From positions 1 to 64,000 of the forward strand of contig NZ_RFFJ01000006.1 of assembly GCF_003696235.1 (NCBI RefSeq): a DNA stretch of 64,000 bases. Direction: 5' to 3'. The notes beneath the pieces were generated by a model, which saw nothing but the letters and a program-made list of their open reading frames with translations, searched no databases and was not told the origin of the DNA. The translations under genes and the position numbers were made by a program. This document shows positions 1 through 64,000 of the stretch, piece after piece. Positions within the stretch are counted from its first letter, which is position 1. Each line of letters begins with the position of its first letter. The DNA comes from Streptomyces triticirhizae. Lineage in GTDB: Bacteria > Actinomycetota > Actinomycetes > Streptomycetales > Streptomycetaceae.

Positions 1-87
1 CGGCCGGCGGGGGCGGCCCGCCCCCGCCGGCCACGCGCCGCCGGCCACGCGCCTGCGGGGCGGTTCAGCCCCTGCCCCCCAGGGGTC

Positions 88-1428
88 TCAGGCCGTCGGG
101 CGGCCCAGGGCCCGGTAGGTCCAGTCGGCCTTGCGCCAGAGCGAGGCGTCCAGCGTGTTCCGCCCGTCCAGAATGTGGCGGTTGGACACCACCTCGCCCA
201 GGGCCACCGGGTCCAACTCCTGGAACTCGCGCCACTCCGTGAGGTGCAGCACCACGTGCGCGCCCCGCGCGGCCTCCGTCGCCGACTCGGTGTAGCGCAG
301 CGTCGGGAAGACGGCCCGGGCGTTGACGACGGCCTTGGGGTCGTAGACGCTCACCTCGGCGCCCTGGAGGTGGAGTTGACCCGCGATGTTCAACGCCGGG
401 GAGTCGCGGACGTCGTCCGTCTCCGGCTTGAAGGCGGCGCCGAGCACCGCGACCCGCCGGCCCAGCAGCGAGCCGCCCAGCGCGTCCCTGGTCAGCGCGA
501 CCATCGAGGCGCGGCGGCGCATGTTGAGCGAGTCCACCTCGCGCAGGAACTGGAGCGCCTCGGACGCCCCCAGCTCCCCCGCCCTGGCGAAGAAGGCGCG
601 CAGGTCCTTGGGCAGGCAGCCGCCGCCGAACCCGATGCCGGAGCGCAGGAACTTCGGGCCGATCCGTTCGTCGTGCCCGAGCGCCTCCGCGAGCTTGACC
701 ACGTCGCCGTCGGCGACCTCGCAGACCTCGGCCATCGCGTTGATGAAGGAGATCTTGGTGGCGAGGAAGGCGTTGGCCGCCGTCTTGACCAACTCGGCCG
801 TCGGCAGGTCGGTGACGACGAACGGGCTGCCCTCGGCGACGGGCGTCGCGTACACCTCGCGCAGCACGGCCTCGGCCCGCTCGCTGGTCACGCCGACCAC
901 GATCCGGTCGGGATGGAGGGTGTCCCGCACGGCGAAGCCCTCCTGGAGGAACTCCGGGTTCCACGCCAGCTCGGCGGCCTCGCCGGCCGGCGCCAGCTCG
1001 GCGACGCGGCGGGCCAGCCGCGCGGCGGAGCCGACCGGGACGGTGGACTTCCCGACGACCAGCGCCGGCCGGTCGAGGTGGGGCGCGAGGGAGTCCACCG
1101 CGCTGTCGAAGTACGACATGTCACAGGCGTACTCGCCGGGGCGCTGCGGGGTGTTGACGCAGATGAAGTGCACGTCAGCGAAGGCGGCGACCTCCTCGAA
1201 GGAGGTGGTGAACGACAGCCGCCCCGTGGAGTCCGGCAGGCCGGCGACGTGCTGGCGCAGGATCTCCTCAAGTCCCGGCTCGTACATCGGGGAGAGCCCC
1301 CGGGAGAGCAGTTCCACCTTGGCCGGCACCACGTCGATGCCGATCACCTCGAAGCCCAACTCCGCCATGGCGGCTGCGTGGGTGGCGCCGAGGTAGCCGA
1401 GACCGATCACCGAGATCCTGAGAGGCAT
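88..1428 (-). CDS. ugd: UDP-glucose 6-dehydrogenase
   Basis: Cytoplasmic enzyme that oxidises UDP-glucose to UDP-glucuronate with NAD+, supplying precursors for surface polysaccharides. The N-terminus has the Rossmann motif GLGYLG near residue 9. The catalytic cysteine sits in GFGGGCLPKD near residue 271, and the Lys/Asn-rich central helix (ELVKTAANAFLATK) is typical of the UDP-sugar dehydrogenase family. The 446-residue length is normal. An ATG lies four codons further upstream (1440), but I chose MPLRISVIG because the family starts directly at the first beta strand. It is transcribed leftward, divergent from the acyl-CoA dehydrogenase. Confidence 0.95.
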   Translation of the reverse strand: MPLRISVIGLGYLGATHAAAMAELGFEVIGIDVVPAKVELLSRGLSPMYEPGLEEILRQHVAGLPDSTGRLSFTTSFEEVAAFADVHFICVNTPQRPGEYACDMSYFDSAVDSLAPHLDRPALVVGKSTVPVGSAARLARRVAELAPAGEAAELAWNPEFLQEGFAVRDTLHPDRIVVGVTSERAEAVLREVYATPVAEGSPFVVTDLPTAELVKTAANAFLATKISFINAMAEVCEVADGDVVKLAEALGHDERIGPKFLRSGIGFGGGCLPKDLRAFFARAGELGASEALQFLREVDSLNMRRRASMVALTRDALGGSLLGRRVAVLGAAFKPETDDVRDSPALNIAGQLHLQGAEVSVYDPKAVVNARAVFPTLRYTESATEAARGAHVVLHLTEWREFQELDPVALGEVVSNRHILDGRNTLDASLWRKADWTYRALGRPTA

Positions 1429-1520
1429 GGCCCCGAGCATAGACGGACGGGCCTGTCGGCAAGCTCACCTATCCCCAGGCCCGCCATGACCCTAGGATCA
1501 AGTTACTTAACAGTCATGAA

Positions 1521-1556
1521 CCAGTGGCACCACTGGCCCGAGCCAGTGCGGCACTG
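1521..1556. promoter_or_regulatory. Two CCAGTG-based palindromes upstream of the acyl-CoA dehydrogenase
   Basis: CCAGTGG-CA-CCACTGG at 1521-1536 is a perfect inverted repeat. CAGTG-CGG-CACTG follows at about 1544-1556 and shares the CCAGTG half-site. They lie 30-65 bases before the acyl-CoA dehydrogenase start, in the 156-base gap it shares with ugd. The pairing suggests a transcription-factor operator, perhaps for a fatty-acid regulator; the factor is unknown. Confidence 0.45.
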
Positions 1557-1584
1557 AACCAGCGAACCGCTTCGTGGGCAGGGA

Positions 1585-2754
1585 GTGAGACAGGTGGCAG
1601 GAGCCGGGGACTTCGATCTCTACCGTCCGGCCGAGGAGCACGAGATGCTCCGGGAGTCCGTTCGGGCGTTGGCCGAGGCGAAGATCGCGCCGCACGCGGC
1701 GGACGTCGACGAGCAGGCGCGTTTTCCGCAGGAGGCGCTGGACGCGCTGGTCGGCAACGACCTGCACGCGGTCCATGTGCCGGAGGAGTTCGGCGGCGCG
1801 GGGGCCGACGCGCTGGCCACGGTGATCGTGATCGAGGAGGTCGCGCGGGTGTGCGCCTCCTCCTCGCTGATCCCTGCCGTCAACAAGCTGGGGTCGCTGC
1901 CGCTGATGCTGTCGGGCTCGAAGGAGTTGCGGGAGCGGTATCTCACCCCGCTGGCCAAGGGGCAGGCGATGTTCTCGTACTGCCTCTCGGAGCCGGACGC
2001 GGGCTCGGACGCCGGCGGCATGAAGACCAGGGCGGTGCGGGACGGGGACTCCTATGTCCTCAACGGCGTCAAGCGGTGGATCACCAACGCCGGGGTCTCC
2101 GACTACTACACGGTGATGGCGGTCACCGACCCGGAGAAGCGGACGCGGGGCGGGATCTCGGCGTTCGTCGTGGAGAAGGGCGACGAGGGGGTCTCGTTCG
2201 GGGCGCCCGAGAAGAAGCTCGGCATCAAGGGCTCGCCGACCCGCGAGGTGTATCTGGACAACGTGCGGGTGCCGGCCGAGCGGATGATCGGCGACGAGGG
2301 CACCGGCTTCGCGACCGCGATGCGCACCCTGGACCACACCCGGATCACGATCGCCGCCCAGGCGCTGGGCATCGCGCAGGGCGCCCTGGACTACGCGAAG
2401 GGCTATGTGCGCGAACGCAAGCAGTTCGGAAAGCCGGTGGGCGACTTCCAGGGCGTCCAGTTCATGCTGGCCGACATGGCCATGAAGCTGGAGGCGGCCC
2501 GGCAGCTGACCTATGCGGCGGCCGCCAGGTCGCAGCGCGAGGACGGCGACCTGACGTTCTTCGGGGCCGCCGCGAAGTGTTACGCCTCGGACGCGGCGAT
2601 GGAGATCACCACCGACGCGGTGCAACTCCTCGGCGGCTACGGCTTCACCCGGGACTACCCGGTGGAGCGGATGATGCGGGACGCCAAGATCACCCAGATC
2701 TACGAGGGCACCAACCAGGTCCAGCGCATCGTGATGGCCCGCAACCTCCCCTGA
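1585..2754 (+). CDS. Acyl-CoA dehydrogenase
   Basis: FAD-dependent alpha,beta-dehydrogenase of acyl-CoA thioesters, in fatty-acid or branched-chain amino-acid degradation. The 389 residues show the three usual domains: N-terminal helical, middle beta domain (YCLSEPDAGSDAG, then WITNAG for FAD binding) and C-terminal helical with QIYEGTNQVQRIVMAR, where the Glu of YEGT is the catalytic base. It resembles the short-chain or isobutyryl-CoA group. The start at 1585 is GTG after GGGCAGGGA; a second GTG three codons later (1594) is possible. It converges on the TetR gene and ends at a shared hairpin. Confidence 0.93.
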   Translation: MRQVAGAGDFDLYRPAEEHEMLRESVRALAEAKIAPHAADVDEQARFPQEALDALVGNDLHAVHVPEEFGGAGADALATVIVIEEVARVCASSSLIPAVNKLGSLPLMLSGSKELRERYLTPLAKGQAMFSYCLSEPDAGSDAGGMKTRAVRDGDSYVLNGVKRWITNAGVSDYYTVMAVTDPEKRTRGGISAFVVEKGDEGVSFGAPEKKLGIKGSPTREVYLDNVRVPAERMIGDEGTGFATAMRTLDHTRITIAAQALGIAQGALDYAKGYVRERKQFGKPVGDFQGVQFMLADMAMKLEAARQLTYAAAARSQREDGDLTFFGAAAKCYASDAAMEITTDAVQLLGGYGFTRDYPVERMMRDAKITQIYEGTNQVQRIVMARNLP

Positions 2755-2767
2755 CCGAGCGGTCGTT

Positions 2768-2796
2768 GACCCTCCGACCCGCCGGGTCGGGGGGTC
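2768..2796. terminator. Bidirectional hairpin between acyl-CoA dehydrogenase and TetR gene
   Basis: GACCCTCCGACCC and GGGTCGGGGGGTC pair over 13 bases (one G-T wobble) around a 3-base loop. The hairpin overlaps the TetR stop codon and lies 13 bases after the dehydrogenase stop, so it can end both convergent transcripts. There is no T-run, which is usual in Streptomyces. Confidence 0.65.
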
Positions 2797-3565
2797 AGCC
2801 CGCCGCGCGTTCCTCCTCGCGGCGGCGGATCAGGGCGGCCACGCTGTCCAGAAGGAAGTCGAGGTTCTCGTTGAAGTCGTCCTCGGCGGTGTTCTCGTTG
2901 TCGAAGATCCCCGACGTGGCGACCTTGGCGAGCGTGGGAAACCGCTCGTCGGTGGCGACCCTGGCCATCATGCGGCCGTAGACCCGGCCCCACTCCTCGT
3001 ACGAGACGCCGGTGCGCGCCGAGGCGCTGGTCATGGTGAGTTCCTGTCGGGTGTCGCCCAGGACGAAGCCGCTGATGATCAGCAGCACCCCGATCATGTC
3101 GCCCTCGTTGAGCGCGGTCCGGTCCAGCGCCGCGAGGGCCACCTCCATCCAGGCCAGGTTGTTGGGGCCCATCGGCGGGGCCCCGATGGGAATGTCCAGC
3201 ATCCAGGGGCGGTCGAGCAGCAGTTGCCTGGTCCCGCGCGCCCAGTTGCGCAGCACGCCGCGCCAGTCGTCGGGCCAGTCCGAGGTGTCCGGCACCGAGG
3301 TGGCCATGGAGAACATCAGGTCCAGCAGGTCGTCCTTGCTGGGCACATAGCGGTAGAGGGTCATCGTGGTGACGCCCAGCTTCTGGGCGATGCGGCGCAT
3401 CGAGACCGCCGCGATGCCCTCCTCGTCGGCGATCCGAACGGCCTCCCCCACCACCTGGTCGAGGCTGAGGCTGCCCCTGGGCCCGCGCGTGCCGGGGCTC
3501 TGGGTGCGCCAGAGCAGGTCGAGCAGGTACTGCGGGTCCCGCCCTCGGGTCTCGTCCGCCGCCAT
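2795..3565 (-). CDS. TetR-family transcriptional regulator of the adjacent ABC exporter
   Basis: 256-residue repressor. After a leader of about 45 residues comes the TetR helix-turn-helix (VSMRRIAQKLGVTTMTLYRY) and then a long ligand domain of the TetR_C type often seen beside DrrA-like transporters. The start ATG (MAADETRGR) is chosen because an upstream extension would run through the operator region. It is divergent from the ABC transporter, with three palindromic sites between them, so it probably represses the exporter and itself and is released by an exported drug or metabolite. The ligand cannot be told from sequence. Confidence 0.9.
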   Translation of the reverse strand: MAADETRGRDPQYLLDLLWRTQSPGTRGPRGSLSLDQVVGEAVRIADEEGIAAVSMRRIAQKLGVTTMTLYRYVPSKDDLLDLMFSMATSVPDTSDWPDDWRGVLRNWARGTRQLLLDRPWMLDIPIGAPPMGPNNLAWMEVALAALDRTALNEGDMIGVLLIISGFVLGDTRQELTMTSASARTGVSYEEWGRVYGRMMARVATDERFPTLAKVATSGIFDNENTAEDDFNENLDFLLDSVAALIRRREEERAAG

Positions 3566-3616
3566 GTCGCCGCTCCTCGATCCTTCGTGCCAGGCCAGGG
3601 ACCGCCGCCATCGTAG

Positions 3617-3679
3617 AACTCTGTACAGCGTCCACAGAAAGTGTACGCTGTACAGAGTTAGTGTACGCCGTACAGGGTT
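3617..3679. promoter_or_regulatory. Triple phased TetR operator (TGTAC-N3-GTACA, 20-bp spacing)
   Basis: Three sites of the form TGTAC-N3-GTACA start at 3622, 3642 and 3662, exactly 20 bp apart. The first has one mismatch (GTCCA in the right half); the other two are perfect. In addition, AACTCTGTACAGCGT (3617-3631) and ACGCTGTACAGAGTT (3645-3659) form a perfect 15-bp inverted repeat. The block lies 51 bases before the TetR start and 64 bases before the ABC ATPase start, so it can control both directions. Confidence 0.85.
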
Positions 3680-3742
3680 TCCCGTTCGGCGTGCGCCGGG
3701 ACGTGCGCGAACGCGGATGCGGAGAGGGCGAGGTGGGGCGCG

Positions 3743-4717
3743 ATGACAGCGATCGTGGCCGAGGGGATACGCAAGCGGTACGGGGACACCCGGGCCCTGG
3801 ACGGGTTCGACCTGACGGTTCGGGAGGGCACGGTGCACGGGCTGCTGGGGCCCAACGGCGCCGGAAAGACCACGGCGGTGCGGACGTTGACCACGCTGGC
3901 GCGGATGACGGAGGGCCGGGCGACGGTCTGCGGGTTCGACGTGGCCAGCCAGCCGGACGAGGTGCGGGCCAGGATCGGGCTCACCGGGCAGTACGCGGCG
4001 GTGGACGAGTTCCTCAGCGGCCGGCAGAACCTGGTCCTCTTCGGCCGGCTCTTCGGGCTGCGGCCCCGGGCCGCCCGGCGCCGCGCGGACGAGCTGCTGG
4101 AACGGTTCGACCTCACCGGGGCCGCGGGACGCAGGGTGGACGGCTACTCCGGCGGGATGCGCCGCCGGCTCGACCTGGCGGCCAGCATGATCGTGGTGCC
4201 CCGGGTGCTCTTCCTGGACGAGCCGACCACCGGGCTCGACCCGCGCAGCCGCAACCAGGTGTGGGAGGCGGTGCGTTCGCTGGTCGCCGAGGGCACCACG
4301 GTGCTGCTCACCACCCAGTATCTGGAGGAGGCCGACCAACTCGCCGACCTGATCTCGGTCGTTGACGCCGGCCGGGTGGTGGCCGAGGGCACCGCCGACC
4401 AGCTCAAGTCGCGGCTGGGCGGGGACCGGGTCGAGGTGGTGGCGCGCGAGGCCGCCGACCTCGGAGCCGTGGCCGCGCTGCTGCGGCGCGTCTGCGGGGT
4501 CGAGCCGGAAGTCGACCACGAGACGCGGCGGGTGGTGGCCGAGGTGGACGACCGGGTGCGGGCCCTGACCGACGTGGCCGGCGCGCTGCGCGCGGCCGGG
4601 CTGGCGGTCGAGGACCTGGGCACCAGGCGGCCGACCCTGGACGAGGTGTTCCTCCACCTCACAGGCCGCCCGACGGACGACGCCACGCACCCCGAACGGG
4701 AAGGAGCCACGGCATGA
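3743..4717 (+). CDS. DrrA-type ABC transporter ATP-binding protein
   Basis: ATPase of a multidrug or antibiotic ABC-2 exporter. It has Walker A GPNGAGKTT (about residue 38), the signature YSGGMRRRLDLA, Walker B VLFLDEPTTGLD and the switch-His region LLTTQYLEEADQLAD. The C-terminal domain of about 100 residues (to PTLDEVFLHLTG) is characteristic of the DrrA/DRA family. The 324-residue length is normal. Its stop overlaps the permease start in ATGA, indicating translational coupling. It is likely controlled by the divergent TetR protein. The substrate is unknown. Confidence 0.93.
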   Translation: MTAIVAEGIRKRYGDTRALDGFDLTVREGTVHGLLGPNGAGKTTAVRTLTTLARMTEGRATVCGFDVASQPDEVRARIGLTGQYAAVDEFLSGRQNLVLFGRLFGLRPRAARRRADELLERFDLTGAAGRRVDGYSGGMRRRLDLAASMIVVPRVLFLDEPTTGLDPRSRNQVWEAVRSLVAEGTTVLLTTQYLEEADQLADLISVVDAGRVVAEGTADQLKSRLGGDRVEVVAREAADLGAVAALLRRVCGVEPEVDHETRRVVAEVDDRVRALTDVAGALRAAGLAVEDLGTRRPTLDEVFLHLTGRPTDDATHPEREGATA

Positions 4718-5565
4718 GCGCGCACGCCACCACGGACGCACCCGGCGAGGCCCGTTGGCGGGGGCGCGCGCGGCGCGGGCCCCGGGTCGCCGTCTCGGAC
4801 GGCCTGGTGATGACCCGGCGCAACATGGCCCAACTGGCGCGCAGCCCCGAGGAGATCTCCCTCTACTTCAGCCTGCCGATCCTGTTCGTGCTGGTCTTCG
4901 GCTATGTCTTCGGCAGCGGGATGCGGGTCCCCGGCGGCGGGAACTACCGCGAGTTCCTGCTCCCCGGCGTCTTCGCCATGACCATGCTCTACGGGATGGG
5001 GGCGACGGGAACCTCGTTGGCGTTCGACGTCAGCCGGGGCGTGGTGGACCGCTTCCGGTCGATGCCGATGGCCAGGTCGGCGCTGCTGGTCGGCCGGTGC
5101 CTGGCCGATCTGCTGCGCGGGCTGCTGGAGATGACCGTGCTGGTGGTCTGCGGCCTGCTGGTCGGCTGGGAGTGGCACCGGGGCGTCGGGCTCGCGCTGG
5201 CGGCGGTGGGCCTGGTGCTGCTGCTGCGGGTGGCGATGTCCTGGATCGGGATCTACATCGGCCTGCTGCTGCCCAACCCGGACACGGTCGGCACGGTGAT
5301 CTTCCCGTTGGCCTTCCCGCTGACCGCCCTGTCCAGCATCTTTGTCGCGCCCGAGCTGATGCCCGGCTGGCTGGGCACCATCGCGGAGTGGAACCCGCTC
5401 TCGGCGACGGTCGCCGCGACCCGCGAGCTGTTCGGCAACCCGGGCCTGGGGAGCGACTCCTGGGCGGCGGACCACGCGCTGCTGCTGGCGGTGGCCTGGC
5501 CGGTGGCGATGGTGGCGGTGTTCGCTCCGCTGGCCATCCGCCGCTTCCAGCGGCTCACCGACTGA
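4714..5565 (+). CDS. DrrB-type ABC-2 transporter permease
   Basis: 283-residue integral membrane partner of the preceding ATPase. After a cytoplasmic N-terminus (ending LARSPEEISLYF) there are about six hydrophobic segments, beginning with LPILFVLVFGYVFG and ending with LLLAVAWPVAMVAVFAPL. The stretch FDVSRGVVDRFRSMPMARSALLVGR is the usual ABC-2 coupling loop. It overlaps the ATPase gene by four bases. Together the two make a TetR-controlled exporter, probably for self-protection or drug efflux. Confidence 0.92.
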   Translation: MSAHATTDAPGEARWRGRARRGPRVAVSDGLVMTRRNMAQLARSPEEISLYFSLPILFVLVFGYVFGSGMRVPGGGNYREFLLPGVFAMTMLYGMGATGTSLAFDVSRGVVDRFRSMPMARSALLVGRCLADLLRGLLEMTVLVVCGLLVGWEWHRGVGLALAAVGLVLLLRVAMSWIGIYIGLLLPNPDTVGTVIFPLAFPLTALSSIFVAPELMPGWLGTIAEWNPLSATVAATRELFGNPGLGSDSWAADHALLLAVAWPVAMVAVFAPLAIRRFQRLTD

Positions 5566-5584
5566 ACCGGTCCCCGGAAACGGG

Positions 5585-5618
5585 CGGGGCGGGGCCGGCA
5601 CCCACCGGCCCCGCCCCG
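5585..5618. terminator. Bidirectional terminator hairpin
   Basis: A 14-bp perfect GC stem (CGGGGCGGGGCCGG with its complement) around a 6-base loop lies between the ABC permease stop and the convergent LysM-M23 gene stop. It probably terminates both. Confidence 0.75.
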
Positions 5619-5641
5619 CGTTCGCCCCGGAGCGCGAACGC

Positions 5642-6373
5642 TCAGATGCTGACGCCGTGCTCGCGCAGGTACGCCAGCGGGTCGATGTCGGAGCCGTAGG
5701 AGGGGCCGGTGCGCACCTCGAAGTGCAGGTGCGGGCCGGTCACATTGCCGGTGGCGCCGGAGAGGCCCACCTGGTCGCCGGCGCCGACCGACTGGCCGAC
5801 GCTCACCGAGAGCGAGGAGAGGTGGGCGTACTGGCTGTAGTGGCCGTCGGCGTGCCGGACCACGACCTCGTTGCCGTAGGAGCCGCCGCTGCCGGCGGTC
5901 ACGACCTCGCCGGCGGCGATGGAGACCACCGGGGTGCCGGTCGCGACGGGGAAGTCGGCGCCGGTGTGGTACCCGGAGGACCACAGCGCGCCGGCGTTGC
6001 CGTAGCCGCCGCCGCTCACGCCGGCCACGGGGGCGACGTACTCGCCGCTCGGGGCGGGCTCGGCCGGCTCGTCGGCCTCGGCGTCCCCGAGGTCCAGGGA
6101 GAGGGTGAGGCCGGGGGCGATGTGGCCCGGGTCGTCACCGATGACCTCGCGGTTGGCCTCGTAGAGCTGCTCCCAGCCGCCGGCGATGTCATGGTCGGCC
6201 GCGATGCGGTACAGGGTGTCGCCGCCCTCGACGGTGTAGCTGGCGGGCGCGGCGCCGGCGGCGCCGGCGGCGAACAGGGGCAGGGCGAGGCCGGCGGCCC
6301 CGGTGGTGAGCAGCGCGGCGGCGCGGGACACGCGGCGGGACGGCTGACGGCGGTGGCGTCCGGTTCCGGACAT
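5642..6373 (-). CDS. Secreted LysM and M23 peptidoglycan endopeptidase
   Basis: 243-residue exported cell-wall hydrolase. Residues 1-43 form a twin-basic n-region ([13 protein letters not shown]), a hydrophobic core and an AxA cleavage site. A LysM domain follows (YTVEGGDTLYRIA to about residue 95), then an acidic linker, then a lysostaphin-like M23 domain with zinc ligands in HTGADF and HLHFE. It should cut peptide cross-bridges while bound to peptidoglycan. A YdaO/YuaA riboswitch occupies the leader, tying expression to c-di-AMP. The LysM sequence closely resembles that of the Rpf-like protein at 49608-50498. Confidence 0.93.
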   Translation of the reverse strand: MSGTGRHRRQPSRRVSRAAALLTTGAAGLALPLFAAGAAGAAPASYTVEGGDTLYRIAADHDIAGGWEQLYEANREVIGDDPGHIAPGLTLSLDLGDAEADEPAEPAPSGEYVAPVAGVSGGGYGNAGALWSSGYHTGADFPVATGTPVVSIAAGEVVTAGSGGSYGNEVVVRHADGHYSQYAHLSSLSVSVGQSVGAGDQVGLSGATGNVTGPHLHFEVRTGPSYGSDIDPLAYLREHGVSI

Positions 6374-6387
6374 GGGGTCTCCTCTCC

Positions 6388-6545
6388 GACGCCTGCGAGG
6401 TCAGCTGTCGGGTTCGGGCCGGAGTCGCCCGGCCACGGCCGGCCGCGACGCGCCTGGGCGCCGGGTTCTGCCGTGACTTCACCCCTAGCCGGAGATCGAA
6501 CGAGATCCGGCGGAATTGGGTCCCCCGCTCCTGTCAGACGGAATG
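6388..6545 (-). promoter_or_regulatory. YdaO/YuaA (cyclic di-AMP) riboswitch before the M23 gene
   Basis: Read on the minus strand, the leader contains the conserved blocks in order: GACAGGAGCGGGGGACCCA, then TAGGGGTGAAG, then CCGAACCCGACAGCTGACC and TCGCAGGCGT. It ends about 15 bases before the start codon. These blocks match the ydaO class as found in actinobacteria upstream of rpf and wall-hydrolase genes. The same blocks recur before rpfA in this window. In this class c-di-AMP usually switches expression off. Confidence 0.9.
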
Positions 6546-6807
6546 ACCACGTTCCCGCTTCCGGTGACAGGATTCGGCGTCCGGAGCGGTTCGCCGCGAA
6601 TGCGACGCGGACCGAACGTTAAACCCGGGAATTCCCCCCGGACAAGAAAGCGGGAACGCCGGGAACGTGACCCGAATATCACGGACGCCGGCATATGACG
6701 CTGCGTTCTGATCGTTTTCCGCACCGTAGGCGGCGCGCCGTTCCGGGAGAGGCGTCAACTGCACGCGGAAAAGGGACACTTCGCCGGGCGCTATCTCACC
6801 TTTGGGG
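6546..6807 (-). promoter_or_regulatory. Intergenic region with candidate promoter for the riboswitch transcript
   Basis: This stretch is distinctly less GC-rich than its neighbours. On the minus strand TTGTCC (6640-6645) and TTTAAC (6618-6623) are separated by 16 bases and would start a transcript about 75 bases before the riboswitch. The match to the vegetative consensus is only fair. I see no open reading frame here that looks like a gene. Confidence 0.35.
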
Positions 6808-8022
6808 CTATTGCCCGTTTTTCCGGCCGTCCAGGCTCTCGATGGTGGCGATCGACGGGCCGCGCCCGCTCGCCAGATCGGCGGCCACGGTCTCCGCATC
6901 GCGCAGCACCCGCACCGCGTTCTCCCAGGTCAGCTTGGCCAGGTCGGCGCGCGACCAGCCGCGTTCCAACAGCTCGGCGATCAGCAGCGGATAGCCGGAG
7001 ACGTCCTCAAGGCCACGCGGCAGGAAGGCCGTCCCGTCGTAGTCCCCGCCGATCCCGATGTGGTCGACGCCGGCCACCTCCCGCATGTGGTCGAGGTGGT
7101 CGGCCACGGTCGCCGGGGTGGCCGTCGGGCGCGGGTTGGCCTCCTCGAACGCGCGCTGCACCCGCATCCCCGGCTCCGTGGTGTCCAGCGGGTGGAAGCC
7201 GTTGGCCGTCATGTTCGCGTCGGCCCGGCGGGTCCACTCGATGGCCTCGGGCAGCACGAACTTGGGGACGAAGGTGGCCATCGCGACCCCGCCGTTGGCG
7301 GGAAGCGCGGCCAGCACATCGTCCGGAACATTGCGCGGATGGTCGCAGACGGCGCGCGCCGAGGAATGCGAGAAAATCACCGGCGCCTCGGAGATCCGCA
7401 GCGCGTCCCGCATCACGTCGGCGGAGACATGGCTGAGATCGACCAGCATTCCGACACGGTTCATCTCCCGCACCACCTCGGCGCCGAAGGCCGAGAGGCC
7501 GCCGTGCCGTGGCTCGTCGGTGGCGGAATCCGCCCAGTCGATCGTGGAGTTGTGCGTCAGCGTCATATAGCGCACGCCGAGCCGGTGAAAGGCGCGCAGC
7601 GTCGCCAGCGAGTTGTTGATGGAATGGCCGCCCTCGGCGCCCATCAGCGAGGCGATCCGGCCCTGCGCCCTGGCCGCCACCATGTCGTCGGCGGTCAGCG
7701 CCCTGGCCAGGTCGGTCGGATAGCGGTCGAGCAACCGCCCGACCACGTCGATCTGTTCGAGGCAGGCGCTGACGGCGTGGTCGCCGCTCAGCTCGGCCGG
7801 CACATAGACCGACCAGAACTGCGCGCCGACGCCGCCGGCCCGCAGCCGGCGCAGGTCGGTGTGGAGCCGGCCGGTCAGGTCGCCGGCGATGTCGGCCCGG
7901 TCCAGGTCGTAGCCCACGGTCTCGCGCAGCGCCCAGGGCAGGTCGTTGTGCCCGTCGACCAACGGGTGCTCGGCGAGCAGCGCCCGCGCCTCGGCCAGCC
8001 GGTCGGCGGCAACCTCGCTCAT
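6808..8022 (-). CDS. Membrane dipeptidase (peptidase family M19)
   Basis: 404-residue zinc dipeptidase of the renal dipeptidase family, hydrolysing dipeptides including some with D-residues. Metal-binding motifs are visible: VDGHNDLPW near residue 20, a conserved Glu region ([11 protein letters not shown]), [28 protein letters not shown] and IGIGGDYDG. There is no obvious signal peptide, so it is probably cytoplasmic. The start overlaps the purE stop (ATGA), making it the third gene of a purK-purE-dipeptidase operon. Confidence 0.93.
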
Positions 8023-8558
8023 CGGGCCCGCTCCTCGGTCTCGTGGGGCGGCGTGTCCAGGGAGGCACGCAGCCGGCGGCCCTTCTCCCTGGCCTGCTCG
8101 CGCAGTTCGTCCTGGAACGCGCGCATCCGGGCGCGCAGCTCCGGGTCGGCCGCGCCCAGGATGCGGGCGGCGAGCAGCCCCGCGTTGCGGGCGCCGCCGA
8201 CGGAGACCGTGGCCACCGGCACCCCGGCGGGCATCTGCACGATGGAGAGCAGCGAGTCCATCCCGTCCAGGTGTTTCAGCGGCACCGGGACGCCGATCAC
8301 CGGCAGCGGGGTCAACGAGGCGAGCATTCCGGGCAGATGAGCGGCCCCTCCGGCCCCGGCGATGATCACCGAGAGACCGCGTTCGGCCGCTTCCTGCCCA
8401 TAGGTGACCATCTCGGTGGGCATCCGGTGCGCCGAGACCACGTCGGCCTCATAGCGGACGCCGAACTCGTCGAGCGCCTCGGCCGCCGCCCGCATCACCG
8501 GCCAGTCGGAGTCGGAACCCATCACGATGCCCACCTGGGGCGCCGGGCTGTCGCTCAT
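8019..8558 (-). CDS. purE: N5-carboxyaminoimidazole ribonucleotide mutase
   Basis: Class I PurE, which converts N5-CAIR to CAIR in de novo purine synthesis. The 179 residues include GSDSDWPVM, with its Ser/Asp nucleotide-binding cluster, near residue 13, the catalytic SAHRMP near residue 44, and [11 protein letters not shown] near residue 70. It follows purK, its metabolic partner, by about 46 bases and overlaps the dipeptidase gene by four bases, so the three are likely cotranscribed. Confidence 0.96.
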
Positions 8559-8604
8559 GCCTCACCATTCGTCGTTTCGGCGGTCGTTCACTCACGGCGG
8601 TCGT

Positions 8605-9744
8605 TCACTCGTCGATCAGGCCGCGAAGGTAGTCGGCCGCGTGGCGAGCACGTTCGGTCACGTCGGCCAGGTCGTCGCCGAACGTGTTGACATGCCCCAC
8701 CTTGCGGCCTGGCCTGACGTCCTTGCCGTACATGTGGATCTTCAGGGCCGGGTCCCTGGCCATGCAGTGCAGATAGGCCGGATACATCTCCGGGTACTCC
8801 CCGCCCAGGACGTTGGACATCACCGTCCAGGGCGCGCGCGGCCTGGGGTCGCCCAGCGGCAGGTCGAGCACGGCCCGCAGATGGTTGGCGAACTGCGAGG
8901 TCACCGCGCCGTCCTGGGTCCAGTGGCCGGAGTTGTGCGGGCGCATCGCCAGCTCGTTGACCAGCACCCGGCCGTCCCGCGTCTCGAACAGCTCGACCGC
9001 CAGATGGCCCACCACCCCCAGCTCTGCGGCGATCCGCAGCGCCATCTCCTGGGCGTGGGCGGAGAGTCGGGGCGCGAGGTCGGGCGCGGGCGCGATCACC
9101 GTGTCACAGACGCCGTCGACCTGCCGGGACTCGACGACCGGGTAGGCCACGGCCTGGCCGTGCGGGGAACGCACCACGTTGGCCGCCAACTCGCGGCGGA
9201 AGTCCACCCGCTCCTCGCCCAGCACCGGCACCCCAGCGCGGAAGGCGTCGCCCGTCTCCGCCTCGGAGCGCACCAGCCACACGCCCTTGCCGTCGTAGCC
9301 GCCGCGCACCGTCTTCAGCACCACGGGGAAGCCGCCGACCTCGGTCGCGAAGCGGGCCACATCGGCCGGGTCGGTCACGATCCGGTGGCGCGGGCAGTCC
9401 ACGCCAAGTTCGGTGAGTCGGGCGCGCATCACGCCCTTGTCCTGGGCGTGCACCAGCGCGTCGGGCCCGGGGCGCACCGGGATGCCGTCGGCCTCCAGCG
9501 CGCGCAGATGTTCCGTCGGCACATGTTCGTGATCGAAGGTGATCACATCGCACCCTTTGGCGAACGCGCGCAGCGTGGCCAGATCGCGGTAGTCGCCGAC
9601 CACCACATCGTTCACCACCCGCGCCGCCGAGTCCTGCGGGGTGTCACTGAGCAGACGGAAGGTGATGCCGAGCGGGATGCCCGCCTCATGGGTCATTCGG
9701 GCGAGCTGACCGCCTCCGACCATGCCGACCACGGGAAATGTCAC
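8605..9744 (-). CDS. purK: N5-carboxyaminoimidazole ribonucleotide synthase
   Basis: ATP-grasp enzyme that carboxylates AIR to N5-CAIR with bicarbonate and ATP, just before PurE. The sequence starts with VVGMVGGGQLARM. It shows the ATP-grasp Lys in FPVVLKTVRGGYDGKG, RELAANVVRS, and the metal-binding end LVNELAMRPHNSGHWT. The 379-residue length fits. The GTG start was chosen because the upstream extension is low-complexity and unrelated to the family. First gene of the purK-purE-dipeptidase unit. Confidence 0.95.
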   Translation of the reverse strand: MTFPVVGMVGGGQLARMTHEAGIPLGITFRLLSDTPQDSAARVVNDVVVGDYRDLATLRAFAKGCDVITFDHEHVPTEHLRALEADGIPVRPGPDALVHAQDKGVMRARLTELGVDCPRHRIVTDPADVARFATEVGGFPVVLKTVRGGYDGKGVWLVRSEAETGDAFRAGVPVLGEERVDFRRELAANVVRSPHGQAVAYPVVESRQVDGVCDTVIAPAPDLAPRLSAHAQEMALRIAAELGVVGHLAVELFETRDGRVLVNELAMRPHNSGHWTQDGAVTSQFANHLRAVLDLPLGDPRPRAPWTVMSNVLGGEYPEMYPAYLHCMARDPALKIHMYGKDVRPGRKVGHVNTFGDDLADVTERARHAADYLRGLIDE

Positions 9745-9880
9745 GCGCCCCAGCGTATCCGGCCCCCGTTCCGCCCCGGCGGGGGCCCGGAACCGCGACG
9801 GCCCGTGGCCACGTCCCTGCTGGTGGTTCGCGACCGCGAAGGCCGCCCGAGGCCGAAGGCGCGTGAGCCGGGAGCACAGA

Positions 9881-10396
9881 ATGAGACAGCCCGAAGCACA
9901 AGGCGAGAGGCGTGGGGACGTGAACAGCGTGAACGGCGTGAACGGTGGCAACGGCGTGGCCGGCGGGACGACGCGAGGCCGGGGGGCCCGCGCGCGCCGG
10001 CTGCTGCTCGCCCCGCTGGCCGCGTTGGCGCTGCTGCTCACCGGCACCGCCTGCCAGGACGACGAGCCGGAGCAGCCGCGGTTCACCGACGCCGACGCCG
10101 GGGCGCCGGTCGAGGTCACCGCCGGCGAATCATTCCTTCTGGCCCTGGAGGAGAACCCGTCCATCGGCTGGGAGTGGACGGTCATCGACCCGGAGCCGGA
10201 CGAGGCCGTGGTGCGGGCGGACGGGGACCGGTACGAGTCCGACGGCGACGAGCCCGGCACCGGCGGCACCCGGCTGCTGCGCTTCGAGGCGGTCGCGGCC
10301 GGCGAGACCGAGATCACCGTGACCCGCCTCTTCCGTGGCGAGTACGAGCCGGAGACCGACCTCGTCTTCGACATCCGGGTGGTCGACGCCGGGTGA
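9881..10396 (+). CDS. Chagasin-like (protease inhibitor I42) putative lipoprotein
   Basis: 171 residues. An Arg-rich n-region (RGRGARARR) and hydrophobic core end at LTGTAC, a permissive lipobox, predicting an exported lipoprotein. The mature part carries chagasin-type signatures: EENPSIGWEW for the first inhibitor loop and GGTRLLRFEAVAAGETEITV, the Gly-rich loop followed by a strand. Members of this family block papain-like cysteine proteases. The physiological target in this host is unknown. ATG 9881 was chosen because GGAG lies about 7 bases upstream. It is divergent from purK. Confidence 0.78.
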   Translation: MRQPEAQGERRGDVNSVNGVNGGNGVAGGTTRGRGARARRLLLAPLAALALLLTGTACQDDEPEQPRFTDADAGAPVEVTAGESFLLALEENPSIGWEWTVIDPEPDEAVVRADGDRYESDGDEPGTGGTRLLRFEAVAAGETEITVTRLFRGEYEPETDLVFDIRVVDAG

Positions 10397-10433
10397 GCCG
10401 CACGACGGGCCGTTGTCGGGAGGCGCGATTAGC

Positions 10434-10931
10434 ATGGCGCACATGAAGGAGGGGCGTCCGCTCCGGGACCGGGTGCGCGGGGTCGCGAGGGAGGCGGCGA
10501 AGTTCGGCACGGTCGGCGCGTTCGGCTTCCTGGTCAACGTGGTCGTCTTCAACGTCTGCTCCCAGGTGCTGGGCCTGGCCCCGATCCGCTCCGGGGTCAT
10601 CGCCACCTCGGCCGCCATCTGCACCAACTACGTGGGCAACCGCTACTGGACCTACCGCCACCGCGACCGCTCGGGCCGGCGCCGCGAGATCGCCCTGTTC
10701 GTGCTGTTCTCCTGCGTGGGGATGGTCATCGAGAACGGCGTGCTGGCCCTCTCCCACTACGGCCTCGGCCTCACCTCGCCGCTCGCCGACAACCTGGCGA
10801 AGAACGTGATCGGCCTCGGCATGGGCTCGCTCTTCCGCTTCTGGTCGTACCGGACCTGGGTCTTCCGCCGCTCGGGACGGGCCCCCGAGGCGAGCGGCGA
10901 GCCGCTGCCGGTCGGCTCCGCGGCGCGCTGA
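10434..10931 (+). CDS. GtrA-family membrane protein
   Basis: 165 residues with four predicted membrane helices beginning with KFGTVGAFGFLVNVVVFNV. The family signature NYVGNRYWTYRHRDR after the second helix and FRFWSYRTWVFR near the C-terminus identify GtrA-like proteins. These act in cell-surface polysaccharide synthesis, often moving lipid-linked sugars across the membrane. The ATG at 10434 has GGAGG about 10 bases upstream; a second ATG three codons later is possible. Converges on the sensor kinase gene. Confidence 0.88.
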   Translation: MAHMKEGRPLRDRVRGVAREAAKFGTVGAFGFLVNVVVFNVCSQVLGLAPIRSGVIATSAAICTNYVGNRYWTYRHRDRSGRRREIALFVLFSCVGMVIENGVLALSHYGLGLTSPLADNLAKNVIGLGMGSLFRFWSYRTWVFRRSGRAPEASGEPLPVGSAAR

Positions 10932-10967
10932 GGCCGCCGCGCGGCCGTCGCGGCCCGGCGCCCCGCC

Positions 10968-12221
10968 TCAGCCTTCCGGGGCCGGGTCCTCCATCTCGCG
11001 GCTGAGGAAGAGCGCGAACACCGGCGGGGAGAGCCCCAGCAACTCCAGCCGCCCCCCGTCCGCCTCGGCCAGGTCGCGGGCGACGGCCAGCCCGAGGCCG
11101 GTGGAGTTCCGGCCGCTGACCGTGCGTTCGAAGACCCGCGCGCCCAGCTCCTTCGGTACCCCTGGCCCCTCGTCCGTGACCTCGACCACCACCTGGTTCC
11201 CGGCGACCCGGGTGCGCAGGGCGACCGTTCCCGCGCCGTGCATCAGGGAGTTCTCCACCAGCGTCGCCACCACCTGGGCGACCGCGCCCGGGGTGCCAAC
11301 CGCGCGCAGCCCCTGCTTGCCCGAGTGCACGATGGCCCGCCCCGCGCCCCGGTAGGCCGGCCGCCACTCCTCGACCTGCTGGGCCACCACCTCGTCCAGG
11401 TCGAAGCCGACGGCCGAACCCAGGCGTGGATCACGGGAGTTGGTCAACAGCCGCTGCACCACGTCGGTCAGCCGCTCGACCTGGACCAGGGCGACCGTCG
11501 CCTCCTCCTTGACCGTGTCCCGGTCCTCGGTGGCGATGATCTCCTCAAGCCGCATGGACAGCGCGGTCAACGGGGTGCGCAGCTGGTGGGAGGCGTCGGC
11601 TGCCAGCCGCCGCTCGGCGGTCAGCATCCGGGCGATCCGTTCGGCGCTGGCGTCCAGCACATCGGCCACCCGGTCCAACTCCGGCACCCCGTACCGGCGG
11701 TGGCGCGGGCGCGGGTCGCCCGAGCCGAGCCGTTCGGCGGTCTCGGCGAGGTCCGTCAGCGGCGCGGAGACCCGCCGGGCCTGCCGCACCGCGAGCAGCG
11801 CGGCGGCGGCCACGGCCAGCAGGGAGACCACGAGGATGATCATCAGCATCCGGCCGATCTCGTCGCTGACCACGCTCCTGGGCTGCCGCACCACAACCCG
11901 TTCGCCGTTCGCCCCGGTCTGGGTGCTCTCCATCGGGTTCTCGCCGGCCCCGGGGCCGAGCCGGATGGGCGGCTGCCCGACGAGTTCGATCAGCACCTGG
12001 CGGTCGGGCGGCGCGGAGGCGGCCATGTCCTCGGCGGTGATCGGCTCGCCGGAGGCGATCCGGCTCTCCACGTCCGCCAACAGGCGGGCGGTCTCGGACT
12101 CCAGCCGGTCCCTGGCGCTGGCCTCGATGGTCCTGGTCTCCACGAGGAACAGCGAGACGCCGAAGACGGCGATCACCACCAGGACGACCGAGAGCGTGGA
12201 GTTGATCAGACGACGGCGCAC
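10968..12221 (-). CDS. Sensor histidine kinase (HAMP-type)
   Basis: 417-residue membrane sensor. The first helix is at about residues 12-29, followed by a short extracellular sensor of roughly 120 residues (with TRTIEASARDRLESE and QVLIELVGQP) and a second helix (MLIILVVSLLAVAAAALL-like, about 145-165). Then come a HAMP segment, the HisKA phosphoacceptor DASHQLRTPLTAL, an N-box VENSLMHG, and ATP-binding DEGPGVPKEL and STGLGLAVARDL. It lies 12 bases after the response-regulator gene and forms a pair with it. The signal is unknown; the small loop suggests envelope sensing. Confidence 0.94.
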   Translation of the reverse strand: MRRRLINSTLSVVLVVIAVFGVSLFLVETRTIEASARDRLESETARLLADVESRIASGEPITAEDMAASAPPDRQVLIELVGQPPIRLGPGAGENPMESTQTGANGERVVVRQPRSVVSDEIGRMLMIILVVSLLAVAAAALLAVRQARRVSAPLTDLAETAERLGSGDPRPRHRRYGVPELDRVADVLDASAERIARMLTAERRLAADASHQLRTPLTALSMRLEEIIATEDRDTVKEEATVALVQVERLTDVVQRLLTNSRDPRLGSAVGFDLDEVVAQQVEEWRPAYRGAGRAIVHSGKQGLRAVGTPGAVAQVVATLVENSLMHGAGTVALRTRVAGNQVVVEVTDEGPGVPKELGARVFERTVSGRNSTGLGLAVARDLAEADGGRLELLGLSPPVFALFLSREMEDPAPEG

Positions 12222-12233
12222 GGCGGCCTCGTC

Positions 12234-12911
12234 TCAGCTCTTCTCGAAGCGGAATCCCACTCCCCGGACGGTGACGATGTAACGCGGGTTGGCCGCGTCG
12301 TCGCCGAGCTTCTTGCGCAGCCAGGAGATGTGCATGTCCAGCGTCTTGGTCGAGGACCACCAGGTCGTGTCCCAGACCTCCCGCATCAGCTGCTCCCTGG
12401 TGACCACCCGGCCCGCGTCCCGCACCAGGACCCGCAGCAGGTCGAACTCCTTGGCCGTCAGGTGCAGCTCGTCCTCGCCCATCCAGGCGCGGTGCGACTC
12501 CACGTCGATCCTGATGCCGTGCACGGCGGGGGCCGGGCCGCTCTCCGCGTTCCCCCGGCGCAGCAGGGCCCGCACCCGGGCCAGCAGTTCGGCCAGCCGG
12601 AAGGGCTTGGTGACATAGTCGTCGGCCCCGGCGTCCAGCCCCACCACGGTGTCCACCTCGTCGGCGCGGGCGGTCAGCACCAGCACCGGCAGGCCGAGCC
12701 CCTCGGTGCGCAGCCGGCGACAGACCTCCAGGCCGTCCATCCCGGGAAGTCCGAGGTCGAGCACCACCAGGTCGACGTCCCCGCGCAGTCCCGCCCGCAG
12801 CGCCTCGGGGCCGTCCTCGCGCACCTCCACCTCGTATCCCTCGCGGCGCAGGGCACGGGCCAGCGGCTCCGAGATGGATGCGTCGTCCTCGGCGAGCAGC
12901 ACACGGGTCAT
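12234..12911 (-). CDS. OmpR/PhoB-family response regulator
   Basis: 225 residues. The receiver domain has the acidic pocket (LAEDDASI), the phosphoacceptor Asp in VVLDLGLPGMDG (about residue 51) and Lys in YVTKPF. The C-terminal winged helix (VESHRAWMGEDELHLTAKEFDLLRVL to RGVGFRFE) is of the OmpR type. It is the first gene of the pair with the downstream kinase. Targets are not evident in the window. Confidence 0.95.
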   Translation of the reverse strand: MTRVLLAEDDASISEPLARALRREGYEVEVREDGPEALRAGLRGDVDLVVLDLGLPGMDGLEVCRRLRTEGLGLPVLVLTARADEVDTVVGLDAGADDYVTKPFRLAELLARVRALLRRGNAESGPAPAVHGIRIDVESHRAWMGEDELHLTAKEFDLLRVLVRDAGRVVTREQLMREVWDTTWWSSTKTLDMHISWLRKKLGDDAANPRYIVTVRGVGFRFEKS

Positions 12912-12970
12912 GCGCTGATGGTAGACGCCCGCGTCACCCGGGCATGGCAGGTCCCGGAGGAAGGGAGGGG

Positions 12971-13013
12971 AACGGGCCGTCCGTCGGCAACGGGCCGTCC
13001 GTCGGCAACGGGC
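12971..13013. repeat. 18-bp tandem repeat (2.4 copies)
   Basis: AACGGGCCGTCCGTCGGC is repeated directly at 12971-12988 and 12989-13006 and begins a third time. It lies in the 203-base gap between the response regulator and the anti-sigma gene. Function unknown; it may be slippage-prone filler. Confidence 0.7.
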
Positions 13014-13114
13014 GCCGCCCTCGGCCGGGAGCCGGCGACCGGAGGCCAGCGGCCGGCGACCGGCCTTCGGTCGGGGGGAGCGGCTGGCGCCCGTCGGGCG
13101 GGACCGGTCGCCCG

Positions 13115-13606
13115 TCAGTCGGGAACGGGCGCCCCCAGCTCGGCCCAGACCGTCTTGCCCACCGCGTCGGGCTCGTGCACCACGCCCCAGTCGAGACAGA
13201 GCCGCTGGACGATGAACATCCCGTGCCCGCCGGGGCGGCCCGGCAACCGGGTGGTCCGCAGCGCGGGGGTGCCGGCGCCCCGGTCCAGCACCTCGATCCG
13301 GATCAGCTTGGTGCCCCGGCCTATCCGCAGCTCCTCGGGGCCGCCGGCGTGCAGACAGGCGTTGGTCACCAGCTCGGAGACGACCAGCAGCACATCCTCG
13401 ACGGCCGCGAACTGCTCCTCGTCCACGGCCGGCAGCCAGCCCCAGTCGTGGAGCGCCTGGCGCGTGAACTCGCGGGCTTTGGAGACCACTCCGCTCGTGC
13501 CGATCAGCCGTAGCCTGCGGACCTGCCGAACCGCTTCCTCGGCGGGGGCCACCCGGTGTCGCTGCGCACCCTGGTCATCAGCGGGGCGCGGTCGAGTCGT
13601 CCCCAT
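13115..13606 (-). CDS. Anti-sigma factor, RsbW/SpoIIAB-like serine kinase
   Basis: 163 residues with a single GHKL ATPase domain. The N-box is ELVTNACLHAGG (about residues 77-88), G1 is LDRGAG, and G2 is GGHGMFIV. It would bind a SigB/SigF-type sigma factor or phosphorylate a STAS antagonist. It lies just upstream of a STAS gene and near a sigma gene, which supports a partner-switching module. Its own partner could also be elsewhere, because Streptomyces encodes dozens of such proteins. Confidence 0.88.
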   Translation of the reverse strand: MGTTRPRPADDQGAQRHRVAPAEEAVRQVRRLRLIGTSGVVSKAREFTRQALHDWGWLPAVDEEQFAAVEDVLLVVSELVTNACLHAGGPEELRIGRGTKLIRIEVLDRGAGTPALRTTRLPGRPGGHGMFIVQRLCLDWGVVHEPDAVGKTVWAELGAPVPD

Positions 13607-13877
13607 GCACGCCTCCCCTAGCCTTCTCAGCCATCTTCGCGCCCCGTCGTCCTGGGCGGCGTTTCCTCAAACCAGCCGGGTGCCGGGTTCGTTCCGTTCG
13701 TTCCGTTCGGTCCGGTCGGTCCGGCATCGCGTCGAGTGGTCTCCTGCCCGGAGGTGCGGGTCGCACACCCGCCCCTTCGGGGCAATCGGCCGGGCGGGGC
13801 GACACGCTCCGACGTGCGCTGTCCGAACCAAGTGTGACGGGCGGGGATGGCCGCGTACAGCGGCCCCCGCCGTGGCG

Positions 13878-14258
13878 TCAGTCGCCCGGTGGACCGGCCA
13901 GGGCCTCGTCGAGGGTCTCGTGAACCGTGAACACGGCGGTGGCGCCCGTTATCTCCAGAATTCTCGCCACGATCGGCGGCATTTCGGCCAGATGCACCGC
14001 GCCGCCGGCCTGTTCGGCCTCCAGTCGTGTGGCGAGAAGCACATTCAGTCCGGTCGAGTCGCAGAACTCCAGACCGGAACAGTCAACGACAATCCGGGCA
14101 CCTCCGGACACCACACACTCATGCAGTGCGCTGCGGAGCTTTTCGGCGGAATGGTGATCGAGTTCACCGACGGGCGCGACCACCGAGGACCCAGCCGTGC
14201 GCCGAACATCGACCGTCAGGCCACGCCGGTACGTCTCCCCCGGCATTCCGCGGTCCAT
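13878..14258 (-). CDS. STAS-domain anti-sigma factor antagonist
   Basis: 126 residues comprising one STAS domain. The sequence DCSGLEFCDSTGLNVLL (about residues 59-75) carries the phosphorylatable Ser of the DS(T)G motif. When dephosphorylated, such proteins capture the anti-sigma kinase and free the sigma factor. It is transcribed away from the sigma gene, so promoters for both lie in 14259-14508. The neighbouring kinase (13115-13606) is the natural partner. Confidence 0.92.
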   Translation of the reverse strand: MDRGMPGETYRRGLTVDVRRTAGSSVVAPVGELDHHSAEKLRSALHECVVSGGARIVVDCSGLEFCDSTGLNVLLATRLEAEQAGGAVHLAEMPPIVARILEITGATAVFTVHETLDEALAGPPGD

Positions 14259-14508
14259 GCGGCCCCCTTCTCATTGGAGCGCCCTCCTGGCTAGGTTCGA
14301 AACCTTAGCCTCTGGAGGCCCGGTCCGGCACCCCAACAGGACCGACATTCCTCGCAATTCGGACGTAGCAGACTTGCCATAGTTGCTGAAATCCGGGTAG
14401 GGCTAGAGAAGCACCTGTTTTTTTCGAACCGGCTTGGAGGCGCCGCAACCCCCAGTGCACGTCATGGCTTCGGCGGCCATACGCCGTGAAACTACGGAGG
14501 ACAACCAC

Positions 14509-15411
14509 ATGTCACCGGCCCCTCGTACCCACGAACCGCATACCGGCGCTCCCGCGAAGGACGCCGCCTCGACCCCCGCCGACCCGCCGGCCGAGGCCGA
14601 GGACGTACTCGCGTCCATCCCGGAGATGCCGCCGTTCGATCAGGTGGCCCCGCTGGACGCGCGTGAACTGTCCAGGAGCCTCTTCGGCCGCCTCCGGGAT
14701 CTGGAGGAGGGCACCCACGAGTACGCGTATGTGCGCAACACGCTGGTGGAACTCAACCTGGCGCTGGTGAAGTTCGCCGCCGCCCGGTTCCGCTCCCGCA
14801 GCGAGCCCATGGAGGACATCATCCAGGTCGGAACGATCGGTCTGATCAAGGCGATCGACCGCTTCGACGCCGACCGTGGAGTGGAGTTCCCCACCTTCGC
14901 GATGCCGACGATCGTCGGCGAGATCAAGCGCTTCTTCCGGGACACCTCCTGGTCGGTCCGGGTTCCCCGGCGCCTTCAGGAGCTGCGTCTCGACCTGGCC
15001 AAGGCGGGTGACGAGCTGGCCCAGAAGCTGGACCGCTCCCCGACGGTGGCCGAACTGGCCGAGCGCCTCGGGCTGTCCGAGGACGAGATCGTGGAGGGCA
15101 TGGCCGCCTCCAACGCCTACACCGCGAGTTCCCTCGACGCGCAGCCGGAGGAGGACGACGCGGAGGGCGCGTTGGCCGACCGGATCGGCTACGAGGACCA
15201 CGGGCTTGAGGGCATCGAGTACATCGAGTCGCTCAAGCCGCTGATCGCGCAGCTGACGCCGCGCGACCGCAAGATCCTGTCGCTGCGCTTCGTGGCGAAC
15301 ATGACGCAGTCGGAGATCGGCGAGGAGCTGGGCATCTCCCAGATGCACGTCTCCCGGCTGCTGTCGCGGACACTCGGCAAGCTCCGTCGCGGGCTGATGG
15401 TCGAGGAGTGA
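14509..15411 (+). CDS. SigB/SigF-family RNA polymerase sigma factor
   Basis: 300-residue group 3 sigma factor. Region 2 is seen in EDIIQVGTIGLIKAIDRFD and EFPTFAMPTIVGEIKRFFRD, region 3 in SPTVAELAERLGLSEDEIVE, and region 4 in LTPRDRKILSLRFVANMTQSEIGEELGISQMHVSRLLSR. A disordered acidic leader of about 50 residues precedes. The ATG at 14509 is chosen because GGAGG sits 8 bases upstream. Adjacent STAS and kinase genes make it part of a partner-switching stress or development module. By memory of synteny it corresponds to sigI, which I cannot verify. Confidence 0.93.
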   Translation: MSPAPRTHEPHTGAPAKDAASTPADPPAEAEDVLASIPEMPPFDQVAPLDARELSRSLFGRLRDLEEGTHEYAYVRNTLVELNLALVKFAAARFRSRSEPMEDIIQVGTIGLIKAIDRFDADRGVEFPTFAMPTIVGEIKRFFRDTSWSVRVPRRLQELRLDLAKAGDELAQKLDRSPTVAELAERLGLSEDEIVEGMAASNAYTASSLDAQPEEDDAEGALADRIGYEDHGLEGIEYIESLKPLIAQLTPRDRKILSLRFVANMTQSEIGEELGISQMHVSRLLSRTLGKLRRGLMVEE

Positions 15412-15493
15412 ACGGGACCGGCACGCGGAACGGGACCGGCACGCGGAACGGCACCGGCACCGGCGCGCGGAACGGGAACGGGAACGGCACGCG
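15410..15493. repeat. GAACGGGACCGGCACGCG tandem repeat after the sigma gene
   Basis: Two exact 18-bp units (15410-15427 and 15428-15445) are followed by two 24-bp variants with extra ACCGGC or GGGAAC insertions. The array starts at the last bases of the sigma stop codon and belongs to the 332-base gap before the next coding remnant. The rest of that gap (to 15596) shows nothing gene-like. Confidence 0.75.
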
Positions 15494-15596
15494 GAGGGGG
15501 ACCACCGCAGGGGCCGGGACCATGGCACGGGCCGAGACCACATAACGACACCGACACCGCCTCGGGGCGAGCGACACGGTTCGCCGAAGACGGTCA

Positions 15597-15641
15597 GCCT
15601 GGACGGCGCGCGGCTTTCCTCCGCGCGCCGTCCAGGCTTTT
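15597..15641 (+). terminator. Strong intrinsic terminator of the sigma gene
   Basis: GCCTGGACGGCGCGCGG (15597-15613) pairs perfectly with 15621-15637 over 17 bp around a 7-base loop and is followed by TTTT. It lies about 186 bases after the sigma stop codon. Confidence 0.85.
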
Positions 15642-15743
15642 GTGCGCGGGGCACCCTGGGGCGAGCGACATTGCGGGGGCGGGCGGTTCAGGGGGCACGC
15701 CAGGGCGCGCTGACCGGGCGGTTCCGGCGGGCGGCCGGGCGGT

Positions 15744-15873
15744 TCAGGAGGTGGTGGCCGCCAGCGCCGCCACCTCGGGGAGCAGCGCGAGCGCGCCCCG
15801 GGCGCGGGCGACCAACTCGGCGCGCCCCGGCGGCTCGGCCCCCGAACCGACCTCGGCGTGCAGCCAGTCGTGA
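15744..15873 (-). pseudogene. C-terminal remnant of an unidentified leftward gene
   Basis: About 42 codons ending in ALLPEVAALAATTS and a stop. Nearly every codon third position (about 42 of 45) is G or C on this strand, which indicates real coding ancestry. The reading frame loses this bias and its partner sequence near 15873, exactly where the headless oxidoreductase begins on the other strand. I do not recognise the family. It is read as the surviving 3' end of a gene whose 5' part was deleted. Confidence 0.5.
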
Positions 15874-16605
15874 GGTTCGGGGCCGCCGGAGGGAACCCGG
15901 GCCGTCACCCTGGGCGCGGCCGGCGCCTGGGCCGAACCGCGCGCGGTGAGGACGGACGCCGTGGGCGTCGTGCCGAACGACCTGGACCTGGGCGCGGCCA
16001 GCACCCTGCCCGTCGCCGCCGGCTCCGCGCTGCGCGCGCCGCGCCGCCTCGGCCCGATCCTGGGGCGGCGGGTGCTGGTCATCGGGGGCGGCAGCGGGGT
16101 GGGGCGGTTCGCGGTGCGGCTGGCCGCCCTCGGCGGGGCGCGGGTGATCGCCAGCACCACCGACCCCGGCAAGGAGAAGTTGCTCCGTGAACTGGGCACG
16201 CACGAGGTGGTGTTCGGCGCCGCCGGCGTCGAGGAACTGACCCGGCGCCCGGTGCACGGGGTGATCGACCTGGTGGGCGGCGACCATCTGGTCGCCGGCT
16301 ACCGGGTGTTGACGCCGGGCGGCGTGCTGATCGCCCTCGGGCACACGGCGGGGCAGGGCGAGGCGTTCCGGGTGGGCGACTTCGAGGGCCCGCTGGGGCA
16401 CGACCGGATGACCACCTCCTTCTATCCGCTCGACGACCAGGTGGGGATCGGCGCGGATCTCGGCTGGCTGGCGGGGTTGTTGGGGAGCGGCGAGCTGGGC
16501 GCGAACATCGGCTGGCGCGGCGACTGGACGCGGCTGCCGGAGGCCACGGCCGCCCTGGTCGACGGGGCGGTCCCCGGGAAGGCCGTGCTCGACGTGATCG
16601 GTTGA
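15874..16605 (+). pseudogene. Headless zinc-binding dehydrogenase / quinone oxidoreductase (MDR)
   Basis: In-frame similarity to the medium-chain dehydrogenase family begins directly after a stop codon at 15871 (GSGPPEGTRAVTLGAAGAWAE) and runs to VDGAVPGKAVLDVIG. The NADPH-binding Rossmann motif GGGSGVGRFAVRLA and the usual C-terminal half are present. The first roughly 75-90 residues of the GroES-like catalytic domain are missing. A GTG at 15946 could start a 219-residue product, but it would lack the start of the fold. No ribosome site is convincing. It is probably a pseudogene made by a deletion shared with the adjacent leftward remnant. Confidence 0.75.
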
Positions 16606-16660
16606 CGGCGGCGGGGGAAACCCCGTGCGGGCCGGGAGAAGGCCCCGTTAGGGTGCCGAC

Positions 16661-17329
16661 ATGCCACCCATACTGCTCACCGTCAACGCCGGCAGGAGCG
16701 CGGCCGTCGCGCGGACCAACGCCCCCAGCGGGCTGACAGGCATCGACAAGCGCCCGGTCGACGGCGAGGTCGCGGTCAGCGCGCCGGGCCCCAAGGGGGT
16801 GGGCGGCAGCGGGCTCGCCGGGGACTCCGTCGCCGACCTGCGCCACCACGGGGGCGACGACCAGGCGGTGTACGCCTACGCCAGGGAGGACCTGGACCAC
16901 TGGGCCGCCGAGTTGGGCCGTTCCCTGGAGAACGGCGTCTTCGGTGAGAACCTGACCACCGAGGGCATCGACGTCAGCGACACCCGGGTCGGTGAACAGT
17001 GGCTGGTGGGCGACGAGTTGCTGCTGGAAGCCACCTCACCGCGCATCCCCTGCGCGACGTTCGCCGACTGGATCGGCGAGCGCGGCTGGGTCAAGCGGTT
17101 CTCGGAGGCCGCCCGTCCGGGAGCGTACTTCCGGGTGCTGCGCCCGGGCACCATCCGGGCGGGGGACCGGATCGAGGTGGTGCACCGGCCCGCGCACGAG
17201 GTGTCCGTGGCCTTCGCCTTCCGCGCGCAGCTCGGCGAACGGGCGCTGCGGCCCCGGCTCCTCGCGGCCGGACCCGCGCTCCACTCGGAGCTGTACCGGA
17301 ATGCCACCGCCTGGGCCGAGGGCGCCTGA
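16661..17329 (+). CDS. MOSC-domain protein (YiiM-like)
   Basis: 222 residues. The MOSC core includes HHGGDDQAVYAYAREDLDHW, GVFGENLTTEGIDV, GDELLLEATSPRIPC with the conserved sulfur-carrier-binding Cys (about residue 126), and the YiiM-type end RPGTIRAGDRIEVV. YiiM-like proteins help a molybdenum enzyme detoxify N-hydroxylated base analogues. ATG 16661 follows a GGGTGCCGAC leader without a strong ribosome site. It ends 1 base from the stop of the convergent MFS gene. Confidence 0.88.
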   Translation: MPPILLTVNAGRSAAVARTNAPSGLTGIDKRPVDGEVAVSAPGPKGVGGSGLAGDSVADLRHHGGDDQAVYAYAREDLDHWAAELGRSLENGVFGENLTTEGIDVSDTRVGEQWLVGDELLLEATSPRIPCATFADWIGERGWVKRFSEAARPGAYFRVLRPGTIRAGDRIEVVHRPAHEVSVAFAFRAQLGERALRPRLLAAGPALHSELYRNATAWAEGA

Positions 17330-17330
17330 C

Positions 17331-18992
17331 TCACCGCCGCTTCCGGTCCTTCTCCCGGCTCCCTCCGCTCGCGTCGTGGCCCTCCCCGGGCGTCCGGGGC
17401 TCCGCCGGTGTCCCCGCTCGGTGCTCGCCCCGGCCCTCGGGTGTCTCCGCCCGTGTCTCCCTCCGGTGCTCGTCCCGGTCGTCCTCGCGGCCGTCCTCTC
17501 GGCCCCGACGTATCTCCGTCCGGTTGTCCTCTCCGCCGACGGGGTCGGGGGTGTCGTCGGAGTCGTCCCCGACGGCCTCAGCGAATGAGGCGTCGATCAG
17601 CCGCTGGGTGAGCCGGCGGCGCACATAGACCGCGAGGACCGCCAGCACCAGCCCGGTCAGCAGCAGCGGGGAGCGCAGCGCCGCCTCCCGCCCCCAGTGC
17701 GGCTCGGCCAGCGTCACCAGCAGGCCGCCCAGCGCGGCGCCGAGCGGGATGGTGCCCCAGCCCAGCAGCCGGTAGACGCTGTTCACCCGGCCCAACAGCC
17801 GGTCGGGTATGAGGGTTTGACGCAGCGAGACGGTGGTCACGTTCCACAGGACCACGACGAAGCCCAGCAGGCTCATCACCGAGCCGACCAGGTACGCGTT
17901 CGAGGCCACGCCGGTGATCGTGAAGACCAGCGTCTGCACCACCGCCAGCAGCGACAGGCTCCGGGCCCGGCCGATCGCCTGGACGACGCGACCGGCGAGC
18001 AGGCCGCCGACCAGGGCGCCGACGCCGGTGACCGAGGAGAGCAGCGCGAAGCCGACCGGCCCGAGCCCCAACACCTCCTGGGCGAAGAGCACATAGGTCA
18101 CCATGGCGCCCTGCGAGGCCATGTTGGAGATGGCCAGCGCGATCGCCAGCCGGCGCAGCAGCGTGTGCCCCCAGAGCCAGCGCACGCCCTCCCTGGTCTC
18201 CGCCCAGAGGGAGGTACCCACCTTCGACGCCTCGCCGGTGCCGACCGCTGCGACGCCCGGGCCCCCGGGCGTCGCAGCCGCCGTCGAGGCGGCGACCGGC
18301 GGGGCGGCGACCGGCGGGGCGGGCGGGCCCGCGCTCCTGGCGCGGAAGGTGCCGCGCAGCGTGAGCAGCAACACCCCCGCCACCACGGCCGTCACCGCGT
18401 CGAAGGCGAAGGGCGCGGCCAGCGTCAACGCCAGCAGCACGCCGCCCAGCGGCCTGGCCAGAAAGTCGTCGGCGACGATCTGGGTGGCCATCAACCGGCC
18501 ATTGGCGCTGTCGAGTTGTCTCCGCTCCACCACGGAGGGGAGGAGGACCTGCGAGGTGTTGTCGAAGAGCACCTCGGAGAAACCGAGAGTCAGCGCGCAG
18601 GCGCAGAGCAGCGGCATCGTCATGGCGTCGACCGCGACCAGCAGCGCGACGGCCCCGACGACCAGGGCGCGGACCCCGGTCATCCACACCATCACCAGCC
18701 GCCGGTCCAGCCGGTCGGCGAGCGCGCCGGCCGGCAGGCTGAACAGCAGCCAGGGCAGCCGGTTGGCCATCGCGACCAGGGCGATCAGAAACGCCTGGTC
18801 CGTGAGGGTGCTGGCCAGCCAGGGGAACCCGATGGCGCTCGCGCCCTGCCCCAGGTTGGAGACCGTGCTGGCCGACCACAGGCGCCAGAACTGCCGGCCC
18901 AGGCCCCGGCGTTGGCGCCGGGAGTCGTCGGGTGCGGCGGCGGTGTGGGGAGCGGCGCCCCGCTCGCGGCTTCTGCTCTTCATGTCGGGCAT
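17331..18992 (-). CDS. MFS transporter with a long charged C-terminal tail
   Basis: 553 residues with about twelve membrane helices. MFS motif A appears as GALADRLDRR after helix 2. A Pro/Ala-rich central loop (about residues 215-255) separates the halves. The last 85 or so residues, after VYVRRRLTQRLIDASF, are cytoplasmic and densely charged (many Arg, Glu, Asp), an unusual extension. It belongs to the MFS_3/enterobactin-exporter-like group. A palindrome (19003-19017) lies 10 bases before the chosen ATG; MKSRSRERG three codons later is an alternative start. Confidence 0.87.
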   Translation of the reverse strand: MPDMKSRSRERGAAPHTAAAPDDSRRQRRGLGRQFWRLWSASTVSNLGQGASAIGFPWLASTLTDQAFLIALVAMANRLPWLLFSLPAGALADRLDRRLVMVWMTGVRALVVGAVALLVAVDAMTMPLLCACALTLGFSEVLFDNTSQVLLPSVVERRQLDSANGRLMATQIVADDFLARPLGGVLLALTLAAPFAFDAVTAVVAGVLLLTLRGTFRARSAGPPAPPVAAPPVAASTAAATPGGPGVAAVGTGEASKVGTSLWAETREGVRWLWGHTLLRRLAIALAISNMASQGAMVTYVLFAQEVLGLGPVGFALLSSVTGVGALVGGLLAGRVVQAIGRARSLSLLAVVQTLVFTITGVASNAYLVGSVMSLLGFVVVLWNVTTVSLRQTLIPDRLLGRVNSVYRLLGWGTIPLGAALGGLLVTLAEPHWGREAALRSPLLLTGLVLAVLAVYVRRRLTQRLIDASFAEAVGDDSDDTPDPVGGEDNRTEIRRGREDGREDDRDEHRRETRAETPEGRGEHRAGTPAEPRTPGEGHDASGGSREKDRKRR

Positions 18993-19002
18993 TCTGCCTC
19001 TC

Positions 19003-19017
19003 GTCACTGACAGTGAC
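19003..19017. promoter_or_regulatory. Palindrome GTCACTG-A-CAGTGAC before the MFS gene
   Basis: A perfect 7-bp inverted repeat with one central base lies between the MFS start codon and its upstream region. On the minus strand it reads GTCACTGTCAGTGAC, sharing ACTGTCAGTG with the two repeats at 20886 and 59869. It may be an operator or a promoter element. Confidence 0.5.
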
Positions 19018-19161
19018 AATCGATCGCGTCGCGGGACGATGCCAATACGCCAACGCACGCCCCCGGTTGACCGACGCGCGCCCCCGGTTGTGCGCCCCGC
19101 GCGAAACCCGCCGGTAACTCTTGTGAAGCTCCCGGTGCGATCGGGAACGGCCGAGCACCAT

Positions 19162-19938
19162 ATGGACACGGAGCACACGATCGACAACGCTCAGGGCATG
19201 ACCCTCCCCACGCCTCCACAACCCCCACACCCCGCGCAAGGGGCGCACGCGCCCCCTGCGAGCGCCCCGCTCGACTCCCTGGCGCTGCTGATCGCGCTGA
19301 TCGGTCTCATCACGCTGATCGTCGGCTCCTCCACCACCTCCTGGATCGCGCTCCGCTTCGACGAGGGGCAGTCCGAGTTGACCCTCAACGAGGTGGCCAG
19401 GCTGCTGCCTTCGGCCGAGCGCGGCAGCGCGCTGGGCGGGTTCGCGCACGCCTACCTCCAGTACTGGAGCGCCCCCACGGCGCTGGTCGCGGCGCTGGCC
19501 TCGCTGGGCGCGGCCTGGCCGCGCCCGGGGCACGCGCCCCGGCGCGCTCTGGGCCGACTCGCCACCGTGGCCTGTCTCTTCGGGATCGTCGCGACGGTCC
19601 TGCTCGCGGCGTCGCTCAACGGCCTTGGCGTCAGGGAGGGTTACTGGAGCGAGTGCCGGGTGCTGGCCGGCCCGTGGGTCGCGGTGGTCGGGCTGGCGCT
19701 GATGCTCGCCGGCGTTCGCCTGAGCCAGCGGCCCGGCCGGACGGCGCGAAACGAGCCCGCCCGGCCCGAGGCGACGCGGGACGCGTTCGCCGCGCCCGCC
19801 GGCCTCGACGCGGGCGCGACCGGACCGAGTTGGGCCGAGGTCACCCAGGCGCCCGAGCCGCTCGGCGAGACGCCCGTTCAGGCGACGCGCGTCCCGTCCT
19901 GCCAGACGGCCGAGACCAGCGGGACGCCCGGCCGATAG
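19162..19938 (+). CDS. Small integral membrane protein of unknown function
   Basis: 258 residues. A Pro-rich cytoplasmic head ([11 protein letters not shown]) precedes four hydrophobic segments, the first being [16 protein letters not shown] and the last [16 protein letters not shown]. The C-terminal 70 residues are hydrophilic and Ala/Pro-rich. I do not recognise a family. The start is uncertain: ATG 19162 or ATG 19198, neither with a strong ribosome site. Its last 61 bases overlap the convergent hutI gene, so the true end may be earlier if the sequence contains an error. Confidence 0.62.
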
Positions 19939-21047
19939 GCGAGGTGGACCGGGTCGGGCGCGGCCAACAGCGCCAGGTCGGCCCGGGTGCCGGGCGCCAA
20001 CCGCCCGATGTCGGTGCGGTCCAGGGCGGCCGCCCCGCCGGCGGTCGAGGACCAGAGCGCCTCGTCGGGTGTCATGCCCATCTCGCGAACGGCGACGGCC
20101 AGGCAGAACGGCATGGAACTGGTGAAGGACGACCCGGGGTTGCAGTCCGTGGCGAGCGCGACCACGACCCCGGCGTCCAGCAGCCGGCGGGCGTCCGGGT
20201 AGGGGGCCCGGGTCGAGAACTCGCAGCCGGGCAGCAGCGTGGCGACGGTCGTTCCGTCGGCGAGGGCCGCCACGTCGGCGTCCGTCAGATGGGTGCAGTG
20301 GTCGGCGGAACGCGCGCCCAGCTCCACGGCGAGCGCGACCCCCGGGCCGGGGCCGAGCTGGTTGGCGTGAACGCGCAGCCCCAACCCCCGAGCGCGGCCG
20401 GCCAGGAGGACGGCGCGGGCCTGCTCGGCGTCGAACGCCCCACGCTCGCAGAAGACGTCGATCCACCGGGCGTGGGGGGCGCAGGCGTCGAGCATCGGGC
20501 CGGTCACCAGGTCGACATAGGCGGCGGGGTCGTCCCGGTACTCGGGCGGCACGATGTGGGCGCCGAGGAAGGTGACCTCCGTCAGCTGCCGGACGGCGAT
20601 CCGCAGCGCCCTGGCCTCGTCCTCGACGGTGAGCCCGTAGCCGGACTTGGTCTCCACGGTGGTGGTGCCCTGGCGGGCCATCTCGTGGCGGAAGTGGGCC
20701 AGCCGCCGGGCCAGTTCGGCGTCGGTCGCGGCGCGGGTGGCGGCGACGGTGGTGGCGATCCCGCCGGCCTCGTAGGGCCGCCCCGACATCCGCGCGTGGA
20801 ACTCGGCGGTGCGGTCGCCGGCGAAGAGCAGATGCGCGTGGGAGTCGACGAAGCCCGGAATCACGCTCCGTCCGGCCGCGTCGATGTGACTGTCAGTGGC
20901 GGGTGCTCTACTGGACGCACCGATCCAGGCGACGCGATCGTCCTCCACCACGAGGGCCGCGTCCCGGATTCGGCCGAGTGGTCCACTGCCCAGGGAGGGG
21001 TCGTTGGTGACAAGGGTGTTGATGTGGGTGATGGCGATGCTGGGCAT
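19878..21047 (-). CDS. hutI: Imidazolonepropionase
   Basis: Third enzyme of histidine degradation, opening 4-imidazolone-5-propionate to N-formimino-L-glutamate. The 389 residues include the metal-binding [31 protein letters not shown], an ADHCTHL region and the Asp-containing ATDCNPGSS. It is the last gene of the hutU, M20 hydrolase, hutF, hutI operon, 128 bases after hutF. The variable loop near residue 55 ([11 protein letters not shown]) is encoded by a sequence carrying the 17-bp repeat at 20886-20902, perhaps an inserted element tolerated in frame. Confidence 0.95.
20886..20902 (+). repeat. GTGACTGTCAGTGGCGG repeat, copy inside hutI
   Basis: A 17-bp sequence identical to 59869-59885 lies antisense within hutI. 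It is followed after four bases by TCTACT, in the same spacing at which TAGTGT follows the second copy. The spacing suggests promoter geometry directed rightward, against hutI. Function is inferred only from that resemblance. Confidence 0.5.
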
Positions 21048-21175
21048 CGGGGGCGCCTCCCGGTGCGGGGTGCTGGTGCGGCCGCTGCGGCTGGTGCGAG
21101 CGGCAGGGACGGTGGGAGCGGTCGGGGCCTGGCTGGGGGTGCGGCCGTGGGCCGCGACGCTCCCGCCGGGCCGGG

Positions 21176-22528
21176 TCAACGCCGGGCGTGCAGCGCGGCG
21201 ATGGCGCGGCGCAGCGCGCGGGGGGCGTCGTGCACCAGCTGGTGACCGCCGTGACGGACGATGTGTCGCCCGCCCACCACGGTGTGCCGGACGTCGGCGC
21301 CCGTGGCGGCGAAGATCACCGCCTCGGCGGCGAGGCGGGGCGGCGGCCCCGCGGTCCGCACCGTGTCCAGGGAGACGGTGGTGAAGTCGGCGAGCGCGCC
21401 GGTCTCCAGCCGCCCGGCCTCGGGCCAGCCGAGCGCGGCGTGGCCGTTCTCGGTGGCGCAGCGCAGCAGTTGGTCGGCGGTGAAGTGGCCCCTGGCCTGG
21501 GTGCGCACCCGCTCGCCCAGCTCCACGGCCCTGGCCTCCTCGAAGAGGTCGATCACCGCGTGGCTGTCGCTCCCCAGGCTCAACGGGCAGCCGGCGTCGC
21601 GCAGTCGCACGGCGGGGCCGATGCCGTCGGCCAGGTCGCGCTCGGTGGTGGGGCACAGACAGGCTGTGGTGCCGGCGGCGCCGAGGAGGGCCACGTCGGC
21701 CCCGTCCAGGTGGGTCGCGTGGACCGCCGTGGTCCTTCGTGTCAACACCCCGTGGTCGGCGAGGAGTTGGGTGGGGCTGCGGCCGTGGGCCGCCTGGCAC
21801 TCCTCGTTCTCCCTGGGCTGCTCGGAGAGGTGGACATGGAGCGGGGAGCCGTGGCGGGTGGCCCAGTCGGCCACGGTGGCCAGCGCCTCGGCGGGCACCG
21901 CCCGCACGGAGTGCACGGCGGCGCCGATCCGGGCCACGTCGGTGGAGCGCAGGGCTTCGGCGCGCTCGGCCCAGGCCTCCACGGTCCCGTCCGAGAAGCG
22001 CCGCTGGTGACGGTCCGGCGGCCGGCCGAAGCCGGCCGAGAGATAGCAGGTGTCAAGGAGGGTGATACGGATGCCGGCCTCGCCGGCGGCGGCGATGAGC
22101 GCCTCGGCCATCGCGTTGGGGTCGTGGTAGCGGGTGCCGTCCGGCTGGTGGTGCACATAGTGGAACTCGCCGACGCATGTGATGCCGGCCAGCGCCATCT
22201 CGGCGTAGACGGCGCGGGCCAGCGCGTAGTAGCCGTCGGGGTCGAGCAGGAGGGAGAGGTCGTACATGGCGTTGCGCCAGGTCCAGAAGGTGCCGCCGCC
22301 CACCTGGGCGGTGGAGCGCAACGCCCGGTGGAAGGCGTGGCTGTGGACGTTGGCGAGCCCGGGGATCGTCAGGCCCCGCAGCGAGACGGCGCCGATCGGG
22401 GGCTCGTCCACCCCGGGGCGCACCTCGGTGATGGAGCCGTCGAGCGCGGTGGCGATCACCACGCCTGGCTCCACGGTCCCGTTGAGCCAGGCGTGTTCGG
22501 TCCAGTACGTCTGGGCGGTCAGCGACAT
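21176..22528 (-). CDS. hutF: Formimidoylglutamate deiminase
   Basis: 450-residue amidohydrolase that converts N-formimino-L-glutamate to N-formyl-L-glutamate and ammonia. Motifs are the metal-binding [12 protein letters not shown], the HutF-typical WRNAMYDL, the second metal His in [19 protein letters not shown] and [12 protein letters not shown]. It overlaps the upstream M20 hydrolase gene by 10 bases. HutF defines the two-step formylglutamate route of histidine breakdown, matching the presence of an amidohydrolase as the next gene. Confidence 0.94.
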
Positions 22529-23820
22529 ACCAGCCCCTCCAGTACCTCGGCGAGTGCGGCGACTCCGGCCAGACAGTCCCGCTGGTCGGCGTGTTCGGCC
22601 GGGGCGTGGGAGACCCCGGTGGGGTTGCGCACATAGAGCATCGCGGTGGGCACCACGGCGGAGAGCACCCCCGCGTCGTGCCCGGCGCCGGTCGGCAGCA
22701 CGGGCGCGTTGTCCAGGCGGGCGGCCACGCTGTCCCGCAGCGCCGGCGTGAACCACTGCGCGCCGGTGTGCGACTCACGGGTCACGGCGAGTTCCACGCC
22801 GTCCCGGGCGGCGCGCTCCCCCGCGCCGGCCTGGATGGCGGCGACCAGCTCGGTCAGGGTCGGGCCGTCCGGCGCCCTGGCGTCCAGCCAGCCGGAGACC
22901 CGGGACGGGATGGCGTTGACCCCGCCGGGTTCGACGGTGACCTTGCCGAAGGTGGCGAGCGCCCCGGCCAGCCGGGCCCGCTTGCGGGCGGCCAGCACGG
23001 TGTGCGCATAGCTGAGCATCGGGTCCCTGCGGTCCGTCAGCCGGGTGGTGCCGGCGTGGTTGGCCTCGCCGGTGAAGTCGAAGCGCCAGCGGCCGTGCGG
23101 CCAGATCAACGAGCCCACGCCGACCGGCCGGTCCAACTCGGCCAGGGCACGCCCCTGTTCGATGTGCAGCTCGACGAAGACCCCGACGCGGCGCAGCCGT
23201 TCGGGGTCGGGACCGAGCCCCTCGGGGTCGTGCCCGGCGCCGAGCATGGCGTCGGCGAGGGTGACGCCCCCGGCGTCCGTCAGCGCCCTGGCCCGCTCCG
23301 GCTCCAGCGCGCCCACCGCCAGCCGGGAGCCCACGCAGGCCACGCCGAAGCGCGCGCCCTCCTCGTCGGCGAACGCGACGACGCCCAGCGGCCGGCGCCC
23401 GGTGCGGCCCCTGGCCCGCAGCTCGTCGAGCGCGGCGAAGGCCGAGACCACGCCGAGCGGCCCGTCGAAGGCGCCGCCGTTCGGCACCGAGTCCAGATGG
23501 GAGCCGGTGACCACGGCGTCGCCCACCGTGGGATCGCCCAGCCAGGCCCACTGGTTGCCGTTGCGGTCCACCTCGTGGGTCAGGCCGCGCGCCAGCGCCT
23601 GGACGCGGAACCACTCGCGCAGTTCGCCGTCCACCGGCGTCCAGGCGTGCCGGCGGTAGCCTCCGGTGCGCGCGTCCCGGCCGATGGGCGCCAGTTGCTC
23701 CCACATGGCGGCGAACGAGCCGACGCCGCCGCTCGGTTCGGCGGCCGGCGCGGCCCCCTCCCACGCGCGCCCGCCCTCCGGCGGCGACGCCACGGGCTCC
23801 AGCGGTTCGGCCTCGGTCAC
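22519..23820 (-). CDS. M20-family amidohydrolase of the hut operon (allantoate amidohydrolase-like)
   Basis: 433-residue binuclear-metal amidase of the M20 / N-carbamoyl-L-amino-acid hydrolase group. Metal and active-site motifs are [26 protein letters not shown], the ELHIEQG strand and GAGHDAG. The GTG start overlaps the hutU stop (GTGA), and its end overlaps hutF. Similar proteins are annotated as allantoate amidohydrolases, but this position, and the absence of a recognisable hutG here, suggest it removes the formyl group from N-formyl-L-glutamate. That role is inference. Confidence 0.86.
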
Positions 23821-25628
23821 CGCGCGCCCCCCGCCGGGCCGTCGGAGCCCGGGGCCCCGGGACCTGAACCAGCCCCGCCGCCGCCGGCCCCCGACCCCGG
23901 GGCCGGCGCCTCGCGCGTGCCCTCCGGCCCCTCGCGCAGGGGCACCCGCACCCCGTCCCGCTCGGCCACCTCGACGGCCCGCTCGTATCCGGCGTCCACA
24001 TGCCGGAGCACGCCCATCCCCGGGTCGTTGGTCAACACCCGCAGCAGCTTGCGGCCGGCCAGTTCGCTGCCGTCGGCCACCGTGACCTGCCCCGCGTGCA
24101 GCGAGCGCCCCATGCCGACGCCGCCGCCGTGGTGCAGCGACACCCAGGAGGCGCCCGAGGCCACGTTCACCATGGCGTTGAGCAGCGGCCAGTCCGCGAT
24201 GGCGTCCGAGCCGTCCCGCATCCCCTCCGTCTCCCGGTACGGCGAGGCCACCGAGCCGCAGTCCAGGTGGTCCCGGCCGATCACCACCGGCGCGGCCAAC
24301 TCGCCCGAGGCGACCATCTCGTTGAACCGTTCGCCCGCCAGCGCCCGTTCCCCGTGCCCCAGCCAGCAGATCCGCGCCGGCAGCCCCTGGAAGCGGACGC
24401 GTTCCCCGGCCAGCCGCAGCCAGCGGGTGAGCGGTTCGTTCTCCGGGAACAGGTCCAGCACCGCGCGGTCGGTGGCCGCGATGTCCTTCGGGTCCCCGCT
24501 CAGCGCCGCCCAGCGGAACGGCCCGCGCCCCTCGCAGAAGAGCGGCCTGATATAGGCGGGAACGAAGCCGGGGAAGGCGAACGCCCGGGCGTAGCCGGCG
24601 AGTCGCGCCTCGCCACGGATCGAGTTGCCGTAGTCGAAGACCTCGGCCCCCGCGTCCTGGAAGCCGACCATCGCCGCCACATGGCGTGCCATCGACTCCC
24701 TGGCCCGCTCGGTGAACTCGGCCGGGTGCCGGGCCGCGTAGTCCGCCATGTCGTCCAGCTCCACGCCCAGCGGCAGATAGCTCAGCGGGTCGTGGGCGCT
24801 GGTCTGGTCGGTCACGATGTCGACGGGCGCGCTCATCTCCAGCAGCCGGGGCACCACGTCGGCGGCGTTCCCCAGCAACCCGACCGACAGCGGCCGGCGC
24901 TCCTGCCGGGCGCGCACCGCCAGCGCGAGCGCCTCGTCGAGCGTGGCCGCCCGCACGTCGAGGAACCCGTGCTCGATCCGCCGCACGATCGCCCGGGGGT
25001 CGCAGTCCACGCACAGCGCGACGCCGCCGTTCATGGTGACGGCCAACGGTTGGGCGCCGCCCATGCCGCCCAGCCCGGCGGTCAGGGTGAGCGTCCCGGC
25101 GAGGCTGCCGCCGAACCGCCTGGCGGCGACGGCCGCGAAGGTCTCGTAGGTGCCCTGGAGGATGCCCTGGGTGCCGATGTAGATCCAGGAGCCGGCGGTC
25201 ATCTGCCCGTACATGGTCAGGCCCAGCGCCTCCAGGCGGCGGAACTCCTCCCAGTTCGCCCAGTCCCCGACGAGGTTGGAGTTGGCGATCAGCACCCTGG
25301 GCGCCCACTCGTGGGTGGTGAGCACGCCCACCGGCCGCCCCGACTGGACCAGCAGCGTCTCGTCGTCCGCCAGGGTGGTCAGGGTCGCGGCGATCGCGTC
25401 GAAGGAACGCCAGTCCCTGGCGGCCCTGCCGGTCCCGCCGTAGACCACCAGCCGGTCCGGGTGCTCGGCCACCTCGGGGTCGAGGTTGTTGTGGAGCATC
25501 CGCAACGCGGCCTCCTGCGGCCAGCCCCTGGCCGTCAGGGTGGTCCCGGTCGCCGCCCGCACCGGGCGTGCCCCGGGAAGCGCGCCCGACGCCCCCGACG
25601 TTCCTGCCGGCTCTGAGGGTCCTGCCAT
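23817..25628 (-). CDS. hutU: Urocanate hydratase
   Basis: Second enzyme of histidine degradation; NAD+ acts as an electrophile to hydrate urocanate to imidazolonepropionate. The 603-residue chain contains [50 protein letters not shown] and the conserved [18 protein letters not shown]. It is about 45 residues longer than usual because of a C-terminal Gly/Pro/Ala-rich tail. The ATG at 25628 has GGGGAGG upstream. First gene of the hut operon, divergent from a PLP decarboxylase. Confidence 0.95.
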
Positions 25629-25653
25629 GGCGCCTGCCTCCCCGATGTGGGCG

Positions 25654-25687
25654 GAATATTCAATCACTCTAGGGGCTGAATAGATTC
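25654..25687. promoter_or_regulatory. GAAT/ATTC elements in the hutU-decarboxylase divergent region
   Basis: The AT-rich island contains GAATATTC (25654-25661) and GAAT-AG-ATTC (25678-25687), two palindromes with the same half-sites. They lie 26-59 bases before the hutU start and 71 bases or more before the divergent gene. A plausible operator for the nearby RpiR-type regulator; binding is not shown by sequence alone. Confidence 0.4.
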
Positions 25688-25757
25688 GCTCAACAGGGCG
25701 CGGTTCCCCTTTCTCACGGGCCTGACCCCGGCCGCCCGGTCGTGTTTGGCTGGGGGC

Positions 25758-27065
25758 ATGGTGCTCCCAACCCGACGCGACCAGGCCGTCCGGGCCCTGC
25801 TCGCCCACGGCCTCCTCACCGACGACCAGCCCCTGGCCGCCCTGCTCGACCTGCGGGGCGTCCAGGAGTCGGCCTCCGCTCTCCATGCTGCCTTCGATGC
25901 GGTCACCGCGCCCGGCCAACGGGTGCTGCACACGTTCGCCGTCAAGGCCGCCACCCTGGTGCCGGTGCTGCGGCTGCTGGACGGGTTCGGCATCGGCAGC
26001 GAGGTGGCCAGCCCGGGCGAGCTGGCGCTGGCCGAGGCCGCCGGGCTCGCCGCCGACCGGATCGTGCTCGACTCCCCCGCCAAGACCGGCGCCGAACTGC
26101 GCCGCGCCCTGGACCTCGGCATCGCCTGCAACGCGGACAACCCCCAGGAGCTGGAACGGCTCGACGCCCTGCTCCCCGACCACCCCGGCCATGGGCCGAT
26201 CGGGCTGCGGATCAACCCCCAGCTGGGCGGCGGAACCATCGACGCGATGAGCACCGCGACCGCCACCAGCAAGTTCGGGGTCGCGCTGCGCGACCCGGGG
26301 GCGCGCGACTGGGTGGTGCGCGCCTTTCTCACCCGCCCCTGGCTGACCCGGCTGCACTGCCATGTCGGCTCCCAGGGCATGGCGCTGGAGGCGATGGCGG
26401 ACGGCGTGCGGGAGACCTACGAGCTGGCCGAGGAGATCAACGCGGCGGCCGGCCGGCGGCAGGTCGACACCCTGGACATCGGCGGCGGGCTGCCGGTCAA
26501 CTTCGCCTCCGACGAGATCACGCCCGCCTTCGCCGACTACGCGCGGCTGCTGAGGGAGACGGTGCCCGGCCTCTTCGACGGGCGGTACGGGCTGGTCACC
26601 GAGTTCGGCCGGGCGCTGCTGGCCAAGGCCGGCATGGTGGTGGCCCGCGTCGAGTACACCAAGGAGTCCGGCGGCCGCCCGATCGCCGTCACCCACGCCG
26701 GCGCCCAGGTCGCGACGCGCACCGTCTTCGCGCCCGCCTCCTGGCCGTTGCGGGTGGCGGCCTACGGCCCTGGCGGCGAGCCCAGCGCCGAGCCGCTGGT
26801 CAGCCAGGACGTGGCCGGGCCCTGCTGCTTCGCCGGTGACCTGGTCGCCATCGACCGCCCGCTGCCCAGGCTCCGGCCGAACGACCTGGTGGCCCTGCTC
26901 GACACCGGCGCGTACTACTTCTCCACGCCCTTCGGCTACAACGCGCTCCCCCGCCCCGCCGTCTACGGCTACTCGGTCGACGGCCGGGGGCCCGCCGTGC
27001 TGACCCCGCTGCGCCGCGCGCAGACCCTGGCCGAACTGGTGGAGGAGGCGGGCGGCTCGCTCTGA
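25758..27065 (+). CDS. PLP-dependent fold-III decarboxylase (diaminopimelate decarboxylase-like)
   Basis: 435 residues with an alanine-racemase-type barrel followed by a C-terminal beta domain. The PLP Lys lies in [10 protein letters not shown] (about residue 54), with the phosphate-binding HCHVGSQG and [19 protein letters not shown], and a substrate loop ending [21 protein letters not shown]. It is related to LysA and ornithine/arginine decarboxylases, but the strain should also have a housekeeping lysA, so the substrate here is open. The ATG at 25758 is preferred to an upstream TTG. It shares a divergent promoter region with hutU, which may link it to amino-acid catabolism. Confidence 0.85.
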
Positions 27066-27067
27066 GG

Positions 27068-27165
27068 CGCGCACGGAACGGAACGGAACGGCGGGCACGG
27101 AGCGGAGCCGACCAGAACGCAACGGAACGGAACGGCCCGCAACGGAACGGACCGGCGCGCACGGG
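27068..27165. repeat. ACGGA pentanucleotide-rich repeat
   Basis: Between the decarboxylase and RpiR genes, AACGG/ACGGA units recur in blocks of two or three (GGAACGGAACGGAACGG, then twice more). The stretch has no convincing open frame. The remaining bases to 27253 also show nothing gene-like. Confidence 0.7.
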
Positions 27166-27253
27166 GCCGAGAAGCGGCGCGCGCCAGGCGGAACGCGCGG
27201 TCTGGTGCGACGCACGCCGGTTGGCGCGGCGCGCGCCGACGAGCACGCGCCGT

Positions 27254-28096
27254 TCAGTCCAGGAAGACGCCCCGCGCGGCGGCCCGTTCGTCGAACCGTT
27301 CCAGCCGCGCCTGCGCGTCGGGCAGCGCGTCGCACATCGCCTCCAGCAGCGCCCGGCCCAGCAGCAGCGGCGCGCACGCCGTGTCGAACGAGAGCGCGGT
27401 GCTCACCGGCGCGACAAAGAGCTGGTCGGTGGGCGCGGCGACCGGCGCCAGCGGGCTGTCGGCCACGGTCACCACCGCGAGCCCCAACCCCCTGGCCACG
27501 GCCAGCGCCGCCGGCAGCTCACGCGGGTAGCGCGGCAGCGCGAAGCAGAGCAGGGCGCGCGCCCCCGCGTCGGCGGCCTGCTCGATCCGGTCGGCCAGAT
27601 GCGAGCCGCCCTCGTCCAGCAGCCGGACGTCCGGGTGCACCTTGGCGGCGAAGTAGGCGAAGCCGCGCGCCTCGGCCGCCGCCGCCCGCAGGCCCAGCAC
27701 CGGCAGCGGCCGTGAGCCCGCCAGCAGCCGGCCGGCCCGCTCCAGCCGCGTCGGATCGCCCAGTTCGGCCGCCAGCGCCCGCAGCCGCGCCACCTCGGCC
27801 CACACCGCCTGCTGGTAGACGTTGGGCTCGGCGTCCTCGCCCGCCGGCGCGCGCTCCCCGGCGCGCAGCGCCTCGCGCAGTTGCCGGCGCAGCCCCGGAT
27901 AGCCGTCGAAGCCCAGCGCCACGGCGAACCTGGTCACCGACGGCTGGCTCACCCCGGCCAACCCGGCCAACTCCACGCTGGACAGGAACGGCGCCTCCTC
28001 GGCCCGCCGCACCAGCACCTGCGCGATCCGCCGCTGGGTCGGGGTCAGCCGGTGCCCATCGAACAGGCCCGCCAAGCGCGCGCTCGCCTCACTCAT
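27254..28096 (-). CDS. MurR/RpiR-family transcriptional regulator
   Basis: 280 residues. The N-terminal RpiR helix-turn-helix includes [37 protein letters not shown]. The C-terminal SIS (sugar isomerase) domain (about residues 125-260) includes [21 protein letters not shown] and [16 protein letters not shown] domains normally bind phosphosugars, but RpiR proteins beside hut genes may respond to other ligands. It is a candidate regulator of the hutU-decarboxylase divergent region. The ATG start has no clear ribosome site. Confidence 0.88.
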
Positions 28097-28238
28097 CCGC
28101 GTCAGTCTAGGCAGCGGCCCGAACGGGCGGACCCGAGCGCCCGGCCGGACACCCGGGCCGCGGCCCCGGGAACCCCCCGGTCCCATACGGGGGTTAGCCC
28201 CCGTGCCGCCCGCCGCGTGGAGGTCGTACCGTTGCGCC

Positions 28239-28670
28239 ATGAAGAGTGGCCGTGATCCTGAGCTGAACCGAGACACCGACCTGAAACGGGATCTCGAAGC
28301 CGCCGTGCAGACCCGCAAGGAACTGGGTGAGGGGTACGAGGCCGAGCTGGTCGACTCGTTTCTTGAGAAGGTCGAGCAGCGCATCGAGACCACCGTGGAC
28401 AAGCGCGTCCGTCGTCAACTCGCCGAGCAGCAGATGGTGATCGCCCGGGGCGGCCGGCCCTCGCAGAGCGCCGACGCACAGGGCCCCGGGGTCGCGTTCG
28501 GCCTGGCCGCGCTCTCCCTGGTGCTGGCGATCCCGCTCTCCGCGATCGCCGCCGTGCAGACCGGCCTGGCCGGGCTGCTCGTCTGCTGGGCCGGCGTGGT
28601 GGGCGTCAACGCGTGCTTCCTGGGGCACACCAAGCTGCGCGGCGGCGAGAAAAAGTCCGACTGGGACTGA
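28239..28670 (+). CDS. Conserved small membrane protein of unknown function
   Basis: 143 residues. The N-terminal half is charged and helical (LEAAVQTRKELGEGYEAELVDSFLEKVEQRIE), resembling an amphipathic coiled-coil segment. Two hydrophobic segments follow (VAFGLAALSLVLAIPLSAIA and LAGLLVCWAGVVGVNACFL). Such proteins recur in Streptomyces at this locus, by memory, but have no assigned function. ATG 28239 is used; GGAGGT lies about 14 bases upstream. Followed by a hairpin at 28709. Confidence 0.8.
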   Translation: MKSGRDPELNRDTDLKRDLEAAVQTRKELGEGYEAELVDSFLEKVEQRIETTVDKRVRRQLAEQQMVIARGGRPSQSADAQGPGVAFGLAALSLVLAIPLSAIAAVQTGLAGLLVCWAGVVGVNACFLGHTKLRGGEKKSDWD

Positions 28671-29029
28671 GACCGGTCCCGACGTCGAGCCCCTCGCACG
28701 ACAGGCGTCGAGCCCCCCGGGTGGGTGGCCCGAGGGGCTCGAGAGAAGACTGGCGGGGGCCGCCGCACCCCGGCGCGAAGCCGAGGGCGGGACGACGGCG
28801 GCCCCCGCGGGGACACGGGCCGGGTCGGGGCCTCGTGTCCGGGCGACCAGGGAGGTCCGGGAGCCGCTCCGGAGGTCCTTGGTGCCGACATCCAGAACTC
28901 TGCCGGAGCGGTGTTAACGACGCGTTGCCCAGCCGTGACACTTCGGGATCTCTTGGTGGACCCGCGTGTTCAACGCCGGTCGAGGGCGGACCCGCGCGTT
29001 CGGAGCCGACGCGTCCCCGCCCCGCGCGT
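28671..29029. other. Gene-free gap with a hairpin and 30-bp periodic repeats
   Basis: The 359-base gap holds the hairpin at 28709-28741. Near the cystathionine synthase stop, three CCCGCG[T/C]GTTC repeats start at 28961, 28991 and 29021, exactly 30 bp apart. I see no convincing open frame or RNA gene otherwise. Confidence 0.6.
28709..28741 (+). terminator. Terminator hairpin after the small membrane protein gene
   Basis: CGAGCCCCCCGGG and CCCGAGGGGCTCG pair over 13 bases with one mismatch around a 7-base loop, 38 bases after the stop codon. Confidence 0.65.
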
Positions 29030-30442
29030 TCACGCCGAGGCGCTCCCCGCTCCCACGCCGGCGCGCTCCCCCGCGAGGAAGGCCAGCAGGTCCTGCCGGC
29101 TGACGACGCCCGTCGGCTTCCCCTCCACCAACACCACGGCGGCGTCCGCCGCGTGCAGCGTGCTCATCAGGTCCGCGATCGGCTCGCCCGAGCCGACGTG
29201 CGGCAGCGGCGGGCTCATGTGCGCGTCCAGCCGGTCGTCGAGCGCGGCCCTGGTGGTGAACAGCGCGTTCAACAGCTCCTTCTCGACGACCGAGCCCACG
29301 ATCTCGGCCGCCATCACGTCGGGGTGGCCAGCGCCCGGCTTGACCACCGGCATCTGCGAGACGCCGTACTCGCGGAGCACCTCGATCGCCTGCCCCACCG
29401 TCTCGTCCGGGTGCATGTGCACCAGCGACGGCATCCCGCCCGACTTGGCGCGCAGCACGTCGCCGACCCGGGTGGCCGGCTCGCCGCCCTCCAGGAAGCC
29501 GTAGTCGGCCATCCACTCGTCGTTGAAGATCTTGCTCAGATAGCCGCGCCCGCCGTCCGGCAGCAGCACGACCACCACGTCGTCCGGGCCGAGTTCGCGC
29601 GCCACCTCCAGCGCGCCCACCACCGCCATCCCGCAGGAGCCGCCGACCAACAGCCCCTCCTCGCGGGCGAGTCGGCGGGTCATCTGGAACGAGTCCTTGT
29701 CCGAGACGGCCACGATCCGGTCGGCCACGCCCCGGTCGTAGGCCTCCGGCCAGAAGTCCTCGCCGACGCCCTCCACCAGGTAGGGGCGGCCCGAGCCGCC
29801 CGAGTACACCGAGCCCTCCGGGTCGGCGCCCACCACCCGCACCCGGCCGCCGCTGACCTCCTTGAGGTAGCGCCCGGTGCCCGAGATGGTGCCGCCGGTC
29901 CCGACGCCGGCCACGAAGTGGGTGATCCGCCCCCCGGTCTGCTCCCACAGCTCGGGCCCGGTGGTCTCGTAGTGGGAACGCGGGTTGTCCGGGTTGCTGT
30001 ACTGGTCCGGCTTCCAGGCGCCGGGGGTCTCGCGCACCAGCCGGTCGGAGACGTTGTAGTACGAGTCCGGGTGCTCGGGGTCCACGGCGGTGGGGCAGAC
30101 CACCACCTCGGCGCCGTAGGCCCGCAGCACGTTGATCTTGTCCGTGGAGACCTTGTCGGGGCAGACGAACACGCAGCGGTAGCCCTTCTGTTGGGCCACG
30201 ATGGCCAGGCCCACGCCGGTGTTGCCCGAGGTCGGTTCCACGATCACGCCGCCGGGCCGCAGCGCCCCGGAGCGCTCGGCGGCCTCGATCATCCGCACGG
30301 CGATCCGGTCCTTCACCGACCCGCCGGGGTTGAAGTACTCGACCTTGGCGAGGACGGTGGCCTCGATTCCCTCGGTCACTCGGTTCAGTCTGACCAGCGG
30401 GGTGTTGCCGACCAGTTCGATCATGGACTCGTGATACTGCAC
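29030..30442 (-). CDS. cbs: Cystathionine beta-synthase with CBS domains
   Basis: PLP enzyme condensing L-serine (or O-acetylserine) with homocysteine in transsulfuration. The PLP Lys is in NPGGSVKDRIA (about residue 44), with the substrate loop TSGNTGVG and the phosphate loop GVGTGGTISGTG. Two CBS domains occupy about residues 335-460 and may sense adenosyl ligands. No heme-binding N-terminus is present. The 470-residue length suits bacterial CBS. It starts at GTG with GGAG about 8 bases upstream. A cysteine-synthase role cannot be fully excluded. Confidence 0.9.
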   Translation of the reverse strand: MQYHESMIELVGNTPLVRLNRVTEGIEATVLAKVEYFNPGGSVKDRIAVRMIEAAERSGALRPGGVIVEPTSGNTGVGLAIVAQQKGYRCVFVCPDKVSTDKINVLRAYGAEVVVCPTAVDPEHPDSYYNVSDRLVRETPGAWKPDQYSNPDNPRSHYETTGPELWEQTGGRITHFVAGVGTGGTISGTGRYLKEVSGGRVRVVGADPEGSVYSGGSGRPYLVEGVGEDFWPEAYDRGVADRIVAVSDKDSFQMTRRLAREEGLLVGGSCGMAVVGALEVARELGPDDVVVVLLPDGGRGYLSKIFNDEWMADYGFLEGGEPATRVGDVLRAKSGGMPSLVHMHPDETVGQAIEVLREYGVSQMPVVKPGAGHPDVMAAEIVGSVVEKELLNALFTTRAALDDRLDAHMSPPLPHVGSGEPIADLMSTLHAADAAVVLVEGKPTGVVSRQDLLAFLAGERAGVGAGSASA

Positions 30443-30573
30443 CTGGGTCTCCGCATTTCAGGGGCGGGTTCTTCCGCTGTGAACGGCGATGGAGAGCACC
30501 CTATTGCGTTGCGGGGTGGGCCGGGTTGGGCACCACACAAGTGACGGGGTGGTCGACGAGAGGCAGTGGGTGG

Positions 30574-31662
30574 ATGTCAAGAGCGCGCGTGGCACGGAGA
30601 ATCGCGACGGCGGCGGCCTTCGGGGGCGGCGGGGTCAGCCTGCTGGGGGGAGCCGCCGTGGGACTGCTGCTCACCGAGGCCAGGTACGCCAGGCGGCGGG
30701 TGCTGGACGGCTCGTCCGACGCCGAGCCGCCGGTCGCCGACGGGGTCTACGGGACGGCGTTCGCGGCGGCGGCCGGCGTTCCGTGGCGGCTCGCGATCCT
30801 GGGCGACTCGACGGCCGCCGGGCTCGGCGTCGAGCACGCCCGCCAGACCCCGGGCGCGCTGCTGGCCTCCGGGCTCGCGGCGGTCTCCGAACGCCCCGTC
30901 GAGCTGCACAGCGTGGCGCTCTCCGGCGCCCGCTCCCTCGACCTCGAACGCCAGGTGTCGCTGCTGCTCACCGAGCCGGGGCGGGCCCCGGTGCCCGACG
31001 TGTGCGTGATCATGATCGGCGCCAACGACATCACCGGCCGGGTCTCGCCCGCCGAGTCGGTCCGCCACCTCTCGGACGCCGTCTCCCGGCTGCGCACCGC
31101 CGGCTGTCAGGTGGTGGTCGGCACCTGCCCCGACCTGGGCTCGGTTGAGCCGGTCGGGCAGCCGCTGCGCTGGGTGGCGCGGCGGCTGTGCCGGCAGCTC
31201 GCGGCGGCGCAGACCATCGCCGTGGTGGAGCTGGGCGGGCGAACGGTCTCGCTGGGCACGTTGCTCGGGCCCGAGTTCGCCGCCCACCCACGGGAGTTGT
31301 TCGGGCCGGACCGCTACCACCCCTCCGCAGCCGGCTACGCCACGGCGGCCATGGCGGTGCTGCCCACGCTCTGCGCCGCGCTCGGCGTCTGGCCGGAGGA
31401 GCGGCGGCCGGGGATGCCGCGCGGGGAACGGCTGCTGCCGGTGGACCGCGCGGCGGCACGCGCGGTGCTCGAAGGGGGCACGGAGGTCAGCTCGGCGGAG
31501 CGCGGCACCCGTCGCGCGCCCTGGGCGCTCCTCAAGCGCCGGCGCAGGCGCCCGCTGCCCACCGAGGCGACGGAGCCCGTGGGACAGCAGGACGAGGAGG
31601 ACGCGCCGGCGCGCGACCGCTCGCGGGGGCGGGCGGGCTGGTCGAGCGAGGCCGTGACATAA
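30574..31662 (+). CDS. SGNH/GDSL-type hydrolase, membrane anchored
   Basis: 362 residues. A single hydrophobic segment near residues 8-33 (IATAAAFGGGGVSLLGGAAVGLLL) suggests an N-terminal anchor or signal. The SGNH blocks are GDSTAAG (catalytic Ser, about residue 78), a Gly block in SGARSLD, IGANDIT (Asn) and DRYHPSAAGY (catalytic Asp and His). The C-terminal tail is Arg-rich and low complexity. Substrate unknown: a lipid, acyl-sugar or acetyl ester. It is divergent from cbs and upstream of a thiolase gene. Confidence 0.88.
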   Translation: MSRARVARRIATAAAFGGGGVSLLGGAAVGLLLTEARYARRRVLDGSSDAEPPVADGVYGTAFAAAAGVPWRLAILGDSTAAGLGVEHARQTPGALLASGLAAVSERPVELHSVALSGARSLDLERQVSLLLTEPGRAPVPDVCVIMIGANDITGRVSPAESVRHLSDAVSRLRTAGCQVVVGTCPDLGSVEPVGQPLRWVARRLCRQLAAAQTIAVVELGGRTVSLGTLLGPEFAAHPRELFGPDRYHPSAAGYATAAMAVLPTLCAALGVWPEERRPGMPRGERLLPVDRAAARAVLEGGTEVSSAERGTRRAPWALLKRRRRRPLPTEATEPVGQQDEEDAPARDRSRGRAGWSSEAVT

Positions 31663-31731
31663 CCTCTACCTGCCGGTAACTTCGACCCGGGCGAGCCGCC
31701 CGTCCGTCCCCGTTCCGCCCCGGAGGAAGCC

Positions 31732-32940
31732 GTGCCCGAAGCAGTGATCGTCTCAGCAGCCCGCTCTCCGATCGGACGGGCCGGCAAGGGCTCGTTGAAG
31801 GAGATGCGCCCCGACGACCTGACCGCCACCGTCGTCCGCGCCGCGCTCGACCAGGTCCCACAGCTCGACCCGGCCGAGATCGACGACCTGATGCTCGGTT
31901 GCGGCATCCCCTCCGGCGCCCAGGGCAACAACCTCGCCCGCGTCGTCGCCGTCCAGCTCGGCATGGACCACCTGCCGGCGACCACCGTCACCCGGTACTG
32001 CTCCTCCTCCCTCCAGACCACCAGGATGGCGATGCACGCCATCAGGGCCGGCGAGGGCGACGTCTTCGTCTCGGCCGGCGTCGAGATGATCTCCGTGAAC
32101 CCCAGGGAGGGCGCCGAGACCCACAACCCGCTCTTCGCCGAGGCCGAGGCACGCACCGCGCACCGCGCCGAGCACGGCGGCGAGGGCTGGCACGACCCGC
32201 GCGAGGACGGTCAACTGCCCGACATCTACATCGCGATGGGCCAGACCGCGGAGAACCTGGCCCGGGCGAAGGGGATCACCCGCCGGGAGATGGACGAGTT
32301 CGGGGTGCGCTCGCAGCGGCTGGCCGAGCGGGCCATCGCCGACGGCTTCTGGCAGCGCGAGATCACCCCGGTCACCACCCCCGACGGCACCGTGGTCGCC
32401 GCCGACGACGGCCCACGGCCCGGCGTGACGATGGAGGGCGTCTCCGCCCTGAAGCCGGTCTTCCGCCCCGACGGCCTGGTCACGGCGGGCAACTGCTGCC
32501 CGTTGAACGACGGAGCCGCCGCGCTGGTGGTGATGTCCGACACCAGGGCCCGCGAGCTGGGCATCACCCCGCTGGCGCGGGTGGTCTCCACCGGGGTCTC
32601 CGCGCTCTCGCCCGAGATCATGGGCCTGGGCCCGGTGGAGGCGTCCCGCCGGGCGCTGGCCCGCGCCGGCCTGACCGTGGACGACATCGACCTGGTGGAG
32701 ATCAACGAGGCGTTCGCGGCCCAGGTGATCCCTTCCTACCGGGAGTTGGGCATCGACCTGGACCGGCTGAACGTCAACGGCGGCGCCATCGCCGTGGGCC
32801 ACCCCTTCGGGATGACCGGCGCCCGGATCACCACCACGCTGATCAACTCGCTGCGCTGGCACGACAAGCAGTTCGGCCTGGAGACCATGTGCGTGGGCGG
32901 CGGGCAGGGCATGGCCATGGTGCTGGAGCGGCTCAGCTGA
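31732..32940 (+). CDS. Acetyl-CoA acetyltransferase (thiolase)
   Basis: 402 residues of the thiolase family, interconverting two acetyl-CoA with acetoacetyl-CoA, or cleaving longer ketoacyl-CoA. The nucleophilic Cys is in [11 protein letters not shown] (about residue 90). The active-site His is in [10 protein letters not shown] and the second Cys in [20 protein letters not shown] is the conserved Asn-Glu block. It starts at GTG after GGAGGAAGC. A short hairpin follows it. Confidence 0.95.
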
Positions 32941-32963
32941 GGAGACCGAGGAGGAGACAGCGG

Positions 32964-32984
32964 CGACCCCGGGTGGCGGGGTCG
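32964..32984 (+). terminator. Short hairpin after the thiolase gene
   Basis: CGACCCC pairs with GGGGTCG over 7 bp around a 7-base loop, 24 bases after the stop. The stem is short and lacks a T-run, so it is only a possible terminator. The rest of the gap to 33233 is comparatively AT-rich and probably holds the next promoter. Confidence 0.4.
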
Positions 32985-33233
32985 TCACACGGACGGGGGG
33001 CGTGCGCCGGCGGGCGCGGCCGGGCCCGGCGGTATATCCGCGCGATACCGAAGCGGACCCGGGATGTGATCCACGCCCGTTCGACAAGAAGAAGGCGCAG
33101 GTCAACGCCGACAGGGGGGCGCGTAAGGGACCAAATACCTGTCCACTTCATGACGTTTTGCACTGCACGCCGTGTCCGCGCCCCGGAAACCTGAGATAAG
33201 AAGTCAGGGACCAACAGCACTGGGAGCGAGTCC

Positions 33234-34154
33234 GTGAGCGCCATATCCGTCATCCTGCTGGTGAGCGCAGGCACCACCGTTGCCCTGGGCGGCCTGTCCC
33301 TGTACACCGTGCGTGCCCTGCGCGGGGAGTTGGCCGCGCTGCGGGCGGATCTGGCCGCCGGGGCGGCGCGGGTCCCGGGGGCCAGGGCCGAGGTCTCCCC
33401 CGACGATGTCAGAACGGCCGTGGTGACGGCGCTGGCCGAGGAGCGGGAGCGGGAGCTGGCGGAGGCCAGGGCGTACTGGGCGGAGCAGGACGCCAGGGAG
33501 GACGAGGGCCCGGGCGCGCTGCTGGCCGGGCGGGGCCTGAGCTATGTGGTCGCGGACGACGACGAGGAGCTGCTGGACGCCCTGTTGGAGCGCTATCTGC
33601 TGAGCGACTCGACGCTGCCCCCCTCCGTCCGCGAGGGCTCGCTGTTCCTGCCCCGGCAGTCCGACGAGGGCGCCGAGGACACGTACGAGGACGCGGGCGC
33701 GGCCCCGGGCGGCGAGGAGGACGAGCAGGCGGACGAGTCGGCCGCGTTGGCCGCCGCCCGCCGCCGGCACCCCTCGCACCCGGGGTTCACGCTCTCCGGG
33801 GAGCCGGTGGACCGCTCGGACGCCGGCGGGCGGCGCCGCGCCGACCACGGCGACACGGCCGACCGGCTGACCCAACTCGCCGCCTCCCGCGTCCCGTTGG
33901 CCGACGTACGCCCGGGCCCGCTGGGCACCCTGGACGTCTTCCTCTTCGCCGACGGCACCACGCTGTGCCTCACCCCCAGCCACCAGGAGGCCGCCGAGCG
34001 GCTGGCCTCGGCGCTGCGCGCCGGCGAGCCGCCGGTGCTGATGGGCGGCTCGGCGGTCTCCGGCGCCTATGCGCTGACCTTCTCCTGCGGCGCGGAGGAG
34101 AACGTCTATCTGCTGGCCGACCGGGTGGTCGCCTCCTCGCTGCCCGGCGAGTAG
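33234..34154 (+). CDS. Conserved membrane-anchored protein of unknown function
   Basis: 306 residues. The N-terminal hydrophobic segment ISVILLVSAGTTVALGGLSLYTV is a likely signal anchor. A coiled-coil-prone stretch follows (LRGELAALRADLAAG, LAEERERELAEARAYWAE), then a very acidic linker (residues 140-170). A compact C-terminal domain (RVPLADVRPGPLGTLDVFLFADGTTLCL to the end) looks folded. I recognise no catalytic motif. It is followed at 97 bases by another small hypothetical gene in the same direction. Confidence 0.75.
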   Translation: MSAISVILLVSAGTTVALGGLSLYTVRALRGELAALRADLAAGAARVPGARAEVSPDDVRTAVVTALAEERERELAEARAYWAEQDAREDEGPGALLAGRGLSYVVADDDEELLDALLERYLLSDSTLPPSVREGSLFLPRQSDEGAEDTYEDAGAAPGGEEDEQADESAALAAARRRHPSHPGFTLSGEPVDRSDAGGRRRADHGDTADRLTQLAASRVPLADVRPGPLGTLDVFLFADGTTLCLTPSHQEAAERLASALRAGEPPVLMGGSAVSGAYALTFSCGAEENVYLLADRVVASSLPGE

Positions 34155-34250
34155 GGCGCACGCCCCGGGCGCGTGCCCCGGGCGCGTGCCCGGCGGCCAC
34201 GGCGCGCGTGAGATGCTCCGGGGCGGAACGACCGCACGGAGGCGAGCGAG

Positions 34251-34577
34251 ATGGCGGTGGAGACGGCGGAGTTGCACGCCGCGCTGGAGCGGGCCGTGGA
34301 GCGGCTGCGGCGGCTGCCGGAGAGCCGGCTGCGGCGCGGCGCGGCGGCCGAGGGACGCGCCCTCGCCGACGCGTTGACGCGCCGGGCTCAGCTGCTGGAG
34401 GAGCCCCACCGGGGCGGCACCCGGCGGGTGCCCGACGCGGGCCTGTGGGCGGTGGGCGACCAGATCGCGGTGACCGGACACGACCTCGCCCGCGCCATCG
34501 AGGCCGCCGACGACCCGGCCCGCGCGGAGCGGGAGTTGGCCGAGGCGCTGCGCCTGCTGGCCGCGTTCACGGTCTGA
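34251..34577 (+). CDS. Small helical protein of unknown function
   Basis: 108 residues, mostly alpha-helical by composition (Ala, Leu, Arg, Glu), with no membrane segment. The sequence RRVPDAGLWAVGDQIAVTGHDLARAI is the most conserved-looking part. ATG 34251 follows GGAGGCGAGCG, a good ribosome site. It probably shares a transcript with the preceding gene and ends before a strong bidirectional hairpin. Confidence 0.68.
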   Translation: MAVETAELHAALERAVERLRRLPESRLRRGAAAEGRALADALTRRAQLLEEPHRGGTRRVPDAGLWAVGDQIAVTGHDLARAIEAADDPARAERELAEALRLLAAFTV

Positions 34578-34642
34578 ACGCCGGCCGCCACCCGCCCCGT
34601 TCGACGACCGCGGGAGCCCGTTCCCCACCTGAGGGACGGACG

Positions 34643-34681
34643 CCAGCGGGCCCCGACGAGAGTCTCGTCGGGGCCCGCTGG
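34643..34681. terminator. Perfect 19-bp bidirectional terminator hairpin
   Basis: CCAGCGGGCCCCGACGAGA (34643-34661) is an exact inverted copy of 34663-34681 around a single central base. It sits between two convergent genes, the small helical protein and the Bax-inhibitor-like protein. Confidence 0.85.
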
Positions 34682-34718
34682 GTGAAGCCGTTGACGGCGC
34701 CCGCGAGGGCGCCGGCGG

Positions 34719-35573
34719 TCAGTCGCCCTGAAGGATGGCGATCAGCCGCAGGAACTCCATGTAGATCCAGACCAGGGTCAGGGTCAGGCCGAAGGCGGCC
34801 AGCCAGGACTCCTTCTCCGGGGCGCCGTAGGCGACGCCGTCCTCGACCATCTTGAAGTCGAGGGCGAGGAAGCAGGCGCCCAGGACGATGCCGATCACGC
34901 CGAAGGCGACGCCGAGCATCCCGTCCCGCAGGCCCAGGCCGTTGCCGCCGCCGATCATCGCGACGACGAGGTTGACCAGGGACAGCAGGATGAAGCCCAG
35001 CGCGGCGGCGAGCACGAACTGGGTGAAGCGGGCGGTGACGCGAATGATGCGCTGCTTGTACATGAACAGCACACCGGCGAAGACCGCCATGGTGCCGATG
35101 ACCGCCTGCATCGCGGCGCCGGGCGCGTACTGGTTGATCGCGTTGCTGATGGCGCCGAGGAAGATGCCCTCGGTGACGGCATAGGCCAGAATCAGCGGCG
35201 GCGAGGGCTCGCGCTTGAACGACTGCCACAGGCCGAGGACCAGGGCGACCAGCGCGAAGGCCACGCCGACGCCGAGCGGCAGGTCGGTGATCCAGGCGAC
35301 AGCGGCGGCGGCGACCACGGCACCCAGGGTGATCGCGGTGCGCGAGACGACGCTGTCGATCGTCATCACATTGGGGCGGGTGGGGGCGACATATCCGCCG
35401 TCGGGGCCCACCTGCGGCTGCGCATACGGGTTCCCCGGCTGCGGCGCGTAGGGGTTGGCAGGGCTCCCCGCGTACGGATTCCCGGTCTGCGGCTGCGGTC
35501 CGGCGTTGAAGCCGGCGTAGCCGCCGTCCCGACTGAACCCCCGACGCGTGAAGACCGGGTTGCTGCTCCTCAT
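34719..35573 (-). CDS. Bax inhibitor-1/YccA-like membrane protein
   Basis: 284 residues. A Pro/Gly/Tyr-rich cytoplasmic head (several NPYA repeats, residues 25-65) precedes seven hydrophobic segments, beginning with VVSRTAITLGAVVAAAAVAWI. The BI-1-like signature regions ILAYAVTEGIFLGAISN and DFKMVEDGVAYGAPEKESWLAAFGLTLTLVWIYMEFLRL (quoted in parts) are present. Homologues are associated with Ca2+ leak or membrane stress; the role in actinomycetes is unclear. Confidence 0.9.
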   Translation of the reverse strand: MRSSNPVFTRRGFSRDGGYAGFNAGPQPQTGNPYAGSPANPYAPQPGNPYAQPQVGPDGGYVAPTRPNVMTIDSVVSRTAITLGAVVAAAAVAWITDLPLGVGVAFALVALVLGLWQSFKREPSPPLILAYAVTEGIFLGAISNAINQYAPGAAMQAVIGTMAVFAGVLFMYKQRIIRVTARFTQFVLAAALGFILLSLVNLVVAMIGGGNGLGLRDGMLGVAFGVIGIVLGACFLALDFKMVEDGVAYGAPEKESWLAAFGLTLTLVWIYMEFLRLIAILQGD

Positions 35574-35605
35574 CTCACTCCTCCATGGGGCCGCACGGCA
35601 CGGCC

Positions 35606-35631
35606 TTGCTACCAGAGTAATGCGTTAGCAA
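35606..35631. promoter_or_regulatory. TTGCTA-N14-TAGCAA inverted repeat
   Basis: The two 6-bp arms lie 33-58 bases before the Bax-inhibitor-like gene, in a comparatively AT-rich patch where its promoter is expected. Possible operator or start-site feature; no factor can be named. Confidence 0.35.
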
Positions 35632-35727
35632 AGTCCGCACGGTAGTGCACCCAAGGAAACTACTGGAAGAGCCTCGTTGTTCCCAGCCCTTCATGAGCCC
35701 CGCTCACCCCGCCGGCGGGAGCGCGGC

Positions 35728-36858
35728 TCAGGGGTTTCCCACCCGCGTGGTGCCGCGCTCGGCGAACGGCGCGTAGTACTCGGTGAAGAGCTTGCCGACC
35801 AGTTCGCCACGGCTGGAGACCCCGGTCTTCCCGAACACCGTCTTGACGTGGTCCCGCACGGTGTGCGGCGACAGGTGCAGCTCCTCGGCTGTTCCAGCGG
35901 TGGAGAGCCCCCGGGCCAGGCACTGGGTCACCTGGATCTCCCGCTCCGTCAGCTCGAAGGCCGCGGCGATCAGCGGCATGACCTCCGAGGTCTTCGCCGG
36001 CTCCAGCACCACGGCCGACGGCCCGAGCGCGCCGTCGGCGCCGCGCAGGCAGGAGGCGTGGCAGACCAGCCAGCGACCGGAGCGGGTCCGCACCCTGACC
36101 CTGGCCGGTCCGCGATCGCGCCGCTCGGCGACGGCCCTGGCCTGGAGCGCCGTGGCCCGCACCCAGGCCGGAACCCGGATGCCGAACGAGGACGGGGTGG
36201 CGGGTCCTGCGGGCAGGTCCGCCAGATAGGCGCGGGCCTCCTCGTTGACCGAGAGCAGCCCGCCGGAGGCGTCGAGGAGCAGCAGCCCCGGGCCGGGTGA
36301 GCCGTCGGGCAGCGGGTTGACGGCGGGCTCGGCGAAGGAGCGAAGGGTTTTCGCCAGCGGGGTGACCAGGCTCGCGACCAGCCGGGTCTCGGCCTCGCCG
36401 AAGGCGGGCGCGCCCCGCTCCCGGAAGAGGCTGATGTGGCCGTGCGGCCGGCCGCCCACCCTCAGGACGGCGCGCAGCTCGTCCCCCAACCCCCGTGGCC
36501 GCATGAACCGTTGGTACAGCGCGCTGCGGGCCGGAAGATCCCCGGTGGTCTGGCGGAGGCCGGCGACCGGCACCCTCGCCCGGGTCAGATCGCGGAAGAG
36601 GTTCACGTTCTCGGTGAACAACTCGCACTCCCAGTAGACCGCGCAGCCGCCCTCGTCGAGGTTCTCCGCGCGGATGGGCGCGGCCAGCAGCCCGGTCAGC
36701 GGATCGACGACCCGCCACACCGACGCCTCGTGGGGGAGCAGCTTCCGCAGCTGTGCCGACGCCTCGGCGAACAGGCCCGGGGCGTCGGGCGCCTTCGCGG
36801 TTCGAGCGAGCAGCCGGGCCGTGCCGGACGGGCGTTGGGGCACTGCTGAGCTGGTCAC
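35728..36858 (-). CDS. LuxR-family transcriptional regulator with N-terminal sensor region
   Basis: 376 residues. The C-terminal LuxR helix-turn-helix reads ELTEREIQVTQCLARGLSTA followed by LHLSPHTVRDHVKTVFGKTG. The first 300 residues are PAS/GAF-like in composition, with LLLLDASGGLLSVNEEARAYL resembling a PAS start. GTG 36858 is taken as the start; the ribosome site is close and weak, so this is uncertain. It is divergent from an FAD oxidase and MFS exporter and is the likely regulator of both. Confidence 0.86.
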   Translation of the reverse strand: MTSSAVPQRPSGTARLLARTAKAPDAPGLFAEASAQLRKLLPHEASVWRVVDPLTGLLAAPIRAENLDEGGCAVYWECELFTENVNLFRDLTRARVPVAGLRQTTGDLPARSALYQRFMRPRGLGDELRAVLRVGGRPHGHISLFRERGAPAFGEAETRLVASLVTPLAKTLRSFAEPAVNPLPDGSPGPGLLLLDASGGLLSVNEEARAYLADLPAGPATPSSFGIRVPAWVRATALQARAVAERRDRGPARVRVRTRSGRWLVCHASCLRGADGALGPSAVVLEPAKTSEVMPLIAAAFELTEREIQVTQCLARGLSTAGTAEELHLSPHTVRDHVKTVFGKTGVSSRGELVGKLFTEYYAPFAERGTTRVGNP

Positions 36859-37038
36859 TCCGCCATCGTGACAGCGGGCCGGCGCGTTGGCCAACCCCCC
36901 GATCGAGGGGGTGGAGGCGCCGCGTCTCCCCCGGACCCGGGGGATGGATGGGGCCCGAATCCCCGGCCGAGACTGCTGGTCGAAGCCGCGTCCGCCGGGT
37001 TGAACGGCCGTGGCCACAGCATCGGAAAGGACCCGTCC

Positions 37039-38412
37039 ATGGCCGAGGACTCCCCCTCAAGCACCGCGTCTCCCGAGGCGCTGGACCGACTCGTCACCGA
37101 GCTGCGGGGCGAGGTGTTCACGCCCGGGGACGCGGAGTTCGCGTCGGAGCTGTCCGGATTCAACCTGATAGCCCGGCACCGGCCGGCGCTGGTGGTCCAG
37201 GCCGCCGGCGCCGGGGACGTCAGCGCCACGGTGCGGTACGCCGCCGCGCGCGGGCTGCCCGTCGCGGTCCAGGCCACCGGGCACGGCATCGCGGCCCCGG
37301 CCGACGGCGGGGTGTTGATCAGCACCCGGCGGATGAACGCCGTGACCGTCGACCCGGCCACCCGCACCGCCAGGGTCGAGGCCGGGGCCCGCTGGCACCA
37401 GGTCATCGCCGCGGCGGCCCGGCACGGGCTCGCGCCGCTGAACGGCTCCTCCGACCAGGTGGGCGTGGTCGGCTACACGCTGGGCGGCGGCCTGGGCCCG
37501 CTCGGCCGCCGGTACGGCTGGGCGGCCGACCATGTCACCAGCGCCCACCTCGTCACGGCGGACGGCGCGTCGCTGGAGGTGAGCGCCGACCGGCACCGGG
37601 ACCTCTTCTGGGCGCTGCGCGGCGGCAAGGGCGCCTTCGGCGTCGTCACGGCCCTGGAGTTCCGACTGATGCCCGTGGAGCGGCTCTACGGCGGCGGCAT
37701 CCACTTCCCCGCCGAGTCAGCCGCCCCGCTGCTGCGCGCGTGGCGGGACTGGACGGAGCGCGTTCCCGACGCCATGACCTCCTCGTTCGCGCTGCTGCGG
37801 CTCCCGGACGTCGCGACCGTGCCGGAGTTTCTCCGGGGCCGTCTGACGGCGCACCTGCGGATCGCCTTCACGGGGTCGCCCGAGGAGGGTGAACGCCTGC
37901 TGCGCCCGCTGCGCGCCGTTGGCCCCGCCATCGAGGACCAGGTGCGCGACATGCCGTACTCGGCGGTCGCCGACATCCACCGGGACCCGACCGAGCCGCT
38001 GGCCTACCACGAACGCAACGTCGTGCTCGCCGAGTTGGACGACGGCGCGGTGGCGCGGCTGCTGGCCCTGGCCGGCCAGGACTCCGGCTGCCAGGACCTG
38101 ATGGTGGAGCTGCGCCACCTCGGCGGCGCGCTCGCCAGGCCCCCGGCCGAGCCCAACGCGGTGGGCGTCAGGGACGGCGCCTTCACGCTGTCCACGCTCT
38201 CGCCGCCGAACCACCCGGACCGCGTGCCGCACCGGATGGCGCCCTGGGGCACCGGCCGTGGCTACCTCAACTTCTTCGCGGGACCCGACACGGCCGACGC
38301 CGCGCGGGACTGCTTCCCGCCCGAGACCCACGCGCGGCTGTCGGCCCTGAAGGACCGCTACGACCCGGGGAACCTCTTCCGCTTCGGCCACACCGTCCAC
38401 GGCCGCGCCTGA
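37039..38412 (+). CDS. FAD-linked oxidoreductase, BBE / 6-hydroxynicotine oxidase-like
   Basis: 457 residues of the FAD_binding_4/BBE superfamily, which oxidises alcohols, sugars or natural-product intermediates. The FAD domain shows LPVAVQATGHGIAAPADGG, where the His aligns with the usual flavin-linked His region, and VGVVGYTLGGGLGPLGRRYG. The C-terminal YLNFFAGPD and RYDPGNLFRFGHTV are BBE signatures. The second flavin-linking Cys of bicovalent enzymes is not evident. ATG 37039 follows GGAAAGGA. It lies 94 bases before the MFS gene. Confidence 0.9.
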   Translation: MAEDSPSSTASPEALDRLVTELRGEVFTPGDAEFASELSGFNLIARHRPALVVQAAGAGDVSATVRYAAARGLPVAVQATGHGIAAPADGGVLISTRRMNAVTVDPATRTARVEAGARWHQVIAAAARHGLAPLNGSSDQVGVVGYTLGGGLGPLGRRYGWAADHVTSAHLVTADGASLEVSADRHRDLFWALRGGKGAFGVVTALEFRLMPVERLYGGGIHFPAESAAPLLRAWRDWTERVPDAMTSSFALLRLPDVATVPEFLRGRLTAHLRIAFTGSPEEGERLLRPLRAVGPAIEDQVRDMPYSAVADIHRDPTEPLAYHERNVVLAELDDGAVARLLALAGQDSGCQDLMVELRHLGGALARPPAEPNAVGVRDGAFTLSTLSPPNHPDRVPHRMAPWGTGRGYLNFFAGPDTADAARDCFPPETHARLSALKDRYDPGNLFRFGHTVHGRA

Positions 38413-38506
38413 CCACCACCGCGCCCAACCACCGCGCCCGAACCACCGCCAGACCACCCGCCACGCCCAACCACCGGACCACGCCCCGGTGGTGGAAGGA
38501 CTGTCC

Positions 38507-39883
38507 GTGTCCACTCCCCGAGCGGCCGCGCCGGCCGCGCCCCTCCGCCCAGGACGAGACTCCCGACCGATCGGCGCCAGGTCGGCGGGGGCGCGCTACG
38601 GGATGCTCTTCGGCCCGGCCGTCTTCGGCGTCACCGCCGCCGGTGTCGCGCTTCCCGATGTGGCCTCAGCGCTGGACGCCACGCCCTCCGCCGTCGCCTG
38701 GGTGCTCACCGCCCACGCTCTCGCGCTGGGCGTCGGCACCGCCCTGTTCGGCCGGCTGTCCGACTCCCGGGGGGTGCGGGCCTCCCTGCTGCTCGGCTCG
38801 TCGGTGCTGGCCGTCGGCGCGCTGCTGTGCCTGTTCGCCCCGGGTCTCGGGTGGTTGGTGGCGGGCCGCGCCGTGCTGGCGGCCGGCTCGGGCGCCATGA
38901 CCTCGGCCGCGCTGGCCCTCTCCGCCTCGACCGAGCCGGCCGACCGGCCCCGGGTGCTCGCCGGGTTCGGCGCCACCATGGCGGTCTTCTCGGCCGGCGC
39001 CACGCTCGCCGGCGGCGTCCTCACCGAGTGGGTGAGCTGGCGGGTGGCCCTGGTGCTGCCGGCGCTCTCGCTGCTCGCGGTGCCGCTGTGCCTGCGCCCG
39101 GCCGCCGCCCGCCGTGGCTCGGGGCGCCCCCTCGACCTGTGGGGCGCCGCTCTGCTCACGGTGACCGCCGGCACCTTCCCGCTGCTGGTCCAGGCGCCCG
39201 CGCTCCGGCTGCCGCCCGTCCTCGCGCTGGCGCTGGGCGTTCTGTTCGCGGGGGCGGGCGCGCTGTTGGTCCGGCGGGTGCGCGCGGTCCCCACGTCCTT
39301 CGTGCCGAGGAGCCTGGTGACCGACGGGCTGTTCCTCCGCGTCGCCGGCACCGGAGTCGGCGTCTACGCCGGCCTGTTCGCCGCCATGTACACGGTGCCG
39401 CAGCTCCTGGTCCGGGAGCACGGCTGGAGCGTTCTCGCCGTCGGCGGCTGGCTGTTGCCCGGCGCGGTCGTGGGCGCGGCGCTCTCCCGGGGCGCCGGCC
39501 GGCTGTCCGCCTCGGGCGGCGGCGTGCTGCTGGCGGCCGTCGCCGGCGCCATGGCGCTGACGCTGGCGGTCGCGCCGGGGACCGACCACGTGGGCCCGCC
39601 GATCGTCGGCGCCTCGCTCGGCTTCGCCGCCTTCGCGGTGACCCAGGTGGTCTCCACCGGGTCGCTGTCCCGCCATGTCCAACCGGCGCTGCGCGGTGGC
39701 GCGATGGGGTTGGTGAACCTCACGTTCTTCGTCGGCGGCGGCGTGGGCAGCGCGACGGCGGGGGCGTTGGCCAACTCCGTGTCGCTGTCCACCACGCTCG
39801 CGGTCGTCGCCGGCTTTCCTCTGGTGGGCGCCGCGCTGGCGCTGCCCCTTCCCGGACGAGGTCGGCGGCGCCAACTGCCGTGA
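38507..39883 (+). CDS. MFS drug/metabolite exporter
   Basis: 458 residues with about twelve to fourteen helices. Motif A is GRLSDSRGVR after helix 2, and AGRAVLAAGSGAMTSAALAL resembles the helix-4/5 region of the DHA2 group. GTG 38507 is chosen because GGAAGGA precedes it. It probably exports the product or substrate of the preceding FAD oxidase, under the LuxR regulator. It ends 30 bases before the 3' end of the bldA tRNA gene on the opposite strand. Confidence 0.88.
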   Translation: MSTPRAAAPAAPLRPGRDSRPIGARSAGARYGMLFGPAVFGVTAAGVALPDVASALDATPSAVAWVLTAHALALGVGTALFGRLSDSRGVRASLLLGSSVLAVGALLCLFAPGLGWLVAGRAVLAAGSGAMTSAALALSASTEPADRPRVLAGFGATMAVFSAGATLAGGVLTEWVSWRVALVLPALSLLAVPLCLRPAAARRGSGRPLDLWGAALLTVTAGTFPLLVQAPALRLPPVLALALGVLFAGAGALLVRRVRAVPTSFVPRSLVTDGLFLRVAGTGVGVYAGLFAAMYTVPQLLVREHGWSVLAVGGWLLPGAVVGAALSRGAGRLSASGGGVLLAAVAGAMALTLAVAPGTDHVGPPIVGASLGFAAFAVTQVVSTGSLSRHVQPALRGGAMGLVNLTFFVGGGVGSATAGALANSVSLSTTLAVVAGFPLVGAALALPLPGRGRRRQLP

Positions 39884-39913
39884 TGCGCCTCAGCGTCGGG
39901 AGGAGGCTCTGGG

Positions 39914-39995
39914 TGCCCGGAGCCGGACTTGAACCGGCACGGCCCGAAGGCCAGCGAGTTTTAAGCTCACCGTGTCTGCATTCCACCATCCGGGC
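39914..39995 (-). tRNA. bldA: tRNA-Leu (anticodon UAA), the bldA gene
   Basis: 82-base class II tRNA. The acceptor stem GCCCGGA pairs with TCCGGGC, and the discriminator is A. The anticodon stem GTGAG/CTCGC encloses CTTAAAA, giving anticodon UAA. The variable arm (TGGCCTTCGGGCCG) is long, and the T loop is GGTTCAAGTCC. The 3' CCA is not encoded. This is the only expected decoder of UUA codons in Streptomyces, where it controls morphological development and antibiotic production. I noticed no in-frame TTA codon in the genes of this window. Confidence 0.97.
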
Positions 39996-40386
39996 ACAGA
40001 TCCCAAGCCGTACCGGGCGCCGGGGCGCCGAGGGAGTCATCCGAGCTTAACGGCCGGATTCGACCCGAACACCGGTGCCCCAGCGCGATGTTGTCTGATT
40101 TTATGAGCTGTTGACGAGGCGTCAGTACGCGACGGGGCTGTTACAGGCAGCTTTGGCCAGGAGGGAGCGCCACCGTCGAGCGAAGGATGACGCAAATCAA
40201 CCCTCCGCATCCTTCCGCACACTCAGGGATCATCTCCTCCTCAGGTAGGACGACGGGCCGTCCCGTCTCCGACCCGGGACCGTCCGACCCGGGAACGCGG
40301 GAGGAGTTGACGGCCGGAGGGATCACAGACGGGCGGTTTCGACTCAGGATGGAGGAGTCCTTCCCGCGTCCCGGCTGGAGTACGCC
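39996..40386. promoter_or_regulatory. Gap between bldA and the ABC ATPase, with inverted repeats
   Basis: The 391 bases hold the bldA promoter region (about 39996-40060, minus strand) and the ATPase leader. TGACG-AGG-CGTCA at 40112-40124 is a perfect inverted repeat. AAGGATG (40183) and CATCCTT (40208) form a second, looser pair. CTCAGG occurs three times. The long leader suggests regulated expression. I see no gene in it. Confidence 0.45.
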
Positions 40387-41193
40387 GTGTCCCATGAAGC
40401 GCCAGTGCCGCACACCGATTCGACCGGCAGCACGCCCGAAGCCCCCGGCGGCGAGGTGGCCGCCAGGGCCGTGGACCTGACCAAGGTCTACGGCACTGGC
40501 GAGACCAGGGTGTTGGCCCTCGACCAGGTCAGCGTCGCCTTCGAGAAGGGGCGCTTCACGGCGATCATGGGGCCGTCGGGCTCGGGGAAGTCCACGCTGA
40601 TGCACTGCATGGCCGGCCTGGACTCGATATCGGCGGGCTCGGCGAGGCTCGGCGACACGGAGCTGAACGGGCTGAACGACCGGCGGCTCACCCAACTCCG
40701 CAGGGACCGCGTCGGGTTCGTCTTCCAGACGTTCAACCTGCTGCCCACGCTCAACGCCCTGGAGAACATCACGTTGCCGATGGGCATCGCCGGGACCAGG
40801 CCCGACCGGGAGTGGCTGGACCAGGTGATCTCCACGGTCGGGCTCAGGGACCGCCTCAAGCACCGGCCGGCCCAGCTCTCCGGCGGCCAGCAGCAGCGGG
40901 TGGCGGTCGCCCGCGCGCTGGCCGGCCGGCCGGAGATCGTCTTCGCCGACGAGCCCACCGGCAACCTGGACTCGCGGGCCGGCGCCGAGATCCTGGGCTT
41001 TCTGCGCGACTCCGTCCGGGAGTTGGGGCAGACCGTCGTGATGGTCACCCACGACCCGGTCGCGGCCGGCTACGCGGACCGCGCGGTCTTCCTCGCCGAC
41101 GGCCGGGTCGTGGACGACATGCCAGCCCCCACGGCGGAGCGGGTCCTGGAACACATGAAGCGGTACGACGCCAGGGGCCACACCGGCCCCTGA
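40387..41193 (+). CDS. MacB/LolD-type ABC transporter ATP-binding protein (permease absent)
   Basis: 268-residue ATPase with a 28-residue leader. It shows Walker A GPSGSGKST (about residue 63), QTFNLLPTLNALENITLP (Q-loop), signature LSGGQQQRVAVARALA, Walker B EIVFADEPTGNLDS and VMVTHDP (switch His). This subgroup normally pairs with an FtsX/MacB-like permease encoded next door. Here the next gene is the convergent cfa, 46 bases away, so no permease follows. GTG start with GGAG 6 bases upstream. Confidence 0.9.
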   Translation: MSHEAPVPHTDSTGSTPEAPGGEVAARAVDLTKVYGTGETRVLALDQVSVAFEKGRFTAIMGPSGSGKSTLMHCMAGLDSISAGSARLGDTELNGLNDRRLTQLRRDRVGFVFQTFNLLPTLNALENITLPMGIAGTRPDREWLDQVISTVGLRDRLKHRPAQLSGGQQQRVAVARALAGRPEIVFADEPTGNLDSRAGAEILGFLRDSVRELGQTVVMVTHDPVAAGYADRAVFLADGRVVDDMPAPTAERVLEHMKRYDARGHTGP

Positions 41194-41239
41194 GCTGGCG
41201 CGGGCCGGCCGACCGGCAGCCGGCCGGGAGGCCAGCTCG

Positions 41240-42532
41240 TCAGCTCGTCAGCTCGACCCAGGAGCGCGGCCGCAGCGGCAGCCCCGAGGCGCCGTCGTCC
41301 GGGGTGCGGACCGCGAGGATCTGGTTGACGCCGATCCGGCCGCGCTCGAACTGGAGCGCGGACGCGGCCATGTAGAGCCGCCAGATCCGCGCCCTGGCCG
41401 GGCCGACCAGCCGCACCGCCTGGTCCCAGCCCTGCTCCAGGTTGCGCACCCAGCGGCGCAGCGTCAACGCGTAGTGCTCGCGGAGCGACTCGACGTCCCG
41501 CACCTCAAGGCCGGAACGTTCCAGCAGGCTCACCGTGCGTCCCACCGGGGCGAGTTCGCCGTCCGGGAAGACATAGGCGTCGATGAACGGGTCGATCCGG
41601 TAGCCGTCCTCGTCGGCCAGCGGACGGCGGGCGATCTGGTGGTTGAGCAGGCGGCCGCCGGGGCGCAGCAGCCGGAAGAGCCGGTCGGCGTACTCCTGGT
41701 AGCGGGCGGTGCCGACGTGTTCGGCCATGCCGACGGAGGCGACGGCGTCGAAGGGGCCGTCGGTCACCTGGCGGTAGTCCTGGACCCGGATCTCGACGCG
41801 GTCGGTCAGGTCCTCCTTGGCGACGCGCTCCCTGGCGTACTCGGCCTGCTCGGCGGAGAGCGTCACGCCCACCGCGCGCACCCCGTGGTGCTGCGCGGCG
41901 TGCAGCACCAACGAGCCCCAGCCGCAGCCGACATCGAGCAGCCGTTGGCCCTCGCGCAGCCCCAGCTTGCGGCAGATCAGGTCGAGCTTGGCGGCCTGGG
42001 CGTCCTGGAGGTCGTCGGTGCCGGGGCCCCAGACCGCGCAGGAGTAGACCATGGAGGGGCCGAGCACCAGCTCGTAGAACTCGTTGCCCACGTCGTAGTG
42101 GTGGCTGATGGCCCTGCGGTCCCGGCGCTGGGAGTGCGCGGGTCCCGGCCGGCGGCGGCGGTCCTCCTCGCGGGGCGGGCGGACCGGCAGCGGCAGGGGC
42201 CCGGAGAGGGCGAGGAGTTCGGGAACGACGGACAGCATCCGGGTGCGGGAGACGGCCGGCGCGTCCGCCCGGTCCCAGACCAGTTCGGAGAGCGCGGCGA
42301 GCGCCTGGTACAGGTCGCCGTCGACGTCGAGGTCGCCGGCCACCCAGGCGCGGGCGAGGCCGAGTTCGCCGGGCCGGAAGAGCATCCGACGCAGTGCCCG
42401 GCGGCGTCGGACCACGATGACGGGCCCCTCGGTCGGCCCGGCCTCGCTGCCATCCCACGCCCGGAGGCGGAGCGGAAGCGGTGAGCCGAGGAGCTGTTCG
42501 GTGAGAGCGGCGAGGCGGGGAGCGACAGCCAC
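41240..42532 (-). CDS. cfa: Cyclopropane-fatty-acyl-phospholipid synthase family protein
   Basis: 430-residue SAM-dependent methyltransferase that acts on unsaturated acyl chains of membrane lipids. An N-terminal SCP2-like region (about 1-130) precedes RAISHHYDVGNEFYELVLG and SMVYSCAVW, the usual Cfa entry motifs. The SAM site LDVGCGWGSLVLHAA and GMAEHVGTARYQEY follow. It starts at GTG with GGAGG 8 bases upstream. It stands convergent to the ABC ATPase and downstream of ndh on the same strand. Confidence 0.92.
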   Translation of the reverse strand: MAVAPRLAALTEQLLGSPLPLRLRAWDGSEAGPTEGPVIVVRRRRALRRMLFRPGELGLARAWVAGDLDVDGDLYQALAALSELVWDRADAPAVSRTRMLSVVPELLALSGPLPLPVRPPREEDRRRRPGPAHSQRRDRRAISHHYDVGNEFYELVLGPSMVYSCAVWGPGTDDLQDAQAAKLDLICRKLGLREGQRLLDVGCGWGSLVLHAAQHHGVRAVGVTLSAEQAEYARERVAKEDLTDRVEIRVQDYRQVTDGPFDAVASVGMAEHVGTARYQEYADRLFRLLRPGGRLLNHQIARRPLADEDGYRIDPFIDAYVFPDGELAPVGRTVSLLERSGLEVRDVESLREHYALTLRRWVRNLEQGWDQAVRLVGPARARIWRLYMAASALQFERGRIGVNQILAVRTPDDGASGLPLRPRSWVELTS

Positions 42533-42682
42533 GAGACAAACCTCCGCAGATTTAGACAAACTGCCCACAGTTACCTTGGCGTCCAGCTCTCGGTGAACGC
42601 TGCCGATCCGCCGCCGATTCCGCGCGATTCCCCCCACACCGCCCCCTCGATTGGGCCGCCCGGCCCACCCGGGCAACCCGAA

Positions 42683-42727
42683 CACGCCGAGGGCGGGCGA
42701 CCGCGTGGGTCGCCCGCCCTCGGCGTG
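42683..42727 (-). terminator. Strong 20-bp terminator hairpin after ndh
   Basis: CACGCCGAGGGCGGGCGACC (42683-42702) pairs perfectly with 42708-42727 around a 5-base loop. It lies 30 bases downstream of the ndh stop and before the cfa promoter. Confidence 0.85.
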
Positions 42728-42756
42728 CGGTGACGGAGCCCTGAGGCGCCCTTCGG

Positions 42757-44178
42757 TCAGCCCGCGCGGGCCTCCGAGCGCTCCCTGGCCGGGCGCTCCT
42801 CGGCCGCGCCGGCCGGCCGCTCGACCGCCCTGGCCGGGGCCGGGACGGGCGCCGCCGCCTCGTGGAACTCGTCGCGCGGGCGCTCCACGGCGCCCAGCGA
42901 GACCACCTCGCGCTTGAGGAAGAGGCCCAGCGTCCAGTCGGCGAAGACCCGGATCTTGCGGTTCCAGGTCGGGACGGCCATGCCGTGGTAGCCACGGTGC
43001 AGGTACCAGCCGAGACGGCCACGGAAGCGGAGCGAGAGCCGGCCCAGCTTGATCATGGCCACGCCCTTGTGCAGGCCGAGGCCGGCGACCGCGCCCATGC
43101 TGGCGTGCTTGTACTCGTGCTGCGGGAAGCCACGCATCCCGGCGATGACGTTGTCGCCGAGCACCTTGGCCTGGCGCAGGGCGTGTTGGGCGTTCGGCGG
43201 GCACCAGGCGTTCTCCACCCCGGCCTCGCGCGCGGCCAGGTCGGGCACCTGGGCGTTGTCGCCGGCCGACCAGATGTGGCCGGTGCCCTTCACCTGGAGG
43301 GTGGGCTCGGTGTCCACGTGGCCCCTGGGGCCCAGCGGCAGCCCGAACTCGGCGAGCGCCGGGTTGGGCTTGACGCCGGCCGTCCAGACCAGGGTGTTGG
43401 AGTCCAGCTCGACGCCGTTGCTGAGCACCACGTGCCCGTCGACGCAGGACTTCAGCGAGGTCTTGAGGTGCACCTCGATACCCCGCTGCTTGAGGTGCTC
43501 CAGGCCCCACTCGCCGAGCTTGGGCCCGACCTCGGGGAGGATGCGCTCGGCCACGTCCACCAGCACGAAGCGCAGGTCCGACGGCTCGATGGTCGGGTAG
43601 TACTTCGTGGCGTCCCTGGCCATGTCCTCGACCTCGCCGATGGTCTCGGCACCGGCGAAGCCACCGCCCACGAAGACGAAGGTCAGCGCCTTGCGGCGGA
43701 TCTCCTCGTCGGTGGTGGAGTCGGCCTTGTCCAGCTGCTCCAGGACGTGGTTGCGCAGGCCGATGGCCTCCTCGACGCCCTTCATGCCGATGCCCTGCTC
43801 GGCCAGGCCGGGGATCGGGAAGGTGCGGGAGACGGCGCCCAGCGCGACCACCAGGTAGTCGAAGGGAACCTCGTAGGGCGAACCGACGTGCGGCGCCACC
43901 GTGGCGACCTGCCGGTCCTGGTCGATGGTGGTGACACGGCCGGTGAGGACCTCTGCCTTGGGCAGCACGCGACGCAGGGGCACCACGACGTGCCGCGGGG
44001 AGATGCTGCCGGCAGCGGCTTCGGGAAGGAAGGGCTGGTAGGTCATGTAGGAGCGAGGGTCGACGACGGTGACGGTGGCCTCGCCATACCGCAGCTTCTT
44101 CAGGATGCGGCGGGCCGCGTACAGACCGACGTAACCCCCGCCTACGACGAGGATGCGCGGACGCTCCGTGGTGCTCAT
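42757..44178 (-). CDS. ndh: Type II NADH dehydrogenase
   Basis: 473-residue single-subunit, non-proton-pumping NADH:quinone oxidoreductase of the inner membrane face. The FAD motif GGGYVGLYAARRI (about residue 14), the NADH Rossmann motif VFVGGGFAGAETIGEVEDMA, and the C-terminal FAD contact IWSAGDNAQVPD are present. The C-terminal amphipathic part (GYHGMAVPTWNRKIRVFADW) anchors it, and a charged Pro/Ala tail follows. A Rex-like site lies 34 bases before the ATG, suggesting control by the NADH/NAD+ ratio. Confidence 0.95.
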   Translation of the reverse strand: MSTTERPRILVVGGGYVGLYAARRILKKLRYGEATVTVVDPRSYMTYQPFLPEAAAGSISPRHVVVPLRRVLPKAEVLTGRVTTIDQDRQVATVAPHVGSPYEVPFDYLVVALGAVSRTFPIPGLAEQGIGMKGVEEAIGLRNHVLEQLDKADSTTDEEIRRKALTFVFVGGGFAGAETIGEVEDMARDATKYYPTIEPSDLRFVLVDVAERILPEVGPKLGEWGLEHLKQRGIEVHLKTSLKSCVDGHVVLSNGVELDSNTLVWTAGVKPNPALAEFGLPLGPRGHVDTEPTLQVKGTGHIWSAGDNAQVPDLAAREAGVENAWCPPNAQHALRQAKVLGDNVIAGMRGFPQHEYKHASMGAVAGLGLHKGVAMIKLGRLSLRFRGRLGWYLHRGYHGMAVPTWNRKIRVFADWTLGLFLKREVVSLGAVERPRDEFHEAAAPVPAPARAVERPAGAAEERPARERSEARAG

Positions 44179-44212
44179 GCCATCGAGTATCCACCCACCC
44201 CCCGGGGCGACC

Positions 44213-44230
44213 TCGTGAGGCCCTTCACAA
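44213..44230. promoter_or_regulatory. Rex-like operator upstream of ndh
   Basis: TCGTGAG-GCCC-TTCACAA matches the Rex consensus TTGTGAA-N4-TTCACAA with two mismatches, both in the left arm. Rex releases DNA when NADH is high, so the site would raise ndh expression under reductive load. The position, 34 bases before the start codon, is plausible for repression. Confidence 0.65.
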
Positions 44231-44494
44231 GCACCGGGCGACTTTGTGCTACACTTCGCGCCCCGCCGAGCCGAGCGCCTCTCACCAGCCGGACCCAACG
44301 GCTCCTCAGGAGCCGGGAGTCGGGCCCCTCACAAGGGAACGAGCCAGGTCGAGAGGGTGTCCCCCGGCTCCACCCGGGCGGCGCCGCCGGCCGCCCCGCC
44401 CCGCACGCGTTCGCCGCCCCGGGGCCTCCGGCGGCCGGGGACCGCTCGCCGTCCACCGTTCGGAACACTTTCGGGTCCTTCGGGCACGCCGGTC

Positions 44495-44517
44495 ATGTGA
44501 ATAACTTCACGAAGTTC
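44495..44517. promoter_or_regulatory. Second Rex-like site overlapped by a palindrome
   Basis: ATGTGAA-TAAC-TTCACGA (44495-44512) matches the Rex consensus with two mismatches. AACTTC-AC-GAAGTT (44504-44517) is also a perfect palindrome. The sequence is AT-rich compared with its surroundings and lies 85 bases after the ppx stop codon and about 317 bases before the ndh start. Confidence 0.45.
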
Positions 44518-44596
44518 GTCTCCGGCCCGCCGGGCGGCGGCCGCAGCCGGCCTCGGCCCGGCGGGAGAGCCGGCGGAAAACCCGGAAACGCCCCGC

Positions 44597-45559
44597 TCAG
44601 CGGGCCAGCACGCTCCACAGGAGGCCGTCCAGGATGTCGTGCTCGGAGACCGTGACCCGGGCGACGTCCGCCCGTTCCATGGCGCGCAGCAGCACCAGGG
44701 CGCCGGCGCCGATCACGTCGACCCGCCCCGGGTGCATCGACGGAACGGCCGCGCGCTCCGCGTGGGTCGCGCTCAGCAGCCAGTCGACGACCTCCCGCAC
44801 CTTCTCGCGCTCCAGCACCGCGTGGTGGATCGCGGCCGGGTCGTACTCGGGCAGCTCCAGGGCCATGGCCGCCACCGTGGTGACCGAGCCGGCCAGCCCC
44901 ACCAGCGTCCCGGCGCGCTCCAACGGAACGCGCTCGGCGGCCAGTTCGAGGGCCGCGTCGATGTCGGCGGTCAGCGCCGCCAGCGCCTCGGGCCCCGGCG
45001 GGTCGGCCACCGCGCCGTCGGCCGTCGTCAGATGCCGCTCGGTCAGCCGGACGCAGCCGATGTCCACGCTGCGGGCCGCCGTCACCCGCCGCTCGCCCAG
45101 CACGAACTCGGTGGAGCCGCCGCCGATGTCCATCACCAGGAACGGCCGCGCCACCTCGGGCCGGCCGGCCAGCTCCCTGGTGGCGCCGGTGAAGGAGAGC
45201 GCGGCCTCCTCGTCCCCGGTGATCACCTCGGGCACCACGCCCAGGATCTCCTTGACGCCCCGGACGAAGTCGTCGCGGTTCTCGGCGTCCCTGGAGGCCG
45301 AGGTGGCGACGAACCGCAGCCGGTCGGGGGTCACCCCGTGGGCGGCGATCGCCTCCGCGTAGTCCCGGCACGCCGCCAGGGTGCGGGCCAGCGCCTCCGG
45401 CGCCAACCGGCCGGTCCGGTCCACGCCCTGGCCCAACCGGACGATCTCCATCCGCCGCACGCGGTCGACCAGTTGACCGGTCTCCGGGTCGGCGTCGGCC
45501 ACCAGCAGCCGGATCGAGTTGGTGCCGCAGTCGATGGCGGCGGCGGTGGTCAGGCTCAT
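44597..45559 (-). CDS. ppx: Ppx/GppA exopolyphosphatase-type phosphatase
   Basis: 320 residues with an actin-like ASKHA fold in two lobes. Phosphate loops are AIDCGTNSIRLLVAD near the N-terminus and VMDIGGGSTEFVLGE near residue 140, and the C-terminal ATP-like motif is GLAGSVTTVA. It would hydrolyse polyphosphate or pppGpp. It lacks the extra C-terminal HD-like domain of E. coli Ppx, as usual for actinobacterial forms. Start overlaps the DUF501 stop (ATGA), so it is the distal gene of the eno-divIC-DUF501-ppx group. Confidence 0.92.
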   Translation of the reverse strand: MSLTTAAAIDCGTNSIRLLVADADPETGQLVDRVRRMEIVRLGQGVDRTGRLAPEALARTLAACRDYAEAIAAHGVTPDRLRFVATSASRDAENRDDFVRGVKEILGVVPEVITGDEEAALSFTGATRELAGRPEVARPFLVMDIGGGSTEFVLGERRVTAARSVDIGCVRLTERHLTTADGAVADPPGPEALAALTADIDAALELAAERVPLERAGTLVGLAGSVTTVAAMALELPEYDPAAIHHAVLEREKVREVVDWLLSATHAERAAVPSMHPGRVDVIGAGALVLLRAMERADVARVTVSEHDILDGLLWSVLAR

Positions 45560-46092
45560 GCGTTCTCTCCTCGCGCGGGGTGCGGGCCGGCGTTGGCCTC
45601 GGCGGTGGCACCGGTGGCGCAGCGGCCGGCGCGCCACCACTCGGGCAGCATGGCGAGGGCCTCGTCACCCAGCGGGTTGACGCCGGGCCCGGCGACCAGC
45701 GCGTGCGCGACCAGCACATGGAGGCACTTGACCCGCTCCGGCATCCCGCCGGCGCTGGGGAAGCCGGCCAGCACCTCGATCTCGTCCCGCCGGGCCAGGT
45801 AGTCCTCGTGGGCCGCCCGGTAGGCGGCGGCCAGCTCCGGGTCGGTGGCCAGCCGCTCGGTCATCTCCCGCATCACGCCGTTGGCCTCCAGGGTGCCGAT
45901 GGCGGAGGCGGCGCGCGGGCAGGTCAGGTAGTAGGTGGTGGGGAACGGGGTGCCGTCGGGCAGCCGGGGCGCCGTCTCCACCACGTCGGGGTTGCCGCAC
46001 GGGCAGCGGTGGGCGACCGCGCGCAGCCCGCGCGGGGGGCGGCCGAGCTGCTCCTCGATCACCGCAACGTCGGTCGGGGTCGGGGTTTCCAC
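45556..46092 (-). CDS. DUF501 family protein
   Basis: 178 residues of a conserved actinobacterial family of unknown function. Typical blocks are EEQLGRPPRGLRAVAHRCPC, FPTTYYLTCPRAASAIGTLE and GGMPERVKCLHVLVAHALV. Its Cys and His residues (HRCPCG, CLHVLVAH) could bind metal. It always sits between divIC and ppx in Streptomyces, by memory. GTG 46092 is chosen because GAGAAGAG precedes it; the upstream extension is not conserved in character. Confidence 0.9.
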   Translation of the reverse strand: METPTPTDVAVIEEQLGRPPRGLRAVAHRCPCGNPDVVETAPRLPDGTPFPTTYYLTCPRAASAIGTLEANGVMREMTERLATDPELAAAYRAAHEDYLARRDEIEVLAGFPSAGGMPERVKCLHVLVAHALVAGPGVNPLGDEALAMLPEWWRAGRCATGATAEANAGPHPARGENA

Positions 46093-46188
46093 GGGTGAAC
46101 TCTTCTCAGGGGGACAACTCACGGGACGACGCGACGAGCGGCGGCTCCCACGGAACAACGAGTGTCGCGGACGCGGCGACCGGGCCGC

Positions 46189-46704
46189 TCACCGGGGGCG
46201 GTCGGCCCGATCGACGCCGTCCCACAGGTTCTGGTGCCAGGGGCGGGGCGCCAACGTCCCCCGGGTGCGCAGCCGTTCGTCCGTGCCGGCGTTGGCGCCG
46301 GGGGCGCCGTCGGGGAGGACGTAGCCGATCTCGCCGGGCCGCACATAGCGCAGCCGCTCCCTGGCCTGACGTTCGACATAGGCGTCGTCCTGCCAGCGGG
46401 CCTTGGCGTCCCGCAGCTCCTCGACGCGGTCGGCGGCCTCCCTGGCCAGCCGCCGCTGCTCGGAGATCTCCGAGCGCTGCTGCACGTACTGGCGCAGCGG
46501 ATAGGCGAGGGCGACCACCAACGAGCAGACCACCAGCGCCAACAGCGCGGCCCTGCCGGTGAGCCGGCCGCGCCGCTGCTGGCCGCCGCCCCGGCGCGGC
46601 CGGGCGAGCCTGCGGCTCTGCGCCCGGTAGACCCGGGCGGCGGCCTGCTCGCCGAGCGCCCGCAACCGGGTGGCGGTGGAGAACCGGTCCCGCTGCGCGG
46701 CCAC
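46189..46704 (-). CDS. divIC: FtsB/DivIC-family septum formation protein
   Basis: 171 residues. A basic cytoplasmic head (RLARPRRGGGQQRRGR) precedes one membrane helix (AALLALVVCSLVVALAYPL, about residues 53-71) and an extracytoplasmic coiled coil (QQRSEISEQRRLAREAADRVEELRD). The DivIC signature ERQARERLRYVRPGEIGYVL follows. It works with FtsL and FtsQ at the division septum, mainly in sporulation septa in Streptomyces. It lies between eno and DUF501. Confidence 0.92.
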   Translation of the reverse strand: MAAQRDRFSTATRLRALGEQAAARVYRAQSRRLARPRRGGGQQRRGRLTGRAALLALVVCSLVVALAYPLRQYVQQRSEISEQRRLAREAADRVEELRDAKARWQDDAYVERQARERLRYVRPGEIGYVLPDGAPGANAGTDERLRTRGTLAPRPWHQNLWDGVDRADRPR

Positions 46705-46824
46705 ATCGCCTCCCTGTCACCCTCACGTGGACTGCCCACGACCCGTCCCCGCCACCGTACGGGACGGACGGCGGGGACCGGTCGGGGGACACGGGCGGGC
46801 GGCCGACGAGCGCCGGCCGGGGCG

Positions 46825-46850
46825 GTCCGCCCGGACGCCTCCGGGCGGAC
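46825..46850 (-). terminator. Hairpin after eno
   Basis: GTCCGCCCGGA and TCCGGGCGGAC pair over 11 bp around a 4-base loop, 14 bases after the eno stop. It may only partly separate eno from divIC transcription. Confidence 0.7.
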
Positions 46851-46863
46851 TGCCCGCGCGGGC

Positions 46864-48213
<1,350 letters not shown>

Positions 48214-48363
48214 TCATCCAAGGTGACTCCCTGAGCCTAACCGCCTCCCGGCCCGCCGCCGTCATCCAGCGCCCGTCACGCGCCGAGAGACCCGGCGAAA
48301 TGCCTGGTCAACCAGGGTTGCGAGACGGCGAAGCTTTTTGTTTAACCACTGAAGAAAACGGGG

Positions 48364-48391
48364 TGCCCGGCCGGTGAACACCGGCCGGGCA
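48364..48391 (-). terminator. Hairpin after rpfA
   Basis: TGCCCGGCCGGT pairs perfectly with ACCGGCCGGGCA over 12 bp around GAAC, 47 bases downstream of the rpfA stop. An A/T-rich patch (48328-48358) lies beyond it and probably belongs to the eno promoter region. Confidence 0.78.
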
Positions 48392-48438
48392 CGGGGCCGT
48401 TCACGGGAGGAGTCCGGAACGGCGAACGACCGCGTCGA

Positions 48439-49569
<1,131 letters not shown>

Positions 49570-49602
49570 GCGCGCCGAGCGGCCAAGAGCCGCCCGGCGC
49601 GC
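49570..49602 (-). terminator. Hairpin at the rpfC stop
   Basis: GCGCGCCGAGCGGC pairs with GCCGCCCGGCGCGC over 14 bases with one mismatch and a 5-base loop, ending 5 bases from the rpfC stop codon. Confidence 0.68.
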
Positions 49603-49607
49603 GCCGC

Positions 49608-50498
49608 TTAGCGACCGCTGGCGGTCAAGTCCAGCCGCTGGCCGGGGAGAATATAGTCGGGGTCGTCCCCAATGACCGATTCGTTCGCCCGGTAGAGGGC
49701 CGGCCAACCGCCCGAGATGTCATGGTCCAGGGCGATCTGCGAGAGGGTGTCGCCCGGAATCACCCGATATTCGCCGCCGTTGGCGCGCTCCCCCTCGTCC
49801 GCGCGCTCTCCGGCGCGGTCGCCGCGCGCCTGGTCGCGCTGGCGCTCGGCCTCGTCGGTCTCCGCCGGGTCGGGGTCGCCCCGGTGCCGGCCGTTGCCCT
49901 CCGACTCGGTGCGCTCGTCCGGCAGATCGCCGGCCCGCCCCTCGTCCGGCTGGTCCCCCGCCTCGGGGGTCTCCTCGACCGGCTCGGGCTCCGGCGTCGC
50001 GTCCCCCGGGCGTTCGTCGGAGCCGTCCGACGAGTCCTCGGGCGAGGCGCCGATCTCCTCCTCCGCCTGGGCCTCCTCGGCCTCCTCGGCGCGGTCGATC
50101 TCCTCGCGCTGCTCCTGCCGGTACTCCTGCCACACCCCGCTGGCCACCCCGCAGCCGGGCAGCGCGCCCCGGCCCATCCCGGCCATGATCCGCTCGGCCA
50201 CGGATATCTGCTGGGCGCGGCTGGCCAGATCGGGCCGGATCGCGAACTCCAACCCGCCGTACTCCTCCCAGAGTTCGATCGTCAACTGGAAGCCTCCGTA
50301 CTGACCGTTGCCGTCGTTGGCGCTCCACCGGCCGCCGGACTCGCACTCCGCCGCCCGGTCCCACGCCTCGTCGCCGACCGCCGAGGCCGAGCCCGCGCTC
50401 AGCAGCGGCATGGCGATGCCGGCGCCGGTGACGCCCGCTGCGACGATGAAGGCAGGAGCCTGCCGTGGGCGACGATGACGACCTGTCCCGGAGCGCAT
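49608..50498 (-). CDS. rpfC: RpfC-like transglycosylase with LysM
   Basis: 296 residues, secreted. [11 protein letters not shown] starts the n-region and the signal ends in SASA. The Rpf domain (DEAWDRAAECESGGRW, catalytic Glu in CESGG) includes GQYGGFQLTIELWEEYGG. A very acidic, repetitive linker (about residues 125-240, dominated by Glu, Asp, Arg, Gly, Pro) leads to a LysM domain (YRVIPGDTLSQIALDHDISG). It lies 509 bases upstream of rpfA on the same strand but lacks a c-di-AMP riboswitch. Its 5' region instead has four phased GATC repeats. Confidence 0.9.
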   Translation of the reverse strand: MRSGTGRHRRPRQAPAFIVAAGVTGAGIAMPLLSAGSASAVGDEAWDRAAECESGGRWSANDGNGQYGGFQLTIELWEEYGGLEFAIRPDLASRAQQISVAERIMAGMGRGALPGCGVASGVWQEYRQEQREEIDRAEEAEEAQAEEEIGASPEDSSDGSDERPGDATPEPEPVEETPEAGDQPDEGRAGDLPDERTESEGNGRHRGDPDPAETDEAERQRDQARGDRAGERADEGERANGGEYRVIPGDTLSQIALDHDISGGWPALYRANESVIGDDPDYILPGQRLDLTASGR

Positions 50499-50560
50499 CT
50501 GCGGACCCTCCCAAACGAACACTGTTGCGGTTGAGGGGAACCTAGCCGCCCCCACCGCAC

Positions 50561-50604
50561 GATCACAAGCCGATCCCACGCAGATCACGCGCGGATCACA
50601 CTAC
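50561..50604. repeat. Four 11-bp phased GATC(A/C)C direct repeats
   Basis: GATC begins at 50561, 50572, 50583 and 50594, exactly 11 bp apart; the units are GATCACAAGCC, GATCCCACGCA, GATCACGCGCG and GATCACACTAC. The array ends on the P450 stop codon and lies 63-106 bases before the rpfC start. The 11-bp phasing recalls the direct-repeat units of PhoP boxes, though the sequence is not the PhoP consensus. Confidence 0.7.
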
Positions 50605-51902
50605 TGACGCCCCGTCACGCGCGCCGGCGTGAACTCCACGGGCAGCGAACGCAGTCCACGCATGATCAGCCCACCGCGCCAGCGCGGCTCGGGCGCCCCG
50701 CTCGCCCGCCGCAGATCCGGCAGCCTTCGCAGCAGCACCGCGAGGGCCGTTCGGGCCTCGGCCCTGGCCAGGGGTGCGCCCAGACAGTAGTGGATGCCGT
50801 GGCCGTAGCCGAGATGGGGGTTGTCAACGCGGCTCAGATCCAGGGTGTTCGGCTCAGCGAAGCGCTCCGGGTCCCGGTCGGCCGCCGCGAGCACCACCAG
50901 CACCGGCTCGCCGGCCTCCACCAACTGTCCGCCCAGGGTGAGGCGTTCGGTGGCGAAGCGCCAGGTGGCCAGCTCCACGGGGCCGTCGAAGCGGAGCAGC
51001 TCCTCGACCGCCGTGGCGAGCAGCCGCTCGTCGCCGGCCGCCAGCCCGGCGCGCAGCAGGGCGAGTTGCTCGGGGTGGCCCAGCAGCGCGTGGACGCCGT
51101 TCCCGATGAGGTTGACGGTCGTCTCGAAGCCGGCGAAGAGCAGGATGAACGCCATCGCCGCCGCCTCGTCCTCGGTGAGCTGCTCGCCGTGATCGGAGGC
51201 GCGGATCAGCCCGGAGATCAGGTCGTCGCCCGGCGTCAGGCGCTTGCGGTGGATCAACTCCGCGAGATAGGCGCGCATCCGCTTCACCGCGCGCCCCACG
51301 CCGCCCCGCTTGCCGCTGGTGTGCAGCATCATCCCGGCCCAGGAGCGGAAGTCGTCCTGGTCCTCGGCCGGCACGCCCAGCAGGTCACAGATCGCGTAGA
51401 TGGGCAACGGGAACGCGAACTCGTCGATCAGGTCGGCCGATCCACGCTCCGCGAAGCCGTCAACGAGTCGCTCGGTCAACTCCCGCACCCGGGGCTCGAA
51501 CGCGGCGACCCGGCGCGGGGTGAACGCCTGCGAGACCAGCCGGCGCAGCCGGGTGTGGTCGGGCGGGTCGATGTTGAGGAGGTGCGTCATCAGCCCGGCG
51601 CCGCGCTCGCCGGGGATGCCGACCCGGCCGGAGGCGTGCCGGTCGGCGCTGTGCCGGGAGGGGTTCTTGCTGAGCCTGGGGTCGGCCAGGGCCGCGCGGG
51701 CGTCCCGGTAGCGGGTCACCAGCCACGCCTCGACGCCGCTGGGCAGCGTCGCCCGGTGCACCGGCGCGTGCTCGCGCAGCCAGGCGTAGGCGGGGTAGGG
51801 GTCGGCCAGGAAGCCTGGGCCGAACAGCGCGGGGCGCGCGCCCGCGTGCGCGCCATCCCGCACGCCGGCTCGTTCCCGCTCCCCGGCGGCGCACTCAGCC
51901 AC
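50601..51902 (-). CDS. Cytochrome P450
   Basis: 433-residue bacterial class I P450 (CYP107-like by appearance). The I-helix oxygen-binding motif is FAGFETTVN, the K-helix ExxR is in EELLRF, and the heme loop is LGYGHGIHYCLGAPLAR with the axial Cys near residue 375. It needs ferredoxin partners encoded elsewhere. It starts at GTG overlapping the 3' end of the sensor kinase gene by 8 bases, so the two are translationally coupled. The substrate is unknown. Confidence 0.93.
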   Translation of the reverse strand: MAECAAGERERAGVRDGAHAGARPALFGPGFLADPYPAYAWLREHAPVHRATLPSGVEAWLVTRYRDARAALADPRLSKNPSRHSADRHASGRVGIPGERGAGLMTHLLNIDPPDHTRLRRLVSQAFTPRRVAAFEPRVRELTERLVDGFAERGSADLIDEFAFPLPIYAICDLLGVPAEDQDDFRSWAGMMLHTSGKRGGVGRAVKRMRAYLAELIHRKRLTPGDDLISGLIRASDHGEQLTEDEAAAMAFILLFAGFETTVNLIGNGVHALLGHPEQLALLRAGLAAGDERLLATAVEELLRFDGPVELATWRFATERLTLGGQLVEAGEPVLVVLAAADRDPERFAEPNTLDLSRVDNPHLGYGHGIHYCLGAPLARAEARTALAVLLRRLPDLRRASGAPEPRWRGGLIMRGLRSLPVEFTPARVTGRQ

Positions 51903-53262
51903 CCGTGTGCTCCCCCGGCCGGTCCGGGATCACCGCCGAGACGCGGAAGCCGCCCTCCTCGGTCGGGCCCGAGACAAAGCCGCCGCCCAGCGCCGTCACC
52001 CGCTCCCGCATCCCGACCAGGCCGTTGCCCCCGCTGGGCAGCCTGGCCTCGTCGGGGCGGCGGGCGGCGCCGTCGGGCGCCTCGTTGCGCACCTGCACGG
52101 CGACCTCGCCGTCCCGGTGCGCCAGCCGCACCCAGGCGGCCGCGCCGGCCGCGTGCTTGTGCACATTGGTCAGCGCCTCCTGGACCACCCGGTAGGCCGT
52201 GGACTCCACCTGCTCGGGATAGTCGCGGTGCTCGCCCTCGACGGCCAGCTCCACCCGCATCCCCGCCGCCCGCGACTCCTCGACCAGCGCCCGCAGCCCG
52301 GTGAGCCGGGGCCCATCGCCGTTGCCGGCCGGCGCCGGCCGGCCGCCCTCGGGCGCCCGGTCCGCCGCCGGCTCGCCCTGGCCGGCGCCCGAGGCGATCT
52401 CGGCCAGCCGGGACGAGGCCCGGGAGGCGTCCGAAGCGCCGGCCGGGGCGGCGCGCAGCACGCCCAGCATGGTGCGCAGCTCGGTCAGCGCCTGGCGGCC
52501 CATGTCGCCGATCAACGAGGCGTTCCGCGCGGCCTTCTCCGGGTCCTTGGGCGCCACCGCCTGCACGGCGGCGGCGTGCACCACCATCAGGCTCACCCGG
52601 TGTGCCACCACGTCGTGCATCTCCCGGGCGATGCGCCGCCGTTCCTCGTCGCGCGCCCACTCGGCGCGCTCCTCGGCGCGCTCGGCCAGCAGCCCCAACT
52701 CGCGTTCCAGGCCGAGCGCCCGGTCGCGCAGGGTCTCCACCAGCCGTCTCCTGGCTCGGACATACATCCCCAGCAGCACCGGCGGCACCACGGAGGCCAC
52801 GCCGAAGAGCAGCGCCACCAGGGGCCGGAACCAGACCGGGACGGCCTGCTCCCTGATCGCCGGGTCGTTGTCCAGCAGCAGATAGGTGACGATGACCGTG
52901 CCCAGGCCCTCCATGCAGGCCAGCGCGGCGATCACCCGGCGGGGCGCGTCCGTGGTGGCGAGCGTGTAGAGGCCGACGAGCGCCAGCACGGCGCCCATGT
53001 TGGCCGGCAGCACGGCGATCGAGATGAGGATCACGGCCAGCGGCCAGCGCCGCCGCACCAGCAGCGCCAGCCCGGCCAGCGCACCCGGCACCACGACCAG
53101 CCCGACCGGGAGTCCGGTCCGGTCGGCGAAGCCCACCCCCTGGACCGCGCACTCGGTGGCCGAGACCACCGCGAGCCCCGCGTCCAGCGCCACGCTGCGC
53201 CGCCGCGTCCACCACAGCAGGCGGAAGTCACCTCCGGCCGTGGGCGCCCCCTTCGCATCCAT
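51895..53262 (-). CDS. NarL-type sensor histidine kinase (orphan)
   Basis: 455 residues. Five to six hydrophobic segments occupy residues 20-175 (starting SVALDAGLAVVSATE) with almost no extracellular loop, so it probably senses a membrane signal. HisKA_3 carries the phosphoacceptor in EERRRIAREMHDVVAHRVSL. HATPase motifs are EALTNVHKHAAG and GNGLVGMRERV. No LuxR-type response regulator is adjacent; the coupled downstream gene encodes a P450. The linker between helices and ATPase (about residues 275-315) is long and Ala/Gly-rich. Confidence 0.9.
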   Translation of the reverse strand: MDAKGAPTAGGDFRLLWWTRRRSVALDAGLAVVSATECAVQGVGFADRTGLPVGLVVVPGALAGLALLVRRRWPLAVILISIAVLPANMGAVLALVGLYTLATTDAPRRVIAALACMEGLGTVIVTYLLLDNDPAIREQAVPVWFRPLVALLFGVASVVPPVLLGMYVRARRRLVETLRDRALGLERELGLLAERAEERAEWARDEERRRIAREMHDVVAHRVSLMVVHAAAVQAVAPKDPEKAARNASLIGDMGRQALTELRTMLGVLRAAPAGASDASRASSRLAEIASGAGQGEPAADRAPEGGRPAPAGNGDGPRLTGLRALVEESRAAGMRVELAVEGEHRDYPEQVESTAYRVVQEALTNVHKHAAGAAAWVRLAHRDGEVAVQVRNEAPDGAARRPDEARLPSGGNGLVGMRERVTALGGGFVSGPTEEGGFRVSAVIPDRPGEHTGG

Positions 53263-53352
53263 GACGACCAGCCTACGGGCGCGGGCGGCGCGGTTTTCCG
53301 TCGGGCGGAAACCCGGCCAGCGACAGGGCGGTGTGAACGTTCACCCTCGCGT

Positions 53353-53730
53353 TCACGCCCACCACAGCAGCCCCAGGGCGTGGCCGGCGTACGCGGCGCC
53401 GAGTCCGCCGCCGACCGAGGCCAGCACATTGCCGAAAGCCGCCGGCCAGCGGCCGGTCTCGGCCAGCCGCAGGGTCTCGTGGGAGAACGTCGAGTAGGTG
53501 GTCAACGCGCCGCAGAACCCGGTGCCCAGCAGCAGCCCGAGCCCCTCCCCGGCCGCGCCGGCGAGCGTCGCGCCGGTGAGGACGCCGAGCACCAGCGAGC
53601 CGGCGAGGTTGACCAGCAGGGTGCCCCAGGGGAACGGTCCTTCGTGCCACCGCCGCAGCCCCCGGTCCACGGCGTAGCGCAGCGGCGCCCCCACCGCGCC
53701 GCCCAGCGCCACCAGCAGCCAGCCGCTCAC
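53353..53730 (-). CDS. crcB: CrcB/Fluc fluoride channel subunit
   Basis: 125 residues with four membrane helices. Typical motifs are GGAVGAPLRYAVD, FPWGTLLVNLAGS and GTGFCGALTTYSTFSHET, which hold the Asn and Phe residues lining the fluoride pores. It expels fluoride as a dual-topology dimer. GTG start overlapping the upstream crcB stop (GTGA). The pair may form a heterodimer. Confidence 0.93.
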   Translation of the reverse strand: MSGWLLVALGGAVGAPLRYAVDRGLRRWHEGPFPWGTLLVNLAGSLVLGVLTGATLAGAAGEGLGLLLGTGFCGALTTYSTFSHETLRLAETGRWPAAFGNVLASVGGGLGAAYAGHALGLLWWA

Positions 53731-54293
53731 CGCGCGCCCCCGCCCCCGCCGCCGGCGCGCGCTCCCCAGCGCGCGAGGAGGGGGCGCACCAGCCGGCGGG
53801 CGCCCCAGGCGCCCAGGGTGACGGCGAGCAGCGCGAGGACCAGCGTCCCGCCCAGCGCGCCGAGTCCGGCCGCCACCCGCCCGTCGCGCAGCAGCGTCTC
53901 GACGTCGACGGCGTGGGTGGACAGGGTCGTGAAGCCGCCCAGCACCCCGGTGGCGAGGAACGGCCGCAGCAGCGGGTGGGGCGCCGGGACCTCGGTGAGG
54001 ACGACCAGCAGGCAGCCGATCAGCAGGCAGCCCAGCACGTTGACGACGAGCGTGGTCCAGGGGAACGCGCCGGGCGGCGTCGGCCAGCGCAGCGCGGCGC
54101 CGTAGCGGGCCAGCGCGCCCAGCGAGCCGCCCACGGCGACGACCGCGAGCACGGTCGGCGGCGGAACGGGCGGCGGCGCCGGCAGGTCCGGGTCGATCGG
54201 CTCGGGCCCGACGGCCCGGCGAGGACGCTCGTCCCTCCCGGCCAACGGTTCAGCGTCCAACGGGCCCTCGGCGAACGGTCCTTCGGCGGTCAC
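53727..54293 (-). CDS. crcB: CrcB/Fluc fluoride channel subunit with N-terminal extension
   Basis: 188 residues. About 55 hydrophilic residues (Pro, Asp, Glu, Arg) precede the four-helix CrcB core (VGGSLGALARYGAALRW, FPWTTLVVNVLGCLL, GVLGGFTTLSTHAVDVETLL). It is translationally coupled to the second crcB. GTG 54293 was chosen as the first sensible start after low-complexity sequence; the true start might be nearer the core (about codon 50). I do not see a fluoride riboswitch in front. Confidence 0.88.
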   Translation of the reverse strand: MTAEGPFAEGPLDAEPLAGRDERPRRAVGPEPIDPDLPAPPPVPPPTVLAVVAVGGSLGALARYGAALRWPTPPGAFPWTTLVVNVLGCLLIGCLLVVLTEVPAPHPLLRPFLATGVLGGFTTLSTHAVDVETLLRDGRVAAGLGALGGTLVLALLAVTLGAWGARRLVRPLLARWGARAGGGGGGAR

Positions 54294-54485
54294 GGTGCGA
54301 CTCCCCACACGTCGACGTCGCGCCCGGCGGGCGGGCGCGATGATCACGAGCAGGGACCGTTGGCGGCGCCGATGCCGCGGTTCGGGATCGGGAGGGCCCC
54401 ACCTCCCCGGGCCGACACGGTCGGCCGGTCCCAGGGTACGTCCGGCCCGGGGTATGCCGTCGCGACGCGGGCCGCCGGGCTGGCA

Positions 54486-54491
54486 TAGTGT
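54486..54491 (+). promoter_or_regulatory. Candidate -10 box for tRNA-Gln
   Basis: TAGTGT lies 50 bases before the tRNA. A -35 element is not clear; GCGACG 18 bases upstream is a weak candidate. The 247-base gap from the crcB start otherwise shows nothing gene-like. Confidence 0.35.
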
Positions 54492-54540
54492 GGGGGGCGA
54501 TCGGGCGGCCCCGGTCAACCGGCGTCCCGTGGACGCGCCT

Positions 54541-54612
54541 TCCCCCGTGGTGTAATTGGCAGCACATACGACTTTGACTCGTAGTGTCCAGGTTCGAGTC
54601 CTGGCGGGGGAG
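54541..54612 (+). tRNA. tRNA-Gln (anticodon UUG)
   Basis: 72 bases. The acceptor stem TCCCCCG pairs with CGGGGGA, discriminator G. The anticodon stem TACGA/TCGTA encloses CTTTGAC, giving anticodon UUG. The T arm is CCAGGTTCGAGTCCTGG. CCA is not encoded. It decodes CAA and, by wobble, CAG. It faces the convergent mfd stop 20 bases away. Confidence 0.95.
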
Positions 54613-54631
54613 CCCAGCTTGGGTTCTCCGC

Positions 54632-58174
<3,543 letters not shown>

Positions 58175-58307
58175 GAGGTATCCATCCCGGTTGGCCGGGC
58201 CCGGCGCGCGGTGGCCCGGGTGGGAGGGCCTGCGCGGCGGGCAACACGAAGCGCCCGGCACGCGCTGCGGGCCGGGGGTCTACCAGGGTACGCGTGCCCT
58301 GGGACGA

Positions 58308-58787
58308 TCAGCTTCCGGCAACGGTGATGGTCGGCAGGTGCCGCACGGGGAAGCCGACCGACCGGGCGATGAAGCAGTCCCGGTGGGCGTCCTCGTGGAG
58401 CGCGCTGGCCAGATCGATCATGGACTCCTCGGCCACCTCGACGACCGGGTTCAGCGTGACCTCGACGAACTCGCCGACCCCGGCCGACTCCCGCATCAGC
58501 CCCTCGGCGGCGTCCCGGTAGTCCACCACCCGCACCCGCTTGAGGGAGCAGAGGGCCAGATAGGTGAGCATGTGGCACTGGGCGAGCGAGGCGACCAGCA
58601 GCTCCTCCGGGTTCCAGCGGGCGGGGTCGCCGACGAACGCGGGGTCGGCGCTGCCCTCGATCACCGGCTTGCCGGAGACGGCCACCCGGTGGTCGCGGGC
58701 GAACTTCCGGTAGCCGGCCGTTCCCTCGCCGGTGTTCCCGGTCCAGGTGACCCCGACCGAGTAACGGTGTTCACGCGGCTGACCCAT
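58308..58787 (-). CDS. OsmC-family thiol peroxidase
   Basis: 159 residues. OsmC/Ohr-like proteins reduce organic hydroperoxides with two cysteines. The first is in SLAQCHMLTYLAL (about residue 68) and the second in HRDCFIARS (about residue 140); the conserved Arg is less certain. LNPVVEVAEESM lies in the core helix-strand region. ATG 58787 starts MGQPREHRYSVGVTWTGN. A five-fold 11-bp tandem repeat begins 49 bases upstream. Confidence 0.87.
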   Translation of the reverse strand: MGQPREHRYSVGVTWTGNTGEGTAGYRKFARDHRVAVSGKPVIEGSADPAFVGDPARWNPEELLVASLAQCHMLTYLALCSLKRVRVVDYRDAAEGLMRESAGVGEFVEVTLNPVVEVAEESMIDLASALHEDAHRDCFIARSVGFPVRHLPTITVAGS

Positions 58788-59124
58788 CAGACCGACCTCC
58801 GGTGCTCGTCGCTGTGCGCTTCCGCGGCGCGTCTCCCATCTTGGCCCCATCCTCGCCCCATCCTCGCCCCATCCTCGCCCCATCCTCGCCGGTCCGGTCC
58901 CGGCCGGCGGCCGGGCGGGGCGGCGGCTCCGGTCCGGTCCACAACTCCGTTGGGGGGCGCGGGAGAAGCCGGCACGGGTTCGCCACATCCCACATCTGAC
59001 GTGTCCATGCCCTCGACTTGTAACCTGGGCCATGCCAGGCGGAAACGTTACGGCGACATGCTGAGCCGGTGTTGCCCGCGCGGCTCCGCCGCGCCGAATT
59101 CACCCCCACACCAAGGGAGTTCGC
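58788..59124. other. Gap with tandem repeats and the HNH gene promoter region
   Basis: The 337 bases contain the 11-bp tandem array at 58836-58890. CCTGG-GCCATG-CCAGG (about 59026-59041) is an inverted repeat, in the region expected to hold promoters for the divergent OsmC and HNH genes. No gene is apparent; rightward frames through the array are repeats. Confidence 0.45.
58836..58890. repeat. 11-bp tandem array CCATCCTCGCC
   Basis: Four exact copies (58847-58890) follow one degenerate copy (CCATCTTGGCC, 58836-58846). It lies 49-103 bases before the OsmC start codon. An exact array of this period is prone to copy-number change. Confidence 0.9.
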
Positions 59125-59778
59125 GTGTCACGCACCCCCAGCGTCTACGCGCGTCGCAGGTTGTCCCTGCTGGCGGCGCTCACCGGACTGATATCCCTGG
59201 CGGCCCTGTTCACCGGACCATCGGCACAGGCCGCCCTCCCCACCCCCATCGCCGCCTCGACGGCCCGCACCTATCTCTCCCAGCTCACCGTCGCCGCCGA
59301 GGACCGCACCGGCTACAACCGCGACCTCTTCCCCCACTGGAGCAGCCAGGGCGGCAACTGCAACACCCGCGAGGTCATCCTCCAGCGCGACGGCAGCAAC
59401 GTGGAGACCGACAACAGCTGCGCCGCGATCAGCGGAAGTTGGTACTCCCCCTACGACGGCGCCACCTGGACCGCCGCCTCCGACGTGGACATCGACCACC
59501 TGGTGCCGCTGGCCGAGGCCTGGGACTCCGGCGCCGGCTCCTGGACCACCGCGCGCCGCGAGAGCTTCGCCAACGACCTGACGCGACCCCAGCTGTTGGC
59601 GGTGACGGACAACGTCAACCAGGCCAAGGGCGACAAGGACCCGGCCGAGTGGCTGCCGCCGCGCAGCTCCTACCACTGCGTCTACGCCAGGGCCTGGGTG
59701 CAGGTGAAGCACTACTACGGGCTGTCGGTCGACTCCTCGGAGAAGAGCGCGCTCAGCAGCATCCTCAACGGCTGCTGA
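59125..59778 (+). CDS. Secreted HNH endonuclease family protein (DUF1524/GmrSD C-terminal-like)
   Basis: 217 residues. A Sec-type signal (ARRRLSLLAAL, hydrophobic core, AQA cleavage near residue 37) precedes one nuclease-like domain. The HNH-type core is DVDIDHLVPLAEAWDSG (about residues 112-128), with LLAVTDNVNQAKGDKDPAEW as the metal/His-Asn part. Two Cys pairs (GGNCNT, NSCAAI, YHCVYA, LNGC) suggest disulfides fitting an extracellular enzyme. Probably a secreted nuclease. GTG start after AAGGGAG. A strong hairpin follows. Confidence 0.9.
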   Translation: MSRTPSVYARRRLSLLAALTGLISLAALFTGPSAQAALPTPIAASTARTYLSQLTVAAEDRTGYNRDLFPHWSSQGGNCNTREVILQRDGSNVETDNSCAAISGSWYSPYDGATWTAASDVDIDHLVPLAEAWDSGAGSWTTARRESFANDLTRPQLLAVTDNVNQAKGDKDPAEWLPPRSSYHCVYARAWVQVKHYYGLSVDSSEKSALSSILNGC

Positions 59779-59815
59779 CCGCGCGGCCCCTCCTCGGGCC
59801 CCGGGCGTCGCACGT

Positions 59816-59844
59816 GTTCCGCACCGGCCGGGCCGGTGCGGAAC
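59816..59844 (+). terminator. Terminator hairpin after the HNH nuclease gene
   Basis: GTTCCGCACCGGC pairs perfectly with GCCGGTGCGGAAC over 13 bp around a 3-base loop, 38 bases after the stop codon. Confidence 0.82.
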
Positions 59845-59868
59845 ACCGCCCTGCGGTCGGCACGTTGA

Positions 59869-59885
59869 GTGACTGTCAGTGGCGG
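59869..59885 (+). repeat. GTGACTGTCAGTGGCGG repeat, copy with promoter-like context
   Basis: Identical to 20886-20902. TTGAGT (59865-59870) begins just before it and TAGTGT (59890-59895) follows it; ATG 59903 is 7 bases further. This geometry fits a promoter for a leaderless message. Confidence 0.55.
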
Positions 59886-59902
59886 ACTGTAGTGTCCGGC
59901 GC

Positions 59903-59998
59903 ATGGAACGACGCACCAGCCTGATCACCCCGGGCCTCCCGCTCGCCGACGACGGCTCGTCGCCCCTCCCCGACCTCGGCGCGGCGTGGGGGTGGCGC
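59903..59998 (+). pseudogene. Possible 5' remnant of a rightward gene
   Basis: ATG 59903 opens MERRTSLITPGLPLADDGSS with a promoter-like sequence directly before it and no ribosome site, suggesting a leaderless start. After about 32 codons the frame runs into the antisense of the convergent dehydrogenase gene, so any original gene is truncated there. Very short and unrecognised, so this is tentative. Confidence 0.3.
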
Positions 59999-60934
59999 TC
60001 AGTGCGCGGTCAGCAGCTCCGCCAGCACGGAGCCGTCGCTGTCGCCATGGCCCTCGGCGACGGCCCGCTCCATCAGCTCCATGTAGGGGGTCAACAGCTC
60101 GGCGCTGACGCCCTGTTGCTCGGCCGTGCGCAGCAGGGTGACGTTGCCGGCCACCTGCATCGCCAGGTTCGACGCCACGTCGCCCTGGTCCTCGCCCTTC
60201 TCCGCCTTCTGTTCCCCCGTCACCGCCACCCGCGCCATCGCCACCAGCCAGTCGGCCAGCAGCCCGGAGAAGCTCCCGAGGTCCACGTCGGCCTCGCGGA
60301 CCAGCGCGAAGGCGTGGGTGATCCCGGCGAACATCCCGCTCATGGCGCTGAGCAGCGCGACGTCGTGGAGCGCGGCCAGGCCGGCGTCCTCGCCCACATA
60401 GCGGGCTTCGGCGGGCACGGCGAGGATCTCCTCGTGGGCGGCGAAGAGTTCGGCCGAGCCGGAGTAGAAGACATAGCCGCCGGCCTCGGGCACGCCGATC
60501 ATCGGGGGAACGGCCATGATCCCGCCGTCGAGGAAGCGCGCTCCCCTCCCGGCCGCCCGGGCGGCCCAGGCCCGGGCGTCGGCCGGCGTCGAGGTGGTGA
60601 GGTTCACCAGGTCGCGGCCGGCCAGCTGGGCCCCGGCGAGGGTCTCGCCGACGGAGGCGTCGTCCAACAGGCAGAGCACCACGAGGTCGTTGGCGGCCAC
60701 GGCCTCGGCGGCGCTGCCGGCGACGGTGGCGCCCAGCGCCCGCAGGGGCTCGGCGCGGGCCGGCGTCCGGTTCCAGACGGTCACCCGGTGGCCGGCGGCC
60801 AGCCAGGTTCTGGCCAGCGCGGTGCCCATGGCGCCCAGGCCCAGCAGCGAGAGGGAACGGGGGCGGTGTTCGCCGGGCTCGGCGGCCCGGGCGGTGGCAG
60901 GGGAGGACTCGGTGACGGAGGGGGTGTTGGTCAT
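59999..60934 (-). CDS. NAD(P)-dependent reductase of the 6-phosphogluconate/imine reductase type
   Basis: 311 residues. After a 25-residue leader, the Rossmann motif SLLGLGAMGTALARTWLAAGHRVTVWNRT is clear (quoted in parts: GLGAMG and VWNRT). NLTTSTPADARAWAARA and FLDGGIMAVPPMIGVPEAG match the imine-reductase/beta-hydroxyacid dehydrogenase family. The C-terminal helical domain makes the dimer. The substrate is unknown. It is divergent from an HxlR regulator, a common arrangement for a redox-responsive reductase. Confidence 0.87.
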   Translation of the reverse strand: MTNTPSVTESSPATARAAEPGEHRPRSLSLLGLGAMGTALARTWLAAGHRVTVWNRTPARAEPLRALGATVAGSAAEAVAANDLVVLCLLDDASVGETLAGAQLAGRDLVNLTTSTPADARAWAARAAGRGARFLDGGIMAVPPMIGVPEAGGYVFYSGSAELFAAHEEILAVPAEARYVGEDAGLAALHDVALLSAMSGMFAGITHAFALVREADVDLGSFSGLLADWLVAMARVAVTGEQKAEKGEDQGDVASNLAMQVAGNVTLLRTAEQQGVSAELLTPYMELMERAVAEGHGDSDGSVLAELLTAH

Positions 60935-60943
60935 GCCGCCTAG

Positions 60944-60972
60944 ACTTGTCCGGGTCGGGACGGGCGACAAGT
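60944..60972. promoter_or_regulatory. ACTTGTC-N15-GACAAGT operator between reductase and HxlR genes
   Basis: A perfect 7-bp inverted repeat with a 15-base spacer lies 10-38 bases before the reductase start and 59-87 bases before the HxlR start. Centre-to-centre spacing of 22 bp suits a winged-helix dimer pair. It probably binds the HxlR protein and controls both genes. Confidence 0.6.
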
Positions 60973-61030
60973 ACGCACTTCGGAGTGGGTGGTTACGCCG
61001 GGGTGAGTGTGCGGCTGGGAGGGCTGACCG

Positions 61031-61456
61031 ATGACGACCACACCGCGCCCGAGGTACACGTGCGGCATCGACGCCGCGATGGATGTGATCGGCGGCAAGT
61101 GGAAGGTGCTGATCCTCTGGGCCCTGGACGAGCGCCCCCACCGCTTCGGCGAGCTGCGCCGGGCGCTGCCCGGCGTCTCGGAGAAGGTGCTGGCCTCCCA
61201 TCTGCGGGAGTTGGAGGCCGACCGGATCGTGCGCCGGGAGGTGCGGGACGAGGTGCCCCCGCATGTGAGCTACTCGCTGACGCCGCTGGGCCGTTCCCTC
61301 AACGAGGCGCTGGGGCCGCTCGGCGCGTGGGGCCGGGAGCACGTGCTGGGCGGCGCCACCCACCGGGCCGCGCCGGCCGGCGACGCGGCGGGTGGTGGCG
61401 CGGCGGGTGGTCAGCCGGCCACCGGGGTCACGCAGCGGGAGGCCGCCACGCAGTAG
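61031..61456 (+). CDS. HxlR-family transcriptional regulator
   Basis: 141 residues. The winged-helix HxlR core starts YTCGIDAAMDVIGGKWKVLILW with the conserved redox-capable Cys near residue 11, and continues RFGELRRALPGVSEKVLASHLRELE and YSLTPLGRSLNEAL. The last 35 residues are Gly/Ala-rich and overlap the convergent small gene. It is divergent from the reductase and probably represses it until an electrophile or oxidant modifies the Cys. Confidence 0.92.
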   Translation: MTTTPRPRYTCGIDAAMDVIGGKWKVLILWALDERPHRFGELRRALPGVSEKVLASHLRELEADRIVRREVRDEVPPHVSYSLTPLGRSLNEALGPLGAWGREHVLGGATHRAAPAGDAAGGGAAGGQPATGVTQREAATQ

Positions 61457-61641
61457 AAGCCGTGGCCCGCGCAGTGCCAGCAGACATGGGGCGCGGCCAC
61501 GCCCTGGGCCTGCCCCGAGGCGGCCAGGTAGAGGGTCTCGCGGATCTCCACCCGCTGGCCGCTGCACGCCTGGCACTGTCGATGCGGCCCGTCGCAGTCG
61601 TCATCCCCTCCGTCGAACTCCCCGCCGATGTCTCCGCCCAT
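61411..61641 (-). CDS. Small Cys-rich putative zinc-binding protein
   Basis: 76 residues with eight cysteines, grouped as CDGPHRQCQAC, then HVCWHCAGHGFYC and C near the end. The two CxxC pairs (CQAC and CWHC) 34 residues apart resemble a zinc ribbon. The N-terminus is Gly/Asp-rich. It overlaps the HxlR gene tail by 46 bases in the opposite direction. I do not recognise a named family; a role as a small zinc-finger protein is inferred. It could be spurious, but the Cys spacing argues otherwise. Confidence 0.6.
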   Translation of the reverse strand: MGGDIGGEFDGGDDDCDGPHRQCQACSGQRVEIRETLYLAASGQAQGVAAPHVCWHCAGHGFYCVAASRCVTPVAG

Positions 61642-61738
61642 GCTGAAACTCCCCGAGTTGGGCCAGGGTTGCGCGTCCCGTCACAACCACGGCACTCAAC
61701 GTTACCTCCCGGCCTCGGAGGTCGGTCGACCGGGCTGG

Positions 61739-62049
61739 TCAGGGCGTGGGGTGATCCTGTGGACGCGTGCGGTCATAGGTGAGGAAGAGCGCGCCGCCCG
61801 CCAGCGCGTGGTGGTCGGTGAGGTCCCAGACGGCCGGGTTGAACTCGGCCTCCCGGGAGAAGAGTGGCACGCCGGCGCCGATGGTCAGCGGGGCCAGCTT
61901 GACCACCAGCCGGTCGATCTCGGTGTGGAGGGACCTGGCCAGCCCGGCGCCGCCGATCAGCCACAGGTCGCGCCCTGGCTCGCGCTTCAGCCGGCGCACC
62001 CGCTCGACCGGGTCGGTCGACACCAGTTCGACCGCGGCGGCCGGCACCC
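61739..62049 (-). pseudogene. C-terminal half of a dihydrofolate-reductase-like (RibD_C) protein
   Basis: About 103 codons starting inside the domain: ELVSTDPVERVRRLKREPGR, DLWLIGGAGLARSLHTEIDRL and LAPLTIGAGVPLFSREAEF are the usual second half of bacterial RibD_C reductases of around 190 residues. The first 90 or so residues, including the N-terminal substrate region, are missing. A GTG at 62047 can start the fragment but has no ribosome site. The loss coincides with the opposing SRPBCC fragment. Confidence 0.8.
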
Positions 62050-62358
62050 GTTCCAGTCACGGAGGCCCGGCGGCCGGAGCGTTTCGCCTGGGTGGTGCTG
62101 GACGAGCGCGCCGACCCGGAGCGACCCGGTTCGCTCTGGTGTTATGGCCTCACGCCGGACGCGCTGCCCGACAGGACGGCGGTGCGGCAGTCCCTCGTCC
62201 ACGGCCCGGGCCTGACGGGCGCCAGGGAGGCGACACTTCGCTCCCCCGGCGCGCTCGACGGCCGGCTGTCGCAGCTGAGGGACGGGATGAGGCGCACTCT
62301 GCTGGCCCTGGCGCGTTCGGCCGGGGCGACGACGAGCGAGGCGGGAGAGGACCTGTGA
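62050..62358 (+). pseudogene. C-terminal fragment of an SRPBCC-family protein
   Basis: The reading frame gives PERFAWVVLDERADPERPGS, then TAVRQSLVHGPGLTGAREAT and LRDGMRRTLLALARSAGA. This matches the last strand, His-Gly-Pro-Gly loop and long C-terminal helix of SRPBCC (START-like) proteins. The N-terminal half is absent, and no start codon with a ribosome site exists. The stop overlaps the YciI start (GTGA), so the original operon order is preserved downstream of the lesion. Confidence 0.7.
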
Positions 62359-62681
62359 AGTACCTGCTGTTGATCTGTTCGGAGGGGCCGATCGAGGCCG
62401 AGGAGGGCGAACTCGACCCGACCGCCTGGGTCGAGGAGACCGAGGCCAGGGGCGTCCGGCTCTTCGGCGACCGGGTGCGGCCGGCCGAGGACGCCACCAC
62501 GGTGCGGGTGCGGGGCGGCGAGACGCTGCTCACCGACGGGCCGTTCGCCGCGACCAAGGAGCAGATGGGCGGCTTCGACGTGATCGAGTGCGCCGATCTG
62601 GACGAGGCGATCGAGGTGGCCGCCCGGCATCCGATGGCCCGCTTCGGGATGATCGAGGTGCGACCGTTCTGGACCGAGTGA
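62355..62681 (+). CDS. YciI/DGPF-domain protein
   Basis: 108 residues of the YCII-related family. The hallmark LTDGPFAATKEQMGGFDVIE holds the DGPF motif (about residues 60-65), and the ending MARFGMIEVRPFWTE is typical. Proteins of this type are encoded beside ECF sigma factors and may modulate them. GTG start overlaps the preceding fragment and the stop overlaps the sigma start (TGATG). Appears intact although both neighbours are broken. Confidence 0.9.
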   Translation: MKYLLLICSEGPIEAEEGELDPTAWVEETEARGVRLFGDRVRPAEDATTVRVRGGETLLTDGPFAATKEQMGGFDVIECADLDEAIEVAARHPMARFGMIEVRPFWTE

Positions 62682-63664
62682 TGGTCGAGGGACGGCCCCC
62701 GGGAGAGCGCGGCGACACGGTGGCCGATGCGGTCGCCGAGGCCGGGCGGGCGGAGTGGGGCCGGGTGGTGGCCACCCTGATCCGCGCCACCGGCGACTGG
62801 GAGTTGGCGGAGGAGTGCGCGCAGGACGCGTTCGCCCGCGCGCTGGAGCGCTGGCCGCGCGAGGGGGTCCCCGAGCGGCCCGGGGCCTGGCTGACCACCG
62901 TCGCCCGCGACCGGGCCGTGGACCGGCTGTGCCGGGCGGCCACCGAGAAGGCCAGGCTCCGCCAGCTGGCCGGCGAACGCGCCCTGGCCGACGGTGGCCG
63001 GCCCGGGCGGTGAACCCGTCGCGCCGGCACCGGAGTTGGCGGAGGACGAGGGGCCGGCGGACGACCTGCCGCAGCTGGTCTTCAGCTGCTGCCACCCGGC
63101 GCTGCCGCTCGCCGGCCGGGTGGCCCTCACCCTGCGCGCGCTGTGTGGCCTGACCACCGCCGAGATCGCCCGCGCCTTCCTGGTCCCCGAACCCACCATG
63201 GCGCAGCGGTTGGTGCGGGCGAAGAACAAGATCCGGCACGCCGCCATCCCGTTCCGGGTCCCGACCGGTCGGCTGCTCAGCGAGCGGCTTCCCGGCGTGC
63301 TCGCCGTGGTCTATCTGCTCTTCGACGAGGGCTATCTGAGCGGAAGTGATCGGGAGGGTCCGCCCGTTCGCGTTGATCTCTGCGCGGAGACGATCAGATT
63401 GGCCCGGCTGCTGACCGCGTTGCCGCCGGACGAGCCCGAGGCGGCCGGGCTCCTGGCGTTGGCGCTGCTCCATGACGCGCGGCGGCCGGCGCGGCTCGAC
63501 GCGGCGGGCGAGCTGGTTCCGCTGGAGGAGCAGGACCGCTCCCGCTGGCGGCGGGCCGGGATCGAGGAGGGGCTGGGCCGCGCTGGCCGCTTCGGGCGCG
63601 CTCGCCGGCTACCACCTGCTGCCGGCCGCCCGGGCCGACCTGCTGCGCCGGCGCGGCCACCACC
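62681..63664 (+). pseudogene. ECF sigma factor gene (SigJ/ECF42-like) with frameshift and deletion
   Basis: The first frame gives 110 residues of ECF region 2 ([40 protein letters not shown]). It then stops at 63011-63013. The sequence continues in another frame from about 62994 ([40 protein letters not shown], region 4 [20 protein letters not shown]). After [13 protein letters not shown] a stretch of roughly 90 codons is missing and a third frame supplies only [21 protein letters not shown]. Net effect is a one-base shift, an internal deletion and loss of the tail. Confidence 0.85.
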
Positions 63665-64000
63665 AGGAACGCGTCGCGGTCGTCGTAGCCGTACAGCGCG
63701 ACGACATGGCCGCCGAAGTGCGCCCGGGAGCCGAAGTACTCCAGGTGGTGGCTGTCGAGTCGCAGCCCGACGGGGTGGCCGGCGTCGATCGGGCCCGCCA
63801 CGTTCTGCCAGGCCCTGCGGGGCGAGGTGGTCTCCCGGACGACGGGTGCGAGGCCCATCCTGGCGGCCAGGTTCCTGGTGAGTTCGAAGGGTCTGACCCG
63901 GCCGCCGAGAAAGGGGAAGTCCAGGTACTTCGCGTCCCGGTAGACGAACGACAGCCCGGCGCCGAGGCCGAAGAGCGGCGGCTCCGACAGGTCGGAGCCC
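63658..64000 (-). pseudogene. Partial BtrH N-terminal-domain (C39-peptidase-like) gene, truncated at its 3' end
   Basis: The frame enters from the right edge ([40 protein letters not shown]) and continues through [20 protein letters not shown] and [17 protein letters not shown]. These are conserved blocks of the BtrH_N/DUF4872 group, related to cysteine-peptidase-fold acyltransferases. At about 63660 the frame runs into the antisense of the sigma-factor remnant, and the rest of the domain is missing. The start is outside the window. Confidence 0.72.

Follow-up and report, generated by a model that had tools for sequence, protein, structure and literature searches.

An 11-bp phased direct repeat conserved in the rpfC promoter of Streptomyces, with MtrA as its candidate regulator

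The DNA analyzed here, which we call the window, is a stretch of 64,000 nucleotides from Streptomyces triticirhizae (contig NZ_RFFJ01000006.1). Four phased copies of GATC lie in it between rpfC and the stop codon (50601-50603, minus strand) that ends a P450 gene (Table 1). These start at 50561, 50572, 50583, and 50594, and the next two bases are AC, CC, AC, and AC, exactly as had been predicted from the sequence. There are 332 GATC sites in the window, and for periods of 6 to 20 no other four of them fall in phase. Such a run, at any of these periods, was absent from all 300 dinucleotide-shuffled versions of the window. A looser search, for three units with up to 3 mismatches, found 6 arrays with 3.82 expected, and 18 of 100 shuffles gave 6 or more, a result that is not above chance. 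Since the array ends at 50599, outside the P450 stop codon, it is intergenic, and the repeat is indeed not explained by coding. On the minus strand, which is that of rpfC, the array reads GTGATC-N5-GTGATC-N5-GGGATC-N5-GTGATC, and its units 1 and 2 are the sole GTGAYC-N5-GTGAYC of the window.

Table 1. Features of the rpfC upstream region (window positions).
Feature	Position	Strand	Remarks
rpfC	49608..50498	-	transglycosylase-like domain (PF06737) and LysM; start codon aligned with relatives
Inferred -10, TAGGTT	50539..50544	-	18-bp spacer from TTGTGA
Inferred -35, TTGTGA	50563..50568	-	core-promoter match in relatives
Unit 4, GTGATC	50561..50566	-	overlaps the inferred -35 element
Unit 3, GGGATC	50572..50577	-	degenerate half-site in relatives, from the hexamer list
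Unit 2, GTGATC	50583..50588	-	11 bp beyond unit 1
Unit 1, GTGATC	50594..50599	-	about -67 from the inferred transcription start
Inverted repeat, TGACGCCCCGTCA	50605..50617		adjoins the array upstream, in the last P450 codons

The -35 and -10 elements were assigned because TTGTGA-N18-TANNTT is kept without mismatch in 30 of 36 promoters of the genus. TTGTGA agrees with TTGACA at 4 of 6 positions and TAGGTT with TATAAT at 3 of 6, and we infer from these sequences that the rpfC core promoter is weak. A sigma-70 scan found no promoter-like site, the inferred -10 falling below the scan's own rule. Relative to the inferred transcription start, the four units would lie at about -67, -56, -45, and -34. 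In S. coelicolor numbering, rpfC is SCO3098 and rpfE is SCO7458 (PMC6414726, in excerpt). The list of the sigma-E regulon includes SCO3098 (PMC6767563, in excerpt). Bacitracin and moenomycin induced the gene, and vancomycin repressed it (PMC3123327, in excerpt). A c-di-AMP riboswitch (RF00379, 42.9 bits), at 49102-49248 on the minus strand, precedes the rpfA-like gene next to rpfC, which suggests that the controls of these two adjacent rpf genes differ.

The genes for rpfC-like proteins were sought in the host's own genome and in 60 relatives, 36 of which are of the same genus. The 36 promoters of the genus, this one included, were anchored on the core promoter only, and units 1 and 2 were not used. 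In 32 of the 36 promoters, units 1 and 2 lie 31 bp ahead of the -35 and have no more than one mismatch (20 perfect and 12 with one mismatch), while 0.37% of all positions in the same upstream regions match equally well, the sites themselves counted. Three of the other four promoters (L012, L019, and L023) were mis-anchored yet have the pair, which was identified there by eye, and one (L015) is without it. In the 31 aligned rows, the A at the fourth place of the unit is conserved at exact 11-bp steps, with 2.6, 2.6, 2.3, and 2.6 bits for units 1 to 4, and the conserved stretch reaches from about 22 bp before unit 1 to just past the -10. A scan of named genomes with GTGATCTTCACGTGATCT gave at least 119 stretches; among the 80 matches listed, 78 come from Streptomyces, an rpfC-like start follows in 73, and the -35 and -10 are in register in 74.

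The relatives also show what the repeated unit is. Units 1 and 2 are mostly GTGAYC, with GTGACT as unit 1 in 8 of 36 promoters, and unit 4 is mostly GTGAC or GTGAT. Unit 3 is TGCATC in 12 of the 36, GGCATT in 8, and GGCATG in 5. GGGATC, and thus GATC, is present at unit 3 in this strain only (1/36 promoters), which rules out GATC as the core motif. The original prediction was therefore right about the phased array, but its repeat unit was misread in both register and strand, the true unit being GTGAYC on the minus strand. Conservation in related strains, which had been proposed as a check, is found for units 1, 2, and 4, but not for the GATC of unit 3. OmpR-family regulators typically use direct repeats of 11 bp that cross a -35. 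The conservation in the genus and the place over the inferred -35 support the proposal of an 11-bp OmpR-family operator upstream of rpfC, and we conclude that the rpfC promoter contains an OmpR-type operator that is conserved in the genus.

Which OmpR-type regulator binds the array? It consists of 6-bp direct repeats with a 5-bp spacer, and two such repeats at an 11-bp step are one mark of an MtrA operator. The MtrA operators of whiI, whiB, bldD, and ectA likewise have direct half-sites at about 11-bp steps, but the half-site there is GTRACC, whereas it is GTGAYC in the rpfC array. At whiI, MtrA protects -68 to -29, with sites at -69 to -53 and -43 to -27 (PMC5650626). The rpfC units span about -67 to -29, nearly the range of the whiI footprint, so that both operators have tandem sites over this region and the -35; the two whiI sites, however, start 26 bp apart, while the rpfC array has four units in unbroken 11-bp phase. 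The published MtrA consensuses are KTRACC-N5-GTKACN (PMC5650626) and GTAACC-N5-GTAACC (PMC12323332, in excerpt), and a quite different 14-bp motif is given for S. avermitilis MtrA (PMC11000389). Units 1 and 2 have two mismatches to the MtrA consensus because they have T where the consensus has C. Two mismatches to KTRACC-N5-GTKACN are also found at 43 other places in the window, and no place has fewer.

A matrix was made from the 14 half-sites of S. venezuelae defined by SPR (PMC13189361). With this matrix, the array ranks first of 127,922 four-unit 11-bp arrangements in the window, and the first pair ranks 14th of 127,966; taken singly, unit 4 is among the best 0.07% of 7-mers. At other periods, the same matrix finds a better four-unit set at 9 (20.68, compared with 18.40 for the array) and a nearly equal one at 13 (18.39). 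The inner two units of one relative have low scores, 1.24 and 0.28. All four plus-strand units (TCACAAG, TCCCACG, TCACGCG, and TCACACT) have the T1 and C4 of the 7-bp half-site defined by SPR, a rule that carries little information. The array is also first when four GTGACC units are used for scoring, GTGACC being a version of the MtrA half-site chosen here. With four units of GTAACC, one place is better than the array and seven more are as good or equal, and with a matrix from 17 ectA sites the pair of units 1 and 2 is 62nd of 127,966. Since the motif tests point in both directions, regulon overlap and architecture carry more of the case for MtrA than the letters do.

The boxes of GlnR and AfsQ1, GTnAC-n6-GnnAC and the like, share the 11-bp steps of the array, but the C of GTnAC is T in units 1 and 2 of this window. 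We rejected the GlnR box, GTnAC-n6-GnnAC, since units 1 and 2 read GTGAT. The four-unit GlnR-box score of the array is tied with or below that of 27 other places. MtrA has been reported to bind GlnR sites (PMC12323332 and PMC6988585, both in excerpt).

We searched 16 genomes of the genus for GTGAYC-N5-GTGAYC and fetched 80 sites, at which the genes were called with a crude GC-position script. The pair is upstream of whiB in 8 loci, including that of the host's own genome, 290-320 bp before the start; these loci were chosen because the pair is present. It is also upstream of a polyprenyl synthetase gene in 6 loci, an MscS-type channel gene in 5, and an NlpC/P60 hydrolase gene in 5, in the last case with the motif on the other strand, and of a second NlpC/P60 gene in 2 loci. 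The proteins of the whiB, polyprenyl synthetase, NlpC/P60, and MscS groups match the group representative at every named locus. A permease (2 loci) and a sugar ABC transporter (2 loci), named by reading of the sequence only, have the pair as well, and several further recurrent pairs are within genes. For genomes G007, G009, G013, and G026, all listed sites fall in 64 regions, of which 39 are intergenic as a raw share; overall, 51 of 80 are.

In four genomes, there are 67 GTGAYC pairs at the 5-bp spacer, compared with 44 at 4 bp and 99 at 7 and 8 bp together, so the 5-bp spacer is in only slight excess across the genomes. When the second unit is limited to GTGATC, G013 has at least 9 pairs at 5 bp and at least 11 at 4 bp. 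Four exact 5-bp spacers recur in at least three of the four genomes, those of rpfC, whiB, polyprenyl synthetase, and one mostly intragenic site. Only one exact 4-bp spacer does so, and it is intragenic in the two loci inspected (L177 and L178). By eye, two exact 7-bp spacers recur, and no 8-bp spacer does. The control with the reversed pattern is unfair because reversal gives CTAG, which is scarce in such genomes.

The list of genes with recurrent pairs resembles the MtrA regulon. whiB is a ChIP-seq target of MtrA in S. coelicolor and S. venezuelae (PMC5845573, in excerpt) and is bound by MtrA in S. avermitilis by EMSA (PMC11000389), but its transcription is unchanged in the S. coelicolor mtrA mutant (PMC5650626, in excerpt). 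A probe upstream of sco7458 is shifted by MtrA (PMC5650626). The targets of M. tuberculosis MtrA include rpfA, rpfB, rpfC, and ripA (PMC6265350, in excerpt). We found no published report of the array, or of MtrA at rpfC/SCO3098, in the text passages searched, but the published ChIP-seq tables may list it. The host genome has one mtrA gene over the NCBIfam cut-off (392.7 bits), and it is outside 12234-12911. Each of 16 relatives likewise has a single such gene (search at E ≤ 1e-90), with 95-96% identity to that of the host. In the host's own genome, PF10647, on the LpqB side, gave no more than a weak match, so mtrA was located by its own family. No clear GTGAYC array was seen in the mtrA upstream regions.

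We suggest, with a probability of about 0.6, that the array is a two-dimer MtrA operator in the rpfC promoter. In this mechanism, a first MtrA dimer would bind units 1 and 2, upstream of the -35, and a second dimer would bind units 3 and 4, across the -35. Phosphorylated MtrA would then recruit RNA polymerase and turn on rpfC, which encodes a cell-wall lytic enzyme, and the switch would tie wall remodelling to the envelope and osmotic signal of MtrAB. Both MtrA as the regulator and the sign of its action, which is probably activating, are what we infer. The WhiI protein in the S. venezuelae mtrA mutant is 0.15 of wild type on R2YE and 2.6 on MYM (PMC13189361). Since WhiI falls on one medium and rises on the other, the sign of MtrA action at whiI is condition-dependent.

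It is possible, though rather unlikely, that another OmpR-family regulator of Streptomyces, neither MtrA nor PhoP, recognizes the GTGAYC half-site and controls an envelope gene set. OmpR-type regulators with 11-bp repeats are numerous, and the fifth place of the conserved half-site is mostly T, unlike the published MtrA consensus. However, the recurrent sites overlap the published targets of MtrA in kind or in fact, with whiB, rpf, and hydrolases of the NlpC/P60 type among them. In a tentative wider form, the GTGAYC array may mark a distinct envelope regulon, consisting of rpfC, whiB, the NlpC/P60 hydrolases, the MscS-type channel, and polyprenyl synthetase, which would be under a non-MtrA regulator or under MtrA through an undescribed second class of half-site.

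The binding of PhoP to the plus strand of the array as a divergent PHO box is improbable, although PhoP and MtrA cannot be told apart by motif resemblance alone. The PHO box of Streptomyces also has direct repeat units of 11 nt (PMC6988585, in excerpt). Its conserved sequence is GTTCACC, while the array has GATCAC, a difference that the original prediction had already pointed out. The units match GTTCACC at 5, 4, 5, and 5 of 7 positions (19/28), so we rejected a GTTCACC core. Nevertheless, GATCAC(A/G) agrees with it at 5 of 7 in three units, and the four plus-strand units are among the three best of 127,922 places in the window, with one place better and one equal besides the array. Against PhoP, relatives with units 1 and 2 have A or G instead of T as the second plus-strand base of these units. 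Furthermore, there is no phosphate gene among the inspected genes at recurrent GTGAYC pairs, for which a minority of the 80 fetched loci was annotated individually.

The conserved block directly follows the P450 stop codon, so one might consider that it acts as RNA, as a leader, attenuator, or terminator of the P450 transcript. This is very improbable, since the fold is no better than that of shuffles (z 0.39), there is no terminator-like site, and the sole Rfam match in 45000-54000 is elsewhere. In addition, the array precedes the inferred -35, and the sequence more than about 22 bp before the array is not conserved. The regulator at 12234-12911, which had been proposed to bind the array, is of the OmpR type and in the same window, but its best NCBIfam match, to MtrA, is 215.4 bits with a cut-off of 300. 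It is 38 kb from the array, nothing was found that links them, and no array was seen by eye upstream of its gene, so we consider its role scarcely credible. Chance, for which only the GATC of unit 3 in a single promoter of 36 speaks, is negligible given the shuffles and the conservation through the genus.

If the regulator is MtrA, a Streptomyces gene for a resuscitation-promoting factor would be controlled by the same response regulator as the mycobacterial rpf promoters, and this wiring of dormancy exit and wall remodelling would be conserved. The Streptomyces half-site would be extended to GTGAYC, and the NlpC/P60 hydrolases, the MscS-type channel, and polyprenyl synthetase would be further candidate targets. 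Since the array is conserved across many Streptomyces species and is most likely a site for the known MtrA, it would be a real yet fairly ordinary regulatory switch.

The gene ectA is a published MtrA target. We fetched 29 ectA loci over the family cut-off, and a regular expression found the site in 17 of 25 upstream regions, 12 of the 17 being GTTAC-N6-GTGAC. In these upstream regions (L141-L165), the conserved sequence is GTTAC-N6-GTGAC, not GTGAYC, and CCACA is often next to it. The inverted repeat that adjoins the rpfC array has the conserved form TGAC-N6-TCA, at about -18 to -6 of unit 1. Compared with the BldD consensus, it agrees with the strict form in 0 of 73 cases and with a loose form in 66 of 73.

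At the polyprenyl synthetase loci (L073, L093, L102, L131, L134, and L139), a near-invariant GTGATCGAAASGTGACCGGATACGCTG block is found 99-144 bp before the gene, and the pair is directly ahead of a possible TACGCT -10. At the NlpC/P60 loci, the pair, viewed by eye on the strand of the gene, is between TTGAAC and a second hexamer 18 bp apart. This placement would suit repression. The second hexamer is TAGGGT-like in L082, L118, and L119, and TAAGGT in L063 and L098.
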